Source of the DNA: a virus
Reading direction: 5' to 3' (one strand)
DNA: 64,000 nt
IMG/VR virus record: IMGVR_UViG_3300031746_000002
Location: 1 to 64,000 of that record
Within the stretch, counting starts at the first letter, position 1, and each line of letters starts with the position of its first letter. The notes under the pieces are model-generated. The model was given only the letters and a program-made list of their open reading frames with translations, did no database searches and had not been told where the DNA came from. Shown here piece by piece: positions 1 through 64,000 of this stretch. A program made the position numbers and the translations under genes.

Positions 1-740
1 AAAATGCAGCCGATGATACAAGGGCTGTTATTAAAACTGATGGTACAGACAATGCTTTGGTTGTTATACAAAATAATGGTGCAAAGGAAACTAGCGGAAA
101 TCTAGCTGGTTTAGCAACACATCAAACTGATGGTACTCAGAAGACAAAAATTTCTAATGGGACTATAGAAACAACAATAACAACAGTTGATTCTAAAAAT
201 GCATTAGATGTTAACATGGTAGCTGGTGATATTGAAATCGGTGCAGTAGAACTTAAAAATGCAGCCGATGATACAAGGGCTGTTATTAAAACTGATGGTA
301 CAGACAATGCTTTGGTTGTTATACAAAATAATGGTGCTAAAGAGACTAGTGGTAATTTAGCAAATTTAGCAACACATCAGACTGATGGTACACAAAAAAC
401 AAAAATTTCTAATGGGACTATAGAAGCTGTTGTTAAAACTGATGGAACCGATAATGCTTTAGTAGTTATACAAAATAACGGTGCAAAAGAAACCAGTGGT
501 AATTTAGCAAATTTAGCAACACACCAAACCGATGGCACTCAAAAAACAAAAATTTCTAATGGGACTATAGAAGCTACCATTACAACAGTTGATTCTAAAA
601 ATGCTGTTGATGTAAATATGGTAGCGGGCGACATAGAGATAGGAGCAGTAGAAATAAAGAATGCTACTGATGATACAAGGGTAGTTGTTAGAACTGATGG
701 AACAGAAAATGCATTAGTTACAGTTGAAAATACTACATTT
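1..740 (+). repeat. Near-identical 255-nt in-frame repeats
   Basis: The unit beginning at nt 1 recurs at nt 256, a 255-nt (85-codon) period, with the first 80 nt essentially identical. Copy 2 is cut after about 57 codons and joins copy 3 at about nt 427. A diverged fourth copy begins near 661. The joins keep the reading frame, so unequal recombination would change fibre length without breaking the gene. Confidence 0.9.
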
Positions 741-1055
741 ACTAAATTAGCTGGATCTGTTGATTTATCAGCTGGCGCTATGGATGTAGTTTCAACATTC
801 GCAAAGAAAAAGAAAATAGTAGGAATTTATATAAATATTAGTACAGCAAAAGCAAGAAACATTACTATATCTATAAAAGATACTACTACTACAAAATATT
901 ATACTGTAGTAACAAAAACAGCAGATTCAGTTCAGAGTGTAATAATTACTGATGAATTTATAACTCCTGCTGATATGGAAGTAAGAATAGAAATTAGTCA
1001 AGCAGTCGCTGAAAATGCAACAGTTAATTATAGAATTGATGTTGTAAACTTATAA
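3..1055 (+). CDS. Repeat-containing virion fibre-like protein, 5' truncated
   Basis: The frame is open from the first bases of the window, so the start lies upstream; about 350 codons are visible. The protein is made of 85-residue units carrying the words TDGTDNALVV, NNGAKETSG and KTKISNGTIE, followed by a unique beta-rich end of about 110 residues. No enzymatic motif is seen. A repetitive body with a distinct C-terminal domain, directly before a beta-helix fibre gene (11 nt gap), suggests a tail fibre or virion decoration protein. This role is inferred from architecture and position; I recognise no named family. Confidence 0.6.
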   Translation, partial: NAADDTRAVIKTDGTDNALVVIQNNGAKETSGNLAGLATHQTDGTQKTKISNGTIETTITTVDSKNALDVNMVAGDIEIGAVELKNAADDTRAVIKTDGTDNALVVIQNNGAKETSGNLANLATHQTDGTQKTKISNGTIEAVVKTDGTDNALVVIQNNGAKETSGNLANLATHQTDGTQKTKISNGTIEATITTVDSKNAVDVNMVAGDIEIGAVEIKNATDDTRVVVRTDGTENALVTVENTTFTKLAGSVDLSAGAMDVVSTFAKKKKIVGIYINISTAKARNITISIKDTTTTKYYTVVTKTADSVQSVIITDEFITPADMEVRIEISQAVAENATVNYRIDVVNL

Positions 1056-1066
1056 GGAGGTAGATA

Positions 1067-3259
1067 ATGCAATACTATGATGGAAAAATTCCAATAGAAA
1101 TACATGAAGCAGATAAATTGAATCCTCATGATACTACTAAATCACAAGTAAATCTTGGGAATGTAACTGACGATGCTCAATTAAAAAGAACTGCAGCTGA
1201 TTTTACTAGTTTTGATCCGAAAGGAACACCAATAGGTGCTGATGTTTTATTAATAGAAGATAGTGAAGATACAAGTAAAAAGAAAAAAATAACAGTAAAT
1301 CAAATAGCTGTTAATTCAATTACTTATGCGCAACATGTTTATGTGGATAAAAATGGAAATGATGGAACAGGAACGGGAACGAATGTTAGTCCATTTTTAA
1401 CAATGGCAAAAGGTTATGCCATAGCAAAAACAATGAGTCCATCTGCAACGAATCCTATTATAGTTCAGATAGGAATAGGAACATTTATTGAAGCAAATAT
1501 AGCAATGGATACTAATTATATTTCAATTAATGGTGCTGGAAAATACCAAACATTTCTACAAACTAGTAGTCTTGGAGGAGCATTTATTTCTCAATCTGGT
1601 ATAGGTGATATTAAAAATTTAACAATTACTAGTGCAAGTAGTTCTGAGCAAGACATATTTAATCAATCAGCAGCTTTAACTCCGCTTAATAGTGTTATAG
1701 AAAATGTTGATATAATTGCTTCTACTCTTTATGTAGATTTTATAGCTGCTCTTTATGGAAAAGCAAAAGATTGTTATTGGACAGGCGGCGGTGATTATGC
1801 TTGTCAAACTTTAAATGCTAGTTCTATATTAGAAAATTGTGAAATTAAAGGTGCATATGATAGAGTTATAGCTCACGCATATGGAACTATTAAAGATTGT
1901 TATTTATACGGTCCTAAACAAATAGTTGAAAATGTTTATGGAACAGCTAGATTTTATAATACTAAAATACATTGTACTAATGAAGATTTTTATCTTGTAA
2001 AGACTATAGCAGATGGAGCAGAATTTTATGATTGTATTTTCCAAAGAGATGCATATGTTGATTTTACAGGAACTTATAAAATGGTTTCTGGTGATTATGG
2101 TTATTTCAGTGATTGTAAATTTATTCAGCCACAAATAACTAATCAAAGTTTACTTTATGTTGGTGTATTAATGATATTAAAAAATTGTCATTTTGAATAT
2201 GACAGTACGCTAAGTGTTGCAGTTATAGCAGGAAATACTTCAACAATAAGAATATCAGGAGTTTCATTTAAGTACGATGATCAAACTAAATGGTTTGATA
2301 CTGCCCCCACATTAACAAAAATATACATAGATAGTTTGTCATCTTTAATAACAGGCAGAATAAAGGACATGACAAATGTAATTACGGTTAGTTCTACAGG
2401 AGGCGCAACATATACAACCTTAGCAGACGCAGTTGCAGCAGTAGTAAATGACACAACATTAATAGTAGTATTTCCTGGAACTTATACAGAACCAAAGATG
2501 ACGATAAGTTCTTATAATATTCGTATCAAAGGAATGGGAGCGTTCACTGGTGGAATAGATAATTATGTAATGGGTGATGTAGTAATACAAAGAATATCGG
2601 GAGATGATTGGTTATTTGAATTAACAGGAGAAAAAGATTTAATACTTGATGACATAGACGTTTATAATAGTGTATCAAGTTTTAAGTGTATAGGAAGAAC
2701 TTCAGGCACTGGATATGTATGGTTAAGACATTGTAGAATAACAGGAGCATGTAGTGCTTATATAAACGCAATAGACACTAAATTTGCCCAGAAATATTAT
2801 ACAACACCTTTTGTTACACTTTTAGGTGGTAGATATGAGTCTTGTAAATTTAATAGAATAGACTTTCCGAGTGGCGCAACAAATTTCACATTGAATAATT
2901 GTTTCGCATATCAAATAAACGCAAATAATTTATCAGAAGATTCCATACTCTTTTTAGAAGGTACAAATTGGGTAGAGACATTTTATGATACAAGCACACA
3001 TTTAACAGTTGACGTTCAGGGAATATTGTACACTAAATATGGTGGAACAATTAAGTTGTGGAAACAGGATAGTGGAGGAACCGTCATATCAAAATTGTAT
3101 GAGAATTTAGATGCCAACAATAAAAAAATACTTAACCTAGTAGCAACTACATGGACAATAGGAACTAGACCATCGACAGGGCCACGATTTGGTTATAACA
3201 CAGATAACGACCAATTTGAATTTATACGTGCAGATGGAATATTAGGCTCACAGTTATAA
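1067..3259 (+). CDS. Tail fibre/spike protein with two beta-helix regions
   Basis: The 730-residue protein has an N-terminal region of about 85 residues, then two stretches typical of right-handed parallel beta-helices. The first begins near HVYVDKNGNDGTG (about residue 88), with an opening seen in pectate-lyase-like and DUF1565-like proteins. The second begins near SSTGGATYTTLADAV (about residue 440). Such folds form phage fibres and tailspikes that bind or cut surface glycans; no catalytic residues can be assigned. The C-terminal KKILNL...GTRPSTGPRFGYN resembles fibre tip or attachment segments. The start follows an AGGAGG site. Confidence 0.7.
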   Translation: MQYYDGKIPIEIHEADKLNPHDTTKSQVNLGNVTDDAQLKRTAADFTSFDPKGTPIGADVLLIEDSEDTSKKKKITVNQIAVNSITYAQHVYVDKNGNDGTGTGTNVSPFLTMAKGYAIAKTMSPSATNPIIVQIGIGTFIEANIAMDTNYISINGAGKYQTFLQTSSLGGAFISQSGIGDIKNLTITSASSSEQDIFNQSAALTPLNSVIENVDIIASTLYVDFIAALYGKAKDCYWTGGGDYACQTLNASSILENCEIKGAYDRVIAHAYGTIKDCYLYGPKQIVENVYGTARFYNTKIHCTNEDFYLVKTIADGAEFYDCIFQRDAYVDFTGTYKMVSGDYGYFSDCKFIQPQITNQSLLYVGVLMILKNCHFEYDSTLSVAVIAGNTSTIRISGVSFKYDDQTKWFDTAPTLTKIYIDSLSSLITGRIKDMTNVITVSSTGGATYTTLADAVAAVVNDTTLIVVFPGTYTEPKMTISSYNIRIKGMGAFTGGIDNYVMGDVVIQRISGDDWLFELTGEKDLILDDIDVYNSVSSFKCIGRTSGTGYVWLRHCRITGACSAYINAIDTKFAQKYYTTPFVTLLGGRYESCKFNRIDFPSGATNFTLNNCFAYQINANNLSEDSILFLEGTNWVETFYDTSTHLTVDVQGILYTKYGGTIKLWKQDSGGTVISKLYENLDANNKKILNLVATTWTIGTRPSTGPRFGYNTDNDQFEFIRADGILGSQL

Positions 3260-3269
3260 AGGAGAACAT

Positions 3270-3962
3270 ATGAAAAAAGTATTTTTATTTGGAATTATGG
3301 TAGTGGTATTATTATTATCGGCTACAAAAAGTCAAGCATTTATGAACTGGAAAAATGACCCGTATGGAAATATTACCAGTACAAATACAGTTAAAACACC
3401 TTGGAAGTTTGATAATAAGATAACGTCATTTACTGCGATAAGCGCAACTACTTATTATGGTATGGTTGCTTCTATGATAGGCGCAGGAAGTTTAGGAGCA
3501 AATGTTATTGTATCATCTATGTCAGCAACATTAATGAATACTTTTGCATTAAGAAATTCAACCGGAACATACCACGATAGTTTCAGATCAACATTTTTAA
3601 CTAATACTTATGTTGTAAATATGATGGACCAATGGATTAGTCCAAAAAACACTATATTTTTAACAAGTGGAACATTAACATATTGTTCTGATGGCACTGC
3701 AGCGCATGGAAATGAGAACTACGACATTAAATGTAACAGTGGCGGCCCAACAGGAATATATTATACTATATTTAATTCAACAACACCTATGCAAATAACC
3801 AATGGTGGTAGGTCTGTTTCGTGGGGCCCTGCAAACTACATTCAAACATCCTATCCTTCCGAAGTGTGTTTTAAGTGGGAGTGCACTAAAGCCACTTCAA
3901 CCATAACAGGTGGTAATCCTATAATGATTAGACAAGATTATAAATATAGAAAGAATTGGTAA
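3270..3962 (+). CDS. Predicted secreted protein, unknown function
   Basis: The 230-residue product begins with a classical Sec signal peptide: KK, a run of about 15 hydrophobic residues, then SQA as likely cleavage site near residue 23. The mature part is Thr/Ser/Asn-rich and has Cys at YCSDG, IKCNSGG and VCFKWEC, which could form disulfides outside the cytoplasm. No family is recognised. It is the first of three adjacent signal-peptide genes, 10 nt from the next, so the three are probably co-expressed. A role at the host envelope or surface is inferred only from the export signal. Confidence 0.6.
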   Translation: MKKVFLFGIMVVVLLLSATKSQAFMNWKNDPYGNITSTNTVKTPWKFDNKITSFTAISATTYYGMVASMIGAGSLGANVIVSSMSATLMNTFALRNSTGTYHDSFRSTFLTNTYVVNMMDQWISPKNTIFLTSGTLTYCSDGTAAHGNENYDIKCNSGGPTGIYYTIFNSTTPMQITNGGRSVSWGPANYIQTSYPSEVCFKWECTKATSTITGGNPIMIRQDYKYRKNW

Positions 3963-3972
3963 AGGATATTAA

Positions 3973-6645
3973 ATGAAAAAATTAATTCTTATATTATTGT
4001 TGCTTTTAAGCACTAATGTTATGGCAGGTAACTGGCCAGTAACTTTAAGTAACGCCGGGGGTGGTGGCTGGCAATATAGAGTGCCTATAGTAATATTAAA
4101 TTCTGCTACTACTATTAATGATTATCAGATATTTATTACAACTACATCGCTGGGAACAACTTTTAAATCTCGTATTAAAGCACTTTCTGCTGATATTAGA
4201 TTCACGGATAAAAATAATAAAGAATTAAATTACTGGATTGATGAAAGCACTTCAATAATTATAGGTTACTGGGTAAGGATTTCAACATTAACAAATGCAA
4301 TCCCAGAAACAATTTATATGTTTTATGGTAATGCATCTGCAAGCAGCTCAAGTAATGGGAATAATACCTTTAGTTTCTTTGATGATTTTAATGATAATTC
4401 TTTAGACCCAACAAAATGGTTAAAGGTATTAGGTAGTGGAACAGTAGATGTTTATGAACAGAATAATGAACTGGAAATAAAGAACAATGGAGCTAACAGA
4501 GCATACGCAAGGAGTTATTCATCTTTTTCTGCTCCATTTATAGTTGAATTTAAAGCAAAAAAATCCGAAAATATTGAAAGCCAGATTCAATGGGACGGTA
4601 ATATTAGTGGTGGTATTAATGAGATACAGAATGGTTATATTTACAGATGGAATAGTTGGGATGCTCCGACTAAATTGGTATTGCAGAAGGAAGTAGCTGG
4701 GGTTCAAACTGCATTGGGTAACTATACTTTAGCCCTTAATACAAATTGGTATCACTATAAGACATTGGCAAAGACCAATGGTATAGAATGTTATTATAAC
4801 ATGACGCAGATTATAATAACAGCCGACACGACAAGAACAAATGGTTACATAGGATTTTCTGCAAGAGAAACTCCAAGTGCTATTAATGCATTTTATGACA
4901 ATGTTTTTGTTAGAAAATATATATCAGTTGAACCAACTTACGCAGTTAGAGTAGCACAGAGAAGTCCGTTATTGCCAGCATCAACAAATTGTCCTGCTCC
5001 ATCAACGACTAATACAGTTGCATTATGGAGAATGAATGAATCATCAGGGACTACGATAGGTAATTCGGGATTATCCATAGCAAGTTTTCCAGTATTTAGT
5101 AATGCTGGTGGTGGAACATGGAAATATAGAAAAGCATTAACTATAACGAGTTCTGTAGCAACTCAAAATGATTATCAAGTATATATAGACACAGATAAAA
5201 TAAATTCGGCAAGTCTAATAAGTCAAAGTAAATTATTAGCAAATTTTAATGATTTAAGATTTGTAGATGTTAATGAAAAAGAATTAAACTATTGGATAGA
5301 CCCGTCAACAACAAATACAAAGGGGTTCTGGGTGAAGGTGTCAACGGTAATCGCAACGGGAAACACCACGCTTTTTATGTATTATGGCAACAGTTATGCT
5401 ACCAGCACAAGTAGTGGCACTAAAACGTTTCTTTTATTTGATGATTTTTCAAGTGATACTTCTGCCTTATGGACTGTTACGCCTTCCACATGGACATGGG
5501 ACACTGGTCAAGGTATACTCACAGCATCTGTAAAAGGAATTAACAAATCGGGATGGGCAGTGAGAAATGTTGGGCAGTCCGATAACCTGATAATTGAAGC
5601 AAAAATCAAGGTTAATTCAATAGATAATAATGCCAATGTTTTTGGGGGAGTATCATTGACAGCGAAAACTACAACGGGAGTAAACGAAAGATATTTCTTT
5701 ACTGGATTTCGTGGCAATGATAAAGTAAATATATGGCAATTAGATTCACAGATTGCATGGAAAAATAGTGCTATTTTTTCATGGAACACTGGAATATGGT
5801 ATAAAACAAAACTGTTCTGTAGTGGAACAAGTCTCTATAGCAAAATATGGCTTTCAACGGATAATGAACCTGCTGGATGGGCAATTACTTCTCCAATAGC
5901 TCCACGTTCTGACACCTATGCTGGATTGGTATGTGAACCGTATGATACTACTTCATATTCCATAAATTGTTCTTTTGACGACGTAAGAGTACGTAAAGGC
6001 GTTTCTACTGAGCCAACTGTAGCTGTTTCTATTACCGAAGAATCACCAAGAATAATGAATTTATTTGGAATGAATGGTAGTTATTTAGCTTCTGGTAAAT
6101 TTGGAAATCGTTTAAGTTTAAATGGAGCAACACAACGAGGAACAGTCCCAGATTTTTATATTAGTACATTTACAATTACAGGATGGGTATATCTATCAAC
6201 TCATAATGCATTTGGTAAAATATTGAGTAAACCTTATAATGCGACAGAATGGACTTCGCCCTATACAGAATGGCATTTCGGTTTCTGGAATGTGACAGAC
6301 CAACTTTATTATGGAATGGCAAACAATGGTGGTAGTACTGTTTCATATCTTACAACACAGGATAGTATACCACGAAGTGTTTGGACATTTGTTGCAGTGA
6401 GGCATAGAACTGCTGATACGGATATATTTATTAATGGTGAAAAATGTTCATATAGCCCTATTTACCCCAGTATAGTTGGTTCTGTAATTAATAGAGCGAC
6501 TTCTTTAGTTTTTGGAAGAAATCATTATAGTGTAGCGGTTACAACAGGATGCGTTGGTGGTTTGTTTGACGATTGGAGAATTTGTAATGAGTATATACCA
6601 GATGAAAAAATTAAAGGGTTGTATATATTGAAGCCAAAGGAATAA
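3973..6645 (+). CDS. Secreted protein with duplicated DUF2341 plus ConA-like modules
   Basis: The 890-residue product starts with a signal peptide ending near NVMA (residue 18). Two DUF2341-type domains are visible, at about residues 32-130 and 380-480: each has WxYR, DIRF or DLRF, LNYWID and MFYGN or MYYGN. Each is followed by a FDDF concanavalin-like segment ending in RK...S(V/T)EPT, so the block is an internal duplication. A third LamG/concanavalin-like domain (about 720-880) closes the protein. Such domains usually occur in bacterial surface proteins and bind carbohydrate. A signal peptide is unusual for a tail gene; it may be displayed on the infected cell. Confidence 0.65.
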   Translation: MKKLILILLLLLSTNVMAGNWPVTLSNAGGGGWQYRVPIVILNSATTINDYQIFITTTSLGTTFKSRIKALSADIRFTDKNNKELNYWIDESTSIIIGYWVRISTLTNAIPETIYMFYGNASASSSSNGNNTFSFFDDFNDNSLDPTKWLKVLGSGTVDVYEQNNELEIKNNGANRAYARSYSSFSAPFIVEFKAKKSENIESQIQWDGNISGGINEIQNGYIYRWNSWDAPTKLVLQKEVAGVQTALGNYTLALNTNWYHYKTLAKTNGIECYYNMTQIIITADTTRTNGYIGFSARETPSAINAFYDNVFVRKYISVEPTYAVRVAQRSPLLPASTNCPAPSTTNTVALWRMNESSGTTIGNSGLSIASFPVFSNAGGGTWKYRKALTITSSVATQNDYQVYIDTDKINSASLISQSKLLANFNDLRFVDVNEKELNYWIDPSTTNTKGFWVKVSTVIATGNTTLFMYYGNSYATSTSSGTKTFLLFDDFSSDTSALWTVTPSTWTWDTGQGILTASVKGINKSGWAVRNVGQSDNLIIEAKIKVNSIDNNANVFGGVSLTAKTTTGVNERYFFTGFRGNDKVNIWQLDSQIAWKNSAIFSWNTGIWYKTKLFCSGTSLYSKIWLSTDNEPAGWAITSPIAPRSDTYAGLVCEPYDTTSYSINCSFDDVRVRKGVSTEPTVAVSITEESPRIMNLFGMNGSYLASGKFGNRLSLNGATQRGTVPDFYISTFTITGWVYLSTHNAFGKILSKPYNATEWTSPYTEWHFGFWNVTDQLYYGMANNGGSTVSYLTTQDSIPRSVWTFVAVRHRTADTDIFINGEKCSYSPIYPSIVGSVINRATSLVFGRNHYSVAVTTGCVGGLFDDWRICNEYIPDEKIKGLYILKPKE

Positions 6646-6647
6646 AG

Positions 6648-7202
6648 ATGAAAAAAATAATAATATTTTTGATGTTATCATTTATGACTTTAAGTGTGTT
6701 TGCAGATTATCCGGAGGTAGAAGTCCTTACTCCCGAGCAAATAGAACAGGATAGGTTGGCCATATTACAAGCTGCTGAAGAAGTACAAATACAAATAGAT
6801 GAAGCTCGTATTAAATACAATGAATTATACCAGGAGGCAATTAGTAATTTAAGCAATCAAGATTTAGGAAATAGTTATGCCGTAACTGAATCAATGATTT
6901 TTGCAGAAATGACGAGGTTATCAGAAATACCAGAAGTTATAATAGATACTACACCTATAAATAATAACGACGATAATGTTCCAGTTTCATCGGGAGTAAT
7001 AACAAGTACAGGAAATCCTTCCAACGAAGGAGGATTTGCTTTGCCAGGATTACTAGCTATTATAGTTGCAATTCCAAGTTTATTTTTATTGTTTAATAAA
7101 TTATTTGGATTATCAACAATTTTGTCTATAATATTAACAATAGTAATTATTGTTGTAGTTGTAATAATTATTTTAGTTATAAAGAAGAGGATTAAAAAAT
7201 GA
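6648..7202 (+). CDS. Exported membrane protein with two C-terminal TM segments
   Basis: The 184-residue protein begins with a signal peptide (MKKIIIF... to VFA, residue 19). A helical, glutamate-rich segment likely to form a coiled coil follows, then a Ser/Asn linker. Two hydrophobic segments lie at about residues 127-150 and 153-178, ending in KKRIKK. The topology suggests a soluble part outside the membrane and a hairpin anchor. It starts 2 nt after the DUF2341 gene and its stop overlaps the next start (ATGA). It could anchor the preceding exported proteins or take part in lysis; no family is recognised. Confidence 0.55.
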   Translation: MKKIIIFLMLSFMTLSVFADYPEVEVLTPEQIEQDRLAILQAAEEVQIQIDEARIKYNELYQEAISNLSNQDLGNSYAVTESMIFAEMTRLSEIPEVIIDTTPINNNDDNVPVSSGVITSTGNPSNEGGFALPGLLAIIVAIPSLFLLFNKLFGLSTILSIILTIVIIVVVVIIILVIKKRIKK

Positions 7203-7498
7203 AAGGCGGAATAGTCATGGCGCTTAAAACTCCAATCAATGGAACAACAGGTTTATTAATTAAAATAACAGGAATATTTTTAACTATAGGAGCAATAATT
7301 TTAGGAGCAGGAAGAGTTTTAAATCAAGCATCTATTAATACACAAGATATAGCAAGTTTTAAATTAAAAATACCAGATATAGAAAAAAGAGTTATTATAA
7401 TGGAAACATTGATACCAGAAATTAAGAATCAAAATGAACGTATAGAATATAAAGTAGACTTATTGTTAATGAAAAATCAAATAATATTTAAGAGGTAA
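7199..7498 (+). CDS. Small membrane protein, holin- or XhlA-like candidate
   Basis: The 99-residue product has one strong transmembrane segment (about residues 22-42) followed by a polar, heptad-like helix rich in Ile, Leu and Glu. That layout fits small phage holin or XhlA-type accessory lysis proteins, but also tail membrane proteins. The chosen ATG overlaps the upstream stop and has AGAGGA seven nt before it. A second ATG at 7217, after AAGGCGGA, is an equally plausible start. The assignment rests on topology alone. Confidence 0.45.
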   Translation: MKGGIVMALKTPINGTTGLLIKITGIFLTIGAIILGAGRVLNQASINTQDIASFKLKIPDIEKRVIIMETLIPEIKNQNERIEYKVDLLLMKNQIIFKR

Positions 7499-7499
7499 T

Positions 7500-8435
7500 A
7501 TGAGAGTAGAGAATATCATTGTTTCAGTATTATTAGATGATCCACAAAAGAAAATGCGAATTACATGGAATGCATTTTCTGGTGCTACTTCATATAAAAT
7601 TTACGCATCATTGGCTCCTTATAATAATACAAATATGATTGCTCAAAATATTCTTACTACTTATTATGAAACAACGCCTCCATTGATTGATGGAGTTTAT
7701 TTTTATTTTTGGGTAACAGCAATGTATGGAATTATTCCAGCAGAAACAGATAAGAATTTTTTGGGAGTAACTAATTTTCCATATGATGCATTTGAAGCAA
7801 GCGGTACTACTCTTTCTTCAGTAGGACAGGACTATACACAAGACTCTACATTAAAAGAATATTTTGATGAAATCTTAGAAAGAGAATTAGCAGAGTTAGA
7901 AACATTTGCAGAAAAAGCATATTTATATAAAAGACGATGGGTTGGAATTCCTTGTCAACATAAAGCAGCTTCTGGTGGAGAAACAACAACTCCTGGTGGT
8001 GGAATGTTTGATCCAGACCCAACAGCAGACCCACCACTTCAGCCAATAAACAGATGTCTTGATTGTTTTGGAACTAGCGTTTATGGAGGGTATTATCCCA
8101 AAGCAGAAATGCTTGTAAGACGAAAAGGAATACCATCACGAAGATATAAATTTGATGAAAGAGGAATTGTAGCAGATCATGATTTTGATGGTTGGACAAT
8201 TTATCATCCAATATTAACTGAAGGTGATATTATTGTAACAAGAGCTTTGGGAGAACGATACAGAATTACAGACCCCAAAACTTCAACTTGGAGAGGTTTA
8301 CCGCTTCATCAAGAATTTAAACTAATAAGGCTTACTCAAAGAGATATAGAATATTATATTAGTGATGCTAAAATAGCAGATGGTATAGCACATTCGATAG
8401 GTAAGCCAACGTTGAACTGGATGCTCTGGACGTAA
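7500..8435 (+). CDS. Virion protein with FN3-like N-terminus and CxH/CxxC site
   Basis: The 311-residue protein opens with a fibronectin-III-like stretch (about residues 15-85, MRITWNAFSGATSYKIY). A helical segment and a probable metal site follow: C152, H154, C186 and C189, separated by a Gly/Pro-rich loop. The C-terminal 110 residues are beta-rich, with LTEGDIIV and GERYRITDP. It lies just upstream of the tail terminator candidate and the sheath, where neck or head-closure proteins often sit, so a connector or neck role is inferred. I cannot name a family. Confidence 0.5.
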   Translation: MRVENIIVSVLLDDPQKKMRITWNAFSGATSYKIYASLAPYNNTNMIAQNILTTYYETTPPLIDGVYFYFWVTAMYGIIPAETDKNFLGVTNFPYDAFEASGTTLSSVGQDYTQDSTLKEYFDEILERELAELETFAEKAYLYKRRWVGIPCQHKAASGGETTTPGGGMFDPDPTADPPLQPINRCLDCFGTSVYGGYYPKAEMLVRRKGIPSRRYKFDERGIVADHDFDGWTIYHPILTEGDIIVTRALGERYRITDPKTSTWRGLPLHQEFKLIRLTQRDIEYYISDAKIADGIAHSIGKPTLNWMLWT

Positions 8436-8484
8436 TATATTAAGTGGGTTAACTAATAATATTATTATATAATAGGAAGGTCAA

Positions 8485-9282
8485 ATGGCAGACATATTAA
8501 ACACTTCATTTACTAATGATACAAAGATAGCATTCGTTGCTACTTTACGAGCAATTTTTGGATCTGCATATTTACCAGAATACAAATATGATACTGATCC
8601 AAGAGTAGCAAAAATTTTAATTCAAAAAGAATATCCACAAGTTATAGAAGAGAAACCAGCTATTTTAGTTTCATCTTCTAGCAGTGAATCAAATATAGAA
8701 TTTCATAATGAAGAAGAAATAGAAGATATAGAAACATTATCAAACACAAAAGTAGCAACAAACAATCCTGAAAGAGGAGCTGCTGTAGTAATTAATTTAG
8801 CAGTCACTACAGGATTTGTAGTAGGAGATGCAGTAATAATAGAAACATTAGATACAAAAGAACAAGCATTGATTACTGAAATTGTGCCTAATACTTCTAT
8901 TACAGTTGATTTGTTACAAAACAATTATACAACACCAAGTGTTTCAAAACTAGTTTATGTTATAAAGCATGAAGGTGGGCAAACAATAGATATCGCTATT
9001 AAAGTTTTAGGATTATCAGATATTGATAGAGATAGGATATCAGATTTTGTAGCATTTTCATTAAGGTTTTTATTTCGTTATAGCAATGCACTTGTTACAA
9101 AAGGCATTGCTTATAATAAAATCAGACTAAGTGCTGATAGTGCAGAGGACATAAACGGAAAATTATTTTATTCAAAAATTATCACAATTCCTTGTTATTC
9201 AGAATATACAGCAGACACAGAAGTACCAAGCGCATTAATAAATTTAATTAGTAAGATTACTGTTGAAAAGACTATAATCTAA
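8485..9282 (+). CDS. Putative tail terminator/tail completion protein
   Basis: The 265-residue protein lies immediately upstream of the sheath gene and has an AGGAAGG site. Its start (IAFVATLRAIFG, DPRVAKILIQKEYP) and end (KIITIPCYSEYTA) resemble small tail-completion proteins that cap contractile tails, although it is longer than most. A beta-rich insert occupies the middle (about residues 85-160, VGDAVIIETLDTKEQALIT). There are no enzymatic motifs. The role is inferred from gene order: neck, terminator, sheath, tube. Confidence 0.45.
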   Translation: MADILNTSFTNDTKIAFVATLRAIFGSAYLPEYKYDTDPRVAKILIQKEYPQVIEEKPAILVSSSSSESNIEFHNEEEIEDIETLSNTKVATNNPERGAAVVINLAVTTGFVVGDAVIIETLDTKEQALITEIVPNTSITVDLLQNNYTTPSVSKLVYVIKHEGGQTIDIAIKVLGLSDIDRDRISDFVAFSLRFLFRYSNALVTKGIAYNKIRLSADSAEDINGKLFYSKIITIPCYSEYTADTEVPSALINLISKITVEKTII

Positions 9283-9294
9283 AGGAGGATAACA

Positions 9295-11010
9295 ATGCCA
9301 ACTTTTTCACCTAATTATCAAAAACCAGGAACATATGTCAAGATCAAAAGGCCGCAGCTACCAATAATACCCGCAAGTATATTTATACCCGCAGTAATTG
9401 GAATTGGAAGGCTTGATAAAGATTTAACGAGCGATGCTATTGTTAAAGGTTCAGCAAATGACAAAGCATTGATAATGGCAGGCATTGATGATATTACTTC
9501 AATAACTCAAGTCATAGATGAAAGCGGAAATATATACCGTGAAACTACCGATTATTTGCTTATCGACGACACACTTGTGCCAGATGCAAAAAAAGAAACT
9601 ATTGATTGGAGTCCAGTTATTGCAGCTACTAAAACTGGAATAAAAGTAGAAACTTTTGATGTCAGTGGGTTGACATTCAAAATGGCTATTGATGGTGGAA
9701 TTATGAAAACTCATACATTTGCTACACCATTTATTACTAAGACAGCTGCACAAATTGCTACAGACTTATTAAATACATTTACTACAGGTTGCACCATTGT
9801 TGAAGCTAGCGGTGGTGATGCTGGTAAAGTTAAAATCTCAACTATTTTAACAAATGGAGGAATAATTGAAATCGGTGATGGTACTGCAAATGCAATACTT
9901 GGTTTCAGTGTAGAAAAAATATATGGTTCAACAGAACCTGTAACTGGACAGAAATATTATGTAACTTTTGTAGCGCCAAAAAATGCTGATGATTATGAAC
10001 CAGCACTTTTTGCAGACCAGAATTTAATAGAAGATATTTATGGTGATAGCAATACTCTTTCTGGTGGTAATCCAACACATACTCTATCACTTGGTTCTAA
10101 AATCATGAAAGAGAACGGATCTGGTTTTGTATGGTGTTGTCAGGCAGATGTAAGTAATGGCGTTATAAGTGGGTTTGAAGCTGCTCTTGATAGGTTACGA
10201 ATAGTAACACCTTGGGTAATAGTTCCAATGTTACCAATATCTGACAGTTCATATCTTGAATTGATAGCATATTCAAAGGCTCACATTGTTGCAACAAGTA
10301 ATGAAATTGAAAATAAATATAGAACAATAATACTTGGAGGACAAAAGGATCTAGATGATAAAACTGATAAGAGTAGCAGTATCAGTTCATATTTAGATAT
10401 TTTTGCTGCATTAACTAGTGCAAGGATTCCATATATTGTTTCTTCTAAATGTCAAAGATTAGTTGGTGATACATTGATAGACCTTGATGGTTGCTATCTA
10501 GCAGCAGCAGTTGCTGGAGTTGCAACAAATCCTAACTATGATGCTGGTGAACCATTATCAGGTAAATCGATAGTTGGTTTTACAGATGTAAGTAGCAGCA
10601 TTTATTTAAATTCAGAATTAAATTATCTTGCTCAATATGGTGGAATGATAATTGAAAAAGATGGAATCAGTTTTACCATTCGACATGCACTAACTACAGA
10701 TACAACAAATGCTGGTACGCAAGAATTTAAGGTTACAAAAATTCAAGACTATGTAGCTGATACAGTTAGGACTGCATTAAATAAAGCATTTGTTAATACA
10801 AGAAATACTGGCGGTCCAACATATGCATCGATGAAAACTATGATAGAAATGTTGTTAGGTTCTATGATGCCTCATATCATTGTTGATAAACAAAACATCG
10901 ATGCGAAACAAAATTCAATAGAACCTAGACAAATTGATGTAAGATTTGGGATTAAACCTACATGGGACACAAATTGGATATATGTAGAGTTTGGAGTAAT
11001 TATGGGGTAA
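9295..11010 (+). CDS. Contractile tail sheath protein
   Basis: The 571-residue protein has hallmarks of phage sheath subunits: an N-terminal YQKPGTYVKIKRP strand, a large middle domain including WVIVPMLPISDSSYLELI, and a conserved C-terminal segment (PRQIDVRFGIKPTWDTNWIY) that links neighbouring subunits. Length fits the family. It is followed by tube, chaperone and tape-measure genes in the usual order. The sheath surrounds the inner tube and contracts to drive it through the host envelope. The AAAGGAGG site is strong, as expected for a protein made in hundreds of copies. Confidence 0.9.
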   Translation: MPTFSPNYQKPGTYVKIKRPQLPIIPASIFIPAVIGIGRLDKDLTSDAIVKGSANDKALIMAGIDDITSITQVIDESGNIYRETTDYLLIDDTLVPDAKKETIDWSPVIAATKTGIKVETFDVSGLTFKMAIDGGIMKTHTFATPFITKTAAQIATDLLNTFTTGCTIVEASGGDAGKVKISTILTNGGIIEIGDGTANAILGFSVEKIYGSTEPVTGQKYYVTFVAPKNADDYEPALFADQNLIEDIYGDSNTLSGGNPTHTLSLGSKIMKENGSGFVWCCQADVSNGVISGFEAALDRLRIVTPWVIVPMLPISDSSYLELIAYSKAHIVATSNEIENKYRTIILGGQKDLDDKTDKSSSISSYLDIFAALTSARIPYIVSSKCQRLVGDTLIDLDGCYLAAAVAGVATNPNYDAGEPLSGKSIVGFTDVSSSIYLNSELNYLAQYGGMIIEKDGISFTIRHALTTDTTNAGTQEFKVTKIQDYVADTVRTALNKAFVNTRNTGGPTYASMKTMIEMLLGSMMPHIIVDKQNIDAKQNSIEPRQIDVRFGIKPTWDTNWIYVEFGVIMG

Positions 11011-11093
11011 GGTATATTCTTATAATAAAATAAATATAATCAAACTAGAGCATTCTAGAGTATTACAGAATACATCTTAAAGGAGGAATTACA

Positions 11094-11609
11094 ATGGCAC
11101 TTCCAAAAACTAAAGCTAGATTACAAAGTAGTATAACAATTCACGCACTTTCTGGAGATAATATAGATTATGATCATCCAGAAAATTGGGGTAAGATGAC
11201 AAAAATTGGTGCAATAAAAAGTGTAAAAGTAAACCAGACAAGAACTATTAGTGTTTGGAGAGAATTAGATAATGAGGTTGATAATCCAGGCAGGATAGTT
11301 GAAGCATATCCATCTCTTCCAACATATGAATTAACTCTTGAAAAAACTGTTCTTTACAAAGAAAATTTATTGCAAGCATTTGGTTATGGTGAAGGAATGG
11401 ATTTGCTCGAACAAACTGCACCATTATTAATAGCAGTTACATTAAGAAATCCTGATGAGGCAAATATTCCAGTTAAGGTAGTATATTATACACATGTTTG
11501 GTTTGAATCGAACCCAATGGATTTTGATGTAGAAGCAACTGATTTAAGAATTACACAAACAGTAAAAGCAACAGTAGGAAGAGTAATAGTTCATAAATTG
11601 ACTGCGTAA
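11094..11609 (+). CDS. Tail tube protein (copy 1)
   Basis: This 171-residue protein follows the sheath gene after an 83-nt gap with a strong AAAGGAGG site. Size, position and the beta-rich body with a C-terminal FESNPMDFDVEATD...TVKATVGR segment fit an inner-tube subunit of a myovirus. It is clearly related to the next gene: both start MALP...(A/G)RL and share an NPM(D/E)F block near the end. Which copy forms the main tube cannot be decided from sequence. Confidence 0.7.
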   Translation: MALPKTKARLQSSITIHALSGDNIDYDHPENWGKMTKIGAIKSVKVNQTRTISVWRELDNEVDNPGRIVEAYPSLPTYELTLEKTVLYKENLLQAFGYGEGMDLLEQTAPLLIAVTLRNPDEANIPVKVVYYTHVWFESNPMDFDVEATDLRITQTVKATVGRVIVHKLTA

Positions 11610-11623
11610 GGAGCAACTTCATT

Positions 11624-12163
11624 ATGGCCCTACCTTCAACTTCTGGACGACTATCTACATCTATAAAAATACGTACAATACAATATGATTCTGCAGGAAA
11701 AGAAATGCCCGGGGAAATCTTGGGTGCTGTGCGTAAATTAACAAAAAATGAAAATCGTGAAATATTTAAACTAAGAAGTTTGGGCACATATGCTTTTAGA
11801 CCTGCGGTAATAGTACCAGGGCCAATCACAACTACGGTTACTCTCAATAGAGTTGTATTATACAGAGGTGATGCATTAGAAGCAATATTTAGTGAAAACA
11901 TTGAAAGCTTATATTATCAAATGAAACCCTTTGTGATTGAAATTAGAAAAGGTTCACCAATGGGTAGAATCGATGTTATAAAACTTTATGATTGTTGGTT
12001 CACAAAAAATCCAATGGAATTTAATCTTGAATCTGCAGATTTATTAGTTGTTCAATCAATGGATGTTGACGTAGGTAGAATAGAACCTGAAGCAGGATTA
12101 CAAACAATAGCACAAAGTTTAATAGAAGGTACTGTATTACCAGCATTAGGTATAAAACTTTAA
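11624..12163 (+). CDS. Tail tube-like protein (paralogue, copy 2)
   Basis: The 179-residue product is a diverged paralogue of the preceding gene: MALPSTSGRLSTSI at the start and WFTKNPMEFNLESADLLVVQS near the end align without large gaps. It begins 14 nt downstream, so the two are co-transcribed. The second protein may be a tube-initiator or terminator ring, a connector, or an alternative tube subunit, as in phages that use different proteins of one fold along the tail. That division of labour is inference. Confidence 0.65.
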   Translation: MALPSTSGRLSTSIKIRTIQYDSAGKEMPGEILGAVRKLTKNENREIFKLRSLGTYAFRPAVIVPGPITTTVTLNRVVLYRGDALEAIFSENIESLYYQMKPFVIEIRKGSPMGRIDVIKLYDCWFTKNPMEFNLESADLLVVQSMDVDVGRIEPEAGLQTIAQSLIEGTVLPALGIKL

Positions 12164-12177
12164 GGAGGAAACGAACA

Positions 12178-12609
12178 ATGAGTGAAGACAAAGTACCATC
12201 AGTTAATGTAGAAACATTAAAATCAAAAGTAGCAGAAACTGAGCAAGAAAGTATTAGTGCATTAGAACGATTAATTAAAATAGGTAATGTTGAAATTGAA
12301 GATGATATTTGTGGCATTCATATCAAAATGCATACATTAAAAGAATCTGAAAAGATTCAAGCACTAAGTTTAATTAAAACAACCGAAGGAACTGCTGTTA
12401 GTAATATAGAATTATCAAAAATTGCTTTACTCACATATTCTATTACAGCAATGGATTCACAAGAATTTATTACACCAGAGCAAAAGTTAAATTTATTTAC
12501 AAAGTTGCATGTACAATCTCAAGCAAGTATTATAGACATGCTTTATGATAAATATAATGATTTAGTTATTAAACAATTTGATATTATTAGTGATTTTAAA
12601 AAAAAATAG
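12178..12609 (+). CDS. Tail assembly chaperone, short (unshifted) form
   Basis: The 143-residue acidic, helical protein lies between the tube genes and the tape measure, the position of the lambda gpG/gpGT-type chaperones. It ends KKK-stop, the final codons being TTT AAA AAA AAA TAG. It has no recognisable enzyme motif. The family normally makes an abundant short form and a minor frameshifted long form that load onto the tape measure during tail assembly. Gene order, size and the slippery end support the assignment. Confidence 0.75.
   Translation: MSEDKVPSVNVETLKSKVAETEQESISALERLIKIGNVEIEDDICGIHIKMHTLKESEKIQALSLIKTTEGTAVSNIELSKIALLTYSITAMDSQEFITPEQKLNLFTKLHVQSQASIIDMLYDKYNDLVIKQFDIISDFKKK
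12600..12609 (+). other. -1 programmed ribosomal frameshift site
   Basis: A run of nine A residues (12598-12606) ends the zero frame and is followed at once by TAG. It contains the heptamer A AAA AAA in the X XXY YYZ phase. Slipping back one base makes the next codon ATA (12606-12608). The -1 frame is then open without a stop into the downstream reading frame ending at 12893. No obvious strong pseudoknot is seen downstream; the adjacent stop codon may itself provide the pause. Confidence 0.8.
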
Positions 12610-12893
12610 TAAATGATGAAAATTATAAACAAATAAACGATTTGTATTGGACAATTTGTAAAACCTTCCAAATATTGCCTACTAGTAAGGAGTTTAAAAA
12701 TCTTTCTCTTGCTCAAATGATCTGGATCAAAGCTAATATTAATATGGACAATGAAAAAATGTTTGGGCCTATTGTTGAAAAAGATGGTAAAACTGTTACA
12801 CAGATAGATGAAAATACTAAAATTGAAAAAACAACAGAAACATATGAAGCAGATGATGAAGCATTTGAAAATCAAATAAAGAATAAGGAATAA
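12606..12893 (+). CDS. Tail assembly chaperone, frameshift extension (T domain)
   Basis: This -1-frame segment adds 95 residues (IVNDENYKQINDLYW... to IKNKE) to the 143-residue chaperone, giving a fusion of about 238 residues. The frame has no convincing start of its own: the only early candidate is a TTG at 12642 without a Shine-Dalgarno site. The segment has the aromatic-rich start and acidic end common in such extensions. It ends 2 nt before the tape-measure ATG. Known long forms recruit the tape measure; here that is inferred from family knowledge. Confidence 0.75.
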   Translation: MVNDENYKQINDLYWTICKTFQILPTSKEFKNLSLAQMIWIKANINMDNEKMFGPIVEKDGKTVTQIDENTKIEKTTETYEADDEAFENQIKNKE

Positions 12894-12895
12894 TA

Positions 12896-14800
12896 ATGCC
12901 TGATGATATTGGTTTAAAACAATTAGCAGATTGGCAAGAGGGTTTTAAAAAGCTTGGCGGTACTATACTGTCAAATCAAAGTATCGTCAAAGATTTAGCA
13001 TCTGATCTGCTTTCAGTTGCTGAAAAAGCTAAAAATGGTACTGCTACATTTGCTGAGATGTCATCAGGATTAAAATTAATGCAGTTAGCAAGTAAAAGCG
13101 GAAATAAAGATATAGAACAACTTATAAAATCTAGAACAATTGAAAATGGTTTATTAACTAGAACAGTTAATCTTAAATTATTATCAAATACAGCATTACA
13201 ACGAGCAATTCCATTATTAGAACAAGAAATGGAAGGATCAAATTTTATAACAAAAGAAAAGATAAAAAATTTAGAATTAGAAACTAAAAAATATAATACT
13301 ATAGCAGCTGCAATGAAAGCAGCAAACAATACTGGAGAGTTATATATACATACAACTTTAAGAGCAAAAGAAGCTGCAGAGGCTGAAACTACAGCTAAAA
13401 ATAAGCAAGCATTGCAATCAGGTCATGTTGGTACATATATGGCTCTTCAGTGGAAAGAAAAACTTGCATCAATTGGTGAAAGTACTAAAGGTGCTGCTGA
13501 TGCTATGATTCCAGGGCTTGGGGGAATAATAGGTAAATTTGCAGGAGCAGCTACAGGCATTGGAGTTATTAGTGCTGCACTTGGTATATTTAATGAATTA
13601 ATTAAAGGTGTAGGAAAAACATTTGAAGCAATACCATTTTTGAGATATGTAGGTTTAGGTTCAGATCCGAATACTGCAGTTCGTATGAGAACAGAATTTT
13701 CAAATCAAGCAATGTATTCATTTTTCAGTCAAAAGGAAGCAATAGAATTAATGGAAATGGCATATCAAGATTATGCAGTCAGTACTATACCTCTTACAAC
13801 TAAATTAACAATGGGTGCAGATGAATATACTTCAGCATTACAAAATGTTAATAAAGAATCTGCTAAAAATATAATTAATATGGTGAATATTGGAAAGACT
13901 GCAGGATTAAGTACTGCTCAATCAGTTAAAGTTGCATCAGTTATGATGAACAGTCTTGGAGTTAGTGGAAAAGATACAGGAGCAGTTTTTCAAGAATTAT
14001 TAGGCAGAAGCAGATTATTAGGAATGAATGTAGAAGACTTAACTGGTTTTTATGCAGAGCAAACTGATACATTAAGATATGCTAATATTGGTTATAATGA
14101 AATAGATAACGATATGATAAAATTAATTGGTTCAATTGCTACATTAGAAAAAACAGACAAAGCTGGGGGTTTTTGGGCAAGACTGAGTGAACAACCACAA
14201 CTGGCAATAAAAACAGTTAAGGATTTTCTTAGTGTTGCAGAAAAAGTTCCAGCAATGACATATATGGCATTTGCTCCAATGCAAAATAGATTAGCACCTG
14301 GTAAAATGTTATTAGAAGCAATGGAAGCTACACCATTCAAAAAAGCTATGATGGTTTACGGTGGCTTTATGGATACGCAAACAAAACAAGGAAGAGATAT
14401 TAAAGAAGCAATGGGTGATACTATTGGTGCATTTAGCGATTTACAATCATTAGGCCCAGAAGCTGTTAGGCTTTTAGAAATTATAGATATAGCGAGGAAA
14501 AGATTTAGTCCAGAAGAGATGGAAGGAATGAAAGATGCAGATATAATTAATGCAGCAGCTAAATTAGGTGGTCCTGCTTTAGCTGCTTCAGATTTTGGAA
14601 AAACTTTAAGAGTAATGGAAAAAGGACCCATGGCTGGAATTGAAATGATATTAGAAAGAATTATGAATATATTATTATCTTACTTAGCAACAATAGCGGG
14701 TGGCTCTATGAGTTTAAGAAAAATTGAAATGTTGCAAGGAGTAAGAGGAAATATGCAAATTTCAACAATGCAATCAATATCTACTCCACGCTATGAATAA
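12896..14800 (+). CDS. Tape measure protein
   Basis: The 634-residue protein directly follows the frameshifting chaperone and precedes baseplate genes. It is mostly helical, with long Lys/Glu/Ala stretches and a glycine-rich hydrophobic segment (about residues 200-240, PGLGGIIGKFAGAATGIG) typical of the membrane-inserting part of tape measures. A second hydrophobic helix lies near the C-terminus (ILLSYLATIAGG). It is short for the family. If its helix sets tail length at about 0.15 nm per residue, the tail would be at most about 95 nm; that estimate is inference. Confidence 0.75.
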   Translation: MPDDIGLKQLADWQEGFKKLGGTILSNQSIVKDLASDLLSVAEKAKNGTATFAEMSSGLKLMQLASKSGNKDIEQLIKSRTIENGLLTRTVNLKLLSNTALQRAIPLLEQEMEGSNFITKEKIKNLELETKKYNTIAAAMKAANNTGELYIHTTLRAKEAAEAETTAKNKQALQSGHVGTYMALQWKEKLASIGESTKGAADAMIPGLGGIIGKFAGAATGIGVISAALGIFNELIKGVGKTFEAIPFLRYVGLGSDPNTAVRMRTEFSNQAMYSFFSQKEAIELMEMAYQDYAVSTIPLTTKLTMGADEYTSALQNVNKESAKNIINMVNIGKTAGLSTAQSVKVASVMMNSLGVSGKDTGAVFQELLGRSRLLGMNVEDLTGFYAEQTDTLRYANIGYNEIDNDMIKLIGSIATLEKTDKAGGFWARLSEQPQLAIKTVKDFLSVAEKVPAMTYMAFAPMQNRLAPGKMLLEAMEATPFKKAMMVYGGFMDTQTKQGRDIKEAMGDTIGAFSDLQSLGPEAVRLLEIIDIARKRFSPEEMEGMKDADIINAAAKLGGPALAASDFGKTLRVMEKGPMAGIEMILERIMNILLSYLATIAGGSMSLRKIEMLQGVRGNMQISTMQSISTPRYE

Positions 14801-14812
14801 TGGAGAAATTAA

Positions 14813-15439
14813 ATGAATAATATTTTAACTAAGCGCGATGTTGCTATTGTTTTTCCAGCAGCTTTTAGTGGTGGTAATAGATTGGAATTACCTATAGTTG
14901 ACAGTATTAAAATAAAACATGCAGTTGCAATTGGTAAGATTTTTGGCTTAACAAGAAATGTCATGCAACCGTGGCATGCAGAATTAGTTGAAATCACAAT
15001 TACAGGCTCTTCATACATTGGTGCGTTTCAAAATATTATTAATAAAAAAACTAATAAAGAAGAAAATTTATATGCACATCAAAATTATGGAGAAGAAGGT
15101 CCAGTATTTAATACATGGAATGATATAACGAACTATTTTTTACAATATCAAAATGATTTAGCTGATATTAACTATCTATACACAAATTATCCCTTAACAC
15201 TTTATATTGCTAATGAACCGGGACAACCCTATAGTGGATTTATAGAAAATATTGATGGTGGTGAAAATATTAGCAAGCCATTTATTATAGATTATACAAT
15301 TAATTTTATTGGAATATCTTCTTCAAGCTATAATAAAACTTCAGCACAAAAAACAGCAGAGCAAGATTCAGCAAAACAATTACAAATAAGGCAGACACAA
15401 CTTTCATCTGTTCAAGTATTAGTAGTACCTCAATCTTAA
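14813..15439 (+). CDS. Tail/baseplate protein between tape measure and hub
   Basis: The 208-residue protein begins after a GGAGAAATTAA leader. It shows a beta-rich core (AFSGGNRLELPIVDSIKIKHA, AELVEITITGSSYIGAF, PYSGFIENIDGG) and a polar C-terminal tail. Proteins at this position in myoviruses are often small baseplate hub or hub-adaptor subunits, sometimes LysM-like, that link tape measure and hub. I cannot identify the family by motif. Location supports a structural role with moderate confidence. Confidence 0.5.
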   Translation: MNNILTKRDVAIVFPAAFSGGNRLELPIVDSIKIKHAVAIGKIFGLTRNVMQPWHAELVEITITGSSYIGAFQNIINKKTNKEENLYAHQNYGEEGPVFNTWNDITNYFLQYQNDLADINYLYTNYPLTLYIANEPGQPYSGFIENIDGGENISKPFIIDYTINFIGISSSSYNKTSAQKTAEQDSAKQLQIRQTQLSSVQVLVVPQS

Positions 15440-15448
15440 GGATAAATT

Positions 15449-18436
15449 ATGAGTATTGACTTTCAAGGATCATCACAAACAACTAAAATTAAAATATTAT
15501 TATGGAGACAGGATTATTCTCTTACAGAAGCTATTTCTGCAGGAAAAAGTAGTTCTAGTGGTTCTAGCATTAATGATATTTTAATACGTGACATTGAAGA
15601 TTTTAATGAACTATTTCCAGATCTATCATGGTCTAAATTAATAGATCCTGGTGCATATAAAACCTATAATGAAAATTGGAAAGCACAAACACAAAAATAT
15701 CTTGATCAACTATGGAATGTATTAATTAATCATATTAGAACTGTAATTGGTCCTTTTGATATTTCATCTGCTATTATAGCACTAGATCCAATTACTTCAT
15801 CTATGGGATTTGAAAATTCATTTTCATTTTCTGTGGATAATTCATTAGCTAATATAGACGCGATAGTCGAAAATGATATTATAGCAGTACTTATTAAAAG
15901 AGATAATGATACAAAGTTTAAAGTTGAATACATTGGTTTTGTGACTGCTATAACAAATACTGAAATACCTAAGCAAGTCAATAGTTATGATATAACAACA
16001 TTTGGATTACACAAATATTTAGGTCTTTCAAGAATGATTCAACTTGCTGGTGTCTGGGACCAAACAGAAGGAACCAATGAAGTTACAAGTGCAAATCTAC
16101 AAATGTTCAGCACACGATGGGAAAATAAAACTGTTAAAGAAATTGTAGCTATGATTCTTGAAGAAATTTATAATATTTCAAGCCCTACTACGGTTCCAAC
16201 TAATATAACAGATGCTAGAGCAGATATTTATAAATATGAGTATTCATGGGAAAATAGTACATTAGGCGGATCTTTATTAATTCAAGATTTGAAAAAACAA
16301 GGTGATGAAAATTTCAAAAAAATAGATGCATTAAGGATGCAACTTTCGGGATTAATAGGTGCACCAGAATCTGTTATAGCTCCCTATCAAGATGAATTAA
16401 ATTCTTTGCAACTTGAAAATGATAGGCTAGCAAAACAAATAGAAGATCAAAGTAATGAAGAAAACAGAAAAAAATATTTAAGACTGGGATTTTTATTTTT
16501 ATATGCTTATTATTTAGTAAGAGAAGATTTAAACAGTAGTATTATTATTCCAGCAGTGCTTAAAATACCTTATGAACCATTACCAAAAACAATTGCTATA
16601 ATTGAGAGAGCAGATATTAATCCATATAATAGTATGATAGCATCTAATTTACAAAAATTTTATTCACAGCTTGTAAAACCAATAGACATTTTAAACAATA
16701 TTAAAGCAGTAACATTTTATGATATTTTTGAAAGCCGTGATGGATATTTAATTTGTAGACCACCAATGTATAATAAATTCGGTAATGATATAACCGACGA
16801 AAGAGGCATTATCGATTTAACTGTTAATATTGCAGATAAAAATAAATATATTATTGAAAAGAAATCTATTCAAAGATTTTCAAAATCAAGAAATGATGTA
16901 GATATAGAAACTAGACGTGATTATAAATGGACACAACGCTATTATGGATCAATGGACACTATTGGCGGATCATACAGTGATTTTCTTTTAACTGCAAAAT
17001 ATGGCGGCAGACTTGATGGCCCAAAAGATAATGTACTATGTCAAACAATTGAATTAGCTGCATTATTTTCAGCTATTGATTTAGTAAGAGCAAATACTTC
17101 TACAAGACAAATTAATATAACAGTTGACAATGATAGAAAATATGAATTAGCAAGATTATATTATTTACCTGAATATAAAAGAGTTGGATATTTAGTTAAT
17201 ATAGTTGAAAATTTTAATTTACAACAAGGTGTTACACAAAATACATTAACATTTACTTATATAAGAAAGGTTGAACCGATTCAAGGCGAAAATAATAAAT
17301 ATCAATTTAAAATAATTCCAAGCATCGATGATTTGGGAGTTTTAACTAGCGAACTAATGCAAATAGCACAACGAAGCTCAAGCATACAAAAAAGATTACA
17401 AACACAAGTAAGTAAAAATAGAGATAAAAAAATAAGTGGTGCAGCTTATACAGAATTAGTAAGTAATGGTTATTATTATTATTTTGCTAAAAAAACCACA
17501 ACTACAATTTATCAAAGAGTTTTAGATACAAGTGGACAATTGATGCCACAACAAGTTGGAACTTTTCTTGAAGCAGGTACAAATATAGAATTTATACAAA
17601 CACCATTTGTAAAAGGCACATTTGTTTCTGGTGGCGAAATACCAGAAACTTTTATGAATCAAGAATTTATAAATAAATTAAACAATGCTGATATGCAGAT
17701 GCTAAGGGAATTTAGTGGTATTAATATAGCCTATACATATTATGATTTGAATACATCAGATGATCCAGCATTCGATGATACTATTATAACAGAAAAAGAT
17801 TTTTATAGAGCACAAGGAACTGATCCAGGTAGTACAGTAATAAAAGATGATTCTCCTAAAATTATTTATATGCAGCCTACAGATCCTTTTAATATAAATA
17901 CGCAAGCAAAAAAAGCTGCAGATCCTAGTCTACCAATACCCGATTTATCAGCAGGTACAGCAAAAGTAACTAATTTATTAATTAAGAATGGTGGCATAAT
18001 TCATCTAGAAATTTTTAATAATAAGGATTTATTAGAAGTAATTACAACGGCATTTAATTTAATACCAATAAGTGCATATATCTATATTCAAGAAACAAAA
18101 GTTCCTTCAATATCTAATATAATGGGATGCGGTGGATTAGTATATGGTTTTAAAACACCGGGTGACAGCACAATGGGTATTACTGATGATGCAACTTCAA
18201 ATCCTACTGCTTATGATCCACATACATTAGGATTAGCAATTGATATAGCACCTTATTATACTGCATGGTTAACTCAAGATGGGAAAAATAAGTTTGATAA
18301 AATATTAAGTGATAATGGATTATATTCAATTAGAAAAACATTAAGTGCTAAACAAGAATATCCATTTAGAAATAAAAATTATGCTAGCATTCCATATATT
18401 CATATTAATTTACAAAATTGGGCAAAGGGAGTATAA
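15449..18436 (+). CDS. Baseplate hub protein with C-terminal M15-like peptidase domain
   Basis: The 995-residue protein has a long hub-like N-terminal part and a coiled-coil stretch near residues 280-345. The C-terminal domain has the M15 (VanY or Ply500-type) pattern: H925-x3-G-x-A-x-D932 in PHTLGLAIDIA, and a distal H985 in IPYIHINL. These would bind catalytic zinc. Such peptidases cut peptidoglycan stem peptides, so the tail probably carries its own wall-opening enzyme for DNA entry. The stop is immediately followed by the spike start. Hub identity rests on position; the peptidase motif is visible. Confidence 0.7.
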   Translation: MSIDFQGSSQTTKIKILLWRQDYSLTEAISAGKSSSSGSSINDILIRDIEDFNELFPDLSWSKLIDPGAYKTYNENWKAQTQKYLDQLWNVLINHIRTVIGPFDISSAIIALDPITSSMGFENSFSFSVDNSLANIDAIVENDIIAVLIKRDNDTKFKVEYIGFVTAITNTEIPKQVNSYDITTFGLHKYLGLSRMIQLAGVWDQTEGTNEVTSANLQMFSTRWENKTVKEIVAMILEEIYNISSPTTVPTNITDARADIYKYEYSWENSTLGGSLLIQDLKKQGDENFKKIDALRMQLSGLIGAPESVIAPYQDELNSLQLENDRLAKQIEDQSNEENRKKYLRLGFLFLYAYYLVREDLNSSIIIPAVLKIPYEPLPKTIAIIERADINPYNSMIASNLQKFYSQLVKPIDILNNIKAVTFYDIFESRDGYLICRPPMYNKFGNDITDERGIIDLTVNIADKNKYIIEKKSIQRFSKSRNDVDIETRRDYKWTQRYYGSMDTIGGSYSDFLLTAKYGGRLDGPKDNVLCQTIELAALFSAIDLVRANTSTRQINITVDNDRKYELARLYYLPEYKRVGYLVNIVENFNLQQGVTQNTLTFTYIRKVEPIQGENNKYQFKIIPSIDDLGVLTSELMQIAQRSSSIQKRLQTQVSKNRDKKISGAAYTELVSNGYYYYFAKKTTTTIYQRVLDTSGQLMPQQVGTFLEAGTNIEFIQTPFVKGTFVSGGEIPETFMNQEFINKLNNADMQMLREFSGINIAYTYYDLNTSDDPAFDDTIITEKDFYRAQGTDPGSTVIKDDSPKIIYMQPTDPFNINTQAKKAADPSLPIPDLSAGTAKVTNLLIKNGGIIHLEIFNNKDLLEVITTAFNLIPISAYIYIQETKVPSISNIMGCGGLVYGFKTPGDSTMGITDDATSNPTAYDPHTLGLAIDIAPYYTAWLTQDGKNKFDKILSDNGLYSIRKTLSAKQEYPFRNKNYASIPYIHINLQNWAKGV

Positions 18437-19198
18437 ATGGTAGACATTCAATTGGGCAAAATAGTCAGGACTAATATAGAAAATCAAACTGTTACCATAC
18501 AATCAACATTTGATTTTAGCCAATTTTTTGACATACCTTTAGGAAATACTTGTAATTTTCAAACTTTTCCTAAAATTGGTTCGCCTGTTTTATTTTATAA
18601 TGATACAAACGGATCTACAACACGAATTATAAAAGTTTGGGATATGGATATACAAAATAATAGAAAGTTAGTTCCAGGCGAGGTTCAAATACAATCTTCC
18701 AAAAGAGCATTAGTTTATTTAGATGATTATGGTAATGTTCAAATAACAGATGGTAGTATGCAAGATTCTATTAATATTAATAACGATGATAGTTTAATAG
18801 AAACAATTTCTAAAAAGATTTCATTAACTACAATAAGAAAAGTTAAAATAGAAATTGATGAACTTGGAGCAATTAATATTGTAAAATACGATCCAGCAGG
18901 AATAACAGAATTAGCTAAAATATCAATTGGTGCTGATACATCAATTAGTATAGAATCAAAATCAACTATCAACGTTAAAGGACTTAATGTCAATGTTGAA
19001 GCAACATCTATTAATTTGGGAGGTAGTATAGGAGCAAGAAAATTAATTGATGATAGAATATGTACTGTTTTTAATAGCCATGTGCATATGTCTGGAACAG
19101 GACCAACAACACCACCAATAATTCCATACCAGATTACATCATTACCAATTTCACCTTTACAAATATCAGTAGCAACACAAATAGTAAAAGGAAAATAA
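18437..19198 (+). CDS. Baseplate central spike protein (gpV/gp45-like)
   Basis: The 253-residue protein starts directly after the hub stop. Its N-terminal 90 residues fit an OB-like domain (LGKIVRTNIENQTVTIQ, KIGSPVLFYND). A repetitive beta region follows (SISIESKSTINVKGLNVNVEATSINLGG) that would form the triple-stranded spike helix. Near the end is NSHVHMSGTGPTTPP: the HxH pair matches the iron-binding tip of P2 gpV/phi92 gp138-type spikes. The trimer would puncture the outer barrier at contraction. Confidence 0.8.
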   Translation: MVDIQLGKIVRTNIENQTVTIQSTFDFSQFFDIPLGNTCNFQTFPKIGSPVLFYNDTNGSTTRIIKVWDMDIQNNRKLVPGEVQIQSSKRALVYLDDYGNVQITDGSMQDSININNDDSLIETISKKISLTTIRKVKIEIDELGAINIVKYDPAGITELAKISIGADTSISIESKSTINVKGLNVNVEATSINLGGSIGARKLIDDRICTVFNSHVHMSGTGPTTPPIIPYQITSLPISPLQISVATQIVKGK

Positions 19199-19199
19199 T

Positions 19200-19742
19200 A
19201 TGCCAACGTCAGCTAATAGCATAGCAGGAAACTCTAATGGTTCTACAACACCATCACAAATAGAAATACAAACAAAATCTCTATTTGATGTACCTTGTAT
19301 TGGTGATGCTTTAAGTCTTTTAAGTATAGGACTTTTACAGATACTTCAAGCAACATTTAATTTGTTAAAACCATCACTTGAAATTTATGTTCAACAACTT
19401 AACTTACAAAGCGCAAACTTATCAATTATTAAAATAGGATTTAGTGCTGAATTACAACTTTTAGATTATACAATACAATCAGCAGAAAAAGTAATAAGTA
19501 GTTTACCTACAGGAGTATTTAAAAAATGTCCAGCATTGAATGGTATATATGAAAAAACATTAGGATTTGTAAGACATACAAATATCTCTGCAAGAGCAAA
19601 TGATTTGAAGTATAAATTACAGCAAATTAATAGTATACAAACAGAAGTTGAATTGCTTAAATCAGAAACTCTATTATTAGTAAGACAAGTTGATGTTTTG
19701 CTTGATAAAATTAATCAACGCTTAGAAGGATTATCAGTATGA
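19200..19742 (+). CDS. Baseplate-region helical protein, unknown
   Basis: This 180-residue protein has a polar N-terminus, a hydrophobic helix (GDALSLLSIGLLQILQATFNLL, about residues 38-60) and long helices with coiled-coil character to the end. It lies between the spike and the gp25-like gene, starting 1 nt after the spike stop, so it is probably a baseplate or hub component. No motif permits a family name. Its stop overlaps the next start by 4 nt, indicating translational coupling. Confidence 0.5.
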   Translation: MPTSANSIAGNSNGSTTPSQIEIQTKSLFDVPCIGDALSLLSIGLLQILQATFNLLKPSLEIYVQQLNLQSANLSIIKIGFSAELQLLDYTIQSAEKVISSLPTGVFKKCPALNGIYEKTLGFVRHTNISARANDLKYKLQQINSIQTEVELLKSETLLLVRQVDVLLDKINQRLEGLSV

Positions 19743-20173
19743 AAGATGTTAAACTTTTAGGAACTGCTACTAATAAATATTATGGTGACAGAAATGATAT
19801 TAGTATAAATACAGATAAAGATTTTGATATTTTGCAATTTAAAGACAAAGTGAGGCAATGCGCTGTTAAAATATTGTTAACACATTTAGGCTCACATAGT
19901 ATATTTATAGGATATGGTTCTGATTTAATTAATTTGATTAGATCAAGATTAGATCAATATTTACCACCAGCAATACGCGATGCAATTATTTATTCATTGA
20001 CATATTTAAAATATACAGAAGAAAGTGTATTACCTATAGAGCGATTAGATTCAGTTTTAAATATTATAATACAACAAGCAGAAGATGATCCGAGAGTTAT
20101 AAATGTACTTATAACTTTAAAACTAGTCAACGGTGATATACTTGATGTATCAATCAAAGGAGTGGGAATATGA
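19739..20173 (+). CDS. Baseplate wedge protein, gp25/gpW-like
   Basis: The 144-residue protein has the size and organisation of the gp25-like family: a flexible N-terminus, the helix LQFKDKVRQCAVKILLTHLGSHSIF, IGYGSDL, and a C-terminal beta segment (VINVLITLKLVNGDILDVSI). T4 gp25 forms part of the wedge core and sheath-initiation site. Overlap with the upstream gene and with the J-like gene downstream matches the usual gp25-gp6/J order. Confidence comes from combined pattern and synteny. Confidence 0.75.
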   Translation: MKDVKLLGTATNKYYGDRNDISINTDKDFDILQFKDKVRQCAVKILLTHLGSHSIFIGYGSDLINLIRSRLDQYLPPAIRDAIIYSLTYLKYTEESVLPIERLDSVLNIIIQQAEDDPRVINVLITLKLVNGDILDVSIKGVGI

Positions 20174-21615
20174 TAAATATTTCAGCCATTTATTCATCAA
20201 TACAAACATTGATAAAAGCTAATAATCTTGATCTTACTACACAAATTGGAAGTGTAGTAAGTGATGTATTTATCACACCATTAGCTCAAAAAGTATTGGA
20301 AGAACTAATACAAGAAGGATATACAAAAGCTGGTTCTTCTTTGGATAGATTAATTGCTTTAAAAACAGATCCGGATTTTTTAGCACAAATAAATGAGATT
20401 AATTTAACCAGCCAACAATTGAATGCAGAAATATATGCTATCCTTAATAAAATAGCATCTAATTATAAACTTGTAAGAATTGCAGCAGTTAATACAACAG
20501 GATTAGTTTATTTTTGTACAGCTTCTATTCCTAGTGTAGATATTATAATTCCAACAAATAGTAGAATAAGTACAGTACTTGGCAAAGATTATGTTACAAC
20601 AGAAACAAAAACAATTGTAATAACTAATATAAATGATTATTATGATCCCGATTTGAATGCTTATGTTATTGCAGTATTAATTCAAGCAGTTACTGCTGGG
20701 AGTATTGGAAATACCGGAATTGAAACTATTACTGTAATGGATGATGTTGTTGCTAATGTAGAATTTATAATAAATAAATCTTCATTAGTAAATGGTGATG
20801 ATGAAGAAACTGATGAAGAATTTGTAGCAAGAATTAAAACTAAATTAGCTGGGAACAATCTTGGTACTCCAAGTGGTTATCAATCAACAGCACTTAATGA
20901 AGATTATGTACAAGATTGTATAGTTGTAAAACCTAATGATCCTGAAATGAAAAGAAATTCATATGGTGGAAGCATTGATATTATGATAGTTGGAGAACAT
21001 TATGATACACAGACAGATGTATTGATTTATCAAGCAGCATTACATAGTGTAAAAATAACTCTTGCAAATAGACCAGCAGAAGATATAGACTCAGTTGTTA
21101 GTAATGCTCCTCATACATTTATTAAAGGTACTGATTATAATTTTACTAAAGATACTAACTTACTTGCAGGTAGTATACAATCTTCAGACTGCTTAACTTG
21201 GCTTGGAGCAACAATGCCAGCTGAAGGAGAAACACTTACAATTATATATCAACGAAATAAACTAGTTCAAGATTTACAAGATATAATTAACCTTGATGAA
21301 AATAAAATTATAGCAGCAGATATACTTGTAAGAGAGGCAACTAAAGTTCTAATTGATATTATATTTGATTTACACATTTATAGTGGATATGATTTCACTA
21401 CTATTTCAGCTACAATAACTACCAACTTAACAACTTATATTAATGCTTTTAAATTAGATGAAGATGTACAAATTTCTGATTTAATCGCTGAAATTTATAA
21501 AGTTGCCGGAGTGGATAATGTAACGAACATGACCATAAATACTGTTGTTGGAGATTTGAATATTGATAGAACACAATATGCGCGTTCTAACTCAATAACT
21601 ATCAACCAGGTATAG
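20170..21615 (+). CDS. Baseplate J-like protein (gp6/gpJ family)
   Basis: The 481-residue protein carries the typical J-family middle: a beta region (GLVYFCTASIPSVDIIIPTNSRI, with AVTAGSIGNTG) and then DDEETDEEFVARIKTKLAGNNLGTPSGY, a hallmark of baseplate J proteins. Its C-terminal part ends with TQYARSNSITINQV. It forms the wedge ring joining the baseplate to fibres. It overlaps the gp25-like gene by 4 nt. A 75-nt gap then separates it from a large fibre gene. Confidence 0.85.
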   Translation: MINISAIYSSIQTLIKANNLDLTTQIGSVVSDVFITPLAQKVLEELIQEGYTKAGSSLDRLIALKTDPDFLAQINEINLTSQQLNAEIYAILNKIASNYKLVRIAAVNTTGLVYFCTASIPSVDIIIPTNSRISTVLGKDYVTTETKTIVITNINDYYDPDLNAYVIAVLIQAVTAGSIGNTGIETITVMDDVVANVEFIINKSSLVNGDDEETDEEFVARIKTKLAGNNLGTPSGYQSTALNEDYVQDCIVVKPNDPEMKRNSYGGSIDIMIVGEHYDTQTDVLIYQAALHSVKITLANRPAEDIDSVVSNAPHTFIKGTDYNFTKDTNLLAGSIQSSDCLTWLGATMPAEGETLTIIYQRNKLVQDLQDIINLDENKIIAADILVREATKVLIDIIFDLHIYSGYDFTTISATITTNLTTYINAFKLDEDVQISDLIAEIYKVAGVDNVTNMTINTVVGDLNIDRTQYARSNSITINQV

Positions 21616-21690
21616 TTTTTTAAGACTGCATATAAATAATCAAGCAGACAAAGCCTGGCGACTAAGAGAAATGATATAAGGAGGACTTTA

Positions 21691-24600
21691 ATGAGTTATT
21701 TTTGGACAAAGATTGATAAGCGTTCAGCACCCATAATAATTACTAATGCAGCGCATACTATCTCGCATTCAGGGATAGGAACAATATGTCAAGTACGATT
21801 ACATGAAGTACCATCTCATGATGACCCATCGACTGTTATTATAACATCAGATCCACCTGGTGGGCAAGTTTATGTAGAGACTACAAATATATTTCCTCCC
21901 AATGGACGGTTTTACGTAAATTATTATAGTGGATTATTAACATTTAATGCTGCTCAACAAGATTTAGCGATACTAGTATCATATCAAGGTACTGGTTCAT
22001 TTTTATTTGCTGAAGATATTAATATAATACAAACATTATTAGAAGCACACAAAGACAGACATGATCCAAATGATGGAGCTGATCCGCTAGATACAGCAAC
22101 TGCAGCTTCTATTCTTGCACAAACTACAGCAGCGGGAATAGGCACTTCACATAGTTTATCAAGAGCTGATCATATTCATGGAATAACAACAGGAACTCCA
22201 ACACAAATTAAACCAGATGATACAGCTACTGAAGGAGATGCAACATCATTTACAAGAAGTAATCATAAACATAGTGTAGCATTAGGTACGCCGGGTTCAA
22301 TTCAACCAAATGATAGTGCAGCAGAAGGAAATGCAAACTCTCTTACAAGAAGTAATCATAAACATTCAATAGTAACAGCAGTTCCAGGTTCTATCCAGCC
22401 AGATGATACAGCTGCTGAAGGTTCAGCAACATCATTTTCAAGAAGTGACCATAAACATGCAATAGTAGCAGCAGTTCCAAATACAATTTATGCAGGTGAT
22501 ACTGCAGCATTAGGTAGTGCAACATCATTTCCAAAAAGTGACCATAAGCATGGAATTTCAACGGGTACTCCTGGCTCAATACAACCCGATGATGCTGCAG
22601 CAGAAGGTAATGCAACATCATTTGCAAGGAGCAACCATAAACATTCAATAGTAACAGTCGCTCCGATTACAATTTATGCAGGTGATACTGCAACAGAAGG
22701 AACAGCAACTTCATTTCCAAGAAGTGATCATAAGCATGGGATTACAACAGCTATTGTAGGTTCAATTCAACCTAATGATGCTGCTGCAGAAGGAACAGCT
22801 ACTTCATTTACAAGAAGCGATCATAAGCATGGGATTGCAACAGCAACACCAGGCTCAATCCAGCCAGACGATAGTGCAGCTGAAGGAACAGCAACTTCAT
22901 TTACAAGGAGTGATCATAAACACGCAATAGTAACAGCTATCCCAACTCAAATTTTACCAGACGATACTGCAACTGAAGGAGTAGCAACTTCATTTACAAG
23001 AAGTGATCACAAACATAGCGTAGCATTGGGTACTCCGGGTTCAATTCAGCCAGATGATGCTGCATCCGCAGGAACAGCAAACTCTCTTGTAAGGAGTGAC
23101 CATAAGCATTCAATAGTTGCTGCAGCTCCAACTCAAATTTTACCGGATGATAGTGCAACAGAAGGTTCAGCAACATCGTTTACAAGGAGTGACCATAAAC
23201 ATAATGTAGCGATAGGAACTCCAGGTTCAATTCAACCTGATGATACAGCAGCAACAGGATCAGCAAATTCTCTTGCAAGAAGTGACCATAAGCATGGAAT
23301 CATAGCAGCTGTTCCAGGTTCAATACAACCAGGTGACAGTGCAGCCGAAGGTTCAGCAACATCATTTACAAGAAGTGATCATAAACATTCAATAACAGCG
23401 GCAACAGTAGCAAGTATAGGAACGGGAAATACTGAAGGAACTTCAACATCATTTGCAAGAGCAGATCATGTTCATAATCATCCTGCAATTGCTGGTGATT
23501 TACATACTGATTATTCTTTAGCTGCTGGAACTAGAGCATATACTGCAATTGTAAGTTATAATAATGCTAAATCATTTACTACCCCTCTTCAAATTATATC
23601 AAAAGATTATGCTGATGCTTTGACTCATGATGGACGTAGTGATACTGCTAATAGCATTGCACATACAAAATATTTAAGAAGTGATCAAGCTAATAATACT
23701 ATGAATGGCAATAAAATTACAGGATTAAATGTAGCAAATCCAACAGATAATAGTGATGCAATATGCAAAAAAAATCTAGATGATAGGTTTGGTGCACCCT
23801 ATGGAACAATACTAACATTAACAGTACCTGGTGGTGGTGGTAAATATACAGATCTTATGACTGCTGTTACTGCAGCAGTGTCAGGTGATACAATTTTAAT
23901 ATATCCTGGGACACATTCAACAGGTGGTGTTGCAATCAATTTGGATAAAATTATTAATTTTGTTGGTGTAGGTTATCGAAATCAAATAATTATCCGTAGA
24001 GGTAATACTGGTACTTTTATAAATCCTACAGTAACTGGACAATATTATTTTTCTAATTTAACAATTGGTAGTGCTGCTGATGGTGCTACAACAAGCATAA
24101 TTTTAAAAAATATAAGTGCTACTGGAATACATGTTAATAATTGTTATATTCCAATAACATTTCAAGTTGCATCAGGATCTATAAATTGTTATAATAGTAC
24201 AGTATATAATTCAGTTTCAGATGTTAATGCTGGTTCAACTTATTATAATTGTAATATTACTTATGCTTCTGTTTTAAGCAATGCTTCATTGACATTACAA
24301 GATACTAGTATTACTACCAATTTAACAATTGGTGATAATTCATCAACACCAAAATGTTATATTAATGGTGCTTCATATGTAGGAAATATTATAAAAACAC
24401 TTACAAATGCAGCATTATATGTTAATGGAATATTTCATACAGCAACAGCATTACCTGCAGGGCTTACTCTTTATCAACCTGCAGGAATAATTTTAAGTGG
24501 ATTATTAGCAAATATAGATGCGGGTGGTAAAACAATAACAAATCTTGCAGATCCAACAGGTGGTGCTGATCAACAAGCAGCAACTAAAAAATATGTAGAT

Positions 24601-25023
24601 GATGCAGGATTAGGAACATTAAATAATGTACTATATGTATTTAGATGGTCTATACCAGGAACATTAGCAGTAGCTAATAATCAAGGACCGTGGCATATAG
24701 TACCACATGCTATGGAAATTACAGGTTGTTCAGTAGTTGTAAAAACTCCATCAACTGTGACTGTTGTTACTATTGATTTAGAAAAAGATACTGTTGCTAA
24801 AGGTGGTGGGGGTGGACCAGTATGGAATACAGTATTTGATACATTGTCAACAATTGATGCTAATGAATATACTTCAGAAAGTGCTATTACTCCTTGTGTT
24901 ATTAAAGCTGCAACAAAAAATTTAGTTAAGGGAGATTTATTAAAACTTAATATAGATACAGTTGGAACTACAGCAGCAGCTGATCTAACTGTTGAATTAA
25001 TTTGTAAAGTGGCATTATTTTAA
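21691..25023 (+). CDS. Long tail fibre with 15 HxH repeats and beta-helix tip region
   Basis: The 1110-residue protein has four parts: an N-terminal attachment-like region (1-150), fifteen HxH motifs at 31-residue spacing (about 160-600), a spacer with KYLRSDQANNT, and a beta-helix-like region (LTVPGGGGKYTDLMTAVTAA, about 710-930). A conserved fibre word (GGKTITNLADP...ATKKYVD) and a final beta domain close it. HxH repeats in phage fibres can coordinate iron along a trimeric shaft. The AGGAGG site and position after the J protein fit a main receptor-recognition fibre. Confidence 0.8.
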   Translation: MSYFWTKIDKRSAPIIITNAAHTISHSGIGTICQVRLHEVPSHDDPSTVIITSDPPGGQVYVETTNIFPPNGRFYVNYYSGLLTFNAAQQDLAILVSYQGTGSFLFAEDINIIQTLLEAHKDRHDPNDGADPLDTATAASILAQTTAAGIGTSHSLSRADHIHGITTGTPTQIKPDDTATEGDATSFTRSNHKHSVALGTPGSIQPNDSAAEGNANSLTRSNHKHSIVTAVPGSIQPDDTAAEGSATSFSRSDHKHAIVAAVPNTIYAGDTAALGSATSFPKSDHKHGISTGTPGSIQPDDAAAEGNATSFARSNHKHSIVTVAPITIYAGDTATEGTATSFPRSDHKHGITTAIVGSIQPNDAAAEGTATSFTRSDHKHGIATATPGSIQPDDSAAEGTATSFTRSDHKHAIVTAIPTQILPDDTATEGVATSFTRSDHKHSVALGTPGSIQPDDAASAGTANSLVRSDHKHSIVAAAPTQILPDDSATEGSATSFTRSDHKHNVAIGTPGSIQPDDTAATGSANSLARSDHKHGIIAAVPGSIQPGDSAAEGSATSFTRSDHKHSITAATVASIGTGNTEGTSTSFARADHVHNHPAIAGDLHTDYSLAAGTRAYTAIVSYNNAKSFTTPLQIISKDYADALTHDGRSDTANSIAHTKYLRSDQANNTMNGNKITGLNVANPTDNSDAICKKNLDDRFGAPYGTILTLTVPGGGGKYTDLMTAVTAAVSGDTILIYPGTHSTGGVAINLDKIINFVGVGYRNQIIIRRGNTGTFINPTVTGQYYFSNLTIGSAADGATTSIILKNISATGIHVNNCYIPITFQVASGSINCYNSTVYNSVSDVNAGSTYYNCNITYASVLSNASLTLQDTSITTNLTIGDNSSTPKCYINGASYVGNIIKTLTNAALYVNGIFHTATALPAGLTLYQPAGIILSGLLANIDAGGKTITNLADPTGGADQQAATKKYVDDAGLGTLNNVLYVFRWSIPGTLAVANNQGPWHIVPHAMEITGCSVVVKTPSTVTVVTIDLEKDTVAKGGGGGPVWNTVFDTLSTIDANEYTSESAITPCVIKAATKNLVKGDLLKLNIDTVGTTAAADLTVELICKVALF
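22171..23475 (+). repeat. 15 coding HxH repeats, 93-nt period
   Basis: Fifteen HxH pairs (first CAT at 22171, last pair ending 23475) are spaced 93 nt apart, except the last interval of 87 nt. The core is (P)GSIQPDD-A-EG-ATSFTRSDHKH with two spacer classes, GSIQP and TQI or NTI. Copies vary at synonymous sites while the HxH and the SF/SL-x-R-S positions are kept, indicating selection on the protein. Confidence 0.95.
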
Positions 25024-25032
25024 GGAGGAATT

Positions 25033-25419
25033 ATGACTGTTAAAAGAGTTAAAAAATCAAAAATTAAAAAATTAAAAACTGAAGAATCAAAAATTGAAGA
25101 ACCAGAAGTTGAAGAACTAGAAGCTAAAGAATCACAACCTGAAACACCATTACGTGCAGATGCAGTAGAATGTGCACTTGCTGATTTTGATACAGTATTA
25201 TCTGAAATACAATTATCACCAGATGCTACGTCAGAAACAATTTTTAATACAATGCATGGTATAAGATTATTAATGGAAACTAGAATAAAAAGTAATATTT
25301 TAAATAAGCAAGTACATTTTGAAAGAATATGGGATTTAAATAATCCAATACAAGATGCTAGTGGAAAAGTTATAGGATATAATTTAATAGAAATTAGAAA
25401 AATTATAATACAGGGATAA
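25033..25419 (+). CDS. Small protein with charged N-terminus, fibre-associated
   Basis: The 128-residue product has a Lys/Glu-rich first 45 residues (KKSKIKKLK, then alternating EE and VE) and a compact C-terminal part (DAVECALADFDTVLSEIQL...). It lies between two large fibre genes, 9 nt after the first and 4 nt before the second, with a strong AAGGAGG site. Such small genes often encode fibre chaperones or minor virion subunits. No family is recognised, so a fibre-assembly role is only a guess. Confidence 0.5.
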   Translation: MTVKRVKKSKIKKLKTEESKIEEPEVEELEAKESQPETPLRADAVECALADFDTVLSEIQLSPDATSETIFNTMHGIRLLMETRIKSNILNKQVHFERIWDLNNPIQDASGKVIGYNLIEIRKIIIQG

Positions 25420-25423
25420 TGAT

Positions 25424-27694
25424 ATGGCAGCTAAAATATTTTATGTAGACCCTATTAATGGACAAGATGGTACTGGAGGACATGATGGTACTACACCTGC
25501 TTTGGCATGGCAGACTATTCAGTGGGCTGTTGACCATCATGGTGCTATTGATGCTGGCACAATTACTGTTAATTTTAGACAAGGTACTTATAATATAACT
25601 ACTCCCATACTTATGGAGGCACAGTCTGGGACATCTTCATATAGAATAATATATAAAGGAGATTATCAAGGTCTCATTCCTGGTTGGGAAGCAGGTGCTG
25701 TAACTATAAAACATCTTAGTAGTTCATTTTATTCTTTTAAAGTATTAGTTAATTATATAACATTTAATGGATTTACGTTTATAGGCCCTAATATTACTCA
25801 ATGTTTTAGTCTCGGACAATATTCACCTTCAATTCCTACTAATAATAATATTATAGAATATTGTAATGTAGATGGCGCAACTCATTTTGTTTATAATATG
25901 ATTGATAATAGTACAGGTAATATCATAAGATATAATAATATAAGTAATACAACAGATACAGCAATATATCATTATCTTAAACCTGGTGGCTTGACACTCA
26001 GCATTACAAATAATGTAATTACTAATTTTGGTTCAACAACAGGAATATGGATTTATGGAGGTGCTGGATCAGGAACACTTACAATTACAAATAATGTAAT
26101 TAATTCTGGAGGTGCAGGTTCTAGTTTAGTAAGAATATGGCAAGGTACTTCCGGATATATATTTACTTCAGATTATAATACATTAATAAAAGGTACAGCA
26201 TCTTATGTGTATAGAACACAATTGGGTGATTTTACTACTTTACAAACATGGCAAACTGCATCTGGTCAAGATGCACATAGTGCTGATAGTTTTATTCCAC
26301 CAATAGCTCCTACAGGATTTGTTGGTACTGTATTAAGTGATACTTCAATAAGATGGGATTGGATAGATGCAAGCAGTGATGAAATAGGTTTTTATGTTCA
26401 AGATAATTCTATTCCGCCAATTAATAAATCTCCTTTATTACCTCCAGGTACTCAGACATGGACTGAAACTGGATTAACTCAAAAAACTTTATATACAAGA
26501 CATGCTAATGTTTTTAATAGTTATGGAAGCACTAATTCTAATTCAGATTCGAAAACTACTTTTGGGCAAACTTTTTATGTAGATTTTCTTGCAGGTGATG
26601 ATAATTATGATGGTTTATTTCCAGTATATACGTCTGGAATACATGGTCCTTGGGCAACGCCACAACATGCTTCTGATACAGCTAACCCTGCTAATGGTAC
26701 ACCAATTGTTGTATGGATGAAACCAGGTACTCCGTTGATCTGTGCGGGAGGTGTTTGGAATATTAATAAATATTCTGGAATAGATTGGAGTAATAAAATT
26801 ATATTTAAAGGAGATCGTAATGGTGCTATATGGGGAGTTAGCGGATATCCAATTTTGTTGCATTCTGGAATTCGTAATAGTGGAATGGGTTATATAAGTA
26901 TTCAAGGTTTTGAAATTACAGGAGTTACACTTTATGGAATTATATTTGTAAACACAAGAGCTGGAGCAATAGATGGAAATTATATACATGATTTATCAGC
27001 TGCTGATAAAGTAACAGGAATTATAGTTGGAAAAAATATAACAGTAACTGTAGATGTTACTATACGTAATAATATTATTAAAAATTTAGTTCCAACTGGT
27101 AGTACAAGAACTGCAATAGGAATGGATCTTGGATTTTCATATACTAATGTATTTAACAATACAATTTATAATATACAAGGATCAGCAACTGATCTTGATC
27201 TTTTTCTTTGGGGTGGGTTTGGTATTAAAATAGCTCATTCAGATGGTGATCCTAATTCTTATTCATATACAGATATGCAAAATAATATTATTCAAAATGT
27301 ATCTGGTGTCAGAATTGTAATGAGTGCACCAAATACAACTATAAATAATGCAGTTCTTATAAGTGATTACAATAATTTATATGAAGATGGTGTAAGTTAT
27401 TGTGGAGGAATAAGATATTCAACAACTACATATCTATATTTGTATGGTTCAAATTGGAGAGCAGAACCTCATTTTTTACCTGATCAGCATAGTTGGGGCG
27501 GTGATTCAAAATTTACAAATCCCAGCAGCAGTAATAGTAGTGGTATGAAAATAACGCATACAAGTACTTGTATTGGTGTTGCTAGTGCACATATTGCGTA
27601 TATGCATGTTGGTGATGATCATTTTGGCAGACCAAGATTAATCGGATCAGATGATATTGGCGCACATCAATATAGTGAAATAGAAATAGTTTAG
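25424..27694 (+). CDS. Tail fibre with two beta-helix domains flanking an FN3-like domain
   Basis: The 756-residue protein opens with FYVDPINGQDGTGG, a typical start for right-handed beta-helix surface proteins. Asn-rich rungs follow (ITNNVITNFGS, LTITNNVINSGG). An FN3-like domain (about residues 297-385, APTGFVGTVLSDTSIRWDW) separates it from a second helix beginning FYVDFLAGDDNYDG. It ends RPRLIGSDDIGAHQY, a common closing segment of such domains. It probably binds host glycans; no catalytic site can be assigned. Confidence 0.7.
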   Translation: MAAKIFYVDPINGQDGTGGHDGTTPALAWQTIQWAVDHHGAIDAGTITVNFRQGTYNITTPILMEAQSGTSSYRIIYKGDYQGLIPGWEAGAVTIKHLSSSFYSFKVLVNYITFNGFTFIGPNITQCFSLGQYSPSIPTNNNIIEYCNVDGATHFVYNMIDNSTGNIIRYNNISNTTDTAIYHYLKPGGLTLSITNNVITNFGSTTGIWIYGGAGSGTLTITNNVINSGGAGSSLVRIWQGTSGYIFTSDYNTLIKGTASYVYRTQLGDFTTLQTWQTASGQDAHSADSFIPPIAPTGFVGTVLSDTSIRWDWIDASSDEIGFYVQDNSIPPINKSPLLPPGTQTWTETGLTQKTLYTRHANVFNSYGSTNSNSDSKTTFGQTFYVDFLAGDDNYDGLFPVYTSGIHGPWATPQHASDTANPANGTPIVVWMKPGTPLICAGGVWNINKYSGIDWSNKIIFKGDRNGAIWGVSGYPILLHSGIRNSGMGYISIQGFEITGVTLYGIIFVNTRAGAIDGNYIHDLSAADKVTGIIVGKNITVTVDVTIRNNIIKNLVPTGSTRTAIGMDLGFSYTNVFNNTIYNIQGSATDLDLFLWGGFGIKIAHSDGDPNSYSYTDMQNNIIQNVSGVRIVMSAPNTTINNAVLISDYNNLYEDGVSYCGGIRYSTTTYLYLYGSNWRAEPHFLPDQHSWGGDSKFTNPSSSNSSGMKITHTSTCIGVASAHIAYMHVGDDHFGRPRLIGSDDIGAHQYSEIEIV

Positions 27695-27702
27695 GAGATC
27701 AT

Positions 27703-28827
27703 ATGTATTTCATGGATTGTTATTATGGAGATGCTGCTTATTTCTACGGATACGGATATGGATATTTTGCATTTCCGATTTTATTAAATATAAATTCATA
27801 TCCAAGCGAAGATCAAAATATTTATGTGTTTCAATGGACAGTACCATTTGTTCCAGAATGTCCTGATCCAAAATTACTTGAATTTGAATTACAGTTAGAC
27901 ACAGTTAATACATTTGATAGTTCTGGTTTAATTGTTGTTACTAATATTGGAGACCCACAACTTTATTATATGCAGCAAGGTGATGTTACAATGGCATATG
28001 AAATTGAATTACCTGAACGATTAGAAAATGAAGAAAAAATTTGGTATTGGAAAGTTCGAATTAAACCAGATGGTCCCTGGACAACAATTCAAGAGATGCT
28101 TCGCCCAATGAAATTCAAAAATCTTTTTGCAGAAGATAGATTAACAGAACTTCCAAGCAGTGATGTATATAATAAAGAAATTCTTAAAATAGATTTTATT
28201 GACAGATTAAAAGAAGAGAATTTAGTTTATTGGACTAATGTATTTAGAATTCTTAATGTCTTCGGTGAAGATTACGACAAGCGACAATTAGAATTAGTGC
28301 TTCAAATGAATGATAATTGTTTATTACAATGCAGGGATTCTTCATTATATAATAATTTTGGTTCTATTTTAAATTTTGAAAAACCAGCTGGAATGCAAAA
28401 TGCAGAATACAAAGCTATTTTGATGAAAGCATTTGAAGCTGCTATGATAGGCAGTACTTATGCTGCAATTAAAAAAATAGTAAAGATATTTACAGCAGTA
28501 GATCCAGATTTCTTTTTAATAAGAGATGATCCAGAATTTGTAATTGGTGACTCAAGTATTATTATAGACAACATAACACCACCACCAGCAAAAATGTTAG
28601 ATGATACAAACCCATTATACCCATATATAAATAATATTTATGATAGTGGGTATCCAATGATGATTCAAAACAGAGCAGTAATTTGGAGTAAGCATGAATA
28701 TGCATTTGGTGTTATTATAGGGATTTATAATCCATATAATCTAACACTAAATACAACAGTAATAGAATATTTTATCAGAATTTTCATGCCGAGCCACGTT
28801 CGGTATTATATAGAGTACATCATTTGA
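27703..28827 (+). CDS. Baseplate/tail protein, gpI-like C-terminal region
   Basis: The 374-residue protein starts with a Tyr/Gly-rich segment (YGDAAYFYGYGYGYF) and a beta-rich FN3-like part (YVFQWTVPFVPECPDPKLLEFELQLD). From about residue 150 it is helical. EYKAILMKAFEAAMIGSTYAAIKKIVKIFT and the closing FIRIFMPSHVRYYIEYI resemble gpI-type tail proteins that link fibres to the baseplate. It follows the fibre genes and precedes the nuclease insertion. Assignment is by pattern and place; a different baseplate protein is possible. Confidence 0.5.
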   Translation: MYFMDCYYGDAAYFYGYGYGYFAFPILLNINSYPSEDQNIYVFQWTVPFVPECPDPKLLEFELQLDTVNTFDSSGLIVVTNIGDPQLYYMQQGDVTMAYEIELPERLENEEKIWYWKVRIKPDGPWTTIQEMLRPMKFKNLFAEDRLTELPSSDVYNKEILKIDFIDRLKEENLVYWTNVFRILNVFGEDYDKRQLELVLQMNDNCLLQCRDSSLYNNFGSILNFEKPAGMQNAEYKAILMKAFEAAMIGSTYAAIKKIVKIFTAVDPDFFLIRDDPEFVIGDSSIIIDNITPPPAKMLDDTNPLYPYINNIYDSGYPMMIQNRAVIWSKHEYAFGVIIGIYNPYNLTLNTTVIEYFIRIFMPSHVRYYIEYII

Positions 28828-28843
28828 AAATAGGATAAAATTT

Positions 28844-29722
28844 ATGTCTAATTATCAATCTCCCTGGAACAAAGGATTAACAAAAGAAACTGATGAAAGA
28901 GTTAAAATAAATGGAATTAATAGTGGTAAAGCTAACAAAGGAAAATTAAAAGGAATAAAGCTTACTAAGAAGCATTGTTTAAAAATAGGTAAAGGGGTAC
29001 ATAAAGCTTGTAAAGAAGGAAGACGAATTCAATGGAATAAAGGAAAAACAAAAGAAACTGATAAACGATTAGCAACAGCTGGAAAAAATATAAGTAAAAC
29101 AAAAACAGGAAAAAAATGTAAACCATTTACTAAAAAGCATTGTAAACATTTAAGTGAAAGAATTTTTACTAAAGAATGGCGAGAAAATTTAGGTAAAGCT
29201 CATAAAGGAATAGGAAAAGGAATTAAATTTTCTAAAAAACGTTGTTTAAATTTAAGTAAAGCAAATAAAGGTGTAAGTCGTGGTAAAGGAAGAATATTTA
29301 GCAAAAAACATTGTGAAAAGTTAAGTATAAATGCAGCTAAACAAATGATAAAAAATAAACAAAATCATAATTGGGGTTATGGTAAAAATAGTTGGTTTTA
29401 TTCTAAAAAAAATCATAAACGAATTCATTGTTTAGCTAGTGGAGAAAAACAATGTATGCAATTTTTAGAAAATAATAAAAATGTTATAAGTTATAAAAAA
29501 GATGCTATAAGAATTCTTTATTGGTTTGAAGAAAAATGGCATAATTATATACCTGATTTTGTAGTGAGATATAAAAATAAAAAACAAACAGTAATAGAAG
29601 TAAAAACAAATAATCATTTAAAAGATCTGCAAGTTAAAGCAAAAGCTAGAGCTGCAAGAAGATATTGTAAAAAGAACAATATGGAATATAAATTCTGGAC
29701 TGAAAATGGATTTTTAGATTAA
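28844..29722 (+). CDS. Freestanding homing-type endonuclease: NUMOD3 repeats plus PD-(D/E)XK
   Basis: The 292-residue, very basic protein carries several NUMOD3-type DNA-binding repeats (PWNKGLTKETDER, QWNKGKTKETDKR, and FSKKRCLNLSKANKG-like units) over residues 1-180. The C-terminal domain has IPDF...TVIEVKT, the Asp and Glu-x-Lys of a PD-(D/E)XK nuclease, resembling TnsA or Vsr-like folds. Such genes spread by cutting alleles that lack them. It sits between a baseplate and a fibre gene, is lysine-rich unlike its neighbours, and is followed by a hairpin, all fitting an inserted mobile gene. Confidence 0.8.
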   Translation: MSNYQSPWNKGLTKETDERVKINGINSGKANKGKLKGIKLTKKHCLKIGKGVHKACKEGRRIQWNKGKTKETDKRLATAGKNISKTKTGKKCKPFTKKHCKHLSERIFTKEWRENLGKAHKGIGKGIKFSKKRCLNLSKANKGVSRGKGRIFSKKHCEKLSINAAKQMIKNKQNHNWGYGKNSWFYSKKNHKRIHCLASGEKQCMQFLENNKNVISYKKDAIRILYWFEEKWHNYIPDFVVRYKNKKQTVIEVKTNNHLKDLQVKAKARAARRYCKKNNMEYKFWTENGFLD

Positions 29723-29749
29723 TTGTCTAAGCAGGTTTAACTTTTTGCT

Positions 29750-29785
29750 ACTTATTTATATATAAGTTTACTTATATAAATAAGT
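29750..29785 (+). terminator. AT-only hairpin after the homing nuclease
   Basis: ACTTATTTATATATAAG (29750-29766), a TTTA loop and CTTATATAAATAAGT (29771-29785) form a long AT-rich stem with a two-base bulge. It lies in a 138-nt gap between the nuclease and the next fibre gene. No T-run follows, so termination would be weak; it may instead protect transcript ends. A loose promoter-like pair (TTTACT at 29767, TAATAT at 29790) overlaps it. Confidence 0.45.
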
Positions 29786-29860
29786 AATATAATATTAATA
29801 TTATTAATTAATAAATAGCAACACATCAATCAGCGAAATAATAAATCAGGAGGAATAAAA

Positions 29861-31876
29861 ATGAAACGCACAAACATCCAATCTGGACAAATAACAATTC
29901 AAGAAACTATGAACTACACTGAAGCAACAAAAAGTGATGCAATTAAAGAACGTAAAGCTGATATATATCAAGCTGGAGTTTTAAAGAACTCTCAGCAAGT
30001 TGGGGAACTAGAATTTCAGTTTGTAATAGACACAGATACACATAAATTAAATATCAAAACTGGTGTAGCTTATAATAATTTAGGTGATCGTATTTTATTT
30101 GATGCAATAGGAATTGCAATATCTTATAATGCAGCTAATCCTAATAATCAAACTGATAATGGACTTGGAGCTTTAATAGATACACCGCAATCTACAGGAA
30201 GTAAATTAATTGATTATACTTCTTATGCAAGTTCAACTCGGCATATATGGGTAGGTTATATGGAGCAAATCAATAATACTTCTAATCCAGGAACATTTTC
30301 ATTACATAGGATTACTAATGCAAAACTATTTACACAAGTTGAAGACGGATTTATAGTTTATCCATTTCATACTAGTCCAACTAGTCAACCTACACCGCAT
30401 GCAAAGCAAACTGGGAATTCTATATATCTTGGGTATGTTACTATTAATAGTAGTGGAATAATAACAGATGTTTTCACAACAGGAAGAACATATTCAAAAT
30501 CAGTTAATGAAAGAATAGGAATTAATATAAACAGTGCAGTTTCGCCAACAACATATGCAGATGGTGATAGTAAATTTCTTGATGACCATATTAATGCTTT
30601 AGGAAGTGGAACAGTTTCTGCAACAAATCCTCATGCGATAACACCAGCAGACATCGGAGTAACAGAACCGAATAATGAAATATATCAACAAGAGACACAT
30701 GCGAACGGAATAATTACACCAAATCCAGCTACAGTTGATTATGCATTACGCCCATCTTCAAGTGGTGGAACAGTTATTACAATACGACATTTAAATATTG
30801 CTAGTAGTGGTTTATTTAGAGAGACTTTATATTTAGATGGACAACGATTTACTTCTGATAATTCACAAGATGAACTTGTTGAATTTTCTAGTCTTTCTGA
30901 TGGATCTTATTATTATATATATACAACTACAACATTAACTTCTGTAACTCCTCCAGCTATTCCAAAATTAATAATGAGTATTGCAAGTGAAACAGAATTT
31001 TTAGCTTGGACAGCAACTGAAAAAAGACAAAAATATTTAATTTGTAAAGTTTATAAAAATGGTGGACATATAGATGTTGCAGATGTTACTGATTATCGAC
31101 ATTTCTTATTTCCAGTTAGAACTTCTATAAGAACATATACAGGACATGCAGATATTAGTAACTTGATGTCTGAAAAATTATATGTTCATATAGAAGGAAT
31201 TTTACAAAGAGCAAGATTATATGTATGGGCTGAAACATTTGATAAGCATCATTATTCAGAACTACCATATCATCGACATACAGATGCACATACGCATAGT
31301 GGAACAGACGATGCTGCAGGAAGTCATCGACATGATATAATTATAGATAATAACGATGTTGCAACTAATACGCATGATGCTTTACAAGGAAGTGTAGATG
31401 TTGGTGATGCAAATGCAAGATTTTGGACAAATTTAGCTAGATCACCAGGTGCAGATCAAGTTTTCGATATAGGACCATATGCACATAGTAATAATCATTG
31501 GTATGATTTTAGTATTGATTATAGTGCTACACATCAACACACGTTTACTACTGGTAGCCAATCTACGTCTGTTACGGGTTATGCTGGTATTAATACTCCG
31601 TCAATAGCATTAAATACAATAGAAAGAACTTTAATTACTTATGCAGGTTTTCAAATATGGATTAATGGAGTAAATAAAACTAGTGATTTTACAGAAATAC
31701 CTAATCCAATAGTAGTAGGACAAATAGTTGGTGCAAGTGTTACGCCAGGAGTGGTTATAGCTGGGCAAGGACACGATATAGCATCATTATTAATATTGGG
31801 AGAAAATATAATAGAATTTCAACAAGTAGCAGCTGGAACGGGTGGACGTATAAGATATAATTTATATCTCGAATAG
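29861..31876 (+). CDS. Tail fibre/baseplate protein with His-rich C-terminus
   Basis: The 671-residue protein starts MKRTNIQSGQITIQETMNYTEATKSDAIKERK-like text common in large-phage structural proteins. It has a beta-rich middle, with ALGSGTVSATNPHAITPADIG resembling a fibre attachment segment. The C-terminal 200 residues contain many HxH pairs (YHRHTDAHTHSG, GSHRHD, THQHTF), suggesting metal-stabilised trimer or collar-type folding. An AGGAGG site lies upstream. Location after the other fibres supports a receptor-binding or fibre-hinge role, inferred from these features. Confidence 0.6.
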   Translation: MKRTNIQSGQITIQETMNYTEATKSDAIKERKADIYQAGVLKNSQQVGELEFQFVIDTDTHKLNIKTGVAYNNLGDRILFDAIGIAISYNAANPNNQTDNGLGALIDTPQSTGSKLIDYTSYASSTRHIWVGYMEQINNTSNPGTFSLHRITNAKLFTQVEDGFIVYPFHTSPTSQPTPHAKQTGNSIYLGYVTINSSGIITDVFTTGRTYSKSVNERIGININSAVSPTTYADGDSKFLDDHINALGSGTVSATNPHAITPADIGVTEPNNEIYQQETHANGIITPNPATVDYALRPSSSGGTVITIRHLNIASSGLFRETLYLDGQRFTSDNSQDELVEFSSLSDGSYYYIYTTTTLTSVTPPAIPKLIMSIASETEFLAWTATEKRQKYLICKVYKNGGHIDVADVTDYRHFLFPVRTSIRTYTGHADISNLMSEKLYVHIEGILQRARLYVWAETFDKHHYSELPYHRHTDAHTHSGTDDAAGSHRHDIIIDNNDVATNTHDALQGSVDVGDANARFWTNLARSPGADQVFDIGPYAHSNNHWYDFSIDYSATHQHTFTTGSQSTSVTGYAGINTPSIALNTIERTLITYAGFQIWINGVNKTSDFTEIPNPIVVGQIVGASVTPGVVIAGQGHDIASLLILGENIIEFQQVAAGTGGRIRYNLYLE

Positions 31877-31919
31877 TAACCATCAATAAATTTTTACCAA
31901 GAAAGCTTATTAATATATT

Positions 31920-32048
31920 ATGGAAATGTATCAAATAGTACCTTTATTTATATTCGTAGCAATAGGCGGTTTCTTTATTAGCGTAATTGCCTATGTAATT
32001 GTTAATGATTATTTTACTCGAAAAAAGGAGAAAAAGAATGAAGTGTAA
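31920..32048 (+). CDS. 42-residue single-TM protein
   Basis: A short frame (MEMYQIVPLFIFVAIGGFF...) encodes one transmembrane helix of about 22 residues followed by a charged cytoplasmic tail (RKKEKKNE). It has only a weak AAGAAAG site and overlaps the next gene by 11 nt. Lying two genes upstream of the endolysin, it is a candidate holin, antiholin or spanin subunit. Small size and position support it; there is no family evidence. Confidence 0.5.
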   Translation: MEMYQIVPLFIFVAIGGFFISVIAYVIVNDYFTRKKEKKNEV

Positions 32049-32259
32049 TCACAAATGGTTGTATCTTATTTTCGGAAACAGACTTTGCAAGCGCTGTCCT
32101 ATGAGTTTAACATTATTCATGCCAGTACCGGATAAAGATGGAGTAAAGCAAGAAACAAAACCTGAAACAAAATGTATAGCACAATGGATGCCAATACTTC
32201 TTACAGAAACTACAGCAGCAATCAATTCACTTGTTAAAATCGCATTAGAAAAGAAATGA
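32038..32259 (+). CDS. Small Cys-rich protein before endolysin
   Basis: The 73-residue product begins at ATG 32038, preceded by AAAAAAGGAGAAAAAGA, which is a better start than the upstream in-frame ATG at 31999. C3, H5 (MKCNHKW) and CKRC near residues 15-18 could bind zinc. The rest is polar, ending in a helix (TETTAAINSLVKIALEKK). It overlaps the TM protein and lies 13 nt before the amidase gene, so it is part of the lysis cassette by location. Function is unknown. Confidence 0.55.
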   Translation: MKCNHKWLYLIFGNRLCKRCPMSLTLFMPVPDKDGVKQETKPETKCIAQWMPILLTETTAAINSLVKIALEKK

Positions 32260-32272
32260 GGGGTTATTAATT

Positions 32273-32989
32273 ATGAAGAAAACAATTCTTGTAGACCCGG
32301 GACACGGTCTATATTATAGTACTGCGAAAAAAGTATATGTTTTTCAACGACAAGAAATAAATGGTGTTATTGAAGATTTGCTTACAATTGAAACAGGAAG
32401 TGTTTTAATTCAAAAGCTATTATTAGCGGGATACAATGTTTTATGTACTCGCCATTATGCATTAAAAACAGTAATGAGCAAGGAAACAAAGAAACCTGAA
32501 TATTTTGATGGAGCGTATCTTTTTCTTTCAGAAGATTTGCCAAAGAAAATACCTATTGATTTTAAATTAAATGATATGCATGATGATAATTATAAAAAGG
32601 ATGTTAACTGTAGATTTATATATGCTAATAAAATTAATAAAACGAATCCTATTAGTTTACTTCTTTCGATTCATTATAACGCAGGTGATCCATCTACTAA
32701 TGGAACAGAGGTGTGGTATCAGCACGGACATGAAAATAGAAAAAAGTTTGCAACATTACTTTCAAATATGACAGCTAGGGCATGTGGATTTAAAAATCGA
32801 GGAGCAAAAGGTGAAGATCTTGCATATGCTGCATTAAGAGTTCCCGATTGCTTATCGGTTATTTGGGAAATAGGATTTTTCACCTCTGTTTCAGATTCAT
32901 TTAAGATGAAACAAAATGGATTTTATGAAAGGGTAGCGCAAGCTGCAGTTGATTCAATTATATTTGCAGATAAAAATGGATTATTATAA
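32273..32989 (+). CDS. Endolysin: N-acetylmuramoyl-L-alanine amidase (Amidase_3)
   Basis: The 238-residue enzyme has the zinc amidase signature. DPGHG gives H11, a glutamate lies at E40 in LLTIETGSVL, SIHYNA gives H134, and IWEIGFFT gives the catalytic E199. It would cleave the bond between N-acetylmuramic acid and L-alanine of the stem peptide during lysis. There is no signal peptide, so release needs a holin; candidates lie just upstream and at 7.2 kb. No separate wall-binding domain is visible. Confidence 0.9.
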   Translation: MKKTILVDPGHGLYYSTAKKVYVFQRQEINGVIEDLLTIETGSVLIQKLLLAGYNVLCTRHYALKTVMSKETKKPEYFDGAYLFLSEDLPKKIPIDFKLNDMHDDNYKKDVNCRFIYANKINKTNPISLLLSIHYNAGDPSTNGTEVWYQHGHENRKKFATLLSNMTARACGFKNRGAKGEDLAYAALRVPDCLSVIWEIGFFTSVSDSFKMKQNGFYERVAQAAVDSIIFADKNGLL

Positions 32990-32999
32990 GGAGGAATAA

Positions 33000-33671
33000 A
33001 TGCCACCACTTCAAAAAACTGTAAATTTGATTATGCCAAACATTGAATTAAAAAAGGGTATGATACCAATGTATAAATCGAATGAGCGAACTCCGTTCTA
33101 TTATAGTATTGTTGGAAAATTAACTGCAAAACTTGATCCAAAAATTTGCGCAGATAATTTTACTGATCATAGAATTGGCTATGATCATTGTGGATTAATA
33201 GATAAAGAACCATTATATATGCTTCATGAGCATCCACCAAAAGCATCTAGAGACGAACTCAGTCAACTTTTTTGGCAACGAAATATGTTAAATCAGCACG
33301 ATATCGAAATATGGGAATATAATGATGTTTTACCAGATTCAACAATAGATAAAATAATTGCAGAATTTTGGAATCTTGCAGAATTGCGTTGGGATGATAA
33401 GCAGAAAAAATTTGTAGGTTTAAAATATAACTGGCCTGCAATATTTTTATCACCATTTGCATTGATTGGACTTGGTGTAAAAACAAATGCAATGCATTGT
33501 GCAGAGTCTGTTTTTGAATCGTGGAAACATGAAGATATTATTCTTTCAAAACAAGGTCCAAAAGATTGTTTAGTATGTCCCAATGAAATCATAAATTGTG
33601 GTTTATTTAAAAGAGTTTACACAATTAAAATGATTAGCAAAACGAACAAAATAATTATTACATATGCATAA
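33000..33671 (+). CDS. Candidate permuted papain-like (NlpC/P60 or YiiX-type) enzyme
   Basis: The 223-residue protein has a possible permuted papain-fold site. A histidine lies in GYDHCGLI (H63), and a later Cys-x-Glu stands in a hydrophobic-to-helix turn, NAMHCAESVFESW (C167). A C-terminal PNEI segment like that after the Cys helix in YiiX-type proteins follows. Such enzymes hydrolyse amide or ester bonds in wall peptides or lipids. It follows the amidase by 11 nt with an AAGGAGGAATAA site, so a second lysis enzyme is plausible. The motif match is suggestive only. Confidence 0.4.
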   Translation: MPPLQKTVNLIMPNIELKKGMIPMYKSNERTPFYYSIVGKLTAKLDPKICADNFTDHRIGYDHCGLIDKEPLYMLHEHPPKASRDELSQLFWQRNMLNQHDIEIWEYNDVLPDSTIDKIIAEFWNLAELRWDDKQKKFVGLKYNWPAIFLSPFALIGLGVKTNAMHCAESVFESWKHEDIILSKQGPKDCLVCPNEIINCGLFKRVYTIKMISKTNKIIITYA

Positions 33672-33677
33672 CTTAGG

Positions 33678-33742
33678 GGTCAGTTTCTTATCTCAATGAA
33701 ATGGGGTATTACGACATAAAGTATCGTAAAAAGAAACTGACC
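33678..33742 (+). terminator. Long-stem structured element after lysis cassette
   Basis: GGTCAGTTTCTT (33678-33689) pairs perfectly with AAGAAACTGACC (33731-33742). A nested pair TTACGA (33709-33714) and TCGTAA (33724-33729) forms an inner hairpin. No run of T follows. The element closes the late block and may end or stabilise its transcript. The rest of the gap to 33889 shows no gene or clear signal. Confidence 0.6.
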
Positions 33743-33889
33743 TCGCGTGTTCTTTAAATAGTCTATTAGTTATCATAATCTATAGTTTCAGGCTTCGTTC
33801 TGCTCATTTATAATGGTTCTGTAATAGATATTCATATCTGCCTTAAAAATGACACAAATAAGCTTATCTATATAATAAAGGAAAAGCAT

Positions 33890-33991
33890 ATGGACAACGG
33901 TGATGTTGTAGCAATTATAGCATTTATAATCATTGCAATTTTAGTAATGATTGAGGATAGTATTCGCAGTAATAAAAATGATAAATTATAA
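33890..33991 (+). CDS. 33-residue membrane peptide
   Basis: A short frame (MDNGDVVAIIAFIIIAILVMIED...) encodes one transmembrane helix and a charged tail (SIRSNKNDKL). AAAGGAAAAGC lies 2-10 nt upstream of its ATG, a usable Shine-Dalgarno site. It is the only candidate gene in the 33.7-34.06 kb gap. Its short length makes it uncertain, but the ribosome site plus a clean TM segment are better than chance. Confidence 0.4.
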   Translation: MDNGDVVAIIAFIIIAILVMIEDSIRSNKNDKL

Positions 33992-34000
33992 ATTATTATG

Positions 34001-34029
34001 TTTACGTTTTCACCGAAATATAGTATAAT
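34001..34029 (+). promoter_or_regulatory. Sigma70-type promoter P1
   Basis: TTTACG (34001-34006) and a perfect TATAAT (34024-34029) are separated by exactly 17 bp. The surrounding block of about 42 nt is repeated almost perfectly at 36.88 kb, and in weaker form at 45.18 kb. It faces the gene starting at 34066 and probably opens transcription of the small-gene region using host RNA polymerase. Confidence 0.85.
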
Positions 34030-34065
34030 ATAACTAAGGAAACAGAACAAAGGAGAAAACGAAAA

Positions 34066-34410
34066 ATGATAAATGAAATCTTCTTAGAAAAAGCAAGGAA
34101 GTTAATCACTGCAAAATTAACAGAAGCAACTAAGGAATTAGGATGCCTTCCTCCTGAAATAGGTACCATTCGTTATTCCGCAGATAAGTTCAGATTTAAA
34201 GTTGAAATCTTTGAAGGCCCATCAGCTCAAAATGATACTCATGGAGCAACAGTTACTGTAATTGACCATGACCAAAAATTCAGGCTTCCAAAAATTGGAA
34301 TTTGTAGTTTGATAAAAATCAACAGAACAAAAGCAGTCATTCAATGTGATGCAACGAAGAAACGATATCTCCTTAGAATTAGCGCAATGGAAAAGTACGC
34401 TATAAAATAA
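34066..34410 (+). CDS. Unknown 114-residue protein behind P1
   Basis: The protein has an N-terminal amphipathic helix (FLEKARKLITAKLTEATKEL) and a beta-rich rest (RYSADKFRFKVEIFEG, CSLIKINRTKAVIQC). It starts after AAAGGAGAAAACG, 37 nt from the P1 -10 box, so it is likely first in an early or middle transcript. Three Cys are scattered without a metal-site pattern. No family is recognised. Confidence 0.6.
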   Translation: MINEIFLEKARKLITAKLTEATKELGCLPPEIGTIRYSADKFRFKVEIFEGPSAQNDTHGATVTVIDHDQKFRLPKIGICSLIKINRTKAVIQCDATKKRYLLRISAMEKYAIK

Positions 34411-34428
34411 AGGAAAAGGAGAACAAAC

Positions 34429-34899
34429 ATGAAAGTGGTGAACAAAACAAATCTCGACACAAACCGCCTCAGAAATCTTTTCACTGAAACAAAAGGTAAT
34501 GTCAAATCTAGCGGATTATTGGTAATCGTTTATAACTGTAATCGATTAGCGCATGGTATGGCTTGGAATGTTAGGTCTTTCAGAATGAACCATAAGCAGA
34601 ATTATATAAAATGTAATGATGCTATCGAACTATGGATTAATACTGCAAGACAATATCCTATAACGACCATTTTAAGATCAAGAGATGGTTATAAATCATT
34701 TATGTGTATTGATCCTTATAATTTGATTACTCTCATTTTTCTACATGAAATTGGGCACGTTAAGGATTATCAAAAAGGTAAATCATCAAAATATAGACAA
34801 ACACATTGTGATGAATATGCTATAAAACAAGCAGAAAAATATGGGATAGCATGGGAAACAAGTAGATTAGTTCCTGTTATAATAAAGGAAAAGGAATAA
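34429..34899 (+). CDS. Predicted zinc metallopeptidase (HExxH)
   Basis: The 156-residue protein contains FLHEIGHVKDYQ at about residues 103-114, a classical HExxH zinc site. A downstream THCDEYAIKQAEKYG segment probably supplies the third ligand, in the style of short phage metallopeptidases related to IrrE/ImmA or SprT families. The substrate is unknown; related phage proteins may cleave host regulators. It follows the P1-driven gene by 18 nt with a strong AAGGAGAAC site. Confidence 0.65.
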   Translation: MKVVNKTNLDTNRLRNLFTETKGNVKSSGLLVIVYNCNRLAHGMAWNVRSFRMNHKQNYIKCNDAIELWINTARQYPITTILRSRDGYKSFMCIDPYNLITLIFLHEIGHVKDYQKGKSSKYRQTHCDEYAIKQAEKYGIAWETSRLVPVIIKEKE

Positions 34900-34900
34900 T

Positions 34901-35071
34901 ATGAAACTTAAAGATTTGATTTGTATTGGAATAGCAGTTATTTTAGGACAGTGGTTAGTTCAATTAATTTTAAATAAAGGAGGAAACAATGGATTTAACA
35001 CAATTAAAGAATTATGCAGAAACAACAAGGGATATACCAAAAGAAATAAATGCACAGCAGATGATGGCTGA
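34901..35071 (+). CDS. 56-residue membrane protein overlapping next gene
   Basis: ATG 34901 is preceded by AAAGGAAAAGGAATA. The product has one transmembrane helix (LICIGIAVILGQWLVQLIL) and then a Cys/Asn/Lys tail that runs 83 nt into the following gene in another frame. The tail may be real or the price of the overlap. The ribosome site and TM segment favour a gene, but the overlap is unusually long for this genome. Confidence 0.4.
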   Translation: MKLKDLICIGIAVILGQWLVQLILNKGGNNGFNTIKELCRNNKGYTKRNKCTADDG

Positions 35072-35900
35072 ACTTGCATCAGCAGTAAATATTCCTGAAA
35101 AGCATAGCAGGAAATATAGAATTGAACACGAGATAATAAAGCAAGGAACTCCTGTTACTCTTATTAGTATGCGTAATGCTATTTTGATGGGATATAAATC
35201 ACTCAATATTATTTTTGATACTGATTTAAAAATTCATAAATTAAAATCAAAAGATGGTGGGCTTCTTATGAGTGACCATCCACAGGAAATATTCCTTGCC
35301 CATGAAGGATTAAAAGCTGCACATGGAGTAGTTCTCATGGGTGGTTTAGGATTAGGCTATGCAGCAACGAAGCTTGCACAAAGGAAAGATATTTCAAGGA
35401 TATACGTAATTGAAATTGATAAAGAAATAATCAAGCTAATTAAACCACATTTGGGACCAAAGATAACAGTAATAAATGAAAGTATCTATACATTCTTACG
35501 ATGCTATAATTACAAAGTTGATTATGTCTTTTTAGATACATGGTACCAGACTGGTGAAAGTACATATTGGGACACTGTATTTCCTTTAAGAATATTAGCA
35601 AGAAAAAGATTTGTTAAATCTGAAAAGGATATATTCTGCTGGGGAGAAGAAGAGATGTTAGGACAGGTAAAAACATCAATGTGTCATGTACTCAGCGGTG
35701 ATTTGAAACCCTGGAATAAAGCATTGTATGCAGTTCATGTTGCAATCATACGTAAATTAACTAAATCAGATGGATTAAGAGACATACCAACTGTTGTTAA
35801 TAAATTCTTCACAGATGTTGGTTCAAAGGAATGGGAGAAGGAATGGCATTTTTCTAAGTGTCTTAAAATTGCTGATAAAAACTATAAGGAGCAAAAATGA
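34989..35900 (+). CDS. Class I SAM-fold protein, spermidine-synthase-like
   Basis: The 303-residue protein has a Rossmann-type nucleotide/SAM site: GVVLMGGLGLGYAATKLA (motif I, about residues 114-131) and IYVIEIDKEIIKLI (acidic end of beta 2). VDYVFLDTWYQTGE resembles the catalytic loop region of spermidine synthases. It could be an aminopropyltransferase-like or methyltransferase enzyme; substrate cannot be told. It overlaps the next gene by 4 nt and has an AAAGGAGGAAAC site. Confidence 0.6.
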   Translation: MDLTQLKNYAETTRDIPKEINAQQMMAELASAVNIPEKHSRKYRIEHEIIKQGTPVTLISMRNAILMGYKSLNIIFDTDLKIHKLKSKDGGLLMSDHPQEIFLAHEGLKAAHGVVLMGGLGLGYAATKLAQRKDISRIYVIEIDKEIIKLIKPHLGPKITVINESIYTFLRCYNYKVDYVFLDTWYQTGESTYWDTVFPLRILARKRFVKSEKDIFCWGEEEMLGQVKTSMCHVLSGDLKPWNKALYAVHVAIIRKLTKSDGLRDIPTVVNKFFTDVGSKEWEKEWHFSKCLKIADKNYKEQK

Positions 35901-36163
35901 ATTTAGTAACTCGTGTAGAAAGAAATGAAAACAATAAACCTTTATCTTGTGATGTAACTTATAATGGGGTTACTATTACTTTTGCTATAGTTAAGAATGG
36001 CGAGATAAGAGATATAGGCAGAAGTTGTAGCTCAAACATACTTTATGACTATGATCAATTCAGAGTATCAAAAATAGTTTATTATAAAATGTTGAAACAA
36101 GCAATGGGAATATTAAAAGGGAAGGTTAAGCATAATGAAACAACACAAACAATTACCAAATAA
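35897..36163 (+). CDS. Unknown 88-residue protein
   Basis: A small beta-rich protein (SCDVTYNGVTITFAIVKNGEIRDIGRS) with a C-terminal helix. It overlaps the methyltransferase-like gene by 4 nt and the following zinc-finger gene by 29 nt. The phrase pattern of an N-terminal hairpin plus a Lys-rich tail recurs in the small gene at 38036 (ITQIDILHKGILYSF), suggesting a loosely related pair. No family is recognised. Confidence 0.55.
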   Translation: MNLVTRVERNENNKPLSCDVTYNGVTITFAIVKNGEIRDIGRSCSSNILYDYDQFRVSKIVYYKMLKQAMGILKGKVKHNETTQTITK

Positions 36164-36311
36164 TCCTTATCATATTACAGATAAGAAATCAAAGAAACAT
36201 TATTGGATAAAAACTCATTGTAGTACTTGTGGTATTCATAAAGAATTAAATACTAGTTGGCAATTTGAAATATGTTATAGGTCTTGTATACAAAGGAATT
36301 ATATACCTTAA
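36135..36311 (+). CDS. 58-residue putative zinc-finger protein
   Basis: The product carries a CSTC (about residues 29-32) and a later CYRSC, with nearby His residues, consistent with one small zinc-binding knuckle. It is basic and starts inside the end of the previous gene. Its TAA is followed at once by the GGAGG of the next gene. Such minimal fingers are common in phage accessory regions. Its target is unknown. Confidence 0.5.
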   Translation: MKQHKQLPNNPYHITDKKSKKHYWIKTHCSTCGIHKELNTSWQFEICYRSCIQRNYIP

Positions 36312-36321
36312 GGAGGAAACA

Positions 36322-36534
36322 GTGAAAAAAATTCTAGATGCAACTTGGTTTACTGCTGGAAGCAATTGTATTGGTATTGTTATTATCCAAGACTTAATAA
36401 CAAAAGAAAAGAAAGCATATATTGGATTAGGTAAAGGTCTTGACGAAGGCGAAGATGCAACTGAAATCACAAGTAAAGGTAATCAATTACCATTGGAAAT
36501 ATTACAAGAAATTTGTGCTAAATTAAAAGTATAA
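36322..36534 (+). CDS. Unknown 70-residue protein, GTG start
   Basis: GTG at 36322 lies five nt after AAGGAGG and is a better start than the in-frame ATG at 36265, which lies inside the previous gene and lacks a ribosome site. The protein (KKILDATWFTAGSNCIGIVIIQD...) is a short beta-hairpin-rich protein ending in a helix. It is followed by a strong hairpin. Function is unknown. Confidence 0.6.
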   Translation: MKKILDATWFTAGSNCIGIVIIQDLITKEKKAYIGLGKGLDEGEDATEITSKGNQLPLEILQEICAKLKV

Positions 36535-36540
36535 TATATT

Positions 36541-36610
36541 TAGCCTGTGGGTTTTCAGAAGCTTAGTTCACCACTTTCCTTCTGATGAAAGTTTTCCAGC
36601 CCACAGGCTA
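36541..36610 (+). ncRNA. Structured RNA element or terminator-like stem
   Basis: TAGCCTGTGGG (36541-36551) pairs perfectly with CCCACAGGCTA (36600-36610). Inside, TCAGAAG (36555-36561) pairs with CTTCTGA (36579-36585). The two stacked helices enclose about 70 nt, filling most of the gap between two small genes. No T-run follows. It may be a processed or stabilising RNA element, or a small RNA; which one cannot be decided. Confidence 0.55.
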
Positions 36611-36628
36611 ACCTTAAAGGATAAGACA

Positions 36629-36856
36629 ATGAATAATTTACCTGATGGATATGCAGAATTCATAGATAATGTAATGCAACATTTAATGGACCGTGATTAT
36701 AAAATTGTAAAAGTTATTACAATACCAGTTTTTGGGCAAATAATGCAAGTCAATGTTTGCGAAGTAGTTGGTGGAAAAGATGATGGATTAATTTTCGGTA
36801 AAGCTCAGGGTACTAATATTGCAATATTATTGGATAAGAAAGAATATGAAAGATAA
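36629..36856 (+). CDS. Unknown 75-residue protein
   Basis: This acidic small protein (PDGYAEFIDNVMQHLMDRDYKIVKV...) has a helix-strand layout with ITIPVFGQIMQVNVCEVVGG in the middle. It begins after AAAGGATAAGAC, 18 nt beyond the structured element, and is the last gene before promoter P2. No motif or family is recognised. Confidence 0.55.
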   Translation: MNNLPDGYAEFIDNVMQHLMDRDYKIVKVITIPVFGQIMQVNVCEVVGGKDDGLIFGKAQGTNIAILLDKKEYER

Positions 36857-36883
36857 CAGGTGTAAAATAAATGAATTATTATG

Positions 36884-36912
36884 TTTACGTTTTCACCGAA
36901 ATATAGTATAAT
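36884..36912 (+). promoter_or_regulatory. Sigma70-type promoter P2
   Basis: TTTACG (36884-36889), a 17-bp spacer and TATAAT (36907-36912) repeat P1 almost base for base, including the upstream AATTATTATG and downstream ATAA(T/C)TAAGGAAA. It drives the DUF932-like gene at 36962. Such long identity suggests selection on more than the two hexamers, or recent duplication. Confidence 0.85.
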
Positions 36913-36961
36913 ATAATTAAGGAAAAGGAAACAAGGATAAATCGAAACAAAGGAGGAAGGT

Positions 36962-37966
36962 ATGGAAAACCCCAAAGTGGTGAAACTCCTAACATCAGAT
37001 GAAGTTAGGAGCAGGTTAGTAAGTGATACAAAAGGAGAAGCAGTAGAAACAATTACAATGAAAGAGTTTGAATTTGTTGATGAAGCAAAGGATGACATAA
37101 CAATTCTTTCATTAAGGAAAAAAAGATTTGAAGTTGAACCAGATGCACTCGAATCAATCTTCAGGCATGTTGGAGTACCTACCAATTTCTTTTTACGCTG
37201 CAGTAAATCAACGAAGCAGAGTATCTCAAAACAATTCCTTGAAACAAATCCAAAAGAAGTACAGGTGCTTTATGGAGAAAATAGGATTAAAAATATTTTC
37301 TCAACAAAAACACCTTATGTTCCTACACTTGAAGTATTTGATGCAGCCCAAAAATCTGTAGGGAAATCGATGATTGAAACTTACACGCAGAGTAAAGGTA
37401 AGTTCATAATCAACTGGATAACTGAATATGCATCACATCCAGTGAAAGCAGTAAATGACATTTCAAAAGCTGGCATTACAATTGAAATAGGAAAACCAAA
37501 CGTACATTTCGATTTCGGGATTTGTGTAGGTGGTTTCATTTTCCGGCTGATATGTACTAATGGAATGATAACATCAAGGAACGAAATCACACAGGTCAAA
37601 GGTAGTTCAAAGGAAGAAATACTTACTAATATTAAAGGATTAGTAAGTGAGTCCTATGAAGCAGTTACAAAAAAAGAATTGCCAAGATTTGTTCATATGG
37701 CAACTGTACCAATCGACGATCCCGCTAATGCAGTTCACCAGCTGGCAAGGCAGAACCATATTCCAAGAGGTCATATAAAAACATTGCTTGACAGAGTACC
37801 ATCACTCGGGCAGAAGCCCACAATGTATGGAGTTATAAATCTGATAACTTCATATGCAAAAGAAATTCCGGATTATTACCAGAGAAGGAAAGTTCAATCA
37901 TTGGGCGGCGAAGTATTAAGAACTCAGCACAAATGCCCGACATGTCTCCATACTCTGGCATCATAA
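36962..37966 (+). CDS. DUF932-type phage/plasmid protein
   Basis: The 334-residue protein resembles the DUF932 family found in phages and plasmids: an N-terminal alpha/beta part (ESIFRHVGVPTNFFLRC) and a central beta region with GICVGGFIFRLICTNGMITSRNE, the family's most typical block. A helical C-terminus ends in CPTCLH, a possible half zinc site. Its job is unknown, though members are often expressed early. It sits alone behind P2, has an AAAGGAGG site, and uses noticeably more G/C-ending codons than its neighbours, suggesting high expression. Confidence 0.7.
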   Translation: MENPKVVKLLTSDEVRSRLVSDTKGEAVETITMKEFEFVDEAKDDITILSLRKKRFEVEPDALESIFRHVGVPTNFFLRCSKSTKQSISKQFLETNPKEVQVLYGENRIKNIFSTKTPYVPTLEVFDAAQKSVGKSMIETYTQSKGKFIINWITEYASHPVKAVNDISKAGITIEIGKPNVHFDFGICVGGFIFRLICTNGMITSRNEITQVKGSSKEEILTNIKGLVSESYEAVTKKELPRFVHMATVPIDDPANAVHQLARQNHIPRGHIKTLLDRVPSLGQKPTMYGVINLITSYAKEIPDYYQRRKVQSLGGEVLRTQHKCPTCLHTLAS

Positions 37967-37972
37967 TCCGAA

Positions 37973-38018
37973 ACAGGGAGTTAATCACTCCCTGTCTACT
38001 GGGGATAATCTCCCAGTA
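37973..38018 (+). terminator. Twin hairpins after the DUF932 gene
   Basis: ACAGGGAGT (37973-37981) pairs with ACTCCCTGT (37987-37995), and TACTGGG (37997-38003) pairs with CCCAGTA (38012-38018). The two stems stand side by side seven nt after the stop codon. Neither has a T-tail, so termination may be partial. They would separate the P2 unit from the genes behind it. Confidence 0.6.
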
Positions 38019-38035
38019 CTGATGAGGAAGATAAA

Positions 38036-38272
38036 ATGAAAATAGATTACATCAAAAAAGAAAATAAAATTATAACTCAGATAGACATACTTCATAAAGG
38101 TATATTATACAGCTTTATGAATAATGAAGGCAGAGCTATTGAAATTAGTAGACGAACTAAAGGTAAATGTAAATCACCGAATTATGAACCTGGAATTGCT
38201 AAAGGATATTATGTTGATATAATAGAACTTGCTAATAAAGCTATTATGAAAAGTTTAAAGAAAAAGGCTTAA
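38036..38272 (+). CDS. Unknown 78-residue protein
   Basis: A basic small protein with an N-terminal beta hairpin (KIITQIDILHKGILYSFMNNEGRAIEI) and a short C-terminal helix ending KKKA. It starts after GAGGAAGATAAA, directly past the twin hairpins. It loosely recalls the protein at 35897 in layout. No family is recognised. Confidence 0.5.
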   Translation: MKIDYIKKENKIITQIDILHKGILYSFMNNEGRAIEISRRTKGKCKSPNYEPGIAKGYYVDIIELANKAIMKSLKKKA

Positions 38273-38294
38273 TAATATATAAAGGTATAAAGCA

Positions 38295-40103
38295 ATGAAT
38301 AAGAAAGCATTACAAAATCAAAAACAAAAGCAAGAAATACTTGAAGAACTTGCTAAACACAATATCAATATATCTATTGGTGATACTATATTAACTAGTG
38401 ATGGAGACCTTTATGTAATTGATAAAATAGATAAAGAAGGTATTCATTTAAAAAATCGTTTAGAAGATGACCCTGAACAAAGCCATTATGGAACTATAAA
38501 TGTAAAGGATTTTATAAGCAGAGATTATATCAAGCTGGATAAACCTATAGAAGAGTTTGAAAAAGAACTAGCTAATAATTTTTTAAATCTAGATAAATAT
38601 GAAGAAGACAAAACTGAAAGCACTTCAACTGAAATAGCTGTGAAAAGTTCAAAAGCTCAATTGGTTAATTTGAAAAATTCTTTGGAAGATAAAAAAAGAA
38701 ACATAATGATTTTAGAAAGAATACTTTATGCTAAACGAAACTATATGCAAAGTATAGTTCATGATTTAGAAGAAAAAGTTGAAAAAATATATAAAGTCTT
38801 AGACATCATTGAATTGTATCTTGGCATTTATGAAACAATTATTCAAATACAAAAAGGACCTAAAGCAAAGGATAGTGACCCAATAACATTTCGCCAAGCA
38901 GTATTATTTATGGATGAAGAAGTTGGTGACCCAGAAGATCAAGGTTTAGATTTTAAAAAGATAGAACAGTTTGATGATTGGTTATTAAAAAATTATAAGA
39001 AAATACTTACAGAAGAAAAATGTGTTGTTGTTATGAAACCACGAAGACATGATAAAGATTATGGTGGAAATTGGTATGAAAATTTTATTATGAATAGAGA
39101 AAATCATAGAACATATTTTTTGATTAGGAATGGAATGAATTTTTATAGGATAGACTCTAATATTCATGTTGATAAGTTATTTTTTCCAGGCAAAGATGAA
39201 ATGGAAGAAATATATAAAATAGCTAATGAAGATTTTGGCCATGACAAGGATGAAGCAGAAGATATAATATTAAGCTATAAACGTAATGCATTAATGATGC
39301 AAGGTTTAATTGATAGGACTGAAATATTTCACCCATTGCCTCATTACATTAATATATTCGATCAAAAGACTTATAAAAAAGCAATTCAATTTGTGAGAGA
39401 TGGGGAAACATGTTTACCTGATGGACATAAATCATTTAAAGACTGGAAAGAAGCATTAAATTCAAAAATAAAAATAGGTTCAAGGATTGTATTTTCTGGT
39501 TTTGGACATGGTGAGTTTAGTACTTATGAAAGCAGTCATTATGCTAATCAAGCAAAATATTATCATAGGTTTCCTTGTGTACCAGAAAATATGCCAGAAC
39601 GAGGAATTTATACAGTAGAATTATATTATACATCAAACAGCAGATATAGTGAAGGTAAAGAAATGTTGTTATGTAAATATGCCCAAGGTGGTGAAAGACG
39701 AATTGGTTGGGGTTATGAAGCAATTGAAAGAAAAAATAGGACATCATTTTATTTATATCGAAATGACTATTGCGTGTTTAACTATGATATGTTAGAATTA
39801 GATGATATCGAATTTTATATAAACAGCAGGATTGATAGGGAAAATTATCGTGAGAATATTCCTTTATTATGGGAAATTAAAAAACAACGGTTAAAAGAAC
39901 TTGAATGGGAAAAAGGATTTGTAGAACATTTGAAATTGGAAATTGATTACGATAATAAAAAGGAATTAGAAAAAATAATATGGGACTGTATTACTTGGTG
40001 GAAAAATAAAGTTATTTGGAAACGTCCCATAATGAAAGATGATGCGAAAGCATTGAGAATGATTAAAGGAAGAATAAATAGAATTATAAGGGAGAAAAAA
40101 TGA
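38295..40103 (+). CDS. Unknown 602-residue protein with coiled coil
   Basis: The largest unknown in the accessory region. An SH3/KOW-like beta segment near the start (ISIGDTILTSDGDLYVIDKIDKEGI, residues 26-50) is followed by a long helical coiled-coil region (about 110-195). A mixed alpha/beta body follows, with HYGG-type and aromatic-rich strands (RHDKDYGGNWYENFIMNR; GSRIVFSGFGHGEFSTYES). The basic helical C-terminus ends RINRIIREKK. No nucleotide-binding or catalytic motif is evident. It is translationally coupled to the next small gene. Confidence 0.55.
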   Translation: MNKKALQNQKQKQEILEELAKHNINISIGDTILTSDGDLYVIDKIDKEGIHLKNRLEDDPEQSHYGTINVKDFISRDYIKLDKPIEEFEKELANNFLNLDKYEEDKTESTSTEIAVKSSKAQLVNLKNSLEDKKRNIMILERILYAKRNYMQSIVHDLEEKVEKIYKVLDIIELYLGIYETIIQIQKGPKAKDSDPITFRQAVLFMDEEVGDPEDQGLDFKKIEQFDDWLLKNYKKILTEEKCVVVMKPRRHDKDYGGNWYENFIMNRENHRTYFLIRNGMNFYRIDSNIHVDKLFFPGKDEMEEIYKIANEDFGHDKDEAEDIILSYKRNALMMQGLIDRTEIFHPLPHYINIFDQKTYKKAIQFVRDGETCLPDGHKSFKDWKEALNSKIKIGSRIVFSGFGHGEFSTYESSHYANQAKYYHRFPCVPENMPERGIYTVELYYTSNSRYSEGKEMLLCKYAQGGERRIGWGYEAIERKNRTSFYLYRNDYCVFNYDMLELDDIEFYINSRIDRENYRENIPLLWEIKKQRLKELEWEKGFVEHLKLEIDYDNKKELEKIIWDCITWWKNKVIWKRPIMKDDAKALRMIKGRINRIIREKK

Positions 40104-40306
40104 AAAGAATAGAAAAATTAATGCTGAAATATGGAACGGTATGTATACAAAATACTGGAACAAGAACAGAGATATATATCATGCTTGGTGATATGATTGA
40201 GTCTCCAGGTTGTAAATTAATTAGTACAGGTATAACATTGAAACATGCGTTAAAAAATATAGACAATAAAGATTTGAAAGCAATGAGGAGAAAAAATGAT
40301 AAATGA
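40100..40306 (+). CDS. Unknown 68-residue basic protein
   Basis: The product (MKRIEKLMLKYGTVCIQNTGTRTEIYIMLGDMIE...) has a short helix, a beta hairpin and a Lys/Arg-rich tail. Its ATG overlaps the previous stop (ATGA) and its end overlaps the next gene by 11 nt, placing it in one operon with the 602-residue protein and the Rossmann protein. Function is unknown. Confidence 0.5.
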   Translation: MKRIEKLMLKYGTVCIQNTGTRTEIYIMLGDMIESPGCKLISTGITLKHALKNIDNKDLKAMRRKNDK

Positions 40307-41096
40307 TAAAACAAAGCTTTTGAAATTCTGTGTAGCTGGATATCGTGGTAAAGTTGGTTCATACATACTTAATGGACTTATAAAATATCTACCAACTGCA
40401 GTGAATATTTATTGTTTTGATACTGGAGACACTGCAGAAGATATATATAAAAGGATAAAGGACTCTGATATTATTTTTAATTGTATATCATTTGAAGAAA
40501 CATTAAATTTTTTAGAATTTCATAAAGAAGATTTAAAAAATAAAATAGTCATTGATCAATCATCTTGGAAAACAGATGTGTTCAATTGGAATATGAAAAA
40601 TAAAGATATCCGCATTGAATACATGCATATATTGTTCGACCCATCAAGAACACCAAAAGAAGATAGGCACATACTTTTGTTTACATCTGTAGATTTAAAA
40701 ATGAACAGATATTATGAAATAGATGGTTTTGATTTAAATGATTTTTGTAAAAAGGGATTAGAAAGTGATTATATGTTTTTCAATGAACCAACATTCAGAG
40801 CAAATAAAGAACAAAGGGAAACTGATCACCATTGTAATCCAAATATTTGTTTGCTTCGTAGAATAATAAAAGAACATGATGAAACAATAGCATATCAACA
40901 ACCTATGTTATATGATGCACTTAATAAAGTTATAAAGGATTATGAAAAGAAATTTCATCGCGACCAGTATGATTATGAAACTAGAAATTTTAAAAAGCTA
41001 AGAGAACTTGTTGATAGGATAAATACAATGAGTCCCACACTGAAACAAGGATTATATAAAAATCCATTCTATAAAAAACTAAAGGAGACAAAATGA
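40296..41096 (+). CDS. Prephenate-dehydrogenase-like (TyrA-type) Rossmann protein
   Basis: The 266-residue protein follows the TyrA layout. The dinucleotide loop FCVAGYRGKVGSYI (residues 11-24) has a YRGKVGS variant of the usual GGxGxMG. DSDIIFNCISFEETLNFL then leads to KIVIDQSSWK (the family's DVGSVK position, 87-92), and MHILFDPS (110-117) stands where the family has HPMFGP. TyrA oxidatively decarboxylates prephenate, but several catalytic-loop positions differ, so the substrate may have changed. A phage copy is unusual. It lies in an operon of unknown small genes. Confidence 0.55.
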   Translation: MINDKTKLLKFCVAGYRGKVGSYILNGLIKYLPTAVNIYCFDTGDTAEDIYKRIKDSDIIFNCISFEETLNFLEFHKEDLKNKIVIDQSSWKTDVFNWNMKNKDIRIEYMHILFDPSRTPKEDRHILLFTSVDLKMNRYYEIDGFDLNDFCKKGLESDYMFFNEPTFRANKEQRETDHHCNPNICLLRRIIKEHDETIAYQQPMLYDALNKVIKDYEKKFHRDQYDYETRNFKKLRELVDRINTMSPTLKQGLYKNPFYKKLKETK

Positions 41097-41431
41097 AAAC
41101 ACAAATTTTAGTAGGTAAAGCAGAAGTCAATGGCAGGTTTTATAAGGTTAAAGTAAAAAAGACTATTGACGAAGAGAAGTTTACATTACGTAAGATGAGT
41201 AAAGAAAGATTTGATAAGATAGTTGCTACATATGAAAAAGGACAAGCTGCAGCTGAGAAATATTTTGCAGAGCAAAGGGCTGCAATGGAATATAGGAAGC
41301 AAAAACCAGTGACACCAGCTGAGGTTATTAAAAGTGATGCTGTAGAAAAAATTGCAGAAATAAAAACACTGAAACTGAGTATTTGGGCTAGAATAATGCA
41401 GTTCATTAAAAAGCTATTGGGGAAGAAGTAA
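41093..41431 (+). CDS. Unknown 112-residue protein with amphipathic C-terminus
   Basis: The protein has a small beta start (KAEVNGRFYKVKVKK), a long charged helix (KERFDKIVATYEKGQAAAEKYFAEQ...) and a C-terminal LSIWARIMQFIKKLLGKK, an amphipathic helix of the kind that lies on membranes. It overlaps the TyrA-like gene by 4 nt. Membrane association is inferred from this helix only. Confidence 0.55.
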   Translation: MKTQILVGKAEVNGRFYKVKVKKTIDEEKFTLRKMSKERFDKIVATYEKGQAAAEKYFAEQRAAMEYRKQKPVTPAEVIKSDAVEKIAEIKTLKLSIWARIMQFIKKLLGKK

Positions 41432-41453
41432 TCTGAACAATTTGTTTCAAAGG

Positions 41454-41466
41454 GCTTAATAATTAA
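41454..41466 (+). promoter_or_regulatory. GCTTAATAATTAA intergenic motif, copy 1
   Basis: This 13-mer occurs here, at 54002 and at 58673, each time between genes just after a stop codon. Downstream in this 119-nt gap lie overlapping inverted repeats: GGTAT (41475-41479) with ATACC (41485-41489), and ATAACC with GGTTAT. Nothing else in the gap resembles a gene. Promoter, processing site or chance cannot be separated. Confidence 0.35.
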
Positions 41467-41550
41467 GATAGTATGGTATAACCTATACCTTTATGGTTAT
41501 AATTGAGCCAGCGAAGCCCAGCTATCACAGATTTAGTCCAGGGAGGACAA

Positions 41551-41844
41551 ATGGCAGACAAAAAGGGAATTCAAGGGGAATTAGCAGTACTTAGCGAAAG
41601 TGAATTTAGAGGTAACCAAAACTGTAAAGTAGTCGTTGTAAAGGAATATAAAGGTAAAGCATATTGTCATATCAGAAATTTTTATAAAAATTCTGATAAA
41701 GACGAATGGGGTTTTGGTAAAGGGATTTCTCTTGATGCATTTGAACTTAACTCATTGCTTCAAAGTAAAGCATTGGAAACTGCTTTGGAAAAATTAAATA
41801 AATTTGAGAGAACTTCTAAAAAAGGAAATACTAGTTTAGATTAA
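41551..41844 (+). CDS. Unknown 97-residue protein
   Basis: The ATG at 41551 follows CCAGGGAGGACAA and is preferred to the in-frame ATG at 41503, which lacks a ribosome site. The protein (MADKKGIQGELAVLSESEFRG) is mixed, with a likely beta core (QNCKVVVVKEYKGKAYCHIRNFYK) and a helical C-terminus. It recalls small phage proteins that bind nucleic acid or transcription factors, but no family is recognised. Confidence 0.6.
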   Translation: MADKKGIQGELAVLSESEFRGNQNCKVVVVKEYKGKAYCHIRNFYKNSDKDEWGFGKGISLDAFELNSLLQSKALETALEKLNKFERTSKKGNTSLD

Positions 41845-41856
41845 AAGGAGGAACAG

Positions 41857-42087
41857 ATGAGAGTATGGATATTAATTGATGTTGATGACAATTCACCAGA
41901 TTTTACTCCAGATGTAAAACGCAAAGGCAAGTTAACTATAATTGGGCATTTCCTGCATTCTTTCAAACCAGTAAAGATGGAACCAAAAAAAGCTGTCGTA
42001 ATTAAAAAAGATAAATCAAGAGTTAAGTACAATTTCAATGAACATGCAGAAGCTGAATTCATTGAGAAAGTAGAAGCTAAAGAATAA
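41857..42087 (+). CDS. Unknown 76-residue protein
   Basis: A small protein beginning MRVWILIDVDDNSPDFTPDVKRK, with a beta start, a Lys-rich middle and an acidic C-terminal helix. It starts after AAAAGGAGGAAC, 12 nt from the previous stop. No motif is recognised beyond the DxDD stretch, which alone is not evidence for metal binding. Confidence 0.55.
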   Translation: MRVWILIDVDDNSPDFTPDVKRKGKLTIIGHFLHSFKPVKMEPKKAVVIKKDKSRVKYNFNEHAEAEFIEKVEAKE

Positions 42088-42088
42088 C

Positions 42089-42310
42089 ATGTTTGATGAT
42101 ATTATAAAAACTTGTAAAGAAAAATCATGCAAAGATTGTGAATGGTGTGTTAATGACACTGAGAAAAAAGATAGATGGTGTTTTTGGAGACTTGTCCCAT
42201 GCTGCTCACTTCCTCGCTATTGGACTGAAAAAGATACAAGGCAAGTAATGATAGTTCTTAAGTTTATGAAAGAAGAAAAAATAACAAATATTTTAAAGGA
42301 GGTAACATGA
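42089..42310 (+). CDS. Cys-rich small protein, probable zinc binder
   Basis: The 73-residue protein contains CKEKSCKDCEWC near the start and CFWRLVPCC in the middle, eight cysteines in about 45 residues. This suggests one or two zinc sites. It starts 1 nt after the previous gene with a weak ribosome site and overlaps the LemA-like gene by 4 nt, so translation is probably coupled. Its partner is unknown. Confidence 0.55.
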   Translation: MFDDIIKTCKEKSCKDCEWCVNDTEKKDRWCFWRLVPCCSLPRYWTEKDTRQVMIVLKFMKEEKITNILKEVT

Positions 42311-42834
42311 AAAAGGGATTAGTAATTACGCTGTTAGTTTTAATTAGTTTGGTTACAATTTTTTGCTGTACTTACATTTCTTACAGCAATAAAGAAATTC
42401 AGTTAAAGAATTTAGCAGCTGCACAAGAAGAATCGAACAAAGCAATCTTTGACAAAGTATGGAAAATCATTTGCCAAAAAACACAGATTGCAAACAAATA
42501 CAAAGATGATTTTGTAGATGTTTATGAAAAAGTAATGTCTGGAAGGTATCAAGAAAAAAACAGTGTACTTTTCAGTTGGATCCAAGAACATAATCCGCAG
42601 TTAGATGCAAAGGTTTATGTTTCATTGATGGACACAATAGAAGGGCAGAGGGAAAGTTTTACACAAGTACAAGTGAAATTACGAGATATTAAAAGGGAAC
42701 ATGACAACATCAGGACATTATTTCCGGGTTCTTTCTTTGTAGGACGCAGACCAGAACTTAAAGTAACGATAGTAACATCAGACAAAACTGAAGACACATT
42801 CAAATCAGCAAAGGAAAATGACGTAAAGTTATAA
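42307..42834 (+). CDS. lemA: LemA-family membrane protein
   Basis: The 175-residue protein has one N-terminal transmembrane helix (about residues 5-25) and then a long helical body. Matching LemA features include the NLAAAQEES... start, FDKVWKIICQKTQIANKYKDDF and a helical C-terminal half. LemA proteins occur in many bacteria and some large phages; their role is unsettled. It shares a strong AAAGGAGG site and lies 12 nt upstream of a larger membrane protein with which it may work. Confidence 0.65.
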   Translation: MKKGLVITLLVLISLVTIFCCTYISYSNKEIQLKNLAAAQEESNKAIFDKVWKIICQKTQIANKYKDDFVDVYEKVMSGRYQEKNSVLFSWIQEHNPQLDAKVYVSLMDTIEGQRESFTQVQVKLRDIKREHDNIRTLFPGSFFVGRRPELKVTIVTSDKTEDTFKSAKENDVKL

Positions 42835-42846
42835 GGAGAAATTATC

Positions 42847-43953
42847 ATGTGGATATTTCTATTTTTATTAATTCCAATAATTACTGCTGCTTACTTACTT
42901 TATAAATATCCTAAGAATACAACATGGTGGGAAGCAGCTGTCACGGTAATTATACCAATGGTTGTTGTGATATTGATTAAGTTCTTATCACAACAGTCAT
43001 TGATGTATTCTAACGAATACTGGAATTCATATGCTACTGAGGCAAGGTATTATGAAGACTGGAATGAAGAAGTAATAGAAATTCATTATACATATGATAG
43101 TGATGGAAATATTAGTGGTTCATATACAACTACCAGCATTGATTATCATCCACCATACTGGGAGCTGCATGGTAATTGCGGCGAAACAGCAAATATTCCT
43201 GAGTCAACATTTAATAACTTAAAAACTTTATGGAATAATAATGCTTTTGTAGAACTTCATAGAGGATTTTATGATAATGATGGAGATTTATATACAACGA
43301 AATGGGATAATATAATGTTGCATATAGAAACCATTACTACAATGCATAATTATAAAAACAAAGTTAAATCATCAAGCTCTGTCTTTGGTTATAAAAAGAT
43401 TGATAAAAAAATAACACCAGTTATTGAGTATAATAAAATTAATAATTATAGTTGTGATTTCATTTATAATTATAAGAACATGGGAGATCAGGACTATCTT
43501 CGCAGATGGAATGCTTATTTAGGAGCGAAGAAAAAAGTTGTAATAATGATAATACCATATTATAAAGGAAAGCTTGAAGATGCATTCAATCAAGAAGCAT
43601 ATTGGACAGGTGGAAATAAAAACGAATTCATTGCATGCATTGGTATAAGTTCAAGCACTATTAATTGGGTTCATATAATTTCTTGGACACCTTTAACAGT
43701 ATTGAAAGCGCAAATAGCAAGAGAAATTAAAGAAATGAAAACAGTTAACATGTTTAAGATAGTAGAATATTTAGGAAATACTATTGATAAGACTCCAGGT
43801 TTTGTTCGTAAAGATTTCGAAGAATTTAATTACATTAGTGTTCCTGTACCGCTTTGGGGTTATATTATAGCAGGACTTTTGTCAATCATAGTTTCTTTTG
43901 GTATGGCTATGTGGGTTATAGAGAATGAATTTAATACTGATGGGAGTTATTAA
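42847..43953 (+). CDS. Three-TM membrane protein linked to LemA
   Basis: The 368-residue product has two N-terminal transmembrane helices (about residues 2-17 and 29-47) and one near the C-terminus (about 335-358). A large domain of about 285 residues sits between them, rich in Tyr, Trp and Asn. With two helices first, that domain and the N-terminus would be on the same side of the membrane. The domain has no motif I recognise. It follows LemA by 12 nt and overlaps the phosphoesterase start by 1 nt, so the three probably act together at the membrane. Confidence 0.55.
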   Translation: MWIFLFLLIPIITAAYLLYKYPKNTTWWEAAVTVIIPMVVVILIKFLSQQSLMYSNEYWNSYATEARYYEDWNEEVIEIHYTYDSDGNISGSYTTTSIDYHPPYWELHGNCGETANIPESTFNNLKTLWNNNAFVELHRGFYDNDGDLYTTKWDNIMLHIETITTMHNYKNKVKSSSSVFGYKKIDKKITPVIEYNKINNYSCDFIYNYKNMGDQDYLRRWNAYLGAKKKVVIMIIPYYKGKLEDAFNQEAYWTGGNKNEFIACIGISSSTINWVHIISWTPLTVLKAQIAREIKEMKTVNMFKIVEYLGNTIDKTPGFVRKDFEEFNYISVPVPLWGYIIAGLLSIIVSFGMAMWVIENEFNTDGSY

Positions 43954-44606
43954 TGAGAAGTTTAATTATCAGTGATTTACACATGGGAGATGGTACAGGT
44001 ACAGATGATTTTATAGCACAGGATGATAAAGTATTAAATTTTATAGAAAATATTAATCCTGATATATTATATTTAAACGGTGATATTTTTGAATTATGGC
44101 AATGTAGTATGCGTAAGATAAGAAAGTTTCATTATACATTTACTAATTATGTTGAAGGCAAATATTACAAACCAGTGATTTTTCCTCAGATAGTTAAACT
44201 TAAAGGTAATCATGACTATTCATTACTGGGACAAATGAAAGCAGAAATAACTACAAGATCAGGAAAAAAAGTTCTTATTACTCATGGTTTTCAAAATGAT
44301 CCTTTGATGACAAATCCTATTTCAAGATTTTTCACTTGGTGCTTAGGAAGAATAGAAAGACTTATTCCAAATATAGATAATGTTTTTAGTGCATCTAAAA
44401 GAATAAATAATAAAGCTAACGAATATGCGATGCAACAACTTAAAAAATATGATATAGTTATTTTAGGACATACTCATAAAATAGAATGTAAACAATATTT
44501 AGTATTAGGTCGATTTGTTACTTATGCAAACAGTGGCACTTGTACTAATGGAAAAATACAAGGTATTTTATTAGACACTGATACTGATGAAATTAAAATA
44601 GTATAG
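43953..44606 (+). CDS. Calcineurin-like metallophosphoesterase
   Basis: The 217-residue protein has all five signature blocks: ISDLHMGD (residues 6-13), LYLNGDIFEL, LKGNHDY, LITHGF and ILGHTHK, followed by NSGTC. These bind two metal ions for phosphoester hydrolysis. Size and the DLHMGD start resemble LpxH/UDP-diacylglucosamine-hydrolase-like and related phage enzymes, but substrates range from lipids to nucleic acids. It overlaps the upstream membrane-protein gene by 1 nt. Confidence 0.85.
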   Translation: MRSLIISDLHMGDGTGTDDFIAQDDKVLNFIENINPDILYLNGDIFELWQCSMRKIRKFHYTFTNYVEGKYYKPVIFPQIVKLKGNHDYSLLGQMKAEITTRSGKKVLITHGFQNDPLMTNPISRFFTWCLGRIERLIPNIDNVFSASKRINNKANEYAMQQLKKYDIVILGHTHKIECKQYLVLGRFVTYANSGTCTNGKIQGILLDTDTDEIKIV

Positions 44607-44614
44607 GAGGAACC

Positions 44615-44797
44615 ATGCCAGATGTAACTATGTGCGAATTTAAAGATGAATGTAAAAATTTTCATAGTCAATGCTATGCCCAAAACACTATTAAAAATTG
44701 TAAGATAAGACAACAGAAATTAAAAGATCATATAAGAGTTGGCAAAGTTTTTAATAAAATGCATCATCATATTAAAAACCAAGAGGCTGACGAATGA
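44615..44797 (+). CDS. Small Cys-containing protein
   Basis: The 60-residue protein (MPDVTMCEFKDECKNFHSQCYAQ...KNCKIRQQ) has Cys at four spaced positions suited to a zinc knuckle, plus a His-rich C-terminal helix. It has an AGGAGGAACC site and overlaps the next gene by 4 nt. No family is recognised. The spacing C-x5-C-x6-C is typical of tiny phage metal-binding proteins. Confidence 0.5.
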   Translation: MPDVTMCEFKDECKNFHSQCYAQNTIKNCKIRQQKLKDHIRVGKVFNKMHHHIKNQEADE

Positions 44798-45153
44798 AAA
44801 TATATTACGCTCATAGCAAAGCAATTTATGGTACGCAAAGAGAAAAAGAAGAGTTATGTTTTTTAAAACTTGTATTTGATGTTGTTGACCCTAATAATGA
44901 TATGGGTGAAAGAGGTAATATAAAATATTATCTTGAAGCTATAAATAAATGTGATTTAGTAATTTGTTCTGAATATCAAGACTTTATAGGTAAAGGTGTT
45001 TTTCAAGAAATAGATTGGGCTATAAAAAATAATAAACCAGTTCTATGTATGCGTCCACATGATAAAACATTTCTATTATCTTTAGTTAAAGATACGAAAA
45101 TTCATGATGTTACAGACTGGCATGTTAAGTATGGAAAACTTACTGTTTATTAA
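44794..45153 (+). CDS. Nucleoside-deoxyribosyltransferase-like fold protein
   Basis: The 119-residue protein starts MKIYYAHSKAIYGT, has CDLVICSEYQDFIGKGVFQEIDWAIKNNKPV in the middle and ends with beta strands. The pattern (start strand with AHS, then a helix and a GxGvxxEid...A...KPV block) is shared by nucleoside 2-deoxyribosyltransferase-like and DUF4406-like proteins, which bind nucleotides. Catalytic residues cannot be confirmed. It is the last gene before promoter P3. Confidence 0.45.
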   Translation: MKIYYAHSKAIYGTQREKEELCFLKLVFDVVDPNNDMGERGNIKYYLEAINKCDLVICSEYQDFIGKGVFQEIDWAIKNNKPVLCMRPHDKTFLLSLVKDTKIHDVTDWHVKYGKLTVY

Positions 45154-45183
45154 TAACAAAATGAAAATAAATAAATTATTTTG

Positions 45184-45212
45184 TTTACGCAATTATTCTA
45201 ATATGGTATATT
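45184..45212 (+). promoter_or_regulatory. Sigma70-type promoter P3
   Basis: TTTACG (45184-45189), a 17-bp spacer and TATATT (45207-45212) match P1 and P2 in hexamers, spacing and the upstream AAATTATT(T/A)TG. The spacer sequence differs. It reads into a 215-nt leader before the gene at 45427 and is the probable promoter of the replication region. Confidence 0.75.
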
Positions 45213-45249
45213 ATTATTAAGGATAAAACGAATAAGAGAAGTAGATGCT

Positions 45250-45404
45250 GAGCAAAGGAAAACGGAATGAGTAAAGGAAAACGGAACATAATTCAAACCT
45301 ATAAGTCAATCTTGCCAGTTCATAACTTTGCTGGTATTCCAACTGCCTATCCAATACAACTTATTATAAATATTTTTTCAACCTATGATGTTAACATCGT
45401 AGGT
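45250..45404 (+). other. Leader with tandem 19-nt repeats and 24-bp palindrome
   Basis: Two 19-nt copies differing at two bases, GAG(C/T)AAAGGAAAACGGAA(T/C), lie at 45250-45268 and 45269-45287. A related GGAAAACGGAA stands just before the gene at 45427. ACCTATGATGTT (45381-45392) is followed directly by AACATCGTAGGT (45393-45404), a palindrome with one G-T pair. It lies seven nt upstream of AAGGAGG. A frame from ATG 45267 crosses the leader (85 codons), but its coding status is doubtful. Confidence 0.6.
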
Positions 45405-45426
45405 AATTCAAGGAGGAAAACGGAAA

Positions 45427-45759
45427 ATGAAAAACGGAAAAGCTGTCGGCAGGTTATCGCTGAAATTGAAAAGAAGATTGACCAAAGAACTTATTTTAAA
45501 AGGAGTAAACAAAGAAGTAATTGAAACCGCAATTAAATCTGCAGAAATGGCAACAGAAAAAAAGTACCCAAAACTCACCCGTCAAAACATCAAACAAGCC
45601 AATCAATTGTTAGCTGAAGAAGGTACAGTAATTCTTAAACTCAGTGCAAAAGGTAAAATCTATTTTATCAACCATACAAGAGTAAAGGTTCATGATAAAA
45701 GAATAGATTATCTTCGCTCTGATGAAATGCGTAAAAACAAAGCAAATAAACACCAATGA
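45427..45759 (+). CDS. Unknown 110-residue basic protein behind P3
   Basis: The basic protein (MKNGKAVGRLSLKLKRRLTKELILKGVNKEVIETAIKSAE...) begins with a helix-loop-helix-like region (LTKELILKGVNKEVIETAI). A possible second DNA-contacting part follows (LTRQNIKQANQLLAEEGTVILKLSAKGKIYFI). It follows AAGGAGGAAAACGG and is first in the P3 unit. The 'LILKGV..EVIETAI' pattern recalls RecX/HTH-like repeats but is too short to call. A regulatory or DNA-binding role is inferred. Confidence 0.5.
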   Translation: MKNGKAVGRLSLKLKRRLTKELILKGVNKEVIETAIKSAEMATEKKYPKLTRQNIKQANQLLAEEGTVILKLSAKGKIYFINHTRVKVHDKRIDYLRSDEMRKNKANKHQ

Positions 45760-45817
45760 TTTTGGGAACTAAAGTGGTGAAGTACTGACGAGCACAAATT
45801 TAAGGAGGAAACAATTA

Positions 45818-46447
45818 ATGCTTAAAAGTCTTTGGGACAGGGTTAGAAACAATGAGGCTACAGAAGAAGAACGAAATGCATTTGCTAGCGAAATTAAAAT
45901 TATTGTTAAAGCGCGTAAATCAAAAATCAATAAAGAAGTCGCTAGAAGTACCATGAGAGAGTATGATGATTTATTAAATGAAGTTTGTAATCATACTTAT
46001 ATGTGCGTCATAAAGTACAAATATAACTCTAAGATTACAACAGTTGTTTATAAACTAGTAGACCAATACACTATTTATCTATACAGGAAAACAAGACGTA
46101 ACAAAGTTATTCCTCCTGAGTTAATAGATACTTTTACATCATCTCAACGTCCTGAAAATTTACGATATTTTAGAAACGATCCCAATAATGAAAATTTAAG
46201 CTTTGATGAAGTATTAGCAAATAAAAAAGATTGTGTTGAAAATGATTTAATATACGATAATTACATAGAAAAAATAAAAGGGGTTTTAATAAAAAATCAT
46301 GACACTGTTTCATTAAAAATACTTGAAGGAAAATTAAAAGGATATACTGATGCAAAGATAGCTAAGACATTAGGAGTAAGTACACCCAAAGTAAATTGTA
46401 TTAAACGGGAAAATCTTATGGAGGCTGTTTCACAAGTATTATGCTAA
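45818..46447 (+). CDS. Putative phage sigma factor
   Basis: The 209-residue protein resembles small sigma-70-type factors. A region-2-like helical part (DDLLNEVCNHTYMCVIKYKYN, about residues 50-90) and a C-terminal helix-turn-helix (LKILEGKLKGYTDAKIAKTLGVSTPKVNCIKRENL, about 167-201) match region 4 layout. It could redirect host RNA polymerase to late genes. It starts after TTTAAGGAGGAAAC and overlaps the helicase gene by 7 nt. The region 2 match is weak, so another HTH regulator remains possible. Confidence 0.55.
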   Translation: MLKSLWDRVRNNEATEEERNAFASEIKIIVKARKSKINKEVARSTMREYDDLLNEVCNHTYMCVIKYKYNSKITTVVYKLVDQYTIYLYRKTRRNKVIPPELIDTFTSSQRPENLRYFRNDPNNENLSFDEVLANKKDCVENDLIYDNYIEKIKGVLIKNHDTVSLKILEGKLKGYTDAKIAKTLGVSTPKVNCIKRENLMEAVSQVLC

Positions 46448-47853
46448 ACCTTTATATTAATAATCTGATAAGATTTGATAGTACATCTATTTCATCGCAA
46501 CTATATGAAATATTGAAGCAGAGGTTTACCTATTCAAATCCAGAATATTATAAACAAAAAGCAATGGGATTTTATGTGGGACATACTCCACAAAAATTAT
46601 ATACACATTTCATTGACCGTAATATCATTGCTTTTTCTAGAGGTACTATTAGTGAATTACGAAAAATACTTGATGGGAATGGCGTTCAATGTAAAATATA
46701 TGATGAACGAAAAGAAGGACATAAAATATCATATAGGTTTGAACGTAACATAAACCTTTATCCTTTTCAAACACAAGCAATAAATGATTTATCAGCTAAA
46801 ACACAAGGTATATTAATAGCACCTCCAGGAGCTGGTAAAACAATAATGGCTATGGGTGTAATTAATAAACTTAAAAAATCTACTTTAATCATTGTTCATA
46901 CTTCAGAATTGTTAAGACAATGGAAAGAGCAGATACAAGAAAAAACAAATCAAAAGACAATAGGACAAATCGGTGCTGGTAAATATCAATTGGAAAATAT
47001 AACTATAGGAATGTTACAAACATTGACTAAAGTTAATAAAACAAAAATGAAAGAAATAAATAACTTTTTTGGTATAGTTATAACAGATGAATGCCATCAT
47101 ACTCCGGCAAATACACTGTTCTATTTTTTAAATTCTTCTGAAGCTAAATATCGTTATGGTTTAACAGCAACACCAAAAAGAAAAGATGGTAAAGAATTTT
47201 TGTTGAAAGATACAATAAGCCATCATAGCATTGAAATTACTAATAGTGACTTAGAGCAGCATGATCAGTATGTTGCTGGAGATGCAGAATTTATTTTTGA
47301 TAGTAATTTTATGTATGATATTGCAATGGATGATGAAGTTAAAGCAGACTGGAATATGGTCATTGATGCAATGATAAGTAATGAAGGCAGAAATCTTACA
47401 ATTGTTAATGAAATAATAAAGGATATAGATGCTGGCAGATTAATTTTAGTTCTAACTACACGTGTAGAACATTGTCAAAATCTGCAAGCAATGTTAGAGG
47501 AACGGGGATATAAATGTGAAGCAGTTTATGGTGACCCAGAAAAGCATCATAGAGAAGCTGCTCTACGAAGAATAAAAGAAGGTCAAAGCAGAGTAATGGT
47601 AGCTACAGAAAATTTAGCAGCAGAAGGACTTGATATTCCAGAATTAGATACATTACATCTTGTTATACCAACTACTAATAAATATAAATTAAAACAAATG
47701 ACTGGTAGGATTAGACGTAAGTACGATAAGAAACAATTACCTTTAGTTAAGGATTATGCTGATATAAAAATAGGTGAATTAAAAGGTGCAGCTAAGAAGC
47801 GATTAAAGATATATAAGGATTTAGGATTACACATACGAAATATTTTCTTATAA
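46441..47853 (+). CDS. SF2 helicase, UvsW-like
   Basis: The 470-residue enzyme has an N-terminal domain of about 100 residues. It then has YPFQTQAINDL (Q-motif-like), APPGAGKT (Walker A, residues 127-134), TDECHH (DEAH-type motif II), GLTATPKRKDG (motif III), and a C-terminal helicase domain with TTRVEHCQ, VMVATENLAAEGLDIPELD (motif V) and MTGRIRRK (motif VI). Length and order match T4 UvsW and related phage branch-migrating helicases that restart replication and recombination. Confidence 0.85.
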   Translation: MLNLYINNLIRFDSTSISSQLYEILKQRFTYSNPEYYKQKAMGFYVGHTPQKLYTHFIDRNIIAFSRGTISELRKILDGNGVQCKIYDERKEGHKISYRFERNINLYPFQTQAINDLSAKTQGILIAPPGAGKTIMAMGVINKLKKSTLIIVHTSELLRQWKEQIQEKTNQKTIGQIGAGKYQLENITIGMLQTLTKVNKTKMKEINNFFGIVITDECHHTPANTLFYFLNSSEAKYRYGLTATPKRKDGKEFLLKDTISHHSIEITNSDLEQHDQYVAGDAEFIFDSNFMYDIAMDDEVKADWNMVIDAMISNEGRNLTIVNEIIKDIDAGRLILVLTTRVEHCQNLQAMLEERGYKCEAVYGDPEKHHREAALRRIKEGQSRVMVATENLAAEGLDIPELDTLHLVIPTTNKYKLKQMTGRIRRKYDKKQLPLVKDYADIKIGELKGAAKKRLKIYKDLGLHIRNIFL

Positions 47854-47898
47854 AAGGCTTATAAATATAATACAGATAAAAAACAAAAGGAGGCGTAG

Positions 47899-48207
47899 AT
47901 GAAAACAATCCGTAAAGCAATTGAAAACAAGTGGACAACAATCACACTTGAAAAAGAAGAGGAACAGAAATTAATTGCAAGAACGATAAAGAAAAATGCT
48001 AATCGTCTTGCAAAGGTTACAAGCTTTGTTAATGAAAAAGACAAAGACATTAAAGAAGTAATTGATGGTATCGAACTTGACAAGGCAAAAGTAATTGAGC
48101 TAATCTTCTTACAAATAGCTGAACCGTTAGAAGATGTTGTCAGCGATTATGTTGAGGAACAAATTGAAAATGGAAAAATCAAACCCAGTAAAAAAGACAT
48201 TGAATGA
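47899..48207 (+). CDS. Unknown 102-residue charged protein
   Basis: The helical protein (MKTIRKAIENKWTTITLEKEEEQKLIARTIKK...) is rich in Lys and Glu and ends with an acidic segment (EEQIENGKIKPSKKDIE). It has an AAAGGAGG site. Position between the UvsW-like helicase and replication-initiation genes suggests a replication or recombination accessory, perhaps an SSB-binding or DNA-binding helper. No family is recognised. It overlaps the following gene. Confidence 0.55.
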   Translation: MKTIRKAIENKWTTITLEKEEEQKLIARTIKKNANRLAKVTSFVNEKDKDIKEVIDGIELDKAKVIELIFLQIAEPLEDVVSDYVEEQIENGKIKPSKKDIE

Positions 48208-48904
48208 AGCTGAAGCAGATTTAGCTAAAGACTTAGCCAGACGATTAATCCGAAAAAAGAAGTTAACAAAAATAATAACAAAATTGGATAATCGTTATCG
48301 TGGCAAAAGTAAACCTGCTGATGTTTTGGAATACTACAAAACAATTCAGAATAACAAACGTATCAATAATGCATTGATAGTTGAAAGAAGGGAGCAGTTA
48401 AATATGAAACAATCAGTTAAAGAAGAGACAAAAGTTAAAACTGCCCCTGATGAACAGCAGCCTATAAAACCAAATGGTTCTGAAGCAAAAGAATTATTAA
48501 GTTATGCATTGAAATCATTCAAAAAGAAATTTGGTGCAAATGCAATGTATACTAATAATGAATTTGCAATATCAATGAGTACTTTAAAAAACATGTTGAA
48601 ACTATACGATGCAAACCAGATTAAAGAATTCATTGAAGAATATTATAATTTAGATGATGCATTTTTACAAAGTGCTGGTTATAAGTTAAGATTTCTGCCA
48701 TCTAAAATAAATACTATCATTGCAACACGAAGTAAATTTAAAACTAAACATCAAGACTTTACAAAAAAAGATTATGGAAAAAGTTTATCTAATAGCCAGC
48801 TTCATGAATATATAGCAATGAAAAAGAGCGGTGAATGTACAGGTAAAGAACCCTGGGCTAAAGAATATGAAAAAGAAATACATGATAGGGAATTAGATGG
48901 ATAA
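48170..48904 (+). CDS. Replication-region protein, possible initiator or loader helper
   Basis: Using ATG 48170 (GAGGAAC upstream) the protein has 244 residues; an in-frame ATG at 48134 would add 12. It has a basic helical N-terminus (KDLARRLIRKKKLTKIITKLDNRYRGK), a low-complexity linker (about residues 80-105) and a helical C-terminal domain (AKELLSYALKSFKKKFGANAMY). It overlaps the DnaC-type loader gene by 8 nt. The layout recalls phage replisome-organiser proteins that pair with DnaC-like loaders, but the function is inferred from place. Confidence 0.5.
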   Translation: MEKSNPVKKTLNEAEADLAKDLARRLIRKKKLTKIITKLDNRYRGKSKPADVLEYYKTIQNNKRINNALIVERREQLNMKQSVKEETKVKTAPDEQQPIKPNGSEAKELLSYALKSFKKKFGANAMYTNNEFAISMSTLKNMLKLYDANQIKEFIEEYYNLDDAFLQSAGYKLRFLPSKINTIIATRSKFKTKHQDFTKKDYGKSLSNSQLHEYIAMKKSGECTGKEPWAKEYEKEIHDRELDG

Positions 48905-49637
48905 TCTACAAGAAAAACGATTAGGTAAAATAAAATTTAATCTTTTAAAGAACTGTACCATTTGTAAAGGTACTGGTATTACAAAAGATGAACATACATG
49001 TATATGTTTACTTAACTATGAAAAATATGTGCATTATGATTTTGCTGGTATTGAAAAAGAATACTGGGAATTAACATTGGAAAAAGATTGGATAGGAGAT
49101 AAGGTAGCAAAAAAATATACACAACTTTATATAAAGCATTTGGTTAAAGCTTATGAGAATGGTTTAGGTATTATTTATCTTGGTAAAAATGGTGTTGGTA
49201 AAACAATGTTATCTAATGTTGTATTGAAAGAAGCATCAGACAAAAATTATAGTGTTAGAAATATTACTTTGGAAGAGTTATTAAAATTAATCAAAACTTC
49301 ATTTGAGTCTTCAGATGCAAAAGATGAATATGAAAAAATAAAACAAATGGATTTTATTTGCCTTGACAATGTAGGGTTAGAATATAAACCAAAAGACTTT
49401 GGAGTTTTTACTGTAGCTGAGATGGACGTATTAATAAGGTATAGACGACGTAATCTTTTACCAATTATTATAACTTCAAATTTAACAAGTAAAGAAGAAT
49501 TCATGGAAAATTATGGTTCATCTATTTTAAGTCTATTAATTTCTGCTTCAAAATTTATTATTGTTCAAGGCGAAGATTACAGATTAAAACAAGGTGAAGA
49601 CTGGGAAAATAAATTAAAAGGAATAAGCGGTGAATGA
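48897..49637 (+). CDS. dnaC: DnaC/IstB-type helicase loader ATPase
   Basis: The 246-residue protein has an N-terminal zinc site (CTICKGTG at C20/C23; CIC at C35/C37) followed by an AAA+ core. Walker A is GKNGVGKT (residues 96-103), Walker B is MDFICLDNVGLEY, and LPIIITSNLTSKEEF fits sensor 1. Such loaders deliver the replicative helicase to the origin. Both neighbours match: an initiator-like gene upstream, and the DnaB-type helicase 8 nt inside its end. Confidence 0.85.
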   Translation: MDNLQEKRLGKIKFNLLKNCTICKGTGITKDEHTCICLLNYEKYVHYDFAGIEKEYWELTLEKDWIGDKVAKKYTQLYIKHLVKAYENGLGIIYLGKNGVGKTMLSNVVLKEASDKNYSVRNITLEELLKLIKTSFESSDAKDEYEKIKQMDFICLDNVGLEYKPKDFGVFTVAEMDVLIRYRRRNLLPIIITSNLTSKEEFMENYGSSILSLLISASKFIIVQGEDYRLKQGEDWENKLKGISGE

Positions 49638-51057
49638 AATAACTATCCAACGAAAATTACTTAAATTAATGCTTCTTAGTAAAGAAGTTACTTCAGAAGC
49701 AAGTAAACGTTTAGCTTCAAAAATGTTTACATCAGAATATGCTAAATGGTTTTATGAAAAGACAACAGAATATTTTATTAGATTTGGATCATTGCCTACA
49801 CTTAAAATTTTAATGGATATTTTAAAGAGGCATACTAACAATGAAAAAATAGTTGAAGAACATAGATTATTTTTAAAACAAATTAAAGTTGAAGAAGTAA
49901 AAGCAAAAGAAGCAAATTATTATATTGAAACTATTAATGAGACATATACTAAGTTAGAAGCTTATAATATTCTACAAAGTGCTGTAGTTGATATGGAAAA
50001 ACCTGGTTCTAATATATTTACTGGAATTGAAAACTTACAATTGAAGTTAGGACAGTTAAGTTATGCTACATCACCAACACCAGTTCAAAGAATAGAAGTA
50101 GTTAGTGGATTATTGGAAAGACTTAAACTATATGAGGATTTTAGGTATGATGCAGAAGGAGTAACAACGGGTTTAACAGAGCTTGATAATCATATAGGTG
50201 GATTTCATAAGGGAGAGCTTGTAATCATCATTGGGGGGACGGGTGAAGGTAAATCCATAATCCTATTGAATTGTGCGACTGCTGCGTATCTAGACGCACA
50301 CAGTGTTATCTATATAACAATGGAAATGAGTGAAAATGATGTACTTATACGATATCATTCAAGAATATCAGGTTTGAACCATAATAAAATAAGGAAACAT
50401 AAACTTGACCCATTTGAAGAACGGGAACTTTATTCTAAAATTATTACTAATACTTTAAAAAAACCAGACAGAGAAAAATTTAAAAAATGGTTTGCTAGTC
50501 AATCATTGAAAAAAATAACTGTAGATGAACTATATGCAGCAGTAGCCAAAAATTTTAAATTTAAAGACAGTAGGCTTTATTTCTTAGATTTAATGAAAGA
50601 TTGCACTATTGAAAAAATAGAAATTGAAATTAAACAACTTATGAGAGGTCATACTTATGATGCAATTTATTTAGACCATCTTAACACAATAGAAACATCA
50701 CATAAATCAAATAATTGGGTTAGGGATATAGGTATCATAGCACGTAGATTAAAGAACCTTGCTAAAGAACTTAATGTACCTATAATAATTCCTTGTCAAA
50801 TGGTTTCAAAAAAAGAAGGTGAAGAAATAACAGCTGAAGATACAAAGTATGCAAAAGCTGTTGCAGAAAATGCTGATTGGGTTATAGGATTTAAACAATC
50901 TGAAGAAGATAAGATGACAGGTATAATTAAACTTGAATTAGCAAAGCATAGACATGCAGAAAAGATTATAATAAAAGCTAGAGAGAATTTTAATAAGATG
51001 CGAATCAGTGATTTTGAGGATAAAAATGGCATCACTATTAAAAAAGACAACATGTGA
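49630..51057 (+). CDS. dnaB: DnaB-type replicative helicase
   Basis: The 475-residue enzyme has an N-terminal helical part (IQRKLLKLMLLSKEVTSEASKRL). The RecA-like core begins TTGLTELDNHIGGFHKGELVIIIGGTGEGKS (Walker A near residue 204), with YITMEMSENDVLIRYHSRISGL, YDAIYLDHL (Walker B) and a C-terminal VPIIIPCQM motif. It would unwind the fork in the 5'-3' direction. The loader overlaps its start; primase follows 1.2 kb downstream. Length fits the family. Confidence 0.85.
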   Translation: MNEITIQRKLLKLMLLSKEVTSEASKRLASKMFTSEYAKWFYEKTTEYFIRFGSLPTLKILMDILKRHTNNEKIVEEHRLFLKQIKVEEVKAKEANYYIETINETYTKLEAYNILQSAVVDMEKPGSNIFTGIENLQLKLGQLSYATSPTPVQRIEVVSGLLERLKLYEDFRYDAEGVTTGLTELDNHIGGFHKGELVIIIGGTGEGKSIILLNCATAAYLDAHSVIYITMEMSENDVLIRYHSRISGLNHNKIRKHKLDPFEERELYSKIITNTLKKPDREKFKKWFASQSLKKITVDELYAAVAKNFKFKDSRLYFLDLMKDCTIEKIEIEIKQLMRGHTYDAIYLDHLNTIETSHKSNNWVRDIGIIARRLKNLAKELNVPIIIPCQMVSKKEGEEITAEDTKYAKAVAENADWVIGFKQSEEDKMTGIIKLELAKHRHAEKIIIKARENFNKMRISDFEDKNGITIKKDNM

Positions 51058-51265
51058 TATTGGCGAAGAAGATGAAGAAGTTTGTTTAGAACATAAAACT
51101 TCTAATCTAAGCGGATCAAAAATGCCTTGGCACAGAGATGGAAAATTATTTTGTGAAGGTTGTGGAAAAGGAGTTAGTTCAGTTTCAGTAGTTATTGAGG
51201 GGGCATTTTGCGATACTTGTATTATAGGTGTAATGAATAAAAGGATTATAAAGAATAAAAAATGA
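51026..51265 (+). CDS. 79-residue zinc-ribbon-like protein
   Basis: ATG 51026 follows TTTTGAGGATAAAA and is preferred to the upstream in-frame ATG 51008. The product has CLEH, CEGCGKG and CDTC, which together give a probable zinc ribbon over residues 22-66. It overlaps the helicase end by 32 nt and the next gene by 4 nt. A small DNA- or protein-binding replication accessory is likely; no family is recognised. Confidence 0.5.
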   Translation: MASLLKKTTCDIGEEDEEVCLEHKTSNLSGSKMPWHRDGKLFCEGCGKGVSSVSVVIEGAFCDTCIIGVMNKRIIKNKK

Positions 51266-51627
51266 AAATACGACATTTACTTTTAGATTTTGAAGGAATA
51301 CAAAAAAATCTTAAATTACTTGATGACCCTAATAAGCTTGCTATAGTAATGATAAGAGCAGCTGAAGTGGCTTCAATGACAGCATTAAGCTGGAGCTTTC
51401 AAAAATATTTACCACAAGGTTTAACTGTTACTGTGTATTTAGCTGAAAGCCATTTATTAATATCAACAACACCAGAAAATAAAGAATGTAATATTGATGT
51501 AAGCGTTTGCAAAGAATCAAGTGATTTAGAAGCAGTAGAACAATATTTCAAAAAATTATTTAAACCAAAAAATATTATTAAGAATTGTATTGAACGTGGT
51601 TCTAAAAATATAGAAATAAAAGGATGA
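51262..51627 (+). CDS. Unknown 121-residue protein
   Basis: The protein (MKIRHLLLDFEGIQKNLKLLDDPNKLAIVMIRA...) is mixed alpha/beta, with TALSWSFQKYLPQGLTVTVYLAESHLLISTTP in the middle and a positively charged C-terminus. It overlaps the preceding zinc-ribbon gene by 4 nt and is followed by a structured intergenic element. No family is recognised. Confidence 0.5.
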   Translation: MKIRHLLLDFEGIQKNLKLLDDPNKLAIVMIRAAEVASMTALSWSFQKYLPQGLTVTVYLAESHLLISTTPENKECNIDVSVCKESSDLEAVEQYFKKLFKPKNIIKNCIERGSKNIEIKG

Positions 51628-51630
51628 TAT

Positions 51631-51701
51631 GGGACTGGCTTTGGTTGGGCTATTTAATTCCGTTTTCCTAGTTTAGCCGAGCCAGTCTCTCCTTTTGGAG
51701 A
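51631..51701 (+). promoter_or_regulatory. Folded leader that can hide the ribosome site of the 3D gene
   Basis: GACTGGCT (51633-51640) pairs with AGCCAGTC (51680-51687), and an inner GGCTA (51648-51652) pairs with TAGCC (51674-51678). Directly after, TCTCC (51688-51692), a TTTT loop and GGAGA (51697-51701) form a stem that includes the Shine-Dalgarno sequence of the gene at 51706. The fold fills the whole 78-nt gap. Translational control is inferred. Confidence 0.6.
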
Positions 51702-51705
51702 TGAT

Positions 51706-52227
51706 ATGAAAACAAAGAAAAAATTTATCAGACGTTTTTTAAGAAAAAATTCATTAGTTATAACTGCATTATTAATTATTTTATTAGTGGTAGTTGCAGC
51801 GTATGATGTTAGACAATATTTAATAACAAGTTATAATCAACGGTATTTTAGTAATAAACCATTGGAAGTTGTGATACCATTGAAATTTCGTTTTGATATG
51901 GCTAATGGTCTTACTACTACATTAATTCCTAGTTGCACAATTTATTCTTATAATAATGAACCATGCCAAACTGATGATACTCCAAACTGGACAGGTAGTC
52001 GTAGAATGGTTTGCGAAGGCATGGCTGCTGTTTCACAAGATCTATTTAATAAAGATGTTTATTATGGCGATATAATTTATATTACAAAAATTAGAAAATA
52101 TTTCATAGTTGAAGATACAATGAATGCTAGACATAAAAAATCATTTGATGTATTTCTATTTGATAAGACTATTTCACTTAAATTCTTTTCAAGAAGTGAT
52201 GTAGTAGTATTGAGGATAAAAAGATAA
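51706..52227 (+). CDS. Membrane-anchored 3D-domain protein, wall-related
   Basis: The 173-residue protein has a basic N-terminus, one transmembrane helix (about residues 17-38), then a 3D domain: LIPSCTIYSYNN, GMAAVSQDLF...GDIIYI, YFIVEDTM and KSFDVFL. This matches the three-aspartate fold shared by RpfB-like and MltA-like wall enzymes. It would act outside the membrane on peptidoglycan, or block it. A wall enzyme placed within the replication genes is unusual. Its ribosome site lies in a hairpin, suggesting regulated expression. Confidence 0.6.
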   Translation: MKTKKKFIRRFLRKNSLVITALLIILLVVVAAYDVRQYLITSYNQRYFSNKPLEVVIPLKFRFDMANGLTTTLIPSCTIYSYNNEPCQTDDTPNWTGSRRMVCEGMAAVSQDLFNKDVYYGDIIYITKIRKYFIVEDTMNARHKKSFDVFLFDKTISLKFFSRSDVVVLRIKR

Positions 52228-52230
52228 ATA

Positions 52231-53241
52231 ATGCAAATTGATGTTAAAGAAATTTTAGATAAGTATAGTATTGAAATAACAGGTGAAACGCGAGATGAAT
52301 ATATTTGTGGATGCCCATTTCATGAAGATAAAACACCTTCATTTTCAATAAATAAAGAAACAGGTTTATGGATATGTTTTACATGTAATTCTTTAGGCTT
52401 AGAAGAAGGTAGTGGTAACTTTGTTAAATTAGTAATGTTATTAGAAAGTTGTTCATATGAAAGTGCAAAGAAAATAATATATAAGAATGAAGATGCAGAA
52501 ACAGTAGTAGAACGATTAACAAAGAAAATAAATAATGTTATTAACAAGGAGCATGAAGTAATAATAAAGAATTTAGATATAAAGATTGAATTACCACAAG
52601 AGTTTGAACTTTTTACTGATATAAAACAATGTCCCAAATATTTATTAAATAGATTACATTGGAAAACGATAACACATTTTAAATTAGGTATTTGCAGAGA
52701 AGGATATTATAAGAACAGAATTATTATTCCAATATATCATAATGAAGAAATTGTTGGTTTCCAAGCAAGATGGATAGGTAATGCTGATGAAGCTGAAGTA
52801 AAAAGATATTTATTTGCTTCAGGGTTTGTAACAAATAATTACTTATTTAATTATGATGGGGTTAAAGATTGTAAAGCACTTATACTTGTTGAAGGTTCTA
52901 TAAACGTTATGAGTATGCGGGAAAAGAATTTTAGTGCTGTTGCAGCATTCAGTGCTAAAGACTTAAGTATAAGACAATTAAAATTATTAGTTGATCTCGG
53001 TTTAGATGAATTAATAATCTGTTTTGATAATGATAGAAATAATGTTGGTCAAACTTCTGCTAAAAGGAATATGAAAAAATTAAGAAATTATTTCGATGTT
53101 TCAATAATGTCATTACCATTAGAAAAAGATCCAAATGATTTAGATGAACAGCAATTGAAAGCAATTTATAATTCAAGATATTATGAAAAGAGAACTTTAT
53201 GGCTAAAATCGTTGATTATGGCAAACTCTTCAGAAGAGTAA
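52231..53241 (+). CDS. dnaG: DnaG-type DNA primase
   Basis: The 336-residue enzyme has a CHC2 zinc finger (C28-P-F-H31 with C49-FT-C52) and the segment HEDKTPSFSI typical of primases. A TOPRIM domain follows at about residues 220-290, with ILVEGSINVMSM and IICFDNDRNN, supplying the acidic metal site. No C-terminal helicase-binding domain is visible, which explains the short length. It makes RNA primers for the phage fork. It overlaps the nuclease gene by 43 nt. Confidence 0.85.
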   Translation: MQIDVKEILDKYSIEITGETRDEYICGCPFHEDKTPSFSINKETGLWICFTCNSLGLEEGSGNFVKLVMLLESCSYESAKKIIYKNEDAETVVERLTKKINNVINKEHEVIIKNLDIKIELPQEFELFTDIKQCPKYLLNRLHWKTITHFKLGICREGYYKNRIIIPIYHNEEIVGFQARWIGNADEAEVKRYLFASGFVTNNYLFNYDGVKDCKALILVEGSINVMSMREKNFSAVAAFSAKDLSIRQLKLLVDLGLDELIICFDNDRNNVGQTSAKRNMKKLRNYFDVSIMSLPLEKDPNDLDEQQLKAIYNSRYYEKRTLWLKSLIMANSSEE

Positions 53242-53984
53242 GACCTTCTGTTAGTACTTCATCTTTAGGTAGATACTTTGCTTGTCCAGCATCATATTAC
53301 AAACAATATGTACTTCGAGAAGAATTTGCAGAAGAGAAAGGAATACCAGCTATCAGAGGCATTGCTATACATAAATGTCTTGAAGATTTTTATAATTCAG
53401 GAAACTTCGATAGACAAAAGCTTATATCTAGTTGGAAAGAAACATTTGAATATGTGATGAAAAAGGAAAAAGTAGTTATTCCTGAAAATGAACAGAAGAA
53501 AATATTAACTGAAGGTTATCAAATGTTAAATTCATTTTATAATGAACAGGAAAGAGATGGATTACTTAAAAAGCCTTTATTCAATGAAAAATATTTAAAG
53601 ACTGTTTATAGGGGTGTAGTTATCAAGGCTAAAGTTGATATGATTATCAACTGGAAAGATGAAATGTATATCTATGATTTTAAAACAAACTGGCATAAGT
53701 TTGGTAATAAAGAGCTTAATGAAAACCTCCAAGCTCATTTAAATTTATGGTTGTATAAAGCTACATATGGAAAAGAAGCTAAATTTTGTTTTCATTTTAT
53801 TAGATTAAAACAAAGACAATTTATAGAAAAATTAAATGAAAAATTATTATTAGATGTAATTGATAAGTTATTAAATGCTCATATAGATAACAATTTTCCA
53901 ATTGAACCAACAGACTGTAAATACTGTATGTATCAAAGCAGATGCGAACGTTTTACTAAACAAAAAACTATTAAAATCTGCTGA
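53199..53984 (+). CDS. Cas4/RecB-type exonuclease with iron-sulphur site
   Basis: The 261-residue protein has the RecB-family PD-(D/E)XK layout: STSSLGRYFACPASYYKQY, RGIAIHKCLEDFY, KAKVDMIINWKDEMYIYDFKTNW (D then D-x-K), and QAHLNLWLYKA (QhxxY-like). The C-terminal CKYCMYQSRC with the early C of FACPAS gives a likely 4Fe-4S cluster as in Cas4 and AddB-type nucleases. It probably processes DNA ends for recombination-driven replication. No other CRISPR gene or array is present. Confidence 0.8.
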   Translation: MAKIVDYGKLFRRVRPSVSTSSLGRYFACPASYYKQYVLREEFAEEKGIPAIRGIAIHKCLEDFYNSGNFDRQKLISSWKETFEYVMKKEKVVIPENEQKKILTEGYQMLNSFYNEQERDGLLKKPLFNEKYLKTVYRGVVIKAKVDMIINWKDEMYIYDFKTNWHKFGNKELNENLQAHLNLWLYKATYGKEAKFCFHFIRLKQRQFIEKLNEKLLLDVIDKLLNAHIDNNFPIEPTDCKYCMYQSRCERFTKQKTIKIC

Positions 53985-54001
53985 AATTCTGCTGAAATAA
54001 A

Positions 54002-54014
54002 GCTTAATAATTAA
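54002..54014 (+). promoter_or_regulatory. GCTTAATAATTAA motif upstream of histone-fold gene, copy 2
   Basis: This copy of the 13-mer lies 17 nt after the nuclease stop and 31 nt before the ATG of the histone-fold gene. No sigma70-type hexamers are obvious beside it. Since the following two genes end at a strong terminator, an independent promoter here is expected, and this motif is the best candidate. Confidence 0.4.
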
Positions 54015-54045
54015 TTGAAAGGAAATAATAAAGGAGGTGAAAAAG

Positions 54046-54309
54046 ATGGCAAGGGTAAGCGGAGCAGGCAAGGGAAACAAACCAGAAAAGGTTGAGATGG
54101 TCCTTATGAAATCAAAAGTTTACAGGCTAGTTAAAGGTGAGCTTAAGATGAGGATATCTGCTGCATGTTTTGAAATAATCTCAGCAAGAGTTATAACAAT
54201 GATAAAACAAGCTGCTGAGCAAACAAAGGTAGATAAAAGGGAAACTATCAAACCAAGGGATTTTGATGCAGCTGCAAGGGCTGCAGTAGCAGGAGAAAGT
54301 AAAGAGTAA
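54046..54309 (+). CDS. Histone-fold protein
   Basis: ATG 54046 is set by AAGGAGGTGAAAAAG, giving 87 residues. After a basic tail (MARVSGAGKGNKPEK), a short helix (SKVYRLVKG, 23-31) precedes RISAACFEIISARVITMIKQAAEQT (37-60) and KRETIKPRDFDAAARA (64-79). The R-x-TIK-x-x-D block matches the loop-2/helix-3 region of archaeal and eukaryotic histones, and RIS lines up with RVS in archaeal histones; the middle helix is about one turn shorter. It would bend or wrap DNA as a dimer. Family match is by eye and needs modelling. Confidence 0.65.
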   Translation: MARVSGAGKGNKPEKVEMVLMKSKVYRLVKGELKMRISAACFEIISARVITMIKQAAEQTKVDKRETIKPRDFDAAARAAVAGESKE

Positions 54310-54341
54310 ATAGAGGAACAACGAAAAGGAGGAAAGTAAGT

Positions 54342-54779
54342 ATGAGTATTCAGGCTGATTTAAAGAAGTTAAGGGAAAAGAAGAAAGAGATTGCGGCAAA
54401 AATTACAAAGTTATTTGAAGAAAGAGGAGCAAATAACAAAAAGATTGCCGAACTCAAAGCAGAAGCATCAAAGGAAAAGAAAGCAGCAGCAAAGGAAGCA
54501 AAGGAAACAAAAGCAGAAAAGAAAGAAAAGAAAGTTGAAAAGAAAGAAGCAAAGAAAGAGACAAAGAAAGAGGCAAAGAAAGAGGCAAAGAAAGAAGAAA
54601 AGAAAGAAGAAAAGAAAGAAACAAAGAAAGAGGCAAAGAAAGAAGTTAAGCCAGAAAAAACAAAAGAGAAAACAAAGCCAGTAGACCCAGATGATGAAGA
54701 TGACAAAAAAGCACCAGCGGAAAAAGAAGAAAAGAAAGACGAAAAAAAGAAAACTGCTGATGAAGGCGATGACGAATAA
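54342..54779 (+). CDS. Lys/Glu/Ala-repeat charged protein paired with histone-fold gene
   Basis: The 145-residue protein starts with a coiled-coil-like helix (residues 5-45), then a long KKEA/KKET/KKEE repeat tract (about 58-101). It ends with PVDPDDEDDKK and an acidic ADEGDDE tail. Composition recalls histone H1-type or nucleolin-like tails, but charge is nearly balanced, which also fits a rigid single-alpha-helix rod. It follows the histone-fold gene by 32 nt with an AAAGGAGG site and ends at a terminator, so the two form one unit. Confidence 0.6.
   Translation: MSIQADLKKLREKKKEIAAKITKLFEERGANNKKIAELKAEASKEKKAAAKEAKETKAEKKEKKVEKKEAKKETKKEAKKEAKKEEKKEEKKETKKEAKKEVKPEKTKEKTKPVDPDDEDDKKAPAEKEEKKDEKKKTADEGDDE
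54538..54650 (+). repeat. 12-nt-based AAAGAAAG coding repeats
   Basis: Units of about 12 nt on the pattern AAGAAAGAGGCA (Lys-Lys-Glu-Ala/Thr/Glu) run through the middle of the charged protein. Copies are near-identical, so slippage could change the length of the tract in frame. Confidence 0.85.
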
Positions 54780-54807
54780 ACTTTAAATTATCCGGGTAAT
54801 TTAAATG

Positions 54808-54845
54808 GGGTGGAGTAGCTTAAACCCTACTCCACCCATTTTTTC
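54808..54845 (+). terminator. Strong intrinsic terminator after histone-fold unit
   Basis: GGGTGGAGTAG (54808-54818) pairs perfectly with CTACTCCACCC (54827-54837), with an 8-nt loop, followed by ATTTTTTC. This is a textbook rho-independent terminator. Just upstream, TTTAAATTA (54782-54790) and TAATTTAAA (54797-54805) form a second stem with a TCCGGG loop. Confidence 0.9.
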
Positions 54846-54859
54846 AAAGGAAAACTAAC

Positions 54860-55351
54860 ATGAAAGATAACAGACAAAACGTTCACGAATTCTATATTGG
54901 TTTAGCAAAACAAATAGCTTCAAGGGGAACATGCTTACGCAGGCAGATAGGAGCTGTTTTAATTAAAGATGGTATTATATTAGCAACAGGATATAATGGA
55001 CCGCCATCAGGGTTAGCACACTGCGATAAATGTTTTCGCATAACTAATAATATCCAAAGCTCAACACGTTTAGAATTTTGTAGAGCAGTACATGCTGAAG
55101 AAAATGTATTAATTCAATGTGCTATAAAGCAGACAAATCCCACTGGTGGAATTTTATATTGCACACATTCTCCTTGTGTTACTTGTGCAAAAAGTATTAT
55201 TCAAGCTAAAATCAGTGCTATTATATATGATGAAATTTATCCAGATGAATTGACTCAGCAAATGATAGGAGAGTCTTCTGTATTATTTTATCAAGTTAAA
55301 ACTCCTAACTTAGATACTTTATTAAAACTTAAAGGACAAACATTAATATGA
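54860..55351 (+). CDS. dCMP deaminase
   Basis: The 163-residue protein has the zinc-deaminase signature: AVHAEENV (His and catalytic Glu) and SPCVTCAKS. An extra HCDKC lies near residue 55, as in T4-type dCMP deaminases with a second zinc. It would convert dCMP to dUMP for thymidylate synthesis. It is first in the unit after the terminator, with an AAAGGAAAAC site, and overlaps the kinase gene by 4 nt. Confidence 0.85.
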   Translation: MKDNRQNVHEFYIGLAKQIASRGTCLRRQIGAVLIKDGIILATGYNGPPSGLAHCDKCFRITNNIQSSTRLEFCRAVHAEENVLIQCAIKQTNPTGGILYCTHSPCVTCAKSIIQAKISAIIYDEIYPDELTQQMIGESSVLFYQVKTPNLDTLLKLKGQTLI

Positions 55352-55884
55352 TAATCATTGTTGAAGGAATAGATGGTACTGGCAAAACTTATTTTTGTAA
55401 ATATATAGCAAAAAAATATGGCTTTAAATATATTCATGCACCAAAACCAAAGAAACCTTTCGATGAATTTGCTAAAACAGTTACTGCTAAGTACAAAAAA
55501 TTAATCAAAGATAATTTAAAAAAATATGTTATTTTTGATAGATCATTTTATAGTGAATATGCTTATAATTATAATAGGACACATAAATACATAGAGCAAT
55601 TTGAAAAATTATTAAATGTTAATTACACTGTTATATTATTTACTCTATCTCATTTAGGTATCAGGCGAACATTTAATAAATATATTGCTAATCATCAAGC
55701 TTTTGATAATCAAAATAAGTTTGCAAGAAAAGTAGCAGTACAACAGCGATATATTTATATTTTGGGAAAATCAAGACTTGCAAGTAAATACATAATAAAT
55801 ATTCCAGACACGCTTGATAAACTTGGTACAGGATATAAAAAAGCACAGAATACAGCTTTAAGAATTATTGAGCATATAATATGA
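55348..55884 (+). CDS. Thymidylate-kinase-like dNMP kinase
   Basis: The 178-residue protein starts MIIIVEGIDGTGKTYF, the P-loop of thymidylate kinases, followed by VIFDRSFYSEYAYN (the DR-Y motif) and a LID-like region with RRTFNKYIANH. It would phosphorylate dTMP or another dNMP. The short length is common for phage deoxynucleotide kinases. Overlaps of 4 nt on both sides couple it to the deaminase and the radical-SAM gene. Confidence 0.8.
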   Translation: MIIIVEGIDGTGKTYFCKYIAKKYGFKYIHAPKPKKPFDEFAKTVTAKYKKLIKDNLKKYVIFDRSFYSEYAYNYNRTHKYIEQFEKLLNVNYTVILFTLSHLGIRRTFNKYIANHQAFDNQNKFARKVAVQQRYIYILGKSRLASKYIINIPDTLDKLGTGYKKAQNTALRIIEHII

Positions 55885-56891
55885 AATTAGATAATTACTA
55901 CAGTGAAATAACCAGAGTACGAGAAAAGATGTCACCTATCTCTATTTGCATTTATCCTACAAACCGATGTTCATGTAAATGTATAATGTGCGATGTACAT
56001 AAAATACAAGACAAAGCAGACTTACCTTTTGATAAATTATTAGATGTAATTATTATGGCGCATCTAATGAAAGTAGAAAGCATCGTTTTCATTGGTGGTG
56101 GCGAACCAACACTTTACGATCATCTTCCACATATAATAGAACATATAAATGAATTTACACAGATGTCAATGGGAATTCTTACAAATGGTAATACAAATTT
56201 TAATTTTGGTTGTGCTGCAAAAAACTATCGTATGAAATTTATAAGATTTTCAATAGATGCAGTTAGTAAAGAACTTTATAAAAAAATACGAGGAGCAGTA
56301 CTTGATAAGGTACTTAATAATTTCAGTACTGTTTTAAATGTTGCTCCAGAAAAAACTAGAATAAATGCTTTGATTATGGATGAGAATATATTTGATGTAA
56401 AGAACTTAATTGATTTTGCAGCAGATAATCATACAACTATTAATTTTACATTAGCAGTGAATTGTAATAGTTTTAAGAATAAAATAAAAATCAATGAACT
56501 TACAAGGTTACAATATTATAAAAGTTCTTGCCATAATTTAAACATACTATTTGAGAAGCATGAATTAATAAATAAACACGAATGTGTATTACCTTTAATA
56601 TACGCTGTAATTGATGCAAAGGGAGATGTGTTTCCTTGTACAATAGCAGCTCAAAGTTTGGGTATTAATATTGATAATAGAGATGTTATATTAGGTAATA
56701 TATGTCAAGATACATTTAGTAGTATCTGGCTTCGTTCTGGGACACGAAGACTGAACATGTCTAGTAATCCTGATAAATTCAATATTTGTCGCTGGTGTAA
56801 CAGGGGTGGTATATCTGCATGTAAACTAAATATGCAGTATAGAAATGAATATGAAACATTGAAAAGTCTTCACAAGGCAACATTCTTATGA
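55881..56891 (+). CDS. Radical SAM protein with SPASM-like C-terminus
   Basis: The 336-residue protein has the radical-SAM cluster motif CSCKCIMC (C-x3-C-x2-C from the second Cys) after IYPTNR. FIGGGEPTLYDHL and MSMGILTNGNTNF follow as the SAM-binding strands. A C-terminal cysteine set (ECVLPLIYAVIDAKGDVFPCT... and FNICRWCNRGGISAC) fits a SPASM-type auxiliary iron-sulphur domain. SPASM enzymes modify peptides or small molecules, so the target here is open. Its place beside nucleotide enzymes and a glycosyltransferase suggests DNA or RNA modification, by inference. Confidence 0.75.
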   Translation: MKLDNYYSEITRVREKMSPISICIYPTNRCSCKCIMCDVHKIQDKADLPFDKLLDVIIMAHLMKVESIVFIGGGEPTLYDHLPHIIEHINEFTQMSMGILTNGNTNFNFGCAAKNYRMKFIRFSIDAVSKELYKKIRGAVLDKVLNNFSTVLNVAPEKTRINALIMDENIFDVKNLIDFAADNHTTINFTLAVNCNSFKNKIKINELTRLQYYKSSCHNLNILFEKHELINKHECVLPLIYAVIDAKGDVFPCTIAAQSLGINIDNRDVILGNICQDTFSSIWLRSGTRRLNMSSNPDKFNICRWCNRGGISACKLNMQYRNEYETLKSLHKATFL

Positions 56892-57502
56892 AACAACAAA
56901 TGATAGAAAACGAAAGATTAAAAACAGTTAGAAATCAACTACAAAGTTGCAAGCAATGTGAACTTTCAAAGCTTGAAATAAATAAACAAGATGAGGATTA
57001 TCCAGACAGAGGTAAAGTCTTTTCAACGGGTTATTCTGATGCAAAAATAATGTTTATAGGAGAAAGTCCATTTTTTAAAAGAGTAGTGGGAAATGATGGA
57101 ATAATACGACCATTTAATTTTGGTAATGAATATGAAGATAATGTTGGGTCTGGTAAAATACTTTTTAATATTTTATGGAAACTCAATGTAAAACGAGAAG
57201 ACATTTACATTACAAATTTAATCAAGTGTTCTTACAATGAAAAGTTACGAAAAAATATTCAAAAATATTTTGCTGAATGTTTCTTCTTAACAAAGCTTGA
57301 AATAGCTTTAGTAAAACCAAAAATAATCTTTTTATTGGGAAATGAAGTACATCAATTTTTTGAAACACATAAGCTGATGTCAATCATTCCTGAACAAATA
57401 ATAGCAATATCACATCCTGCATTTATTTATAGAAGTCCCGGCTTTAAAACTAAATATGAAGGTATTATAAAGCATCATTTAACAGAGGCGGGTTTGATAT
57501 GA
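56888..57502 (+). CDS. Family-4-like uracil-DNA glycosylase
   Basis: The 204-residue protein has SCKQCELS (C21/C24), IMFIGESPFF, YITNLIKCSYNEK and AECFFL giving the four Cys of a 4Fe-4S cluster. The closing ISHPAFIYRSPGF provides the catalytic-loop histidine. These fit family 4 (UDGa-type) glycosylases. A phage that also codes a dCMP deaminase and a dUTPase would benefit from removing uracil, but phage UDG homologues can also act in base hypermodification. It overlaps both neighbours by 4 nt. Confidence 0.75.
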   Translation: MKQQMIENERLKTVRNQLQSCKQCELSKLEINKQDEDYPDRGKVFSTGYSDAKIMFIGESPFFKRVVGNDGIIRPFNFGNEYEDNVGSGKILFNILWKLNVKREDIYITNLIKCSYNEKLRKNIQKYFAECFFLTKLEIALVKPKIIFLLGNEVHQFFETHKLMSIIPEQIIAISHPAFIYRSPGFKTKYEGIIKHHLTEAGLI

Positions 57503-58671
57503 TTAAAGTATTATATGCACCATTTTATTCTATGAGAAGTTATAAAACAACTATGTGGTTACTTCAAAGAGATGGACATGCAACAAGATGCAGAAACATA
57601 GTTCATCTTTTATGTCAAAAATATAATGATGTAAATTTTGATATTATTATTCCGACTAATAATGATATTGATAATAGCTTCGAAAAATTCTTTGGGAAAT
57701 TTGATACTTCAGAATATGTTGATCGTGTTAGATTACTTGTAAATCCTTTTTATGCGCATAACACTGTAAGTGAACGAATGAATTTTCCATATAAATTTTT
57801 TAAAGAAGTATTAGCTAATAGCAATTATGATGTAGTAATTTATGAAAACATTGAAAATGCAAGATATATGAAAAATTTAATGTTACCTCATGCAAGACTA
57901 ATTTCTTCAATAACTCATTCACCAGCAACAGAAGACACAATTTTTTTAAAGCATAACAATTTTTTACTTCGGATCATTGATGGTCTATATGCATCTGATG
58001 CAGTGTTTTATAATACATCATATATTTTTAATAATATGGATTGTATACTATCAAAACATTTTCCTAATGATATTGCTATATTAATGGATAAATTAAAGGC
58101 ATCATATGCTTATACTAGTTCATATGAAATGGGATCAATTGATGATGTAGCAGCTGCAAAAGAAAAAGGTTCTGTTTTATTCATGAGTAGATTTTCAGAT
58201 GCAGACAGAACTAAAGTAAATGATTTTATAAATCTCGTTAAAGATTATAAATCTGATAAGTATCGTTTTTATATAACAAACCCTTCTGAAGCAATACTGA
58301 ATATGGATATGCAAAATTTATTAGACAGAGATAAATTAACTTTACTTCCACAACATAATAGAAGAGATTGGAAAGACATACTTCGACGAATGGAAATGGT
58401 AGTAATTTTATATGATGTTGAAAAATGTTATAGTACAGGATATTTTGAAGCAGCATTAAATAAATGCAAAATCATAACACAATCACATAAAAGTTGGATG
58501 TATAAATTAAATGAACATATTTATCCTTTATCTGATGACATAGAGCAAGCATTAGATAGTGCATCAACATGTCCACCAGGTAAAAACTATTTAGGATGTA
58601 AAGTAAGTTCTAATGATTTCACTGTAGAACATAGCTTAAATAAACTTGCATCAATAATTTTATGTAAATAA
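57499..58671 (+). CDS. GT-B-like glycosyltransferase
   Basis: The 390-residue protein reads like a two-domain GT-B enzyme. The N-terminal half opens MIKVLYAPFYSMRSYKTT and contains ENARYMKNLM. The C-terminal half holds VLFMSRFSDADRTKVNDFINLV, KLTLLPQHNRRDWKDILRRMEMVVILYD, and YFEAALNKCKIITQS where GT-B donors contact an E-A pair. The acceptor cannot be told: DNA bases, a wall sugar or a small metabolite are possible. It ends the nucleotide/modification unit, followed by the tRNA-like genes. Confidence 0.55.
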   Translation: MIKVLYAPFYSMRSYKTTMWLLQRDGHATRCRNIVHLLCQKYNDVNFDIIIPTNNDIDNSFEKFFGKFDTSEYVDRVRLLVNPFYAHNTVSERMNFPYKFFKEVLANSNYDVVIYENIENARYMKNLMLPHARLISSITHSPATEDTIFLKHNNFLLRIIDGLYASDAVFYNTSYIFNNMDCILSKHFPNDIAILMDKLKASYAYTSSYEMGSIDDVAAAKEKGSVLFMSRFSDADRTKVNDFINLVKDYKSDKYRFYITNPSEAILNMDMQNLLDRDKLTLLPQHNRRDWKDILRRMEMVVILYDVEKCYSTGYFEAALNKCKIITQSHKSWMYKLNEHIYPLSDDIEQALDSASTCPPGKNYLGCKVSSNDFTVEHSLNKLASIILCK

Positions 58672-58672
58672 G

Positions 58673-58685
58673 GCTTAATAATTAA
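58673..58685 (+). promoter_or_regulatory. GCTTAATAATTAA motif upstream of tRNA-like genes, copy 3
   Basis: The third exact copy of the 13-mer begins 2 nt after the glycosyltransferase stop and ends 8 nt before the first tRNA-like gene. Its closeness to the 5' end of the tRNA could mark a processing site rather than a promoter. Confidence 0.35.
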
Positions 58686-58692
58686 ACTACTC

Positions 58693-58768
58693 ATAGAGGT
58701 GGAGCAATTGGTTAGCTCAATTTATCCAGCGCAGGTAAATTATATAGGTTCGAGTCCTATCCTTTATG
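58693..58768 (+). tRNA. tRNA-like gene 1, anticodon arm abnormal
   Basis: The acceptor stem ATAGAGG pairs with CCTTTAT (58761-58767, one G-T pair) and G follows. A D-arm GAGC/GCTC with AATTGGTTA loop and a perfect T-arm ATAGG-TTCGAGT-CCTAT (58744-58760) are present. The anticodon arm folds as an 8-bp stem AATTTATC/GGTAAATT (58719-58741) with loop CAGCGCA, lacking the invariant U33. The isotype cannot be assigned safely. Length is 76 nt without CCA. It may be a degenerate, unusual or non-decoding tRNA. Confidence 0.7.
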
Positions 58769-58770
58769 GT

Positions 58771-58892
58771 GGGCAAATGGCGCAGTGGCTTTGTACGCAG
58801 AAGTTGAATCACTCAAATTAGAGTAACAGCTTCAGTATGAATTTATGCTAGTTCACTTTCATACTTCGGGGGTTCAAATCCCTCTTTGCCCA
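58771..58892 (+). tRNA. tRNA-like gene 2, 122 nt with oversized anticodon and variable arms
   Basis: A perfect acceptor stem GGGCAAA/TTTGCCC with A discriminator, a D-arm GCG/CGC, and a T-arm GGGGG-TTCAAAT-CCCTC are present. Between them, GAAGTTG (58800-58806) pairs with CAGCTTC (58827-58833) around a 20-nt loop that holds an inner ACTC/GAGT helix. AGTATGAA (58834-58841) pairs with TTCATACT (58858-58865) as a long variable arm. The D- and variable arms suggest a Leu/Ser-type (class II) tRNA. The big loop may contain an intron or make it non-decoding. Confidence 0.65.
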
Positions 58893-58921
58893 TTTTATAA
58901 AATTTAGTGGAGGAGAATACA

Positions 58922-59971
58922 ATGATAAAATTGATGGTAGGAAACAACTGGGATTTAAATTTGTTAGACAATCTTGCTGAGCTTAATGATAAATATCAAG
59001 CAGAAAATATTCAAATCGTTGAAGTGTATGGTTCAGTAATAGATAATCCAATAGGAACAGCTAGACCAACTTTTAGATTACAAGATAAATCACGTAAAGA
59101 AGTAGAAGAATTTACTAAAGTTGCTAATGCATGTTATATTGAATTGAATTATACTTTAAATATTCCATGCTTCGGAAATCTTGATGATTTATATATTAAG
59201 TACAATTCAATTTCTAGCTTTTTAAAATGGTTAGAAAACATTGGAATAAAAAGAGTAACAGTAACACATCCATTATTAATGGATATAATAACTAAAGAAA
59301 CAAAACTTGAAATTGAGCTATCAACAATTTTTCATATTACTTCAGTTCGGCAACTTGCTTTATTAATGAAACAATATCGTATTAGAAAAGTTTGTATGAA
59401 TTTAATGAAGAATAGGGATTTTGATTTCTTATCAGCATTCCAATTTAAAGATGTAGATATTGAATTAATGGTAAATGAAATGTGTAATTATGAATGTGTA
59501 TACCGTGCATCATGTTATAATTTACATGCTCATACAGTAAGAAGTAATAGAGATAGGTTCAGTGATTATCCAATGGGATATTGTACAGGTTTAAGAGATG
59601 GGGATTTAGTTGAATGGTTAAAGGCAAGATTTATACTACCACAATGGTTGGAATATTATTCTGCAAATTTTAATATTAACCATTTTAAAGTTACTGGCAG
59701 AACAGGTACAACAAAATATATTACATGGGTTGCAGAACAGTACATGAAAAAACAATACGATGATAATTTAATTGCTCTATGGTTTCAATTAGAAAACATA
59801 GGTCAAGCAGAGAATAAACATATTGTTGCAAAAAATCAAATCCCAGCAGGTGAAATTAAATTAGATTTCCTTGAACATTTCAAACATGCAAAATGTGATA
59901 TTGAATGCAACAATACATGTGCTTTCTGTAGTATATACTTGCAAAAGATACAGGAAAATAATGGCAAATAA
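58922..59971 (+). CDS. Peptidase U32-family protein (TrhP/UbiU-like)
   Basis: ATG 58922, behind GGAGGAGAATACA, gives 349 residues; the in-frame GTG 58907 overlaps the ribosome site. U32 features are VEVYGSVIDNPIGTARP, GIKRVTVTHPLLM, LSTIFHITS, and the conserved LMVNEMCNYECVYRASCYNLHAHT cysteine block. LPQWLEYYSANFNINHFKVTGR...YMKKQYDDNL and a last CDIECNNTCAFC follow. Known members are iron-sulphur proteins that hydroxylate tRNA, rRNA or quinone precursors. It follows two tRNA-like genes, so RNA modification is a reasonable guess. Confidence 0.65.
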   Translation: MIKLMVGNNWDLNLLDNLAELNDKYQAENIQIVEVYGSVIDNPIGTARPTFRLQDKSRKEVEEFTKVANACYIELNYTLNIPCFGNLDDLYIKYNSISSFLKWLENIGIKRVTVTHPLLMDIITKETKLEIELSTIFHITSVRQLALLMKQYRIRKVCMNLMKNRDFDFLSAFQFKDVDIELMVNEMCNYECVYRASCYNLHAHTVRSNRDRFSDYPMGYCTGLRDGDLVEWLKARFILPQWLEYYSANFNINHFKVTGRTGTTKYITWVAEQYMKKQYDDNLIALWFQLENIGQAENKHIVAKNQIPAGEIKLDFLEHFKHAKCDIECNNTCAFCSIYLQKIQENNGK

Positions 59972-62900
59972 ACAGCAACCGTTCGTTCATCTTCATACAC
60001 ATTCCACATATTCTACGCAGGACGCTATTGGGTATCCTTCTGAAATTTTAAAACATGCAGAAGATATAGGGTTTAGGTCTATAGCAATAACAGACCACGG
60101 TAATATGAATATGGTTGCTAATCTTTATTTGGCTTCTAAAGATTTAAAGATCAAACCAATTTATGGTTGTGAATTTTATATGGTACCAAACTTAGAAAAA
60201 TGGAAAGCTAGAAAACTAGAAATTGAAGAACAAGTAAAGTTAATGAAAAAAAATTCTGAGGAAAAAGTAACACGTAAAGATTTCAAAGAGCTTCAAAGCG
60301 AATTACGTAAACGATTTCATATTATACTACTTGCAAAAAATATGGAAGGAATTAAAAATTTATATGAATTATGTTATCAATCAAATTTTGGTGATAACTT
60401 TTATTATAGACCACGAATCGATGTAAACTTAATAGAAAAACATTATAAAGGATTAATATGTACATCAACATGTTTAGCAGGTTATCTTAACAACCGTTTA
60501 GAAAAAGTTAAAGTGCTTGAAAGATTTAAAGACATGTTTGGTGAAGATTTATATTTTGAAATAATGATGAATGAAATGCCAGAACAAAAAGTATTAGACA
60601 CTGAAATACTTGAAGCATCAGACAGCCATGAAATACCTATAATTTATACGGGTGATGTCCATTATATATTAAAGGAAGATGCGATAGCTAGAGACGCCTT
60701 GCGTATGTTAAGATTGAAACAAGTAGTGTCTTCTAAGCAGAAAGATGATAGTGTAAATTGTGAGCAGATGTATTTACGAACTTATGATGAAGTAATGGAA
60801 GCATACAGTGATTTTAAATATAATAAAATATTCAGCAAAGATATGCTTAAATTATTTATGAAGAACACATTAGAAATCGATGAAAAAATAGAACGACTAG
60901 ATTTTTCATATAAAACAGAACATACTATCAGATGGAAAAATGATTATGATAGATTAAAGGAATTATGTTATAATGCTTTAGACAAACGTATACCAAAAGA
61001 TAAACAGAAAGAATATGGAGCACAACTTAAAAAAGAGCTTGAAGTAATTCATGAAAAAAATATCAGCAGTTATTTTCTATTAATGAAAGTAATTGTTAAT
61101 TATGCCAAGGAAGAAATGATAGTTGGTTGTGGCAGAGGTTCAGCAGCAGGTTGTTTAGTAAGTTATCTTTTAAATATCACTGAGATTGACCCATTAAAAT
61201 TTGGATTATATTTTGAACGATTTATAAACATTGAAAGAAAAGAACTTCCAGATATCGATTTGGATTTTCAATATCCAGAAAAAGTAAAAAGTTATTTAAG
61301 CAACAGATTTGGTTATGACAATGTTGCAAGCATTGCTTCATATGGAACATTTCAAATTAAAGGATTATTAAAAGATCTCATAAGGGTTTATGAAGTACCA
61401 ATGGATATGATGCAGGTGAATAGACTCACAAAGGATATTGATAAAGAATTATCAGTACTGCTTCAAGACACAGAACAAAAAGGTATTGTAGTAACAACAT
61501 ATGATGTAGCTTATAAAACTTCTAAATCACTTAAAGAATTTTTAGATAAGCATGAGAAAATAGCAAAAGTGATGCAGATATTACATGGACAAATAAGACA
61601 TATCACAAGGCATGCTGCTGGTGTAATAGTTTGTAAGGGTTTAAAATCAAAACTTCCATTACAACGAATTAAAGATATTTTATGTACTTCATTTATGGAA
61701 GGCGGATCAAAGCACGAACTTTCTAAAATGGGATTTGTTAAACTAGATATTTTAGGATTGAATGCATTATCAATAGCAGACGACACATTAAAGTTAATAG
61801 GTAAAACATATGAATACGTACATCCTGATCATTTAAATATTGAAGATAAGAAAGTATATAATGATGTATACAACAAAAAAAATTATATAGGTATATTTCA
61901 GTTTGATGCAAAGAGCATGAGAGACGTTGCTAGCAGCGGTAAAATAACAACGTTTGAAGATTTAATAGCTCTGAATGCATTGGATAGACCTGGACCAATC
62001 AGAAGTGGAATGCATTTAGATTTCTTTAAAAATAAACAAGACTCTTCAAAGATAGAATATTTGCATGAAAGATTACGACCAATACTTGAAGGAACATACG
62101 GTATTTTATGTTACCAAGAACAAATGATGCAGATAGCACAACAATTAGCTGACTTTGATCTAGCTGAAACTAATGTACTACGAAAAGCAATTGTAAAAAC
62201 AAGTAAAGAAGATATAGACAAGAATGAAAAACTTAGAGCTGAACTTAAAATAAGATTTTTAAAAGGTTGTGCAGATAACAAAATCAATAAAGATATTGCA
62301 GAAAAGATATGGGAATTGATGGCTAAGTTTGCAGGTTATGCTTTTAATAAGGCTCACAGTGCGTCATATGCTATGGTAGGTTATCAATTAGCTTTTCTTA
62401 AAACATATCATCCAAAAGAATTTTATGCTGCTGTATTAAACAATGACCAGTTTGATAACTATAGTGCTATAATACAAGAGATAAAAAATAATGGTATAGA
62501 GATTGAGTCTGTAGATATAAGATACAGTGAAATTAATTTCTCTCTTAAGGATGGAAAAATATATTGGGCATTTTCAAAAATCAAAGGAGTGGGAGATAAA
62601 GCAGCTGAAGCCATTATAGATGTAAGAAAATCTTACGAATTTAAAGGTATTAAAACATTTTTGAAAAGTCCTATGAACTGGCGAATAGTTAATAAAAGAG
62701 TGGTAGAGTCTTTGATCAGTTGTGGTGCATTTGATTTTCAAACAAATTTTGGAGGTAATGTAAAACAACTATTAGAATTTTATAACATGTGGAACAAGGG
62801 ACAAAAAAATAAATTTAAGAAAAGTGAAAAGAATGATCCAGACTTAGTGAAAAGAAAAATGAATGAAACTATGCAAGAAGTTGAAGAGTTAAAAACTGAA

Positions 62901-63305
62901 GATTATAATATTACTGAGAAATCATTTATAGAATATAATTTATTAGGCACTAATTTAAAATATTCACCTTTTAGTTTGGGTGAAAGACCAGAAATAATAA
63001 AGCAGCTTGTTGATATTGGTATAAATGGTAGTTTTAAAGATGAGAAACAATTTTTCATTGTATCACCAATGTCGATACGAGAACAACGGGATAAAAAGAA
63101 ACGATTGATGGCTTTTGTAACATTTATGGATTTTATGGGTGAAGTTAAAAATGGTATTGTGTTTTCATCAAATTATAAATCTGGAGCATTAGAAATAGGT
63201 AATGTTTATTCTGTCTGTGGAGAGTTAAAAGAAAATAATTTCTTTGTTTCAAAAATAAAAACAGTAGAACATTTAGGAAAAAAAATGTCAGGAGAGGAGG
63301 ATTAG
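59961..63305 (+). CDS. dnaE: DNA polymerase III alpha subunit (DnaE type)
   Basis: ATG 59961, preceded by AGGAAAATA and overlapping the U32 gene by 11 nt, gives 1114 residues. The N-terminal PHP domain begins FVHLHTHSTYSTQDA and has ITDHGNM. The family-C palm has GCGRGSAAGCLVSYLL and LPDIDLDF with the catalytic Asp pair. DRPGPIRSGM, CYQEQMMQIAQ and NKAHSASYA are further DnaE blocks, then helix-hairpin-helix and OB-like parts. Length is typical. It is the replicative polymerase; most phages use family A or B enzymes instead. Confidence 0.9.
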   Translation: MANKQQPFVHLHTHSTYSTQDAIGYPSEILKHAEDIGFRSIAITDHGNMNMVANLYLASKDLKIKPIYGCEFYMVPNLEKWKARKLEIEEQVKLMKKNSEEKVTRKDFKELQSELRKRFHIILLAKNMEGIKNLYELCYQSNFGDNFYYRPRIDVNLIEKHYKGLICTSTCLAGYLNNRLEKVKVLERFKDMFGEDLYFEIMMNEMPEQKVLDTEILEASDSHEIPIIYTGDVHYILKEDAIARDALRMLRLKQVVSSKQKDDSVNCEQMYLRTYDEVMEAYSDFKYNKIFSKDMLKLFMKNTLEIDEKIERLDFSYKTEHTIRWKNDYDRLKELCYNALDKRIPKDKQKEYGAQLKKELEVIHEKNISSYFLLMKVIVNYAKEEMIVGCGRGSAAGCLVSYLLNITEIDPLKFGLYFERFINIERKELPDIDLDFQYPEKVKSYLSNRFGYDNVASIASYGTFQIKGLLKDLIRVYEVPMDMMQVNRLTKDIDKELSVLLQDTEQKGIVVTTYDVAYKTSKSLKEFLDKHEKIAKVMQILHGQIRHITRHAAGVIVCKGLKSKLPLQRIKDILCTSFMEGGSKHELSKMGFVKLDILGLNALSIADDTLKLIGKTYEYVHPDHLNIEDKKVYNDVYNKKNYIGIFQFDAKSMRDVASSGKITTFEDLIALNALDRPGPIRSGMHLDFFKNKQDSSKIEYLHERLRPILEGTYGILCYQEQMMQIAQQLADFDLAETNVLRKAIVKTSKEDIDKNEKLRAELKIRFLKGCADNKINKDIAEKIWELMAKFAGYAFNKAHSASYAMVGYQLAFLKTYHPKEFYAAVLNNDQFDNYSAIIQEIKNNGIEIESVDIRYSEINFSLKDGKIYWAFSKIKGVGDKAAEAIIDVRKSYEFKGIKTFLKSPMNWRIVNKRVVESLISCGAFDFQTNFGGNVKQLLEFYNMWNKGQKNKFKKSEKNDPDLVKRKMNETMQEVEELKTEDYNITEKSFIEYNLLGTNLKYSPFSLGERPEIIKQLVDIGINGSFKDEKQFFIVSPMSIREQRDKKKRLMAFVTFMDFMGEVKNGIVFSSNYKSGALEIGNVYSVCGELKENNFFVSKIKTVEHLGKKMSGEED

Positions 63306-63306
63306 T

Positions 63307-63582
63307 ATGTTTAAGTATGAACTTGGGCAAAAAGCAAAGGACAAGATTTCAGGATTTGCAGGTATCATAGTGGCAAGGATAGAGTTTCTTAATGGGTGTA
63401 AAAGATATTCATTAGCTCCAGAAAAACTCAAAGATGAAAAACCAATTGATAGTGAATATTTTGATGAAGAACAAATAATTGTAAAAGCATTGAATAAAGC
63501 AAAAAAAGAAAAGGAAAAAGAAGGACCAGGTGGTCCATACAAAAAACCTAATGATGGATTAAAAGTAAAAGTAAAGTTTTAA
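63307..63582 (+). CDS. Unknown 91-residue protein after polymerase
   Basis: The protein (MFKYELGQKAKDKISGFAGIIVARIEFLNGCKRYSL...) has an SH3-like beta start of a kind seen in small phage and bacterial proteins with GxKxKDxxSGFxGxVxxR, and a Lys/Glu-rich helical tail. It starts one base past the polymerase stop with a strong GGAGAGGAGGATT site inside the polymerase end. It may bind the polymerase or DNA; this is inference. Confidence 0.55.
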   Translation: MFKYELGQKAKDKISGFAGIIVARIEFLNGCKRYSLAPEKLKDEKPIDSEYFDEEQIIVKALNKAKKEKEKEGPGGPYKKPNDGLKVKVKF

Positions 63583-63591
63583 GGAGGAACA

Positions 63592-63990
63592 ATGGCAGAT
63601 CAGGAAAAAGCTACGGATAATACTATATTGGATAGGCTGCATATAATGTTAAATTATCAGAAACAAATTTATGCTGCTGATAATGTACTTAAGACTAAAA
63701 CTCATAATGATAGAGCACATTGGTTCTGTGGTGGTATCATTATGGAAGCTTCTGAAGTAATGGATAAAACAAAGTTTCGTCATTGGAAAGATGAAGAAGA
63801 AGCACCAATAGCTGAAGTCAAAAAAGAAATAATTGATTTGATACATTATGTTTTAGATTTATGTATTGAATTTGATATGACAGCTGAAGAAATATATGAA
63901 GTCTATGTAGCTAAAGCACAGAAAAATTTAAAGAGGTTTGAAATAGGTAAAAAAGCAGCAGATAAAATTGATGAGCAGACTAATAAATAA
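63592..63990 (+). CDS. All-alpha dUTPase-like (MazG/dimeric dUTPase) NTP pyrophosphatase
   Basis: The 132-residue protein is all helical, with GGIIMEASEVMDKTKFRHWK (the ExxE type metal site followed by K and W) and EVKKEIIDLIHYVLDLCIEFDM (second ExxD site), then VYVAKAQKNLKRF. This matches dimeric dUTPase and related enzymes, which turn dUTP to dUMP. Together with the dCMP deaminase it would feed dTMP synthesis and keep uracil out of phage DNA. It has an AAGGAGGAACA site. No further gene is seen before the window ends. Confidence 0.75.
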   Translation: MADQEKATDNTILDRLHIMLNYQKQIYAADNVLKTKTHNDRAHWFCGGIIMEASEVMDKTKFRHWKDEEEAPIAEVKKEIIDLIHYVLDLCIEFDMTAEEIYEVYVAKAQKNLKRFEIGKKAADKIDEQTNK

Positions 63991-64000
63991 TTATAAAAAA

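Follow-up and report, generated by a model that had tools for sequence, protein, structure and literature searches.

Bacterial histones have been accepted only recently, and to our knowledge phage histones are known from a single class, which differs in architecture from the protein considered here. The histones of Marseilleviridae and Medusavirus are relatives of the eukaryotic core histones, often occurring as doublets, and build nucleosomes. The alpha3 histones are marked by an RxTxxxxD motif, a middle helix that is 4–5 residues shorter than in nucleosomal histones, and a truncated third helix of 3–4 residues (PMC11390915). Among them HBb (Bd0055; PDB 8cmp, 8fvx, 9ezz and 9f0e) is a bacterial dimer histone, a type that binds and bends DNA as a dimer and is marked by RKTxxxD and helix-1 lysines. 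The FtF histones, such as HTkC (9f2c) and HLp (9qt0–9qt2), have a homologous fold; the residues of their toroidal face-to-face tetramer are R48 and N52 (roles as given in PMC11390915), and the HLp tetramer wraps approximately 60 bp of DNA (PMC12701072). The published 'phage histones' (Schwab et al. 2024), which are alpha3-superfamily histones of tailed phages, have no RxTxxxD motif and possess at their C-terminus a helical domain for tetramerisation, which is thought to bridge DNA (PMC11390915). What is new at the locus described below is that a phage encodes an HBb-type histone; phage histones as such are already described (PMC11390915), though of the other type.

Sequence and predicted fold of the phage histone

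The window, by which we mean the whole 64-kb stretch of DNA analysed, forms the beginning of a virus record of 138.9 kb and has a G+C content of 30.7%. The source virus is a contractile-tailed phage, with a tail sheath gene at 9295 (phrog_2839, E=2e-25) and a baseplate wedge/J protein gene at 20170. On the plus strand an open reading frame of 87 codons extends from an ATG at 54046 to a stop ending at 54309 (coding 54046–54306), and is followed by one of 145 codons (54342–54779), both as initially described. In phmmer searches of the PDB the 87-aa protein matches HBb of Bdellovibrio (E=4e-4) and HTkC (9f2c; E=0.015). A cellular alpha3 profile, made from 8 of the 11 cellular sequences with the window protein left out, gives it a score of 54 bits (E about 3e-15), whereas among 5000 shuffles the highest score is 15 bits. 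The 11 cellular loci, one from Aenigmatarchaeota and the rest from Bdellovibrionota or from MAGs titled only Proteobacteria, match it at 34–40% identity, and over cellular histones as a whole identity ranges from 23 to 40%. AlphaFold2, given a 16-row alignment, predicts helices at 14–32, 39–62 and 70–84 with a mean pLDDT of 81 and core blocks of at least 90, and the top five PDB matches of this model in Foldseek are all HBb (probability 1.00, rmsd 1.3–2.2 Å). Among solved structures, HBb and HTkC are the nearest to it in both sequence and fold. A single-sequence AlphaFold model consisting of one long helix was discarded. Judged by profile score, predicted structure and structural matches, the protein is a true histone fold, bearing out the three-helix pattern originally proposed.

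Residues S23, K24, V25, K30, R65, T67 and D72 are invariant in the alignment of the window protein with the cellular alpha3 histones, and R65-E-T67....D72 corresponds to the conserved histone loop motif RxTxxxxD, so that the L2-loop assignment of the initial annotation stands. Its comparison with archaeal nucleosomal histones was misplaced: the short middle helix and RxTxxxxD are those of the alpha3 type, and in lacking both FtF residues the protein resembles the dimeric DNA-bender HBb. Helix 2 aligns without gaps to that of HBb, whereas alignment to HmvA (MJ1647) requires a 4-residue insertion, and by its sequence the window histone groups with bacterial and archaeal alpha3 histones (HBb, HTkC) and not with the nucleosomal archaeal histones.

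The likeness to HBb comprises approximately 29% identity over the fold, an equally short middle helix, RxTxxxxD, a helix-1 SKV..(L/V)(I/V)K signature with its lysines present, and the absence of R48 and N52 from both proteins, positions 48 and 52 being Q59 and D63 in the window histone and S and D in HBb. The differences are that the window histone is phage-encoded, has a basic N-terminal tail of about 16 residues, carries an acidic residue (E66) instead of K at position 55, giving RET in place of RKT, and is followed by a gene for a Lys/Glu-rich protein. The tail (residues 1–16) has a net charge of +3, so of the basic tail noted at first the positive charge remains, at a mild level. Basic N-tails are also common among bacterial FtF members, and the window histone is 30% identical to the HTkC fragment; however, with Q59 and D63 in place of R48 and N52 a face-to-face tetramer is not predicted from its sequence, and wrapping of DNA as in a nucleosome should not be assumed by default. 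This residue test is not decisive, as HTkC has E at position 52 and yet forms a tetramer.

A further difference from HBb lies at the C-terminus, where 15 residues follow D72 and helix 3 is predicted to span some 15 residues (70–84); block pLDDT declines from 84 to 57 at the end of this helix. If real, this long helix deviates from the definition of the alpha3 family, and the quaternary structure may differ as a consequence. The 15 residues beyond the motif do not amount to a C-terminal domain, and this, together with the presence of RxTxxxxD, separates the window histone from the class of Schwab et al. With the Marseilleviridae and Medusavirus histones it shares a virus-encoded histone fold, although the BFVD matches of its model to them are weak (E 0.015 or worse).

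The histone gene, its neighbours and the Lys/Glu-rich protein

The histone gene is preceded by a ribosome-binding site (54027–54045, plus strand; AAAGGAGGTGAAAAAG before the ATG at 54046) that matches all 10 bases of AAGGAGGTGA, the longest match among the 64 predicted window genes. It also has the highest G+C (0.399) and GC3 (0.308) of the 64, followed in GC3 by the gene for the Lys/Glu-rich (KE) protein (0.301), although its high G+C is partly due to amino-acid composition. The two genes are 32 bp apart and end at an intrinsic terminator (54808–54845, plus strand) made of an 11-bp stem (within 54808–54837) and a T-run (ATTTTTT); the region 54780–54850 folds at −25.4 kcal/mol (z = −4.6). The strong ribosome site, comparatively high G+C and terminator reported initially are thus all recovered. 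The proposal that the pair forms its own unit fits well at its downstream end, but the 61-nt gap between the end of the preceding exonuclease gene and the histone ATG holds no plus-strand promoter-like site from which such a unit would start.

The surrounding cluster, also on the plus strand, contains a DnaB-like replicative helicase (49630–51057; phrog_19, E=4e-62), a DNA primase (52231–53241; phrog_47, E=1e-49) and the upstream exonuclease (53199–53984; phrog_69, E=6e-18), which we infer to be PD-(D/E)XK-like. Downstream lie a dCMP/cytidine deaminase (54860–55351; PF00383, E=4e-19) and a thymidylate/deoxynucleoside kinase-like protein (55348–55884; PF02223, E=2e-6, barely above the cut-off), and a gene for Pol III alpha is found in the same region. 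The terminase large subunit gene is situated at record positions 80573–83491 (L003:1573–4491) and is interrupted by an intein-splicing domain/HNH endonuclease insert. A search of the 138.9-kb record, whose completeness is not stated and which may be a fragment, gives no match to an HU/IHF gene; an HU gene could lie outside this record. The phage also encodes an S-adenosylmethionine decarboxylase (window 51262–51627), an archease (record 110779–111222) and a protein with a LigD 3'-phosphoesterase domain (record 135710–137026).

The KE gene (54342–54779, plus strand) is a purine-rich tandem repeat with 12/36-bp periods and encodes a repetitive 145-aa protein with an acidic C-terminus, in which K makes up 35% and E 22% of the residues (51 K, 2 R, 32 E and 10 D; net +11). 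Its own overlapping frame aside, it is the most lysine-rich open reading frame of the 138.9-kb record. That overlapping frame (54391–54684, plus strand), Lys/Arg/Gln-rich and 97 aa in length (RKRQRKRQRK...), probably arises from the purine repeat as a by-product. The KE protein has no homologue that we could find and no family or domain match above curated cut-off; a match to chorismate mutase (E=0.023) was rejected, its score of 15 bits being below the cut-off of 69.55. As a long lysine-rich repeat chain adjoining a histone it resembles H1-like proteins such as AlgP and Hc1. However, linker histone H1 has a strongly basic K/A/P tail with few acidic residues, joined in eukaryotic members to a winged-helix domain. 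The KE protein, by contrast, sets 42 acidic residues against 53 basic ones, which makes it a balanced Lys/Glu polyampholyte; its end is acidic and no globular domain is recognised in it, and we do not retain the earlier likening of it to a linker-histone tail. Its adjacency to the histone gene is what points to a possible chromatin role.

Alpha3 histones in other viral contigs

Neither the window histone nor two cellular alpha3 histones match anything in tblastn searches of annotated phage genomes, which also contain no DNA-level relative of the window region. In IMG/VR the window protein likewise returns no relative, either as a single query or at the head of an alignment, and the deaminase and nuclease encoded next to it return none. 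Four IMG/VR contigs (L110–L113) that encode alpha3 histones, most of which have a short basic N-tail, were identified only by an alignment headed by an archaeal FtF histone, from which it follows that the other IMG/VR scans for the histone were of low sensitivity. In 43 genomes and records related through Pol III alpha, each searched over its whole length, a histone profile matches only the three cellular controls, so the histone is not general among phages with this Pol III alpha. Weak, partial and low-scoring histone matches in L007 and L003 were rejected, and phrog_20203 (E=0.015) is not confirmed as a histone family as the cellular alpha3 histones do not match it.

In L113, which represents an unrelated phage, the gene order is PD-(D/E)XK nuclease, histone, dCMP deaminase, Sak4, SSB and primase, which parallels the order exonuclease, histone, KE and dCMP deaminase in the window. 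The histones of the two are 34% identical and the deaminases 29%, at a G+C content of 62.6% in L113 compared with 30.7% in the window. The nucleases next to the histones agree in functional kind, but pairwise BLASTP detects no similarity between them, so the common gene order may reflect function and not descent. The histone gene lies between deoxynucleoside kinase and thymidylate kinase genes in L110 and L112, and is divergently adjacent to a DNA ligase gene in L111. All five viral alpha3 histones are thus located among replication or nucleotide genes, and none of the five records has an HU/IHF match. None of the five matches the phrog_2 terminase family either, and the viral status of L110, L111 and L113 therefore rests on the IMG/VR classification and on phage-type replication genes. 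In a tree of the histone fold, long branches leave the relationships unresolved and a single group of viral sequences is not supported.

Approximately 3 kb downstream of the histone, L110 (13219–13821) and L112 (12957–13583) encode H1-like proteins that are homologous to each other (58% identical). Each joins a lysine-rich tail (AKPKAKAKAK... and KKATKKAAKK...) to a globular domain of some 100 residues, which in one of them has a weak Mrr_N-like match. Three of the five viral histone loci have a lysine-rich open reading frame no more than about 3.3 kb from the histone, and 2 of the 85 other viral loci contain such a frame (Fisher p=0.0008, or 0.009 with the related L110/L112 pair collapsed), an association that is suggestive only because the control loci (median G+C 0.43) are less AT-rich than the window. 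A separate 91-aa Lys/Pro-rich frame in L110 (9345–9620, minus strand; MTKEKAKPKPRAKPKSKPKKKAEPKK...) divergently adjoins the histone gene and ends in a hydrophobic C-terminus that may act as a membrane anchor.

Possible roles of the histone and its neighbour

We consider it reasonably probable, from the homology and the predicted fold, that the window encodes a phage HBb-like dimeric alpha3 histone that serves inside the cell as an architectural protein of replicating phage DNA. The protein would homodimerise, and the dimer would contact the dsDNA backbone through K22, K24, R27 and K30 of helix 1 and R65 and T67 of the L2 loop, bending DNA without sequence preference, as HBb does. HBb-like bending is the most likely mode as the DNA-facing residues are conserved and the FtF interface residues absent. 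Probably abundant during genome replication, the histone would cover and organise new phage DNA, filling the niche that HU-like proteins occupy in other phages. The KE protein, probably co-transcribed with it, would be a plausible accessory, either as an electrostatic modulator or as a chaperone-like partner.

The strong ribosome site and the composition of the histone gene suggest an abundant product, as might be expected of a late virion protein that is packaged or ejected with the genome and compacts or shields DNA early in the next infection, and giant viruses such as Marseilleviridae do package virion DNA with histones (PMC11390915). However, the gene is situated among replication, recombination and nucleotide genes and not in a structural block, tens of kilobases from the tail sheath, baseplate and terminase genes, and the recognisable neighbours of the four other viral alpha3 histones are of the same kinds, so that an intracellular role is favoured. 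Terminase-packaged dsDNA heads are, moreover, normally free of histones, and we regard a virion protein as improbable. A regulator or an antagonist of host chromatin, which would heterodimerise with or displace a host alpha3 histone or act as a transcription switch, seems to us quite improbable: alpha3 histones are known from several bacterial phyla whose members could be phage hosts (PMC11390915), but an identity of only 23–40% to cellular histones speaks against the protein being a recent mimic of the host's own.

For the KE protein the balance is even between a partner of the histone and a functionally unrelated product (a charged linker, a scaffold or the outcome of repeat expansion) that merely has a transcript in common with it. 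The purine-rich tandem repeat could have expanded recently, the near-balanced charge is unlike that of H1 tails and there is no homologue to compare; against this, one terminator serves both genes across a 32-bp spacing, and lysine-rich frames recur at the viral histone loci, with the caveat given for AT content. An unrelated KE protein is compatible with the role proposed for the histone. A broader and rather doubtful extension is that some tailed-phage replication modules contain a two-part kit, in which an alpha3 core histone and a linker-like protein with many lysines (in the window phage the Lys/Glu-rich one, in L110 and L112 a globular domain with an H1-like tail) would jointly coat replicating DNA, replace HU and possibly screen the DNA from host nucleases.

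The recurrence of an HBb-type histone beside replication or nucleotide genes in unrelated phages, sometimes with lysine-rich partners, suggests that histones are used by some phages to coat their own DNA during copying; if this is true, phages would use histone-based DNA organisation in replication. As small phage proteins are easily expressed, a possible shielding of phage DNA from host defences by histones is directly testable. The viral alpha3 histones also add to the data on movement of histones between cells and viruses.

Several other observations were made in the course of these searches. Doublet histones, in which a single chain of about 130 aa contains two alpha3 folds, are present in Bacteriovoracaceae and related genomes (L012–L017, L019, L115–L117 and L119). 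The viral contig L111, one of those with an alpha3 histone, encodes a Ro60/TROVE protein with a vWA domain (672–2300). Two unnamed viral proteins in BFVD, A0A516M1G1 (99 aa) and A0A516LIY4 (139 aa), match the model of the window histone at 29% identity over about 52 residues and an rmsd of 1.2–1.3 Å and are possibly further phage histones.
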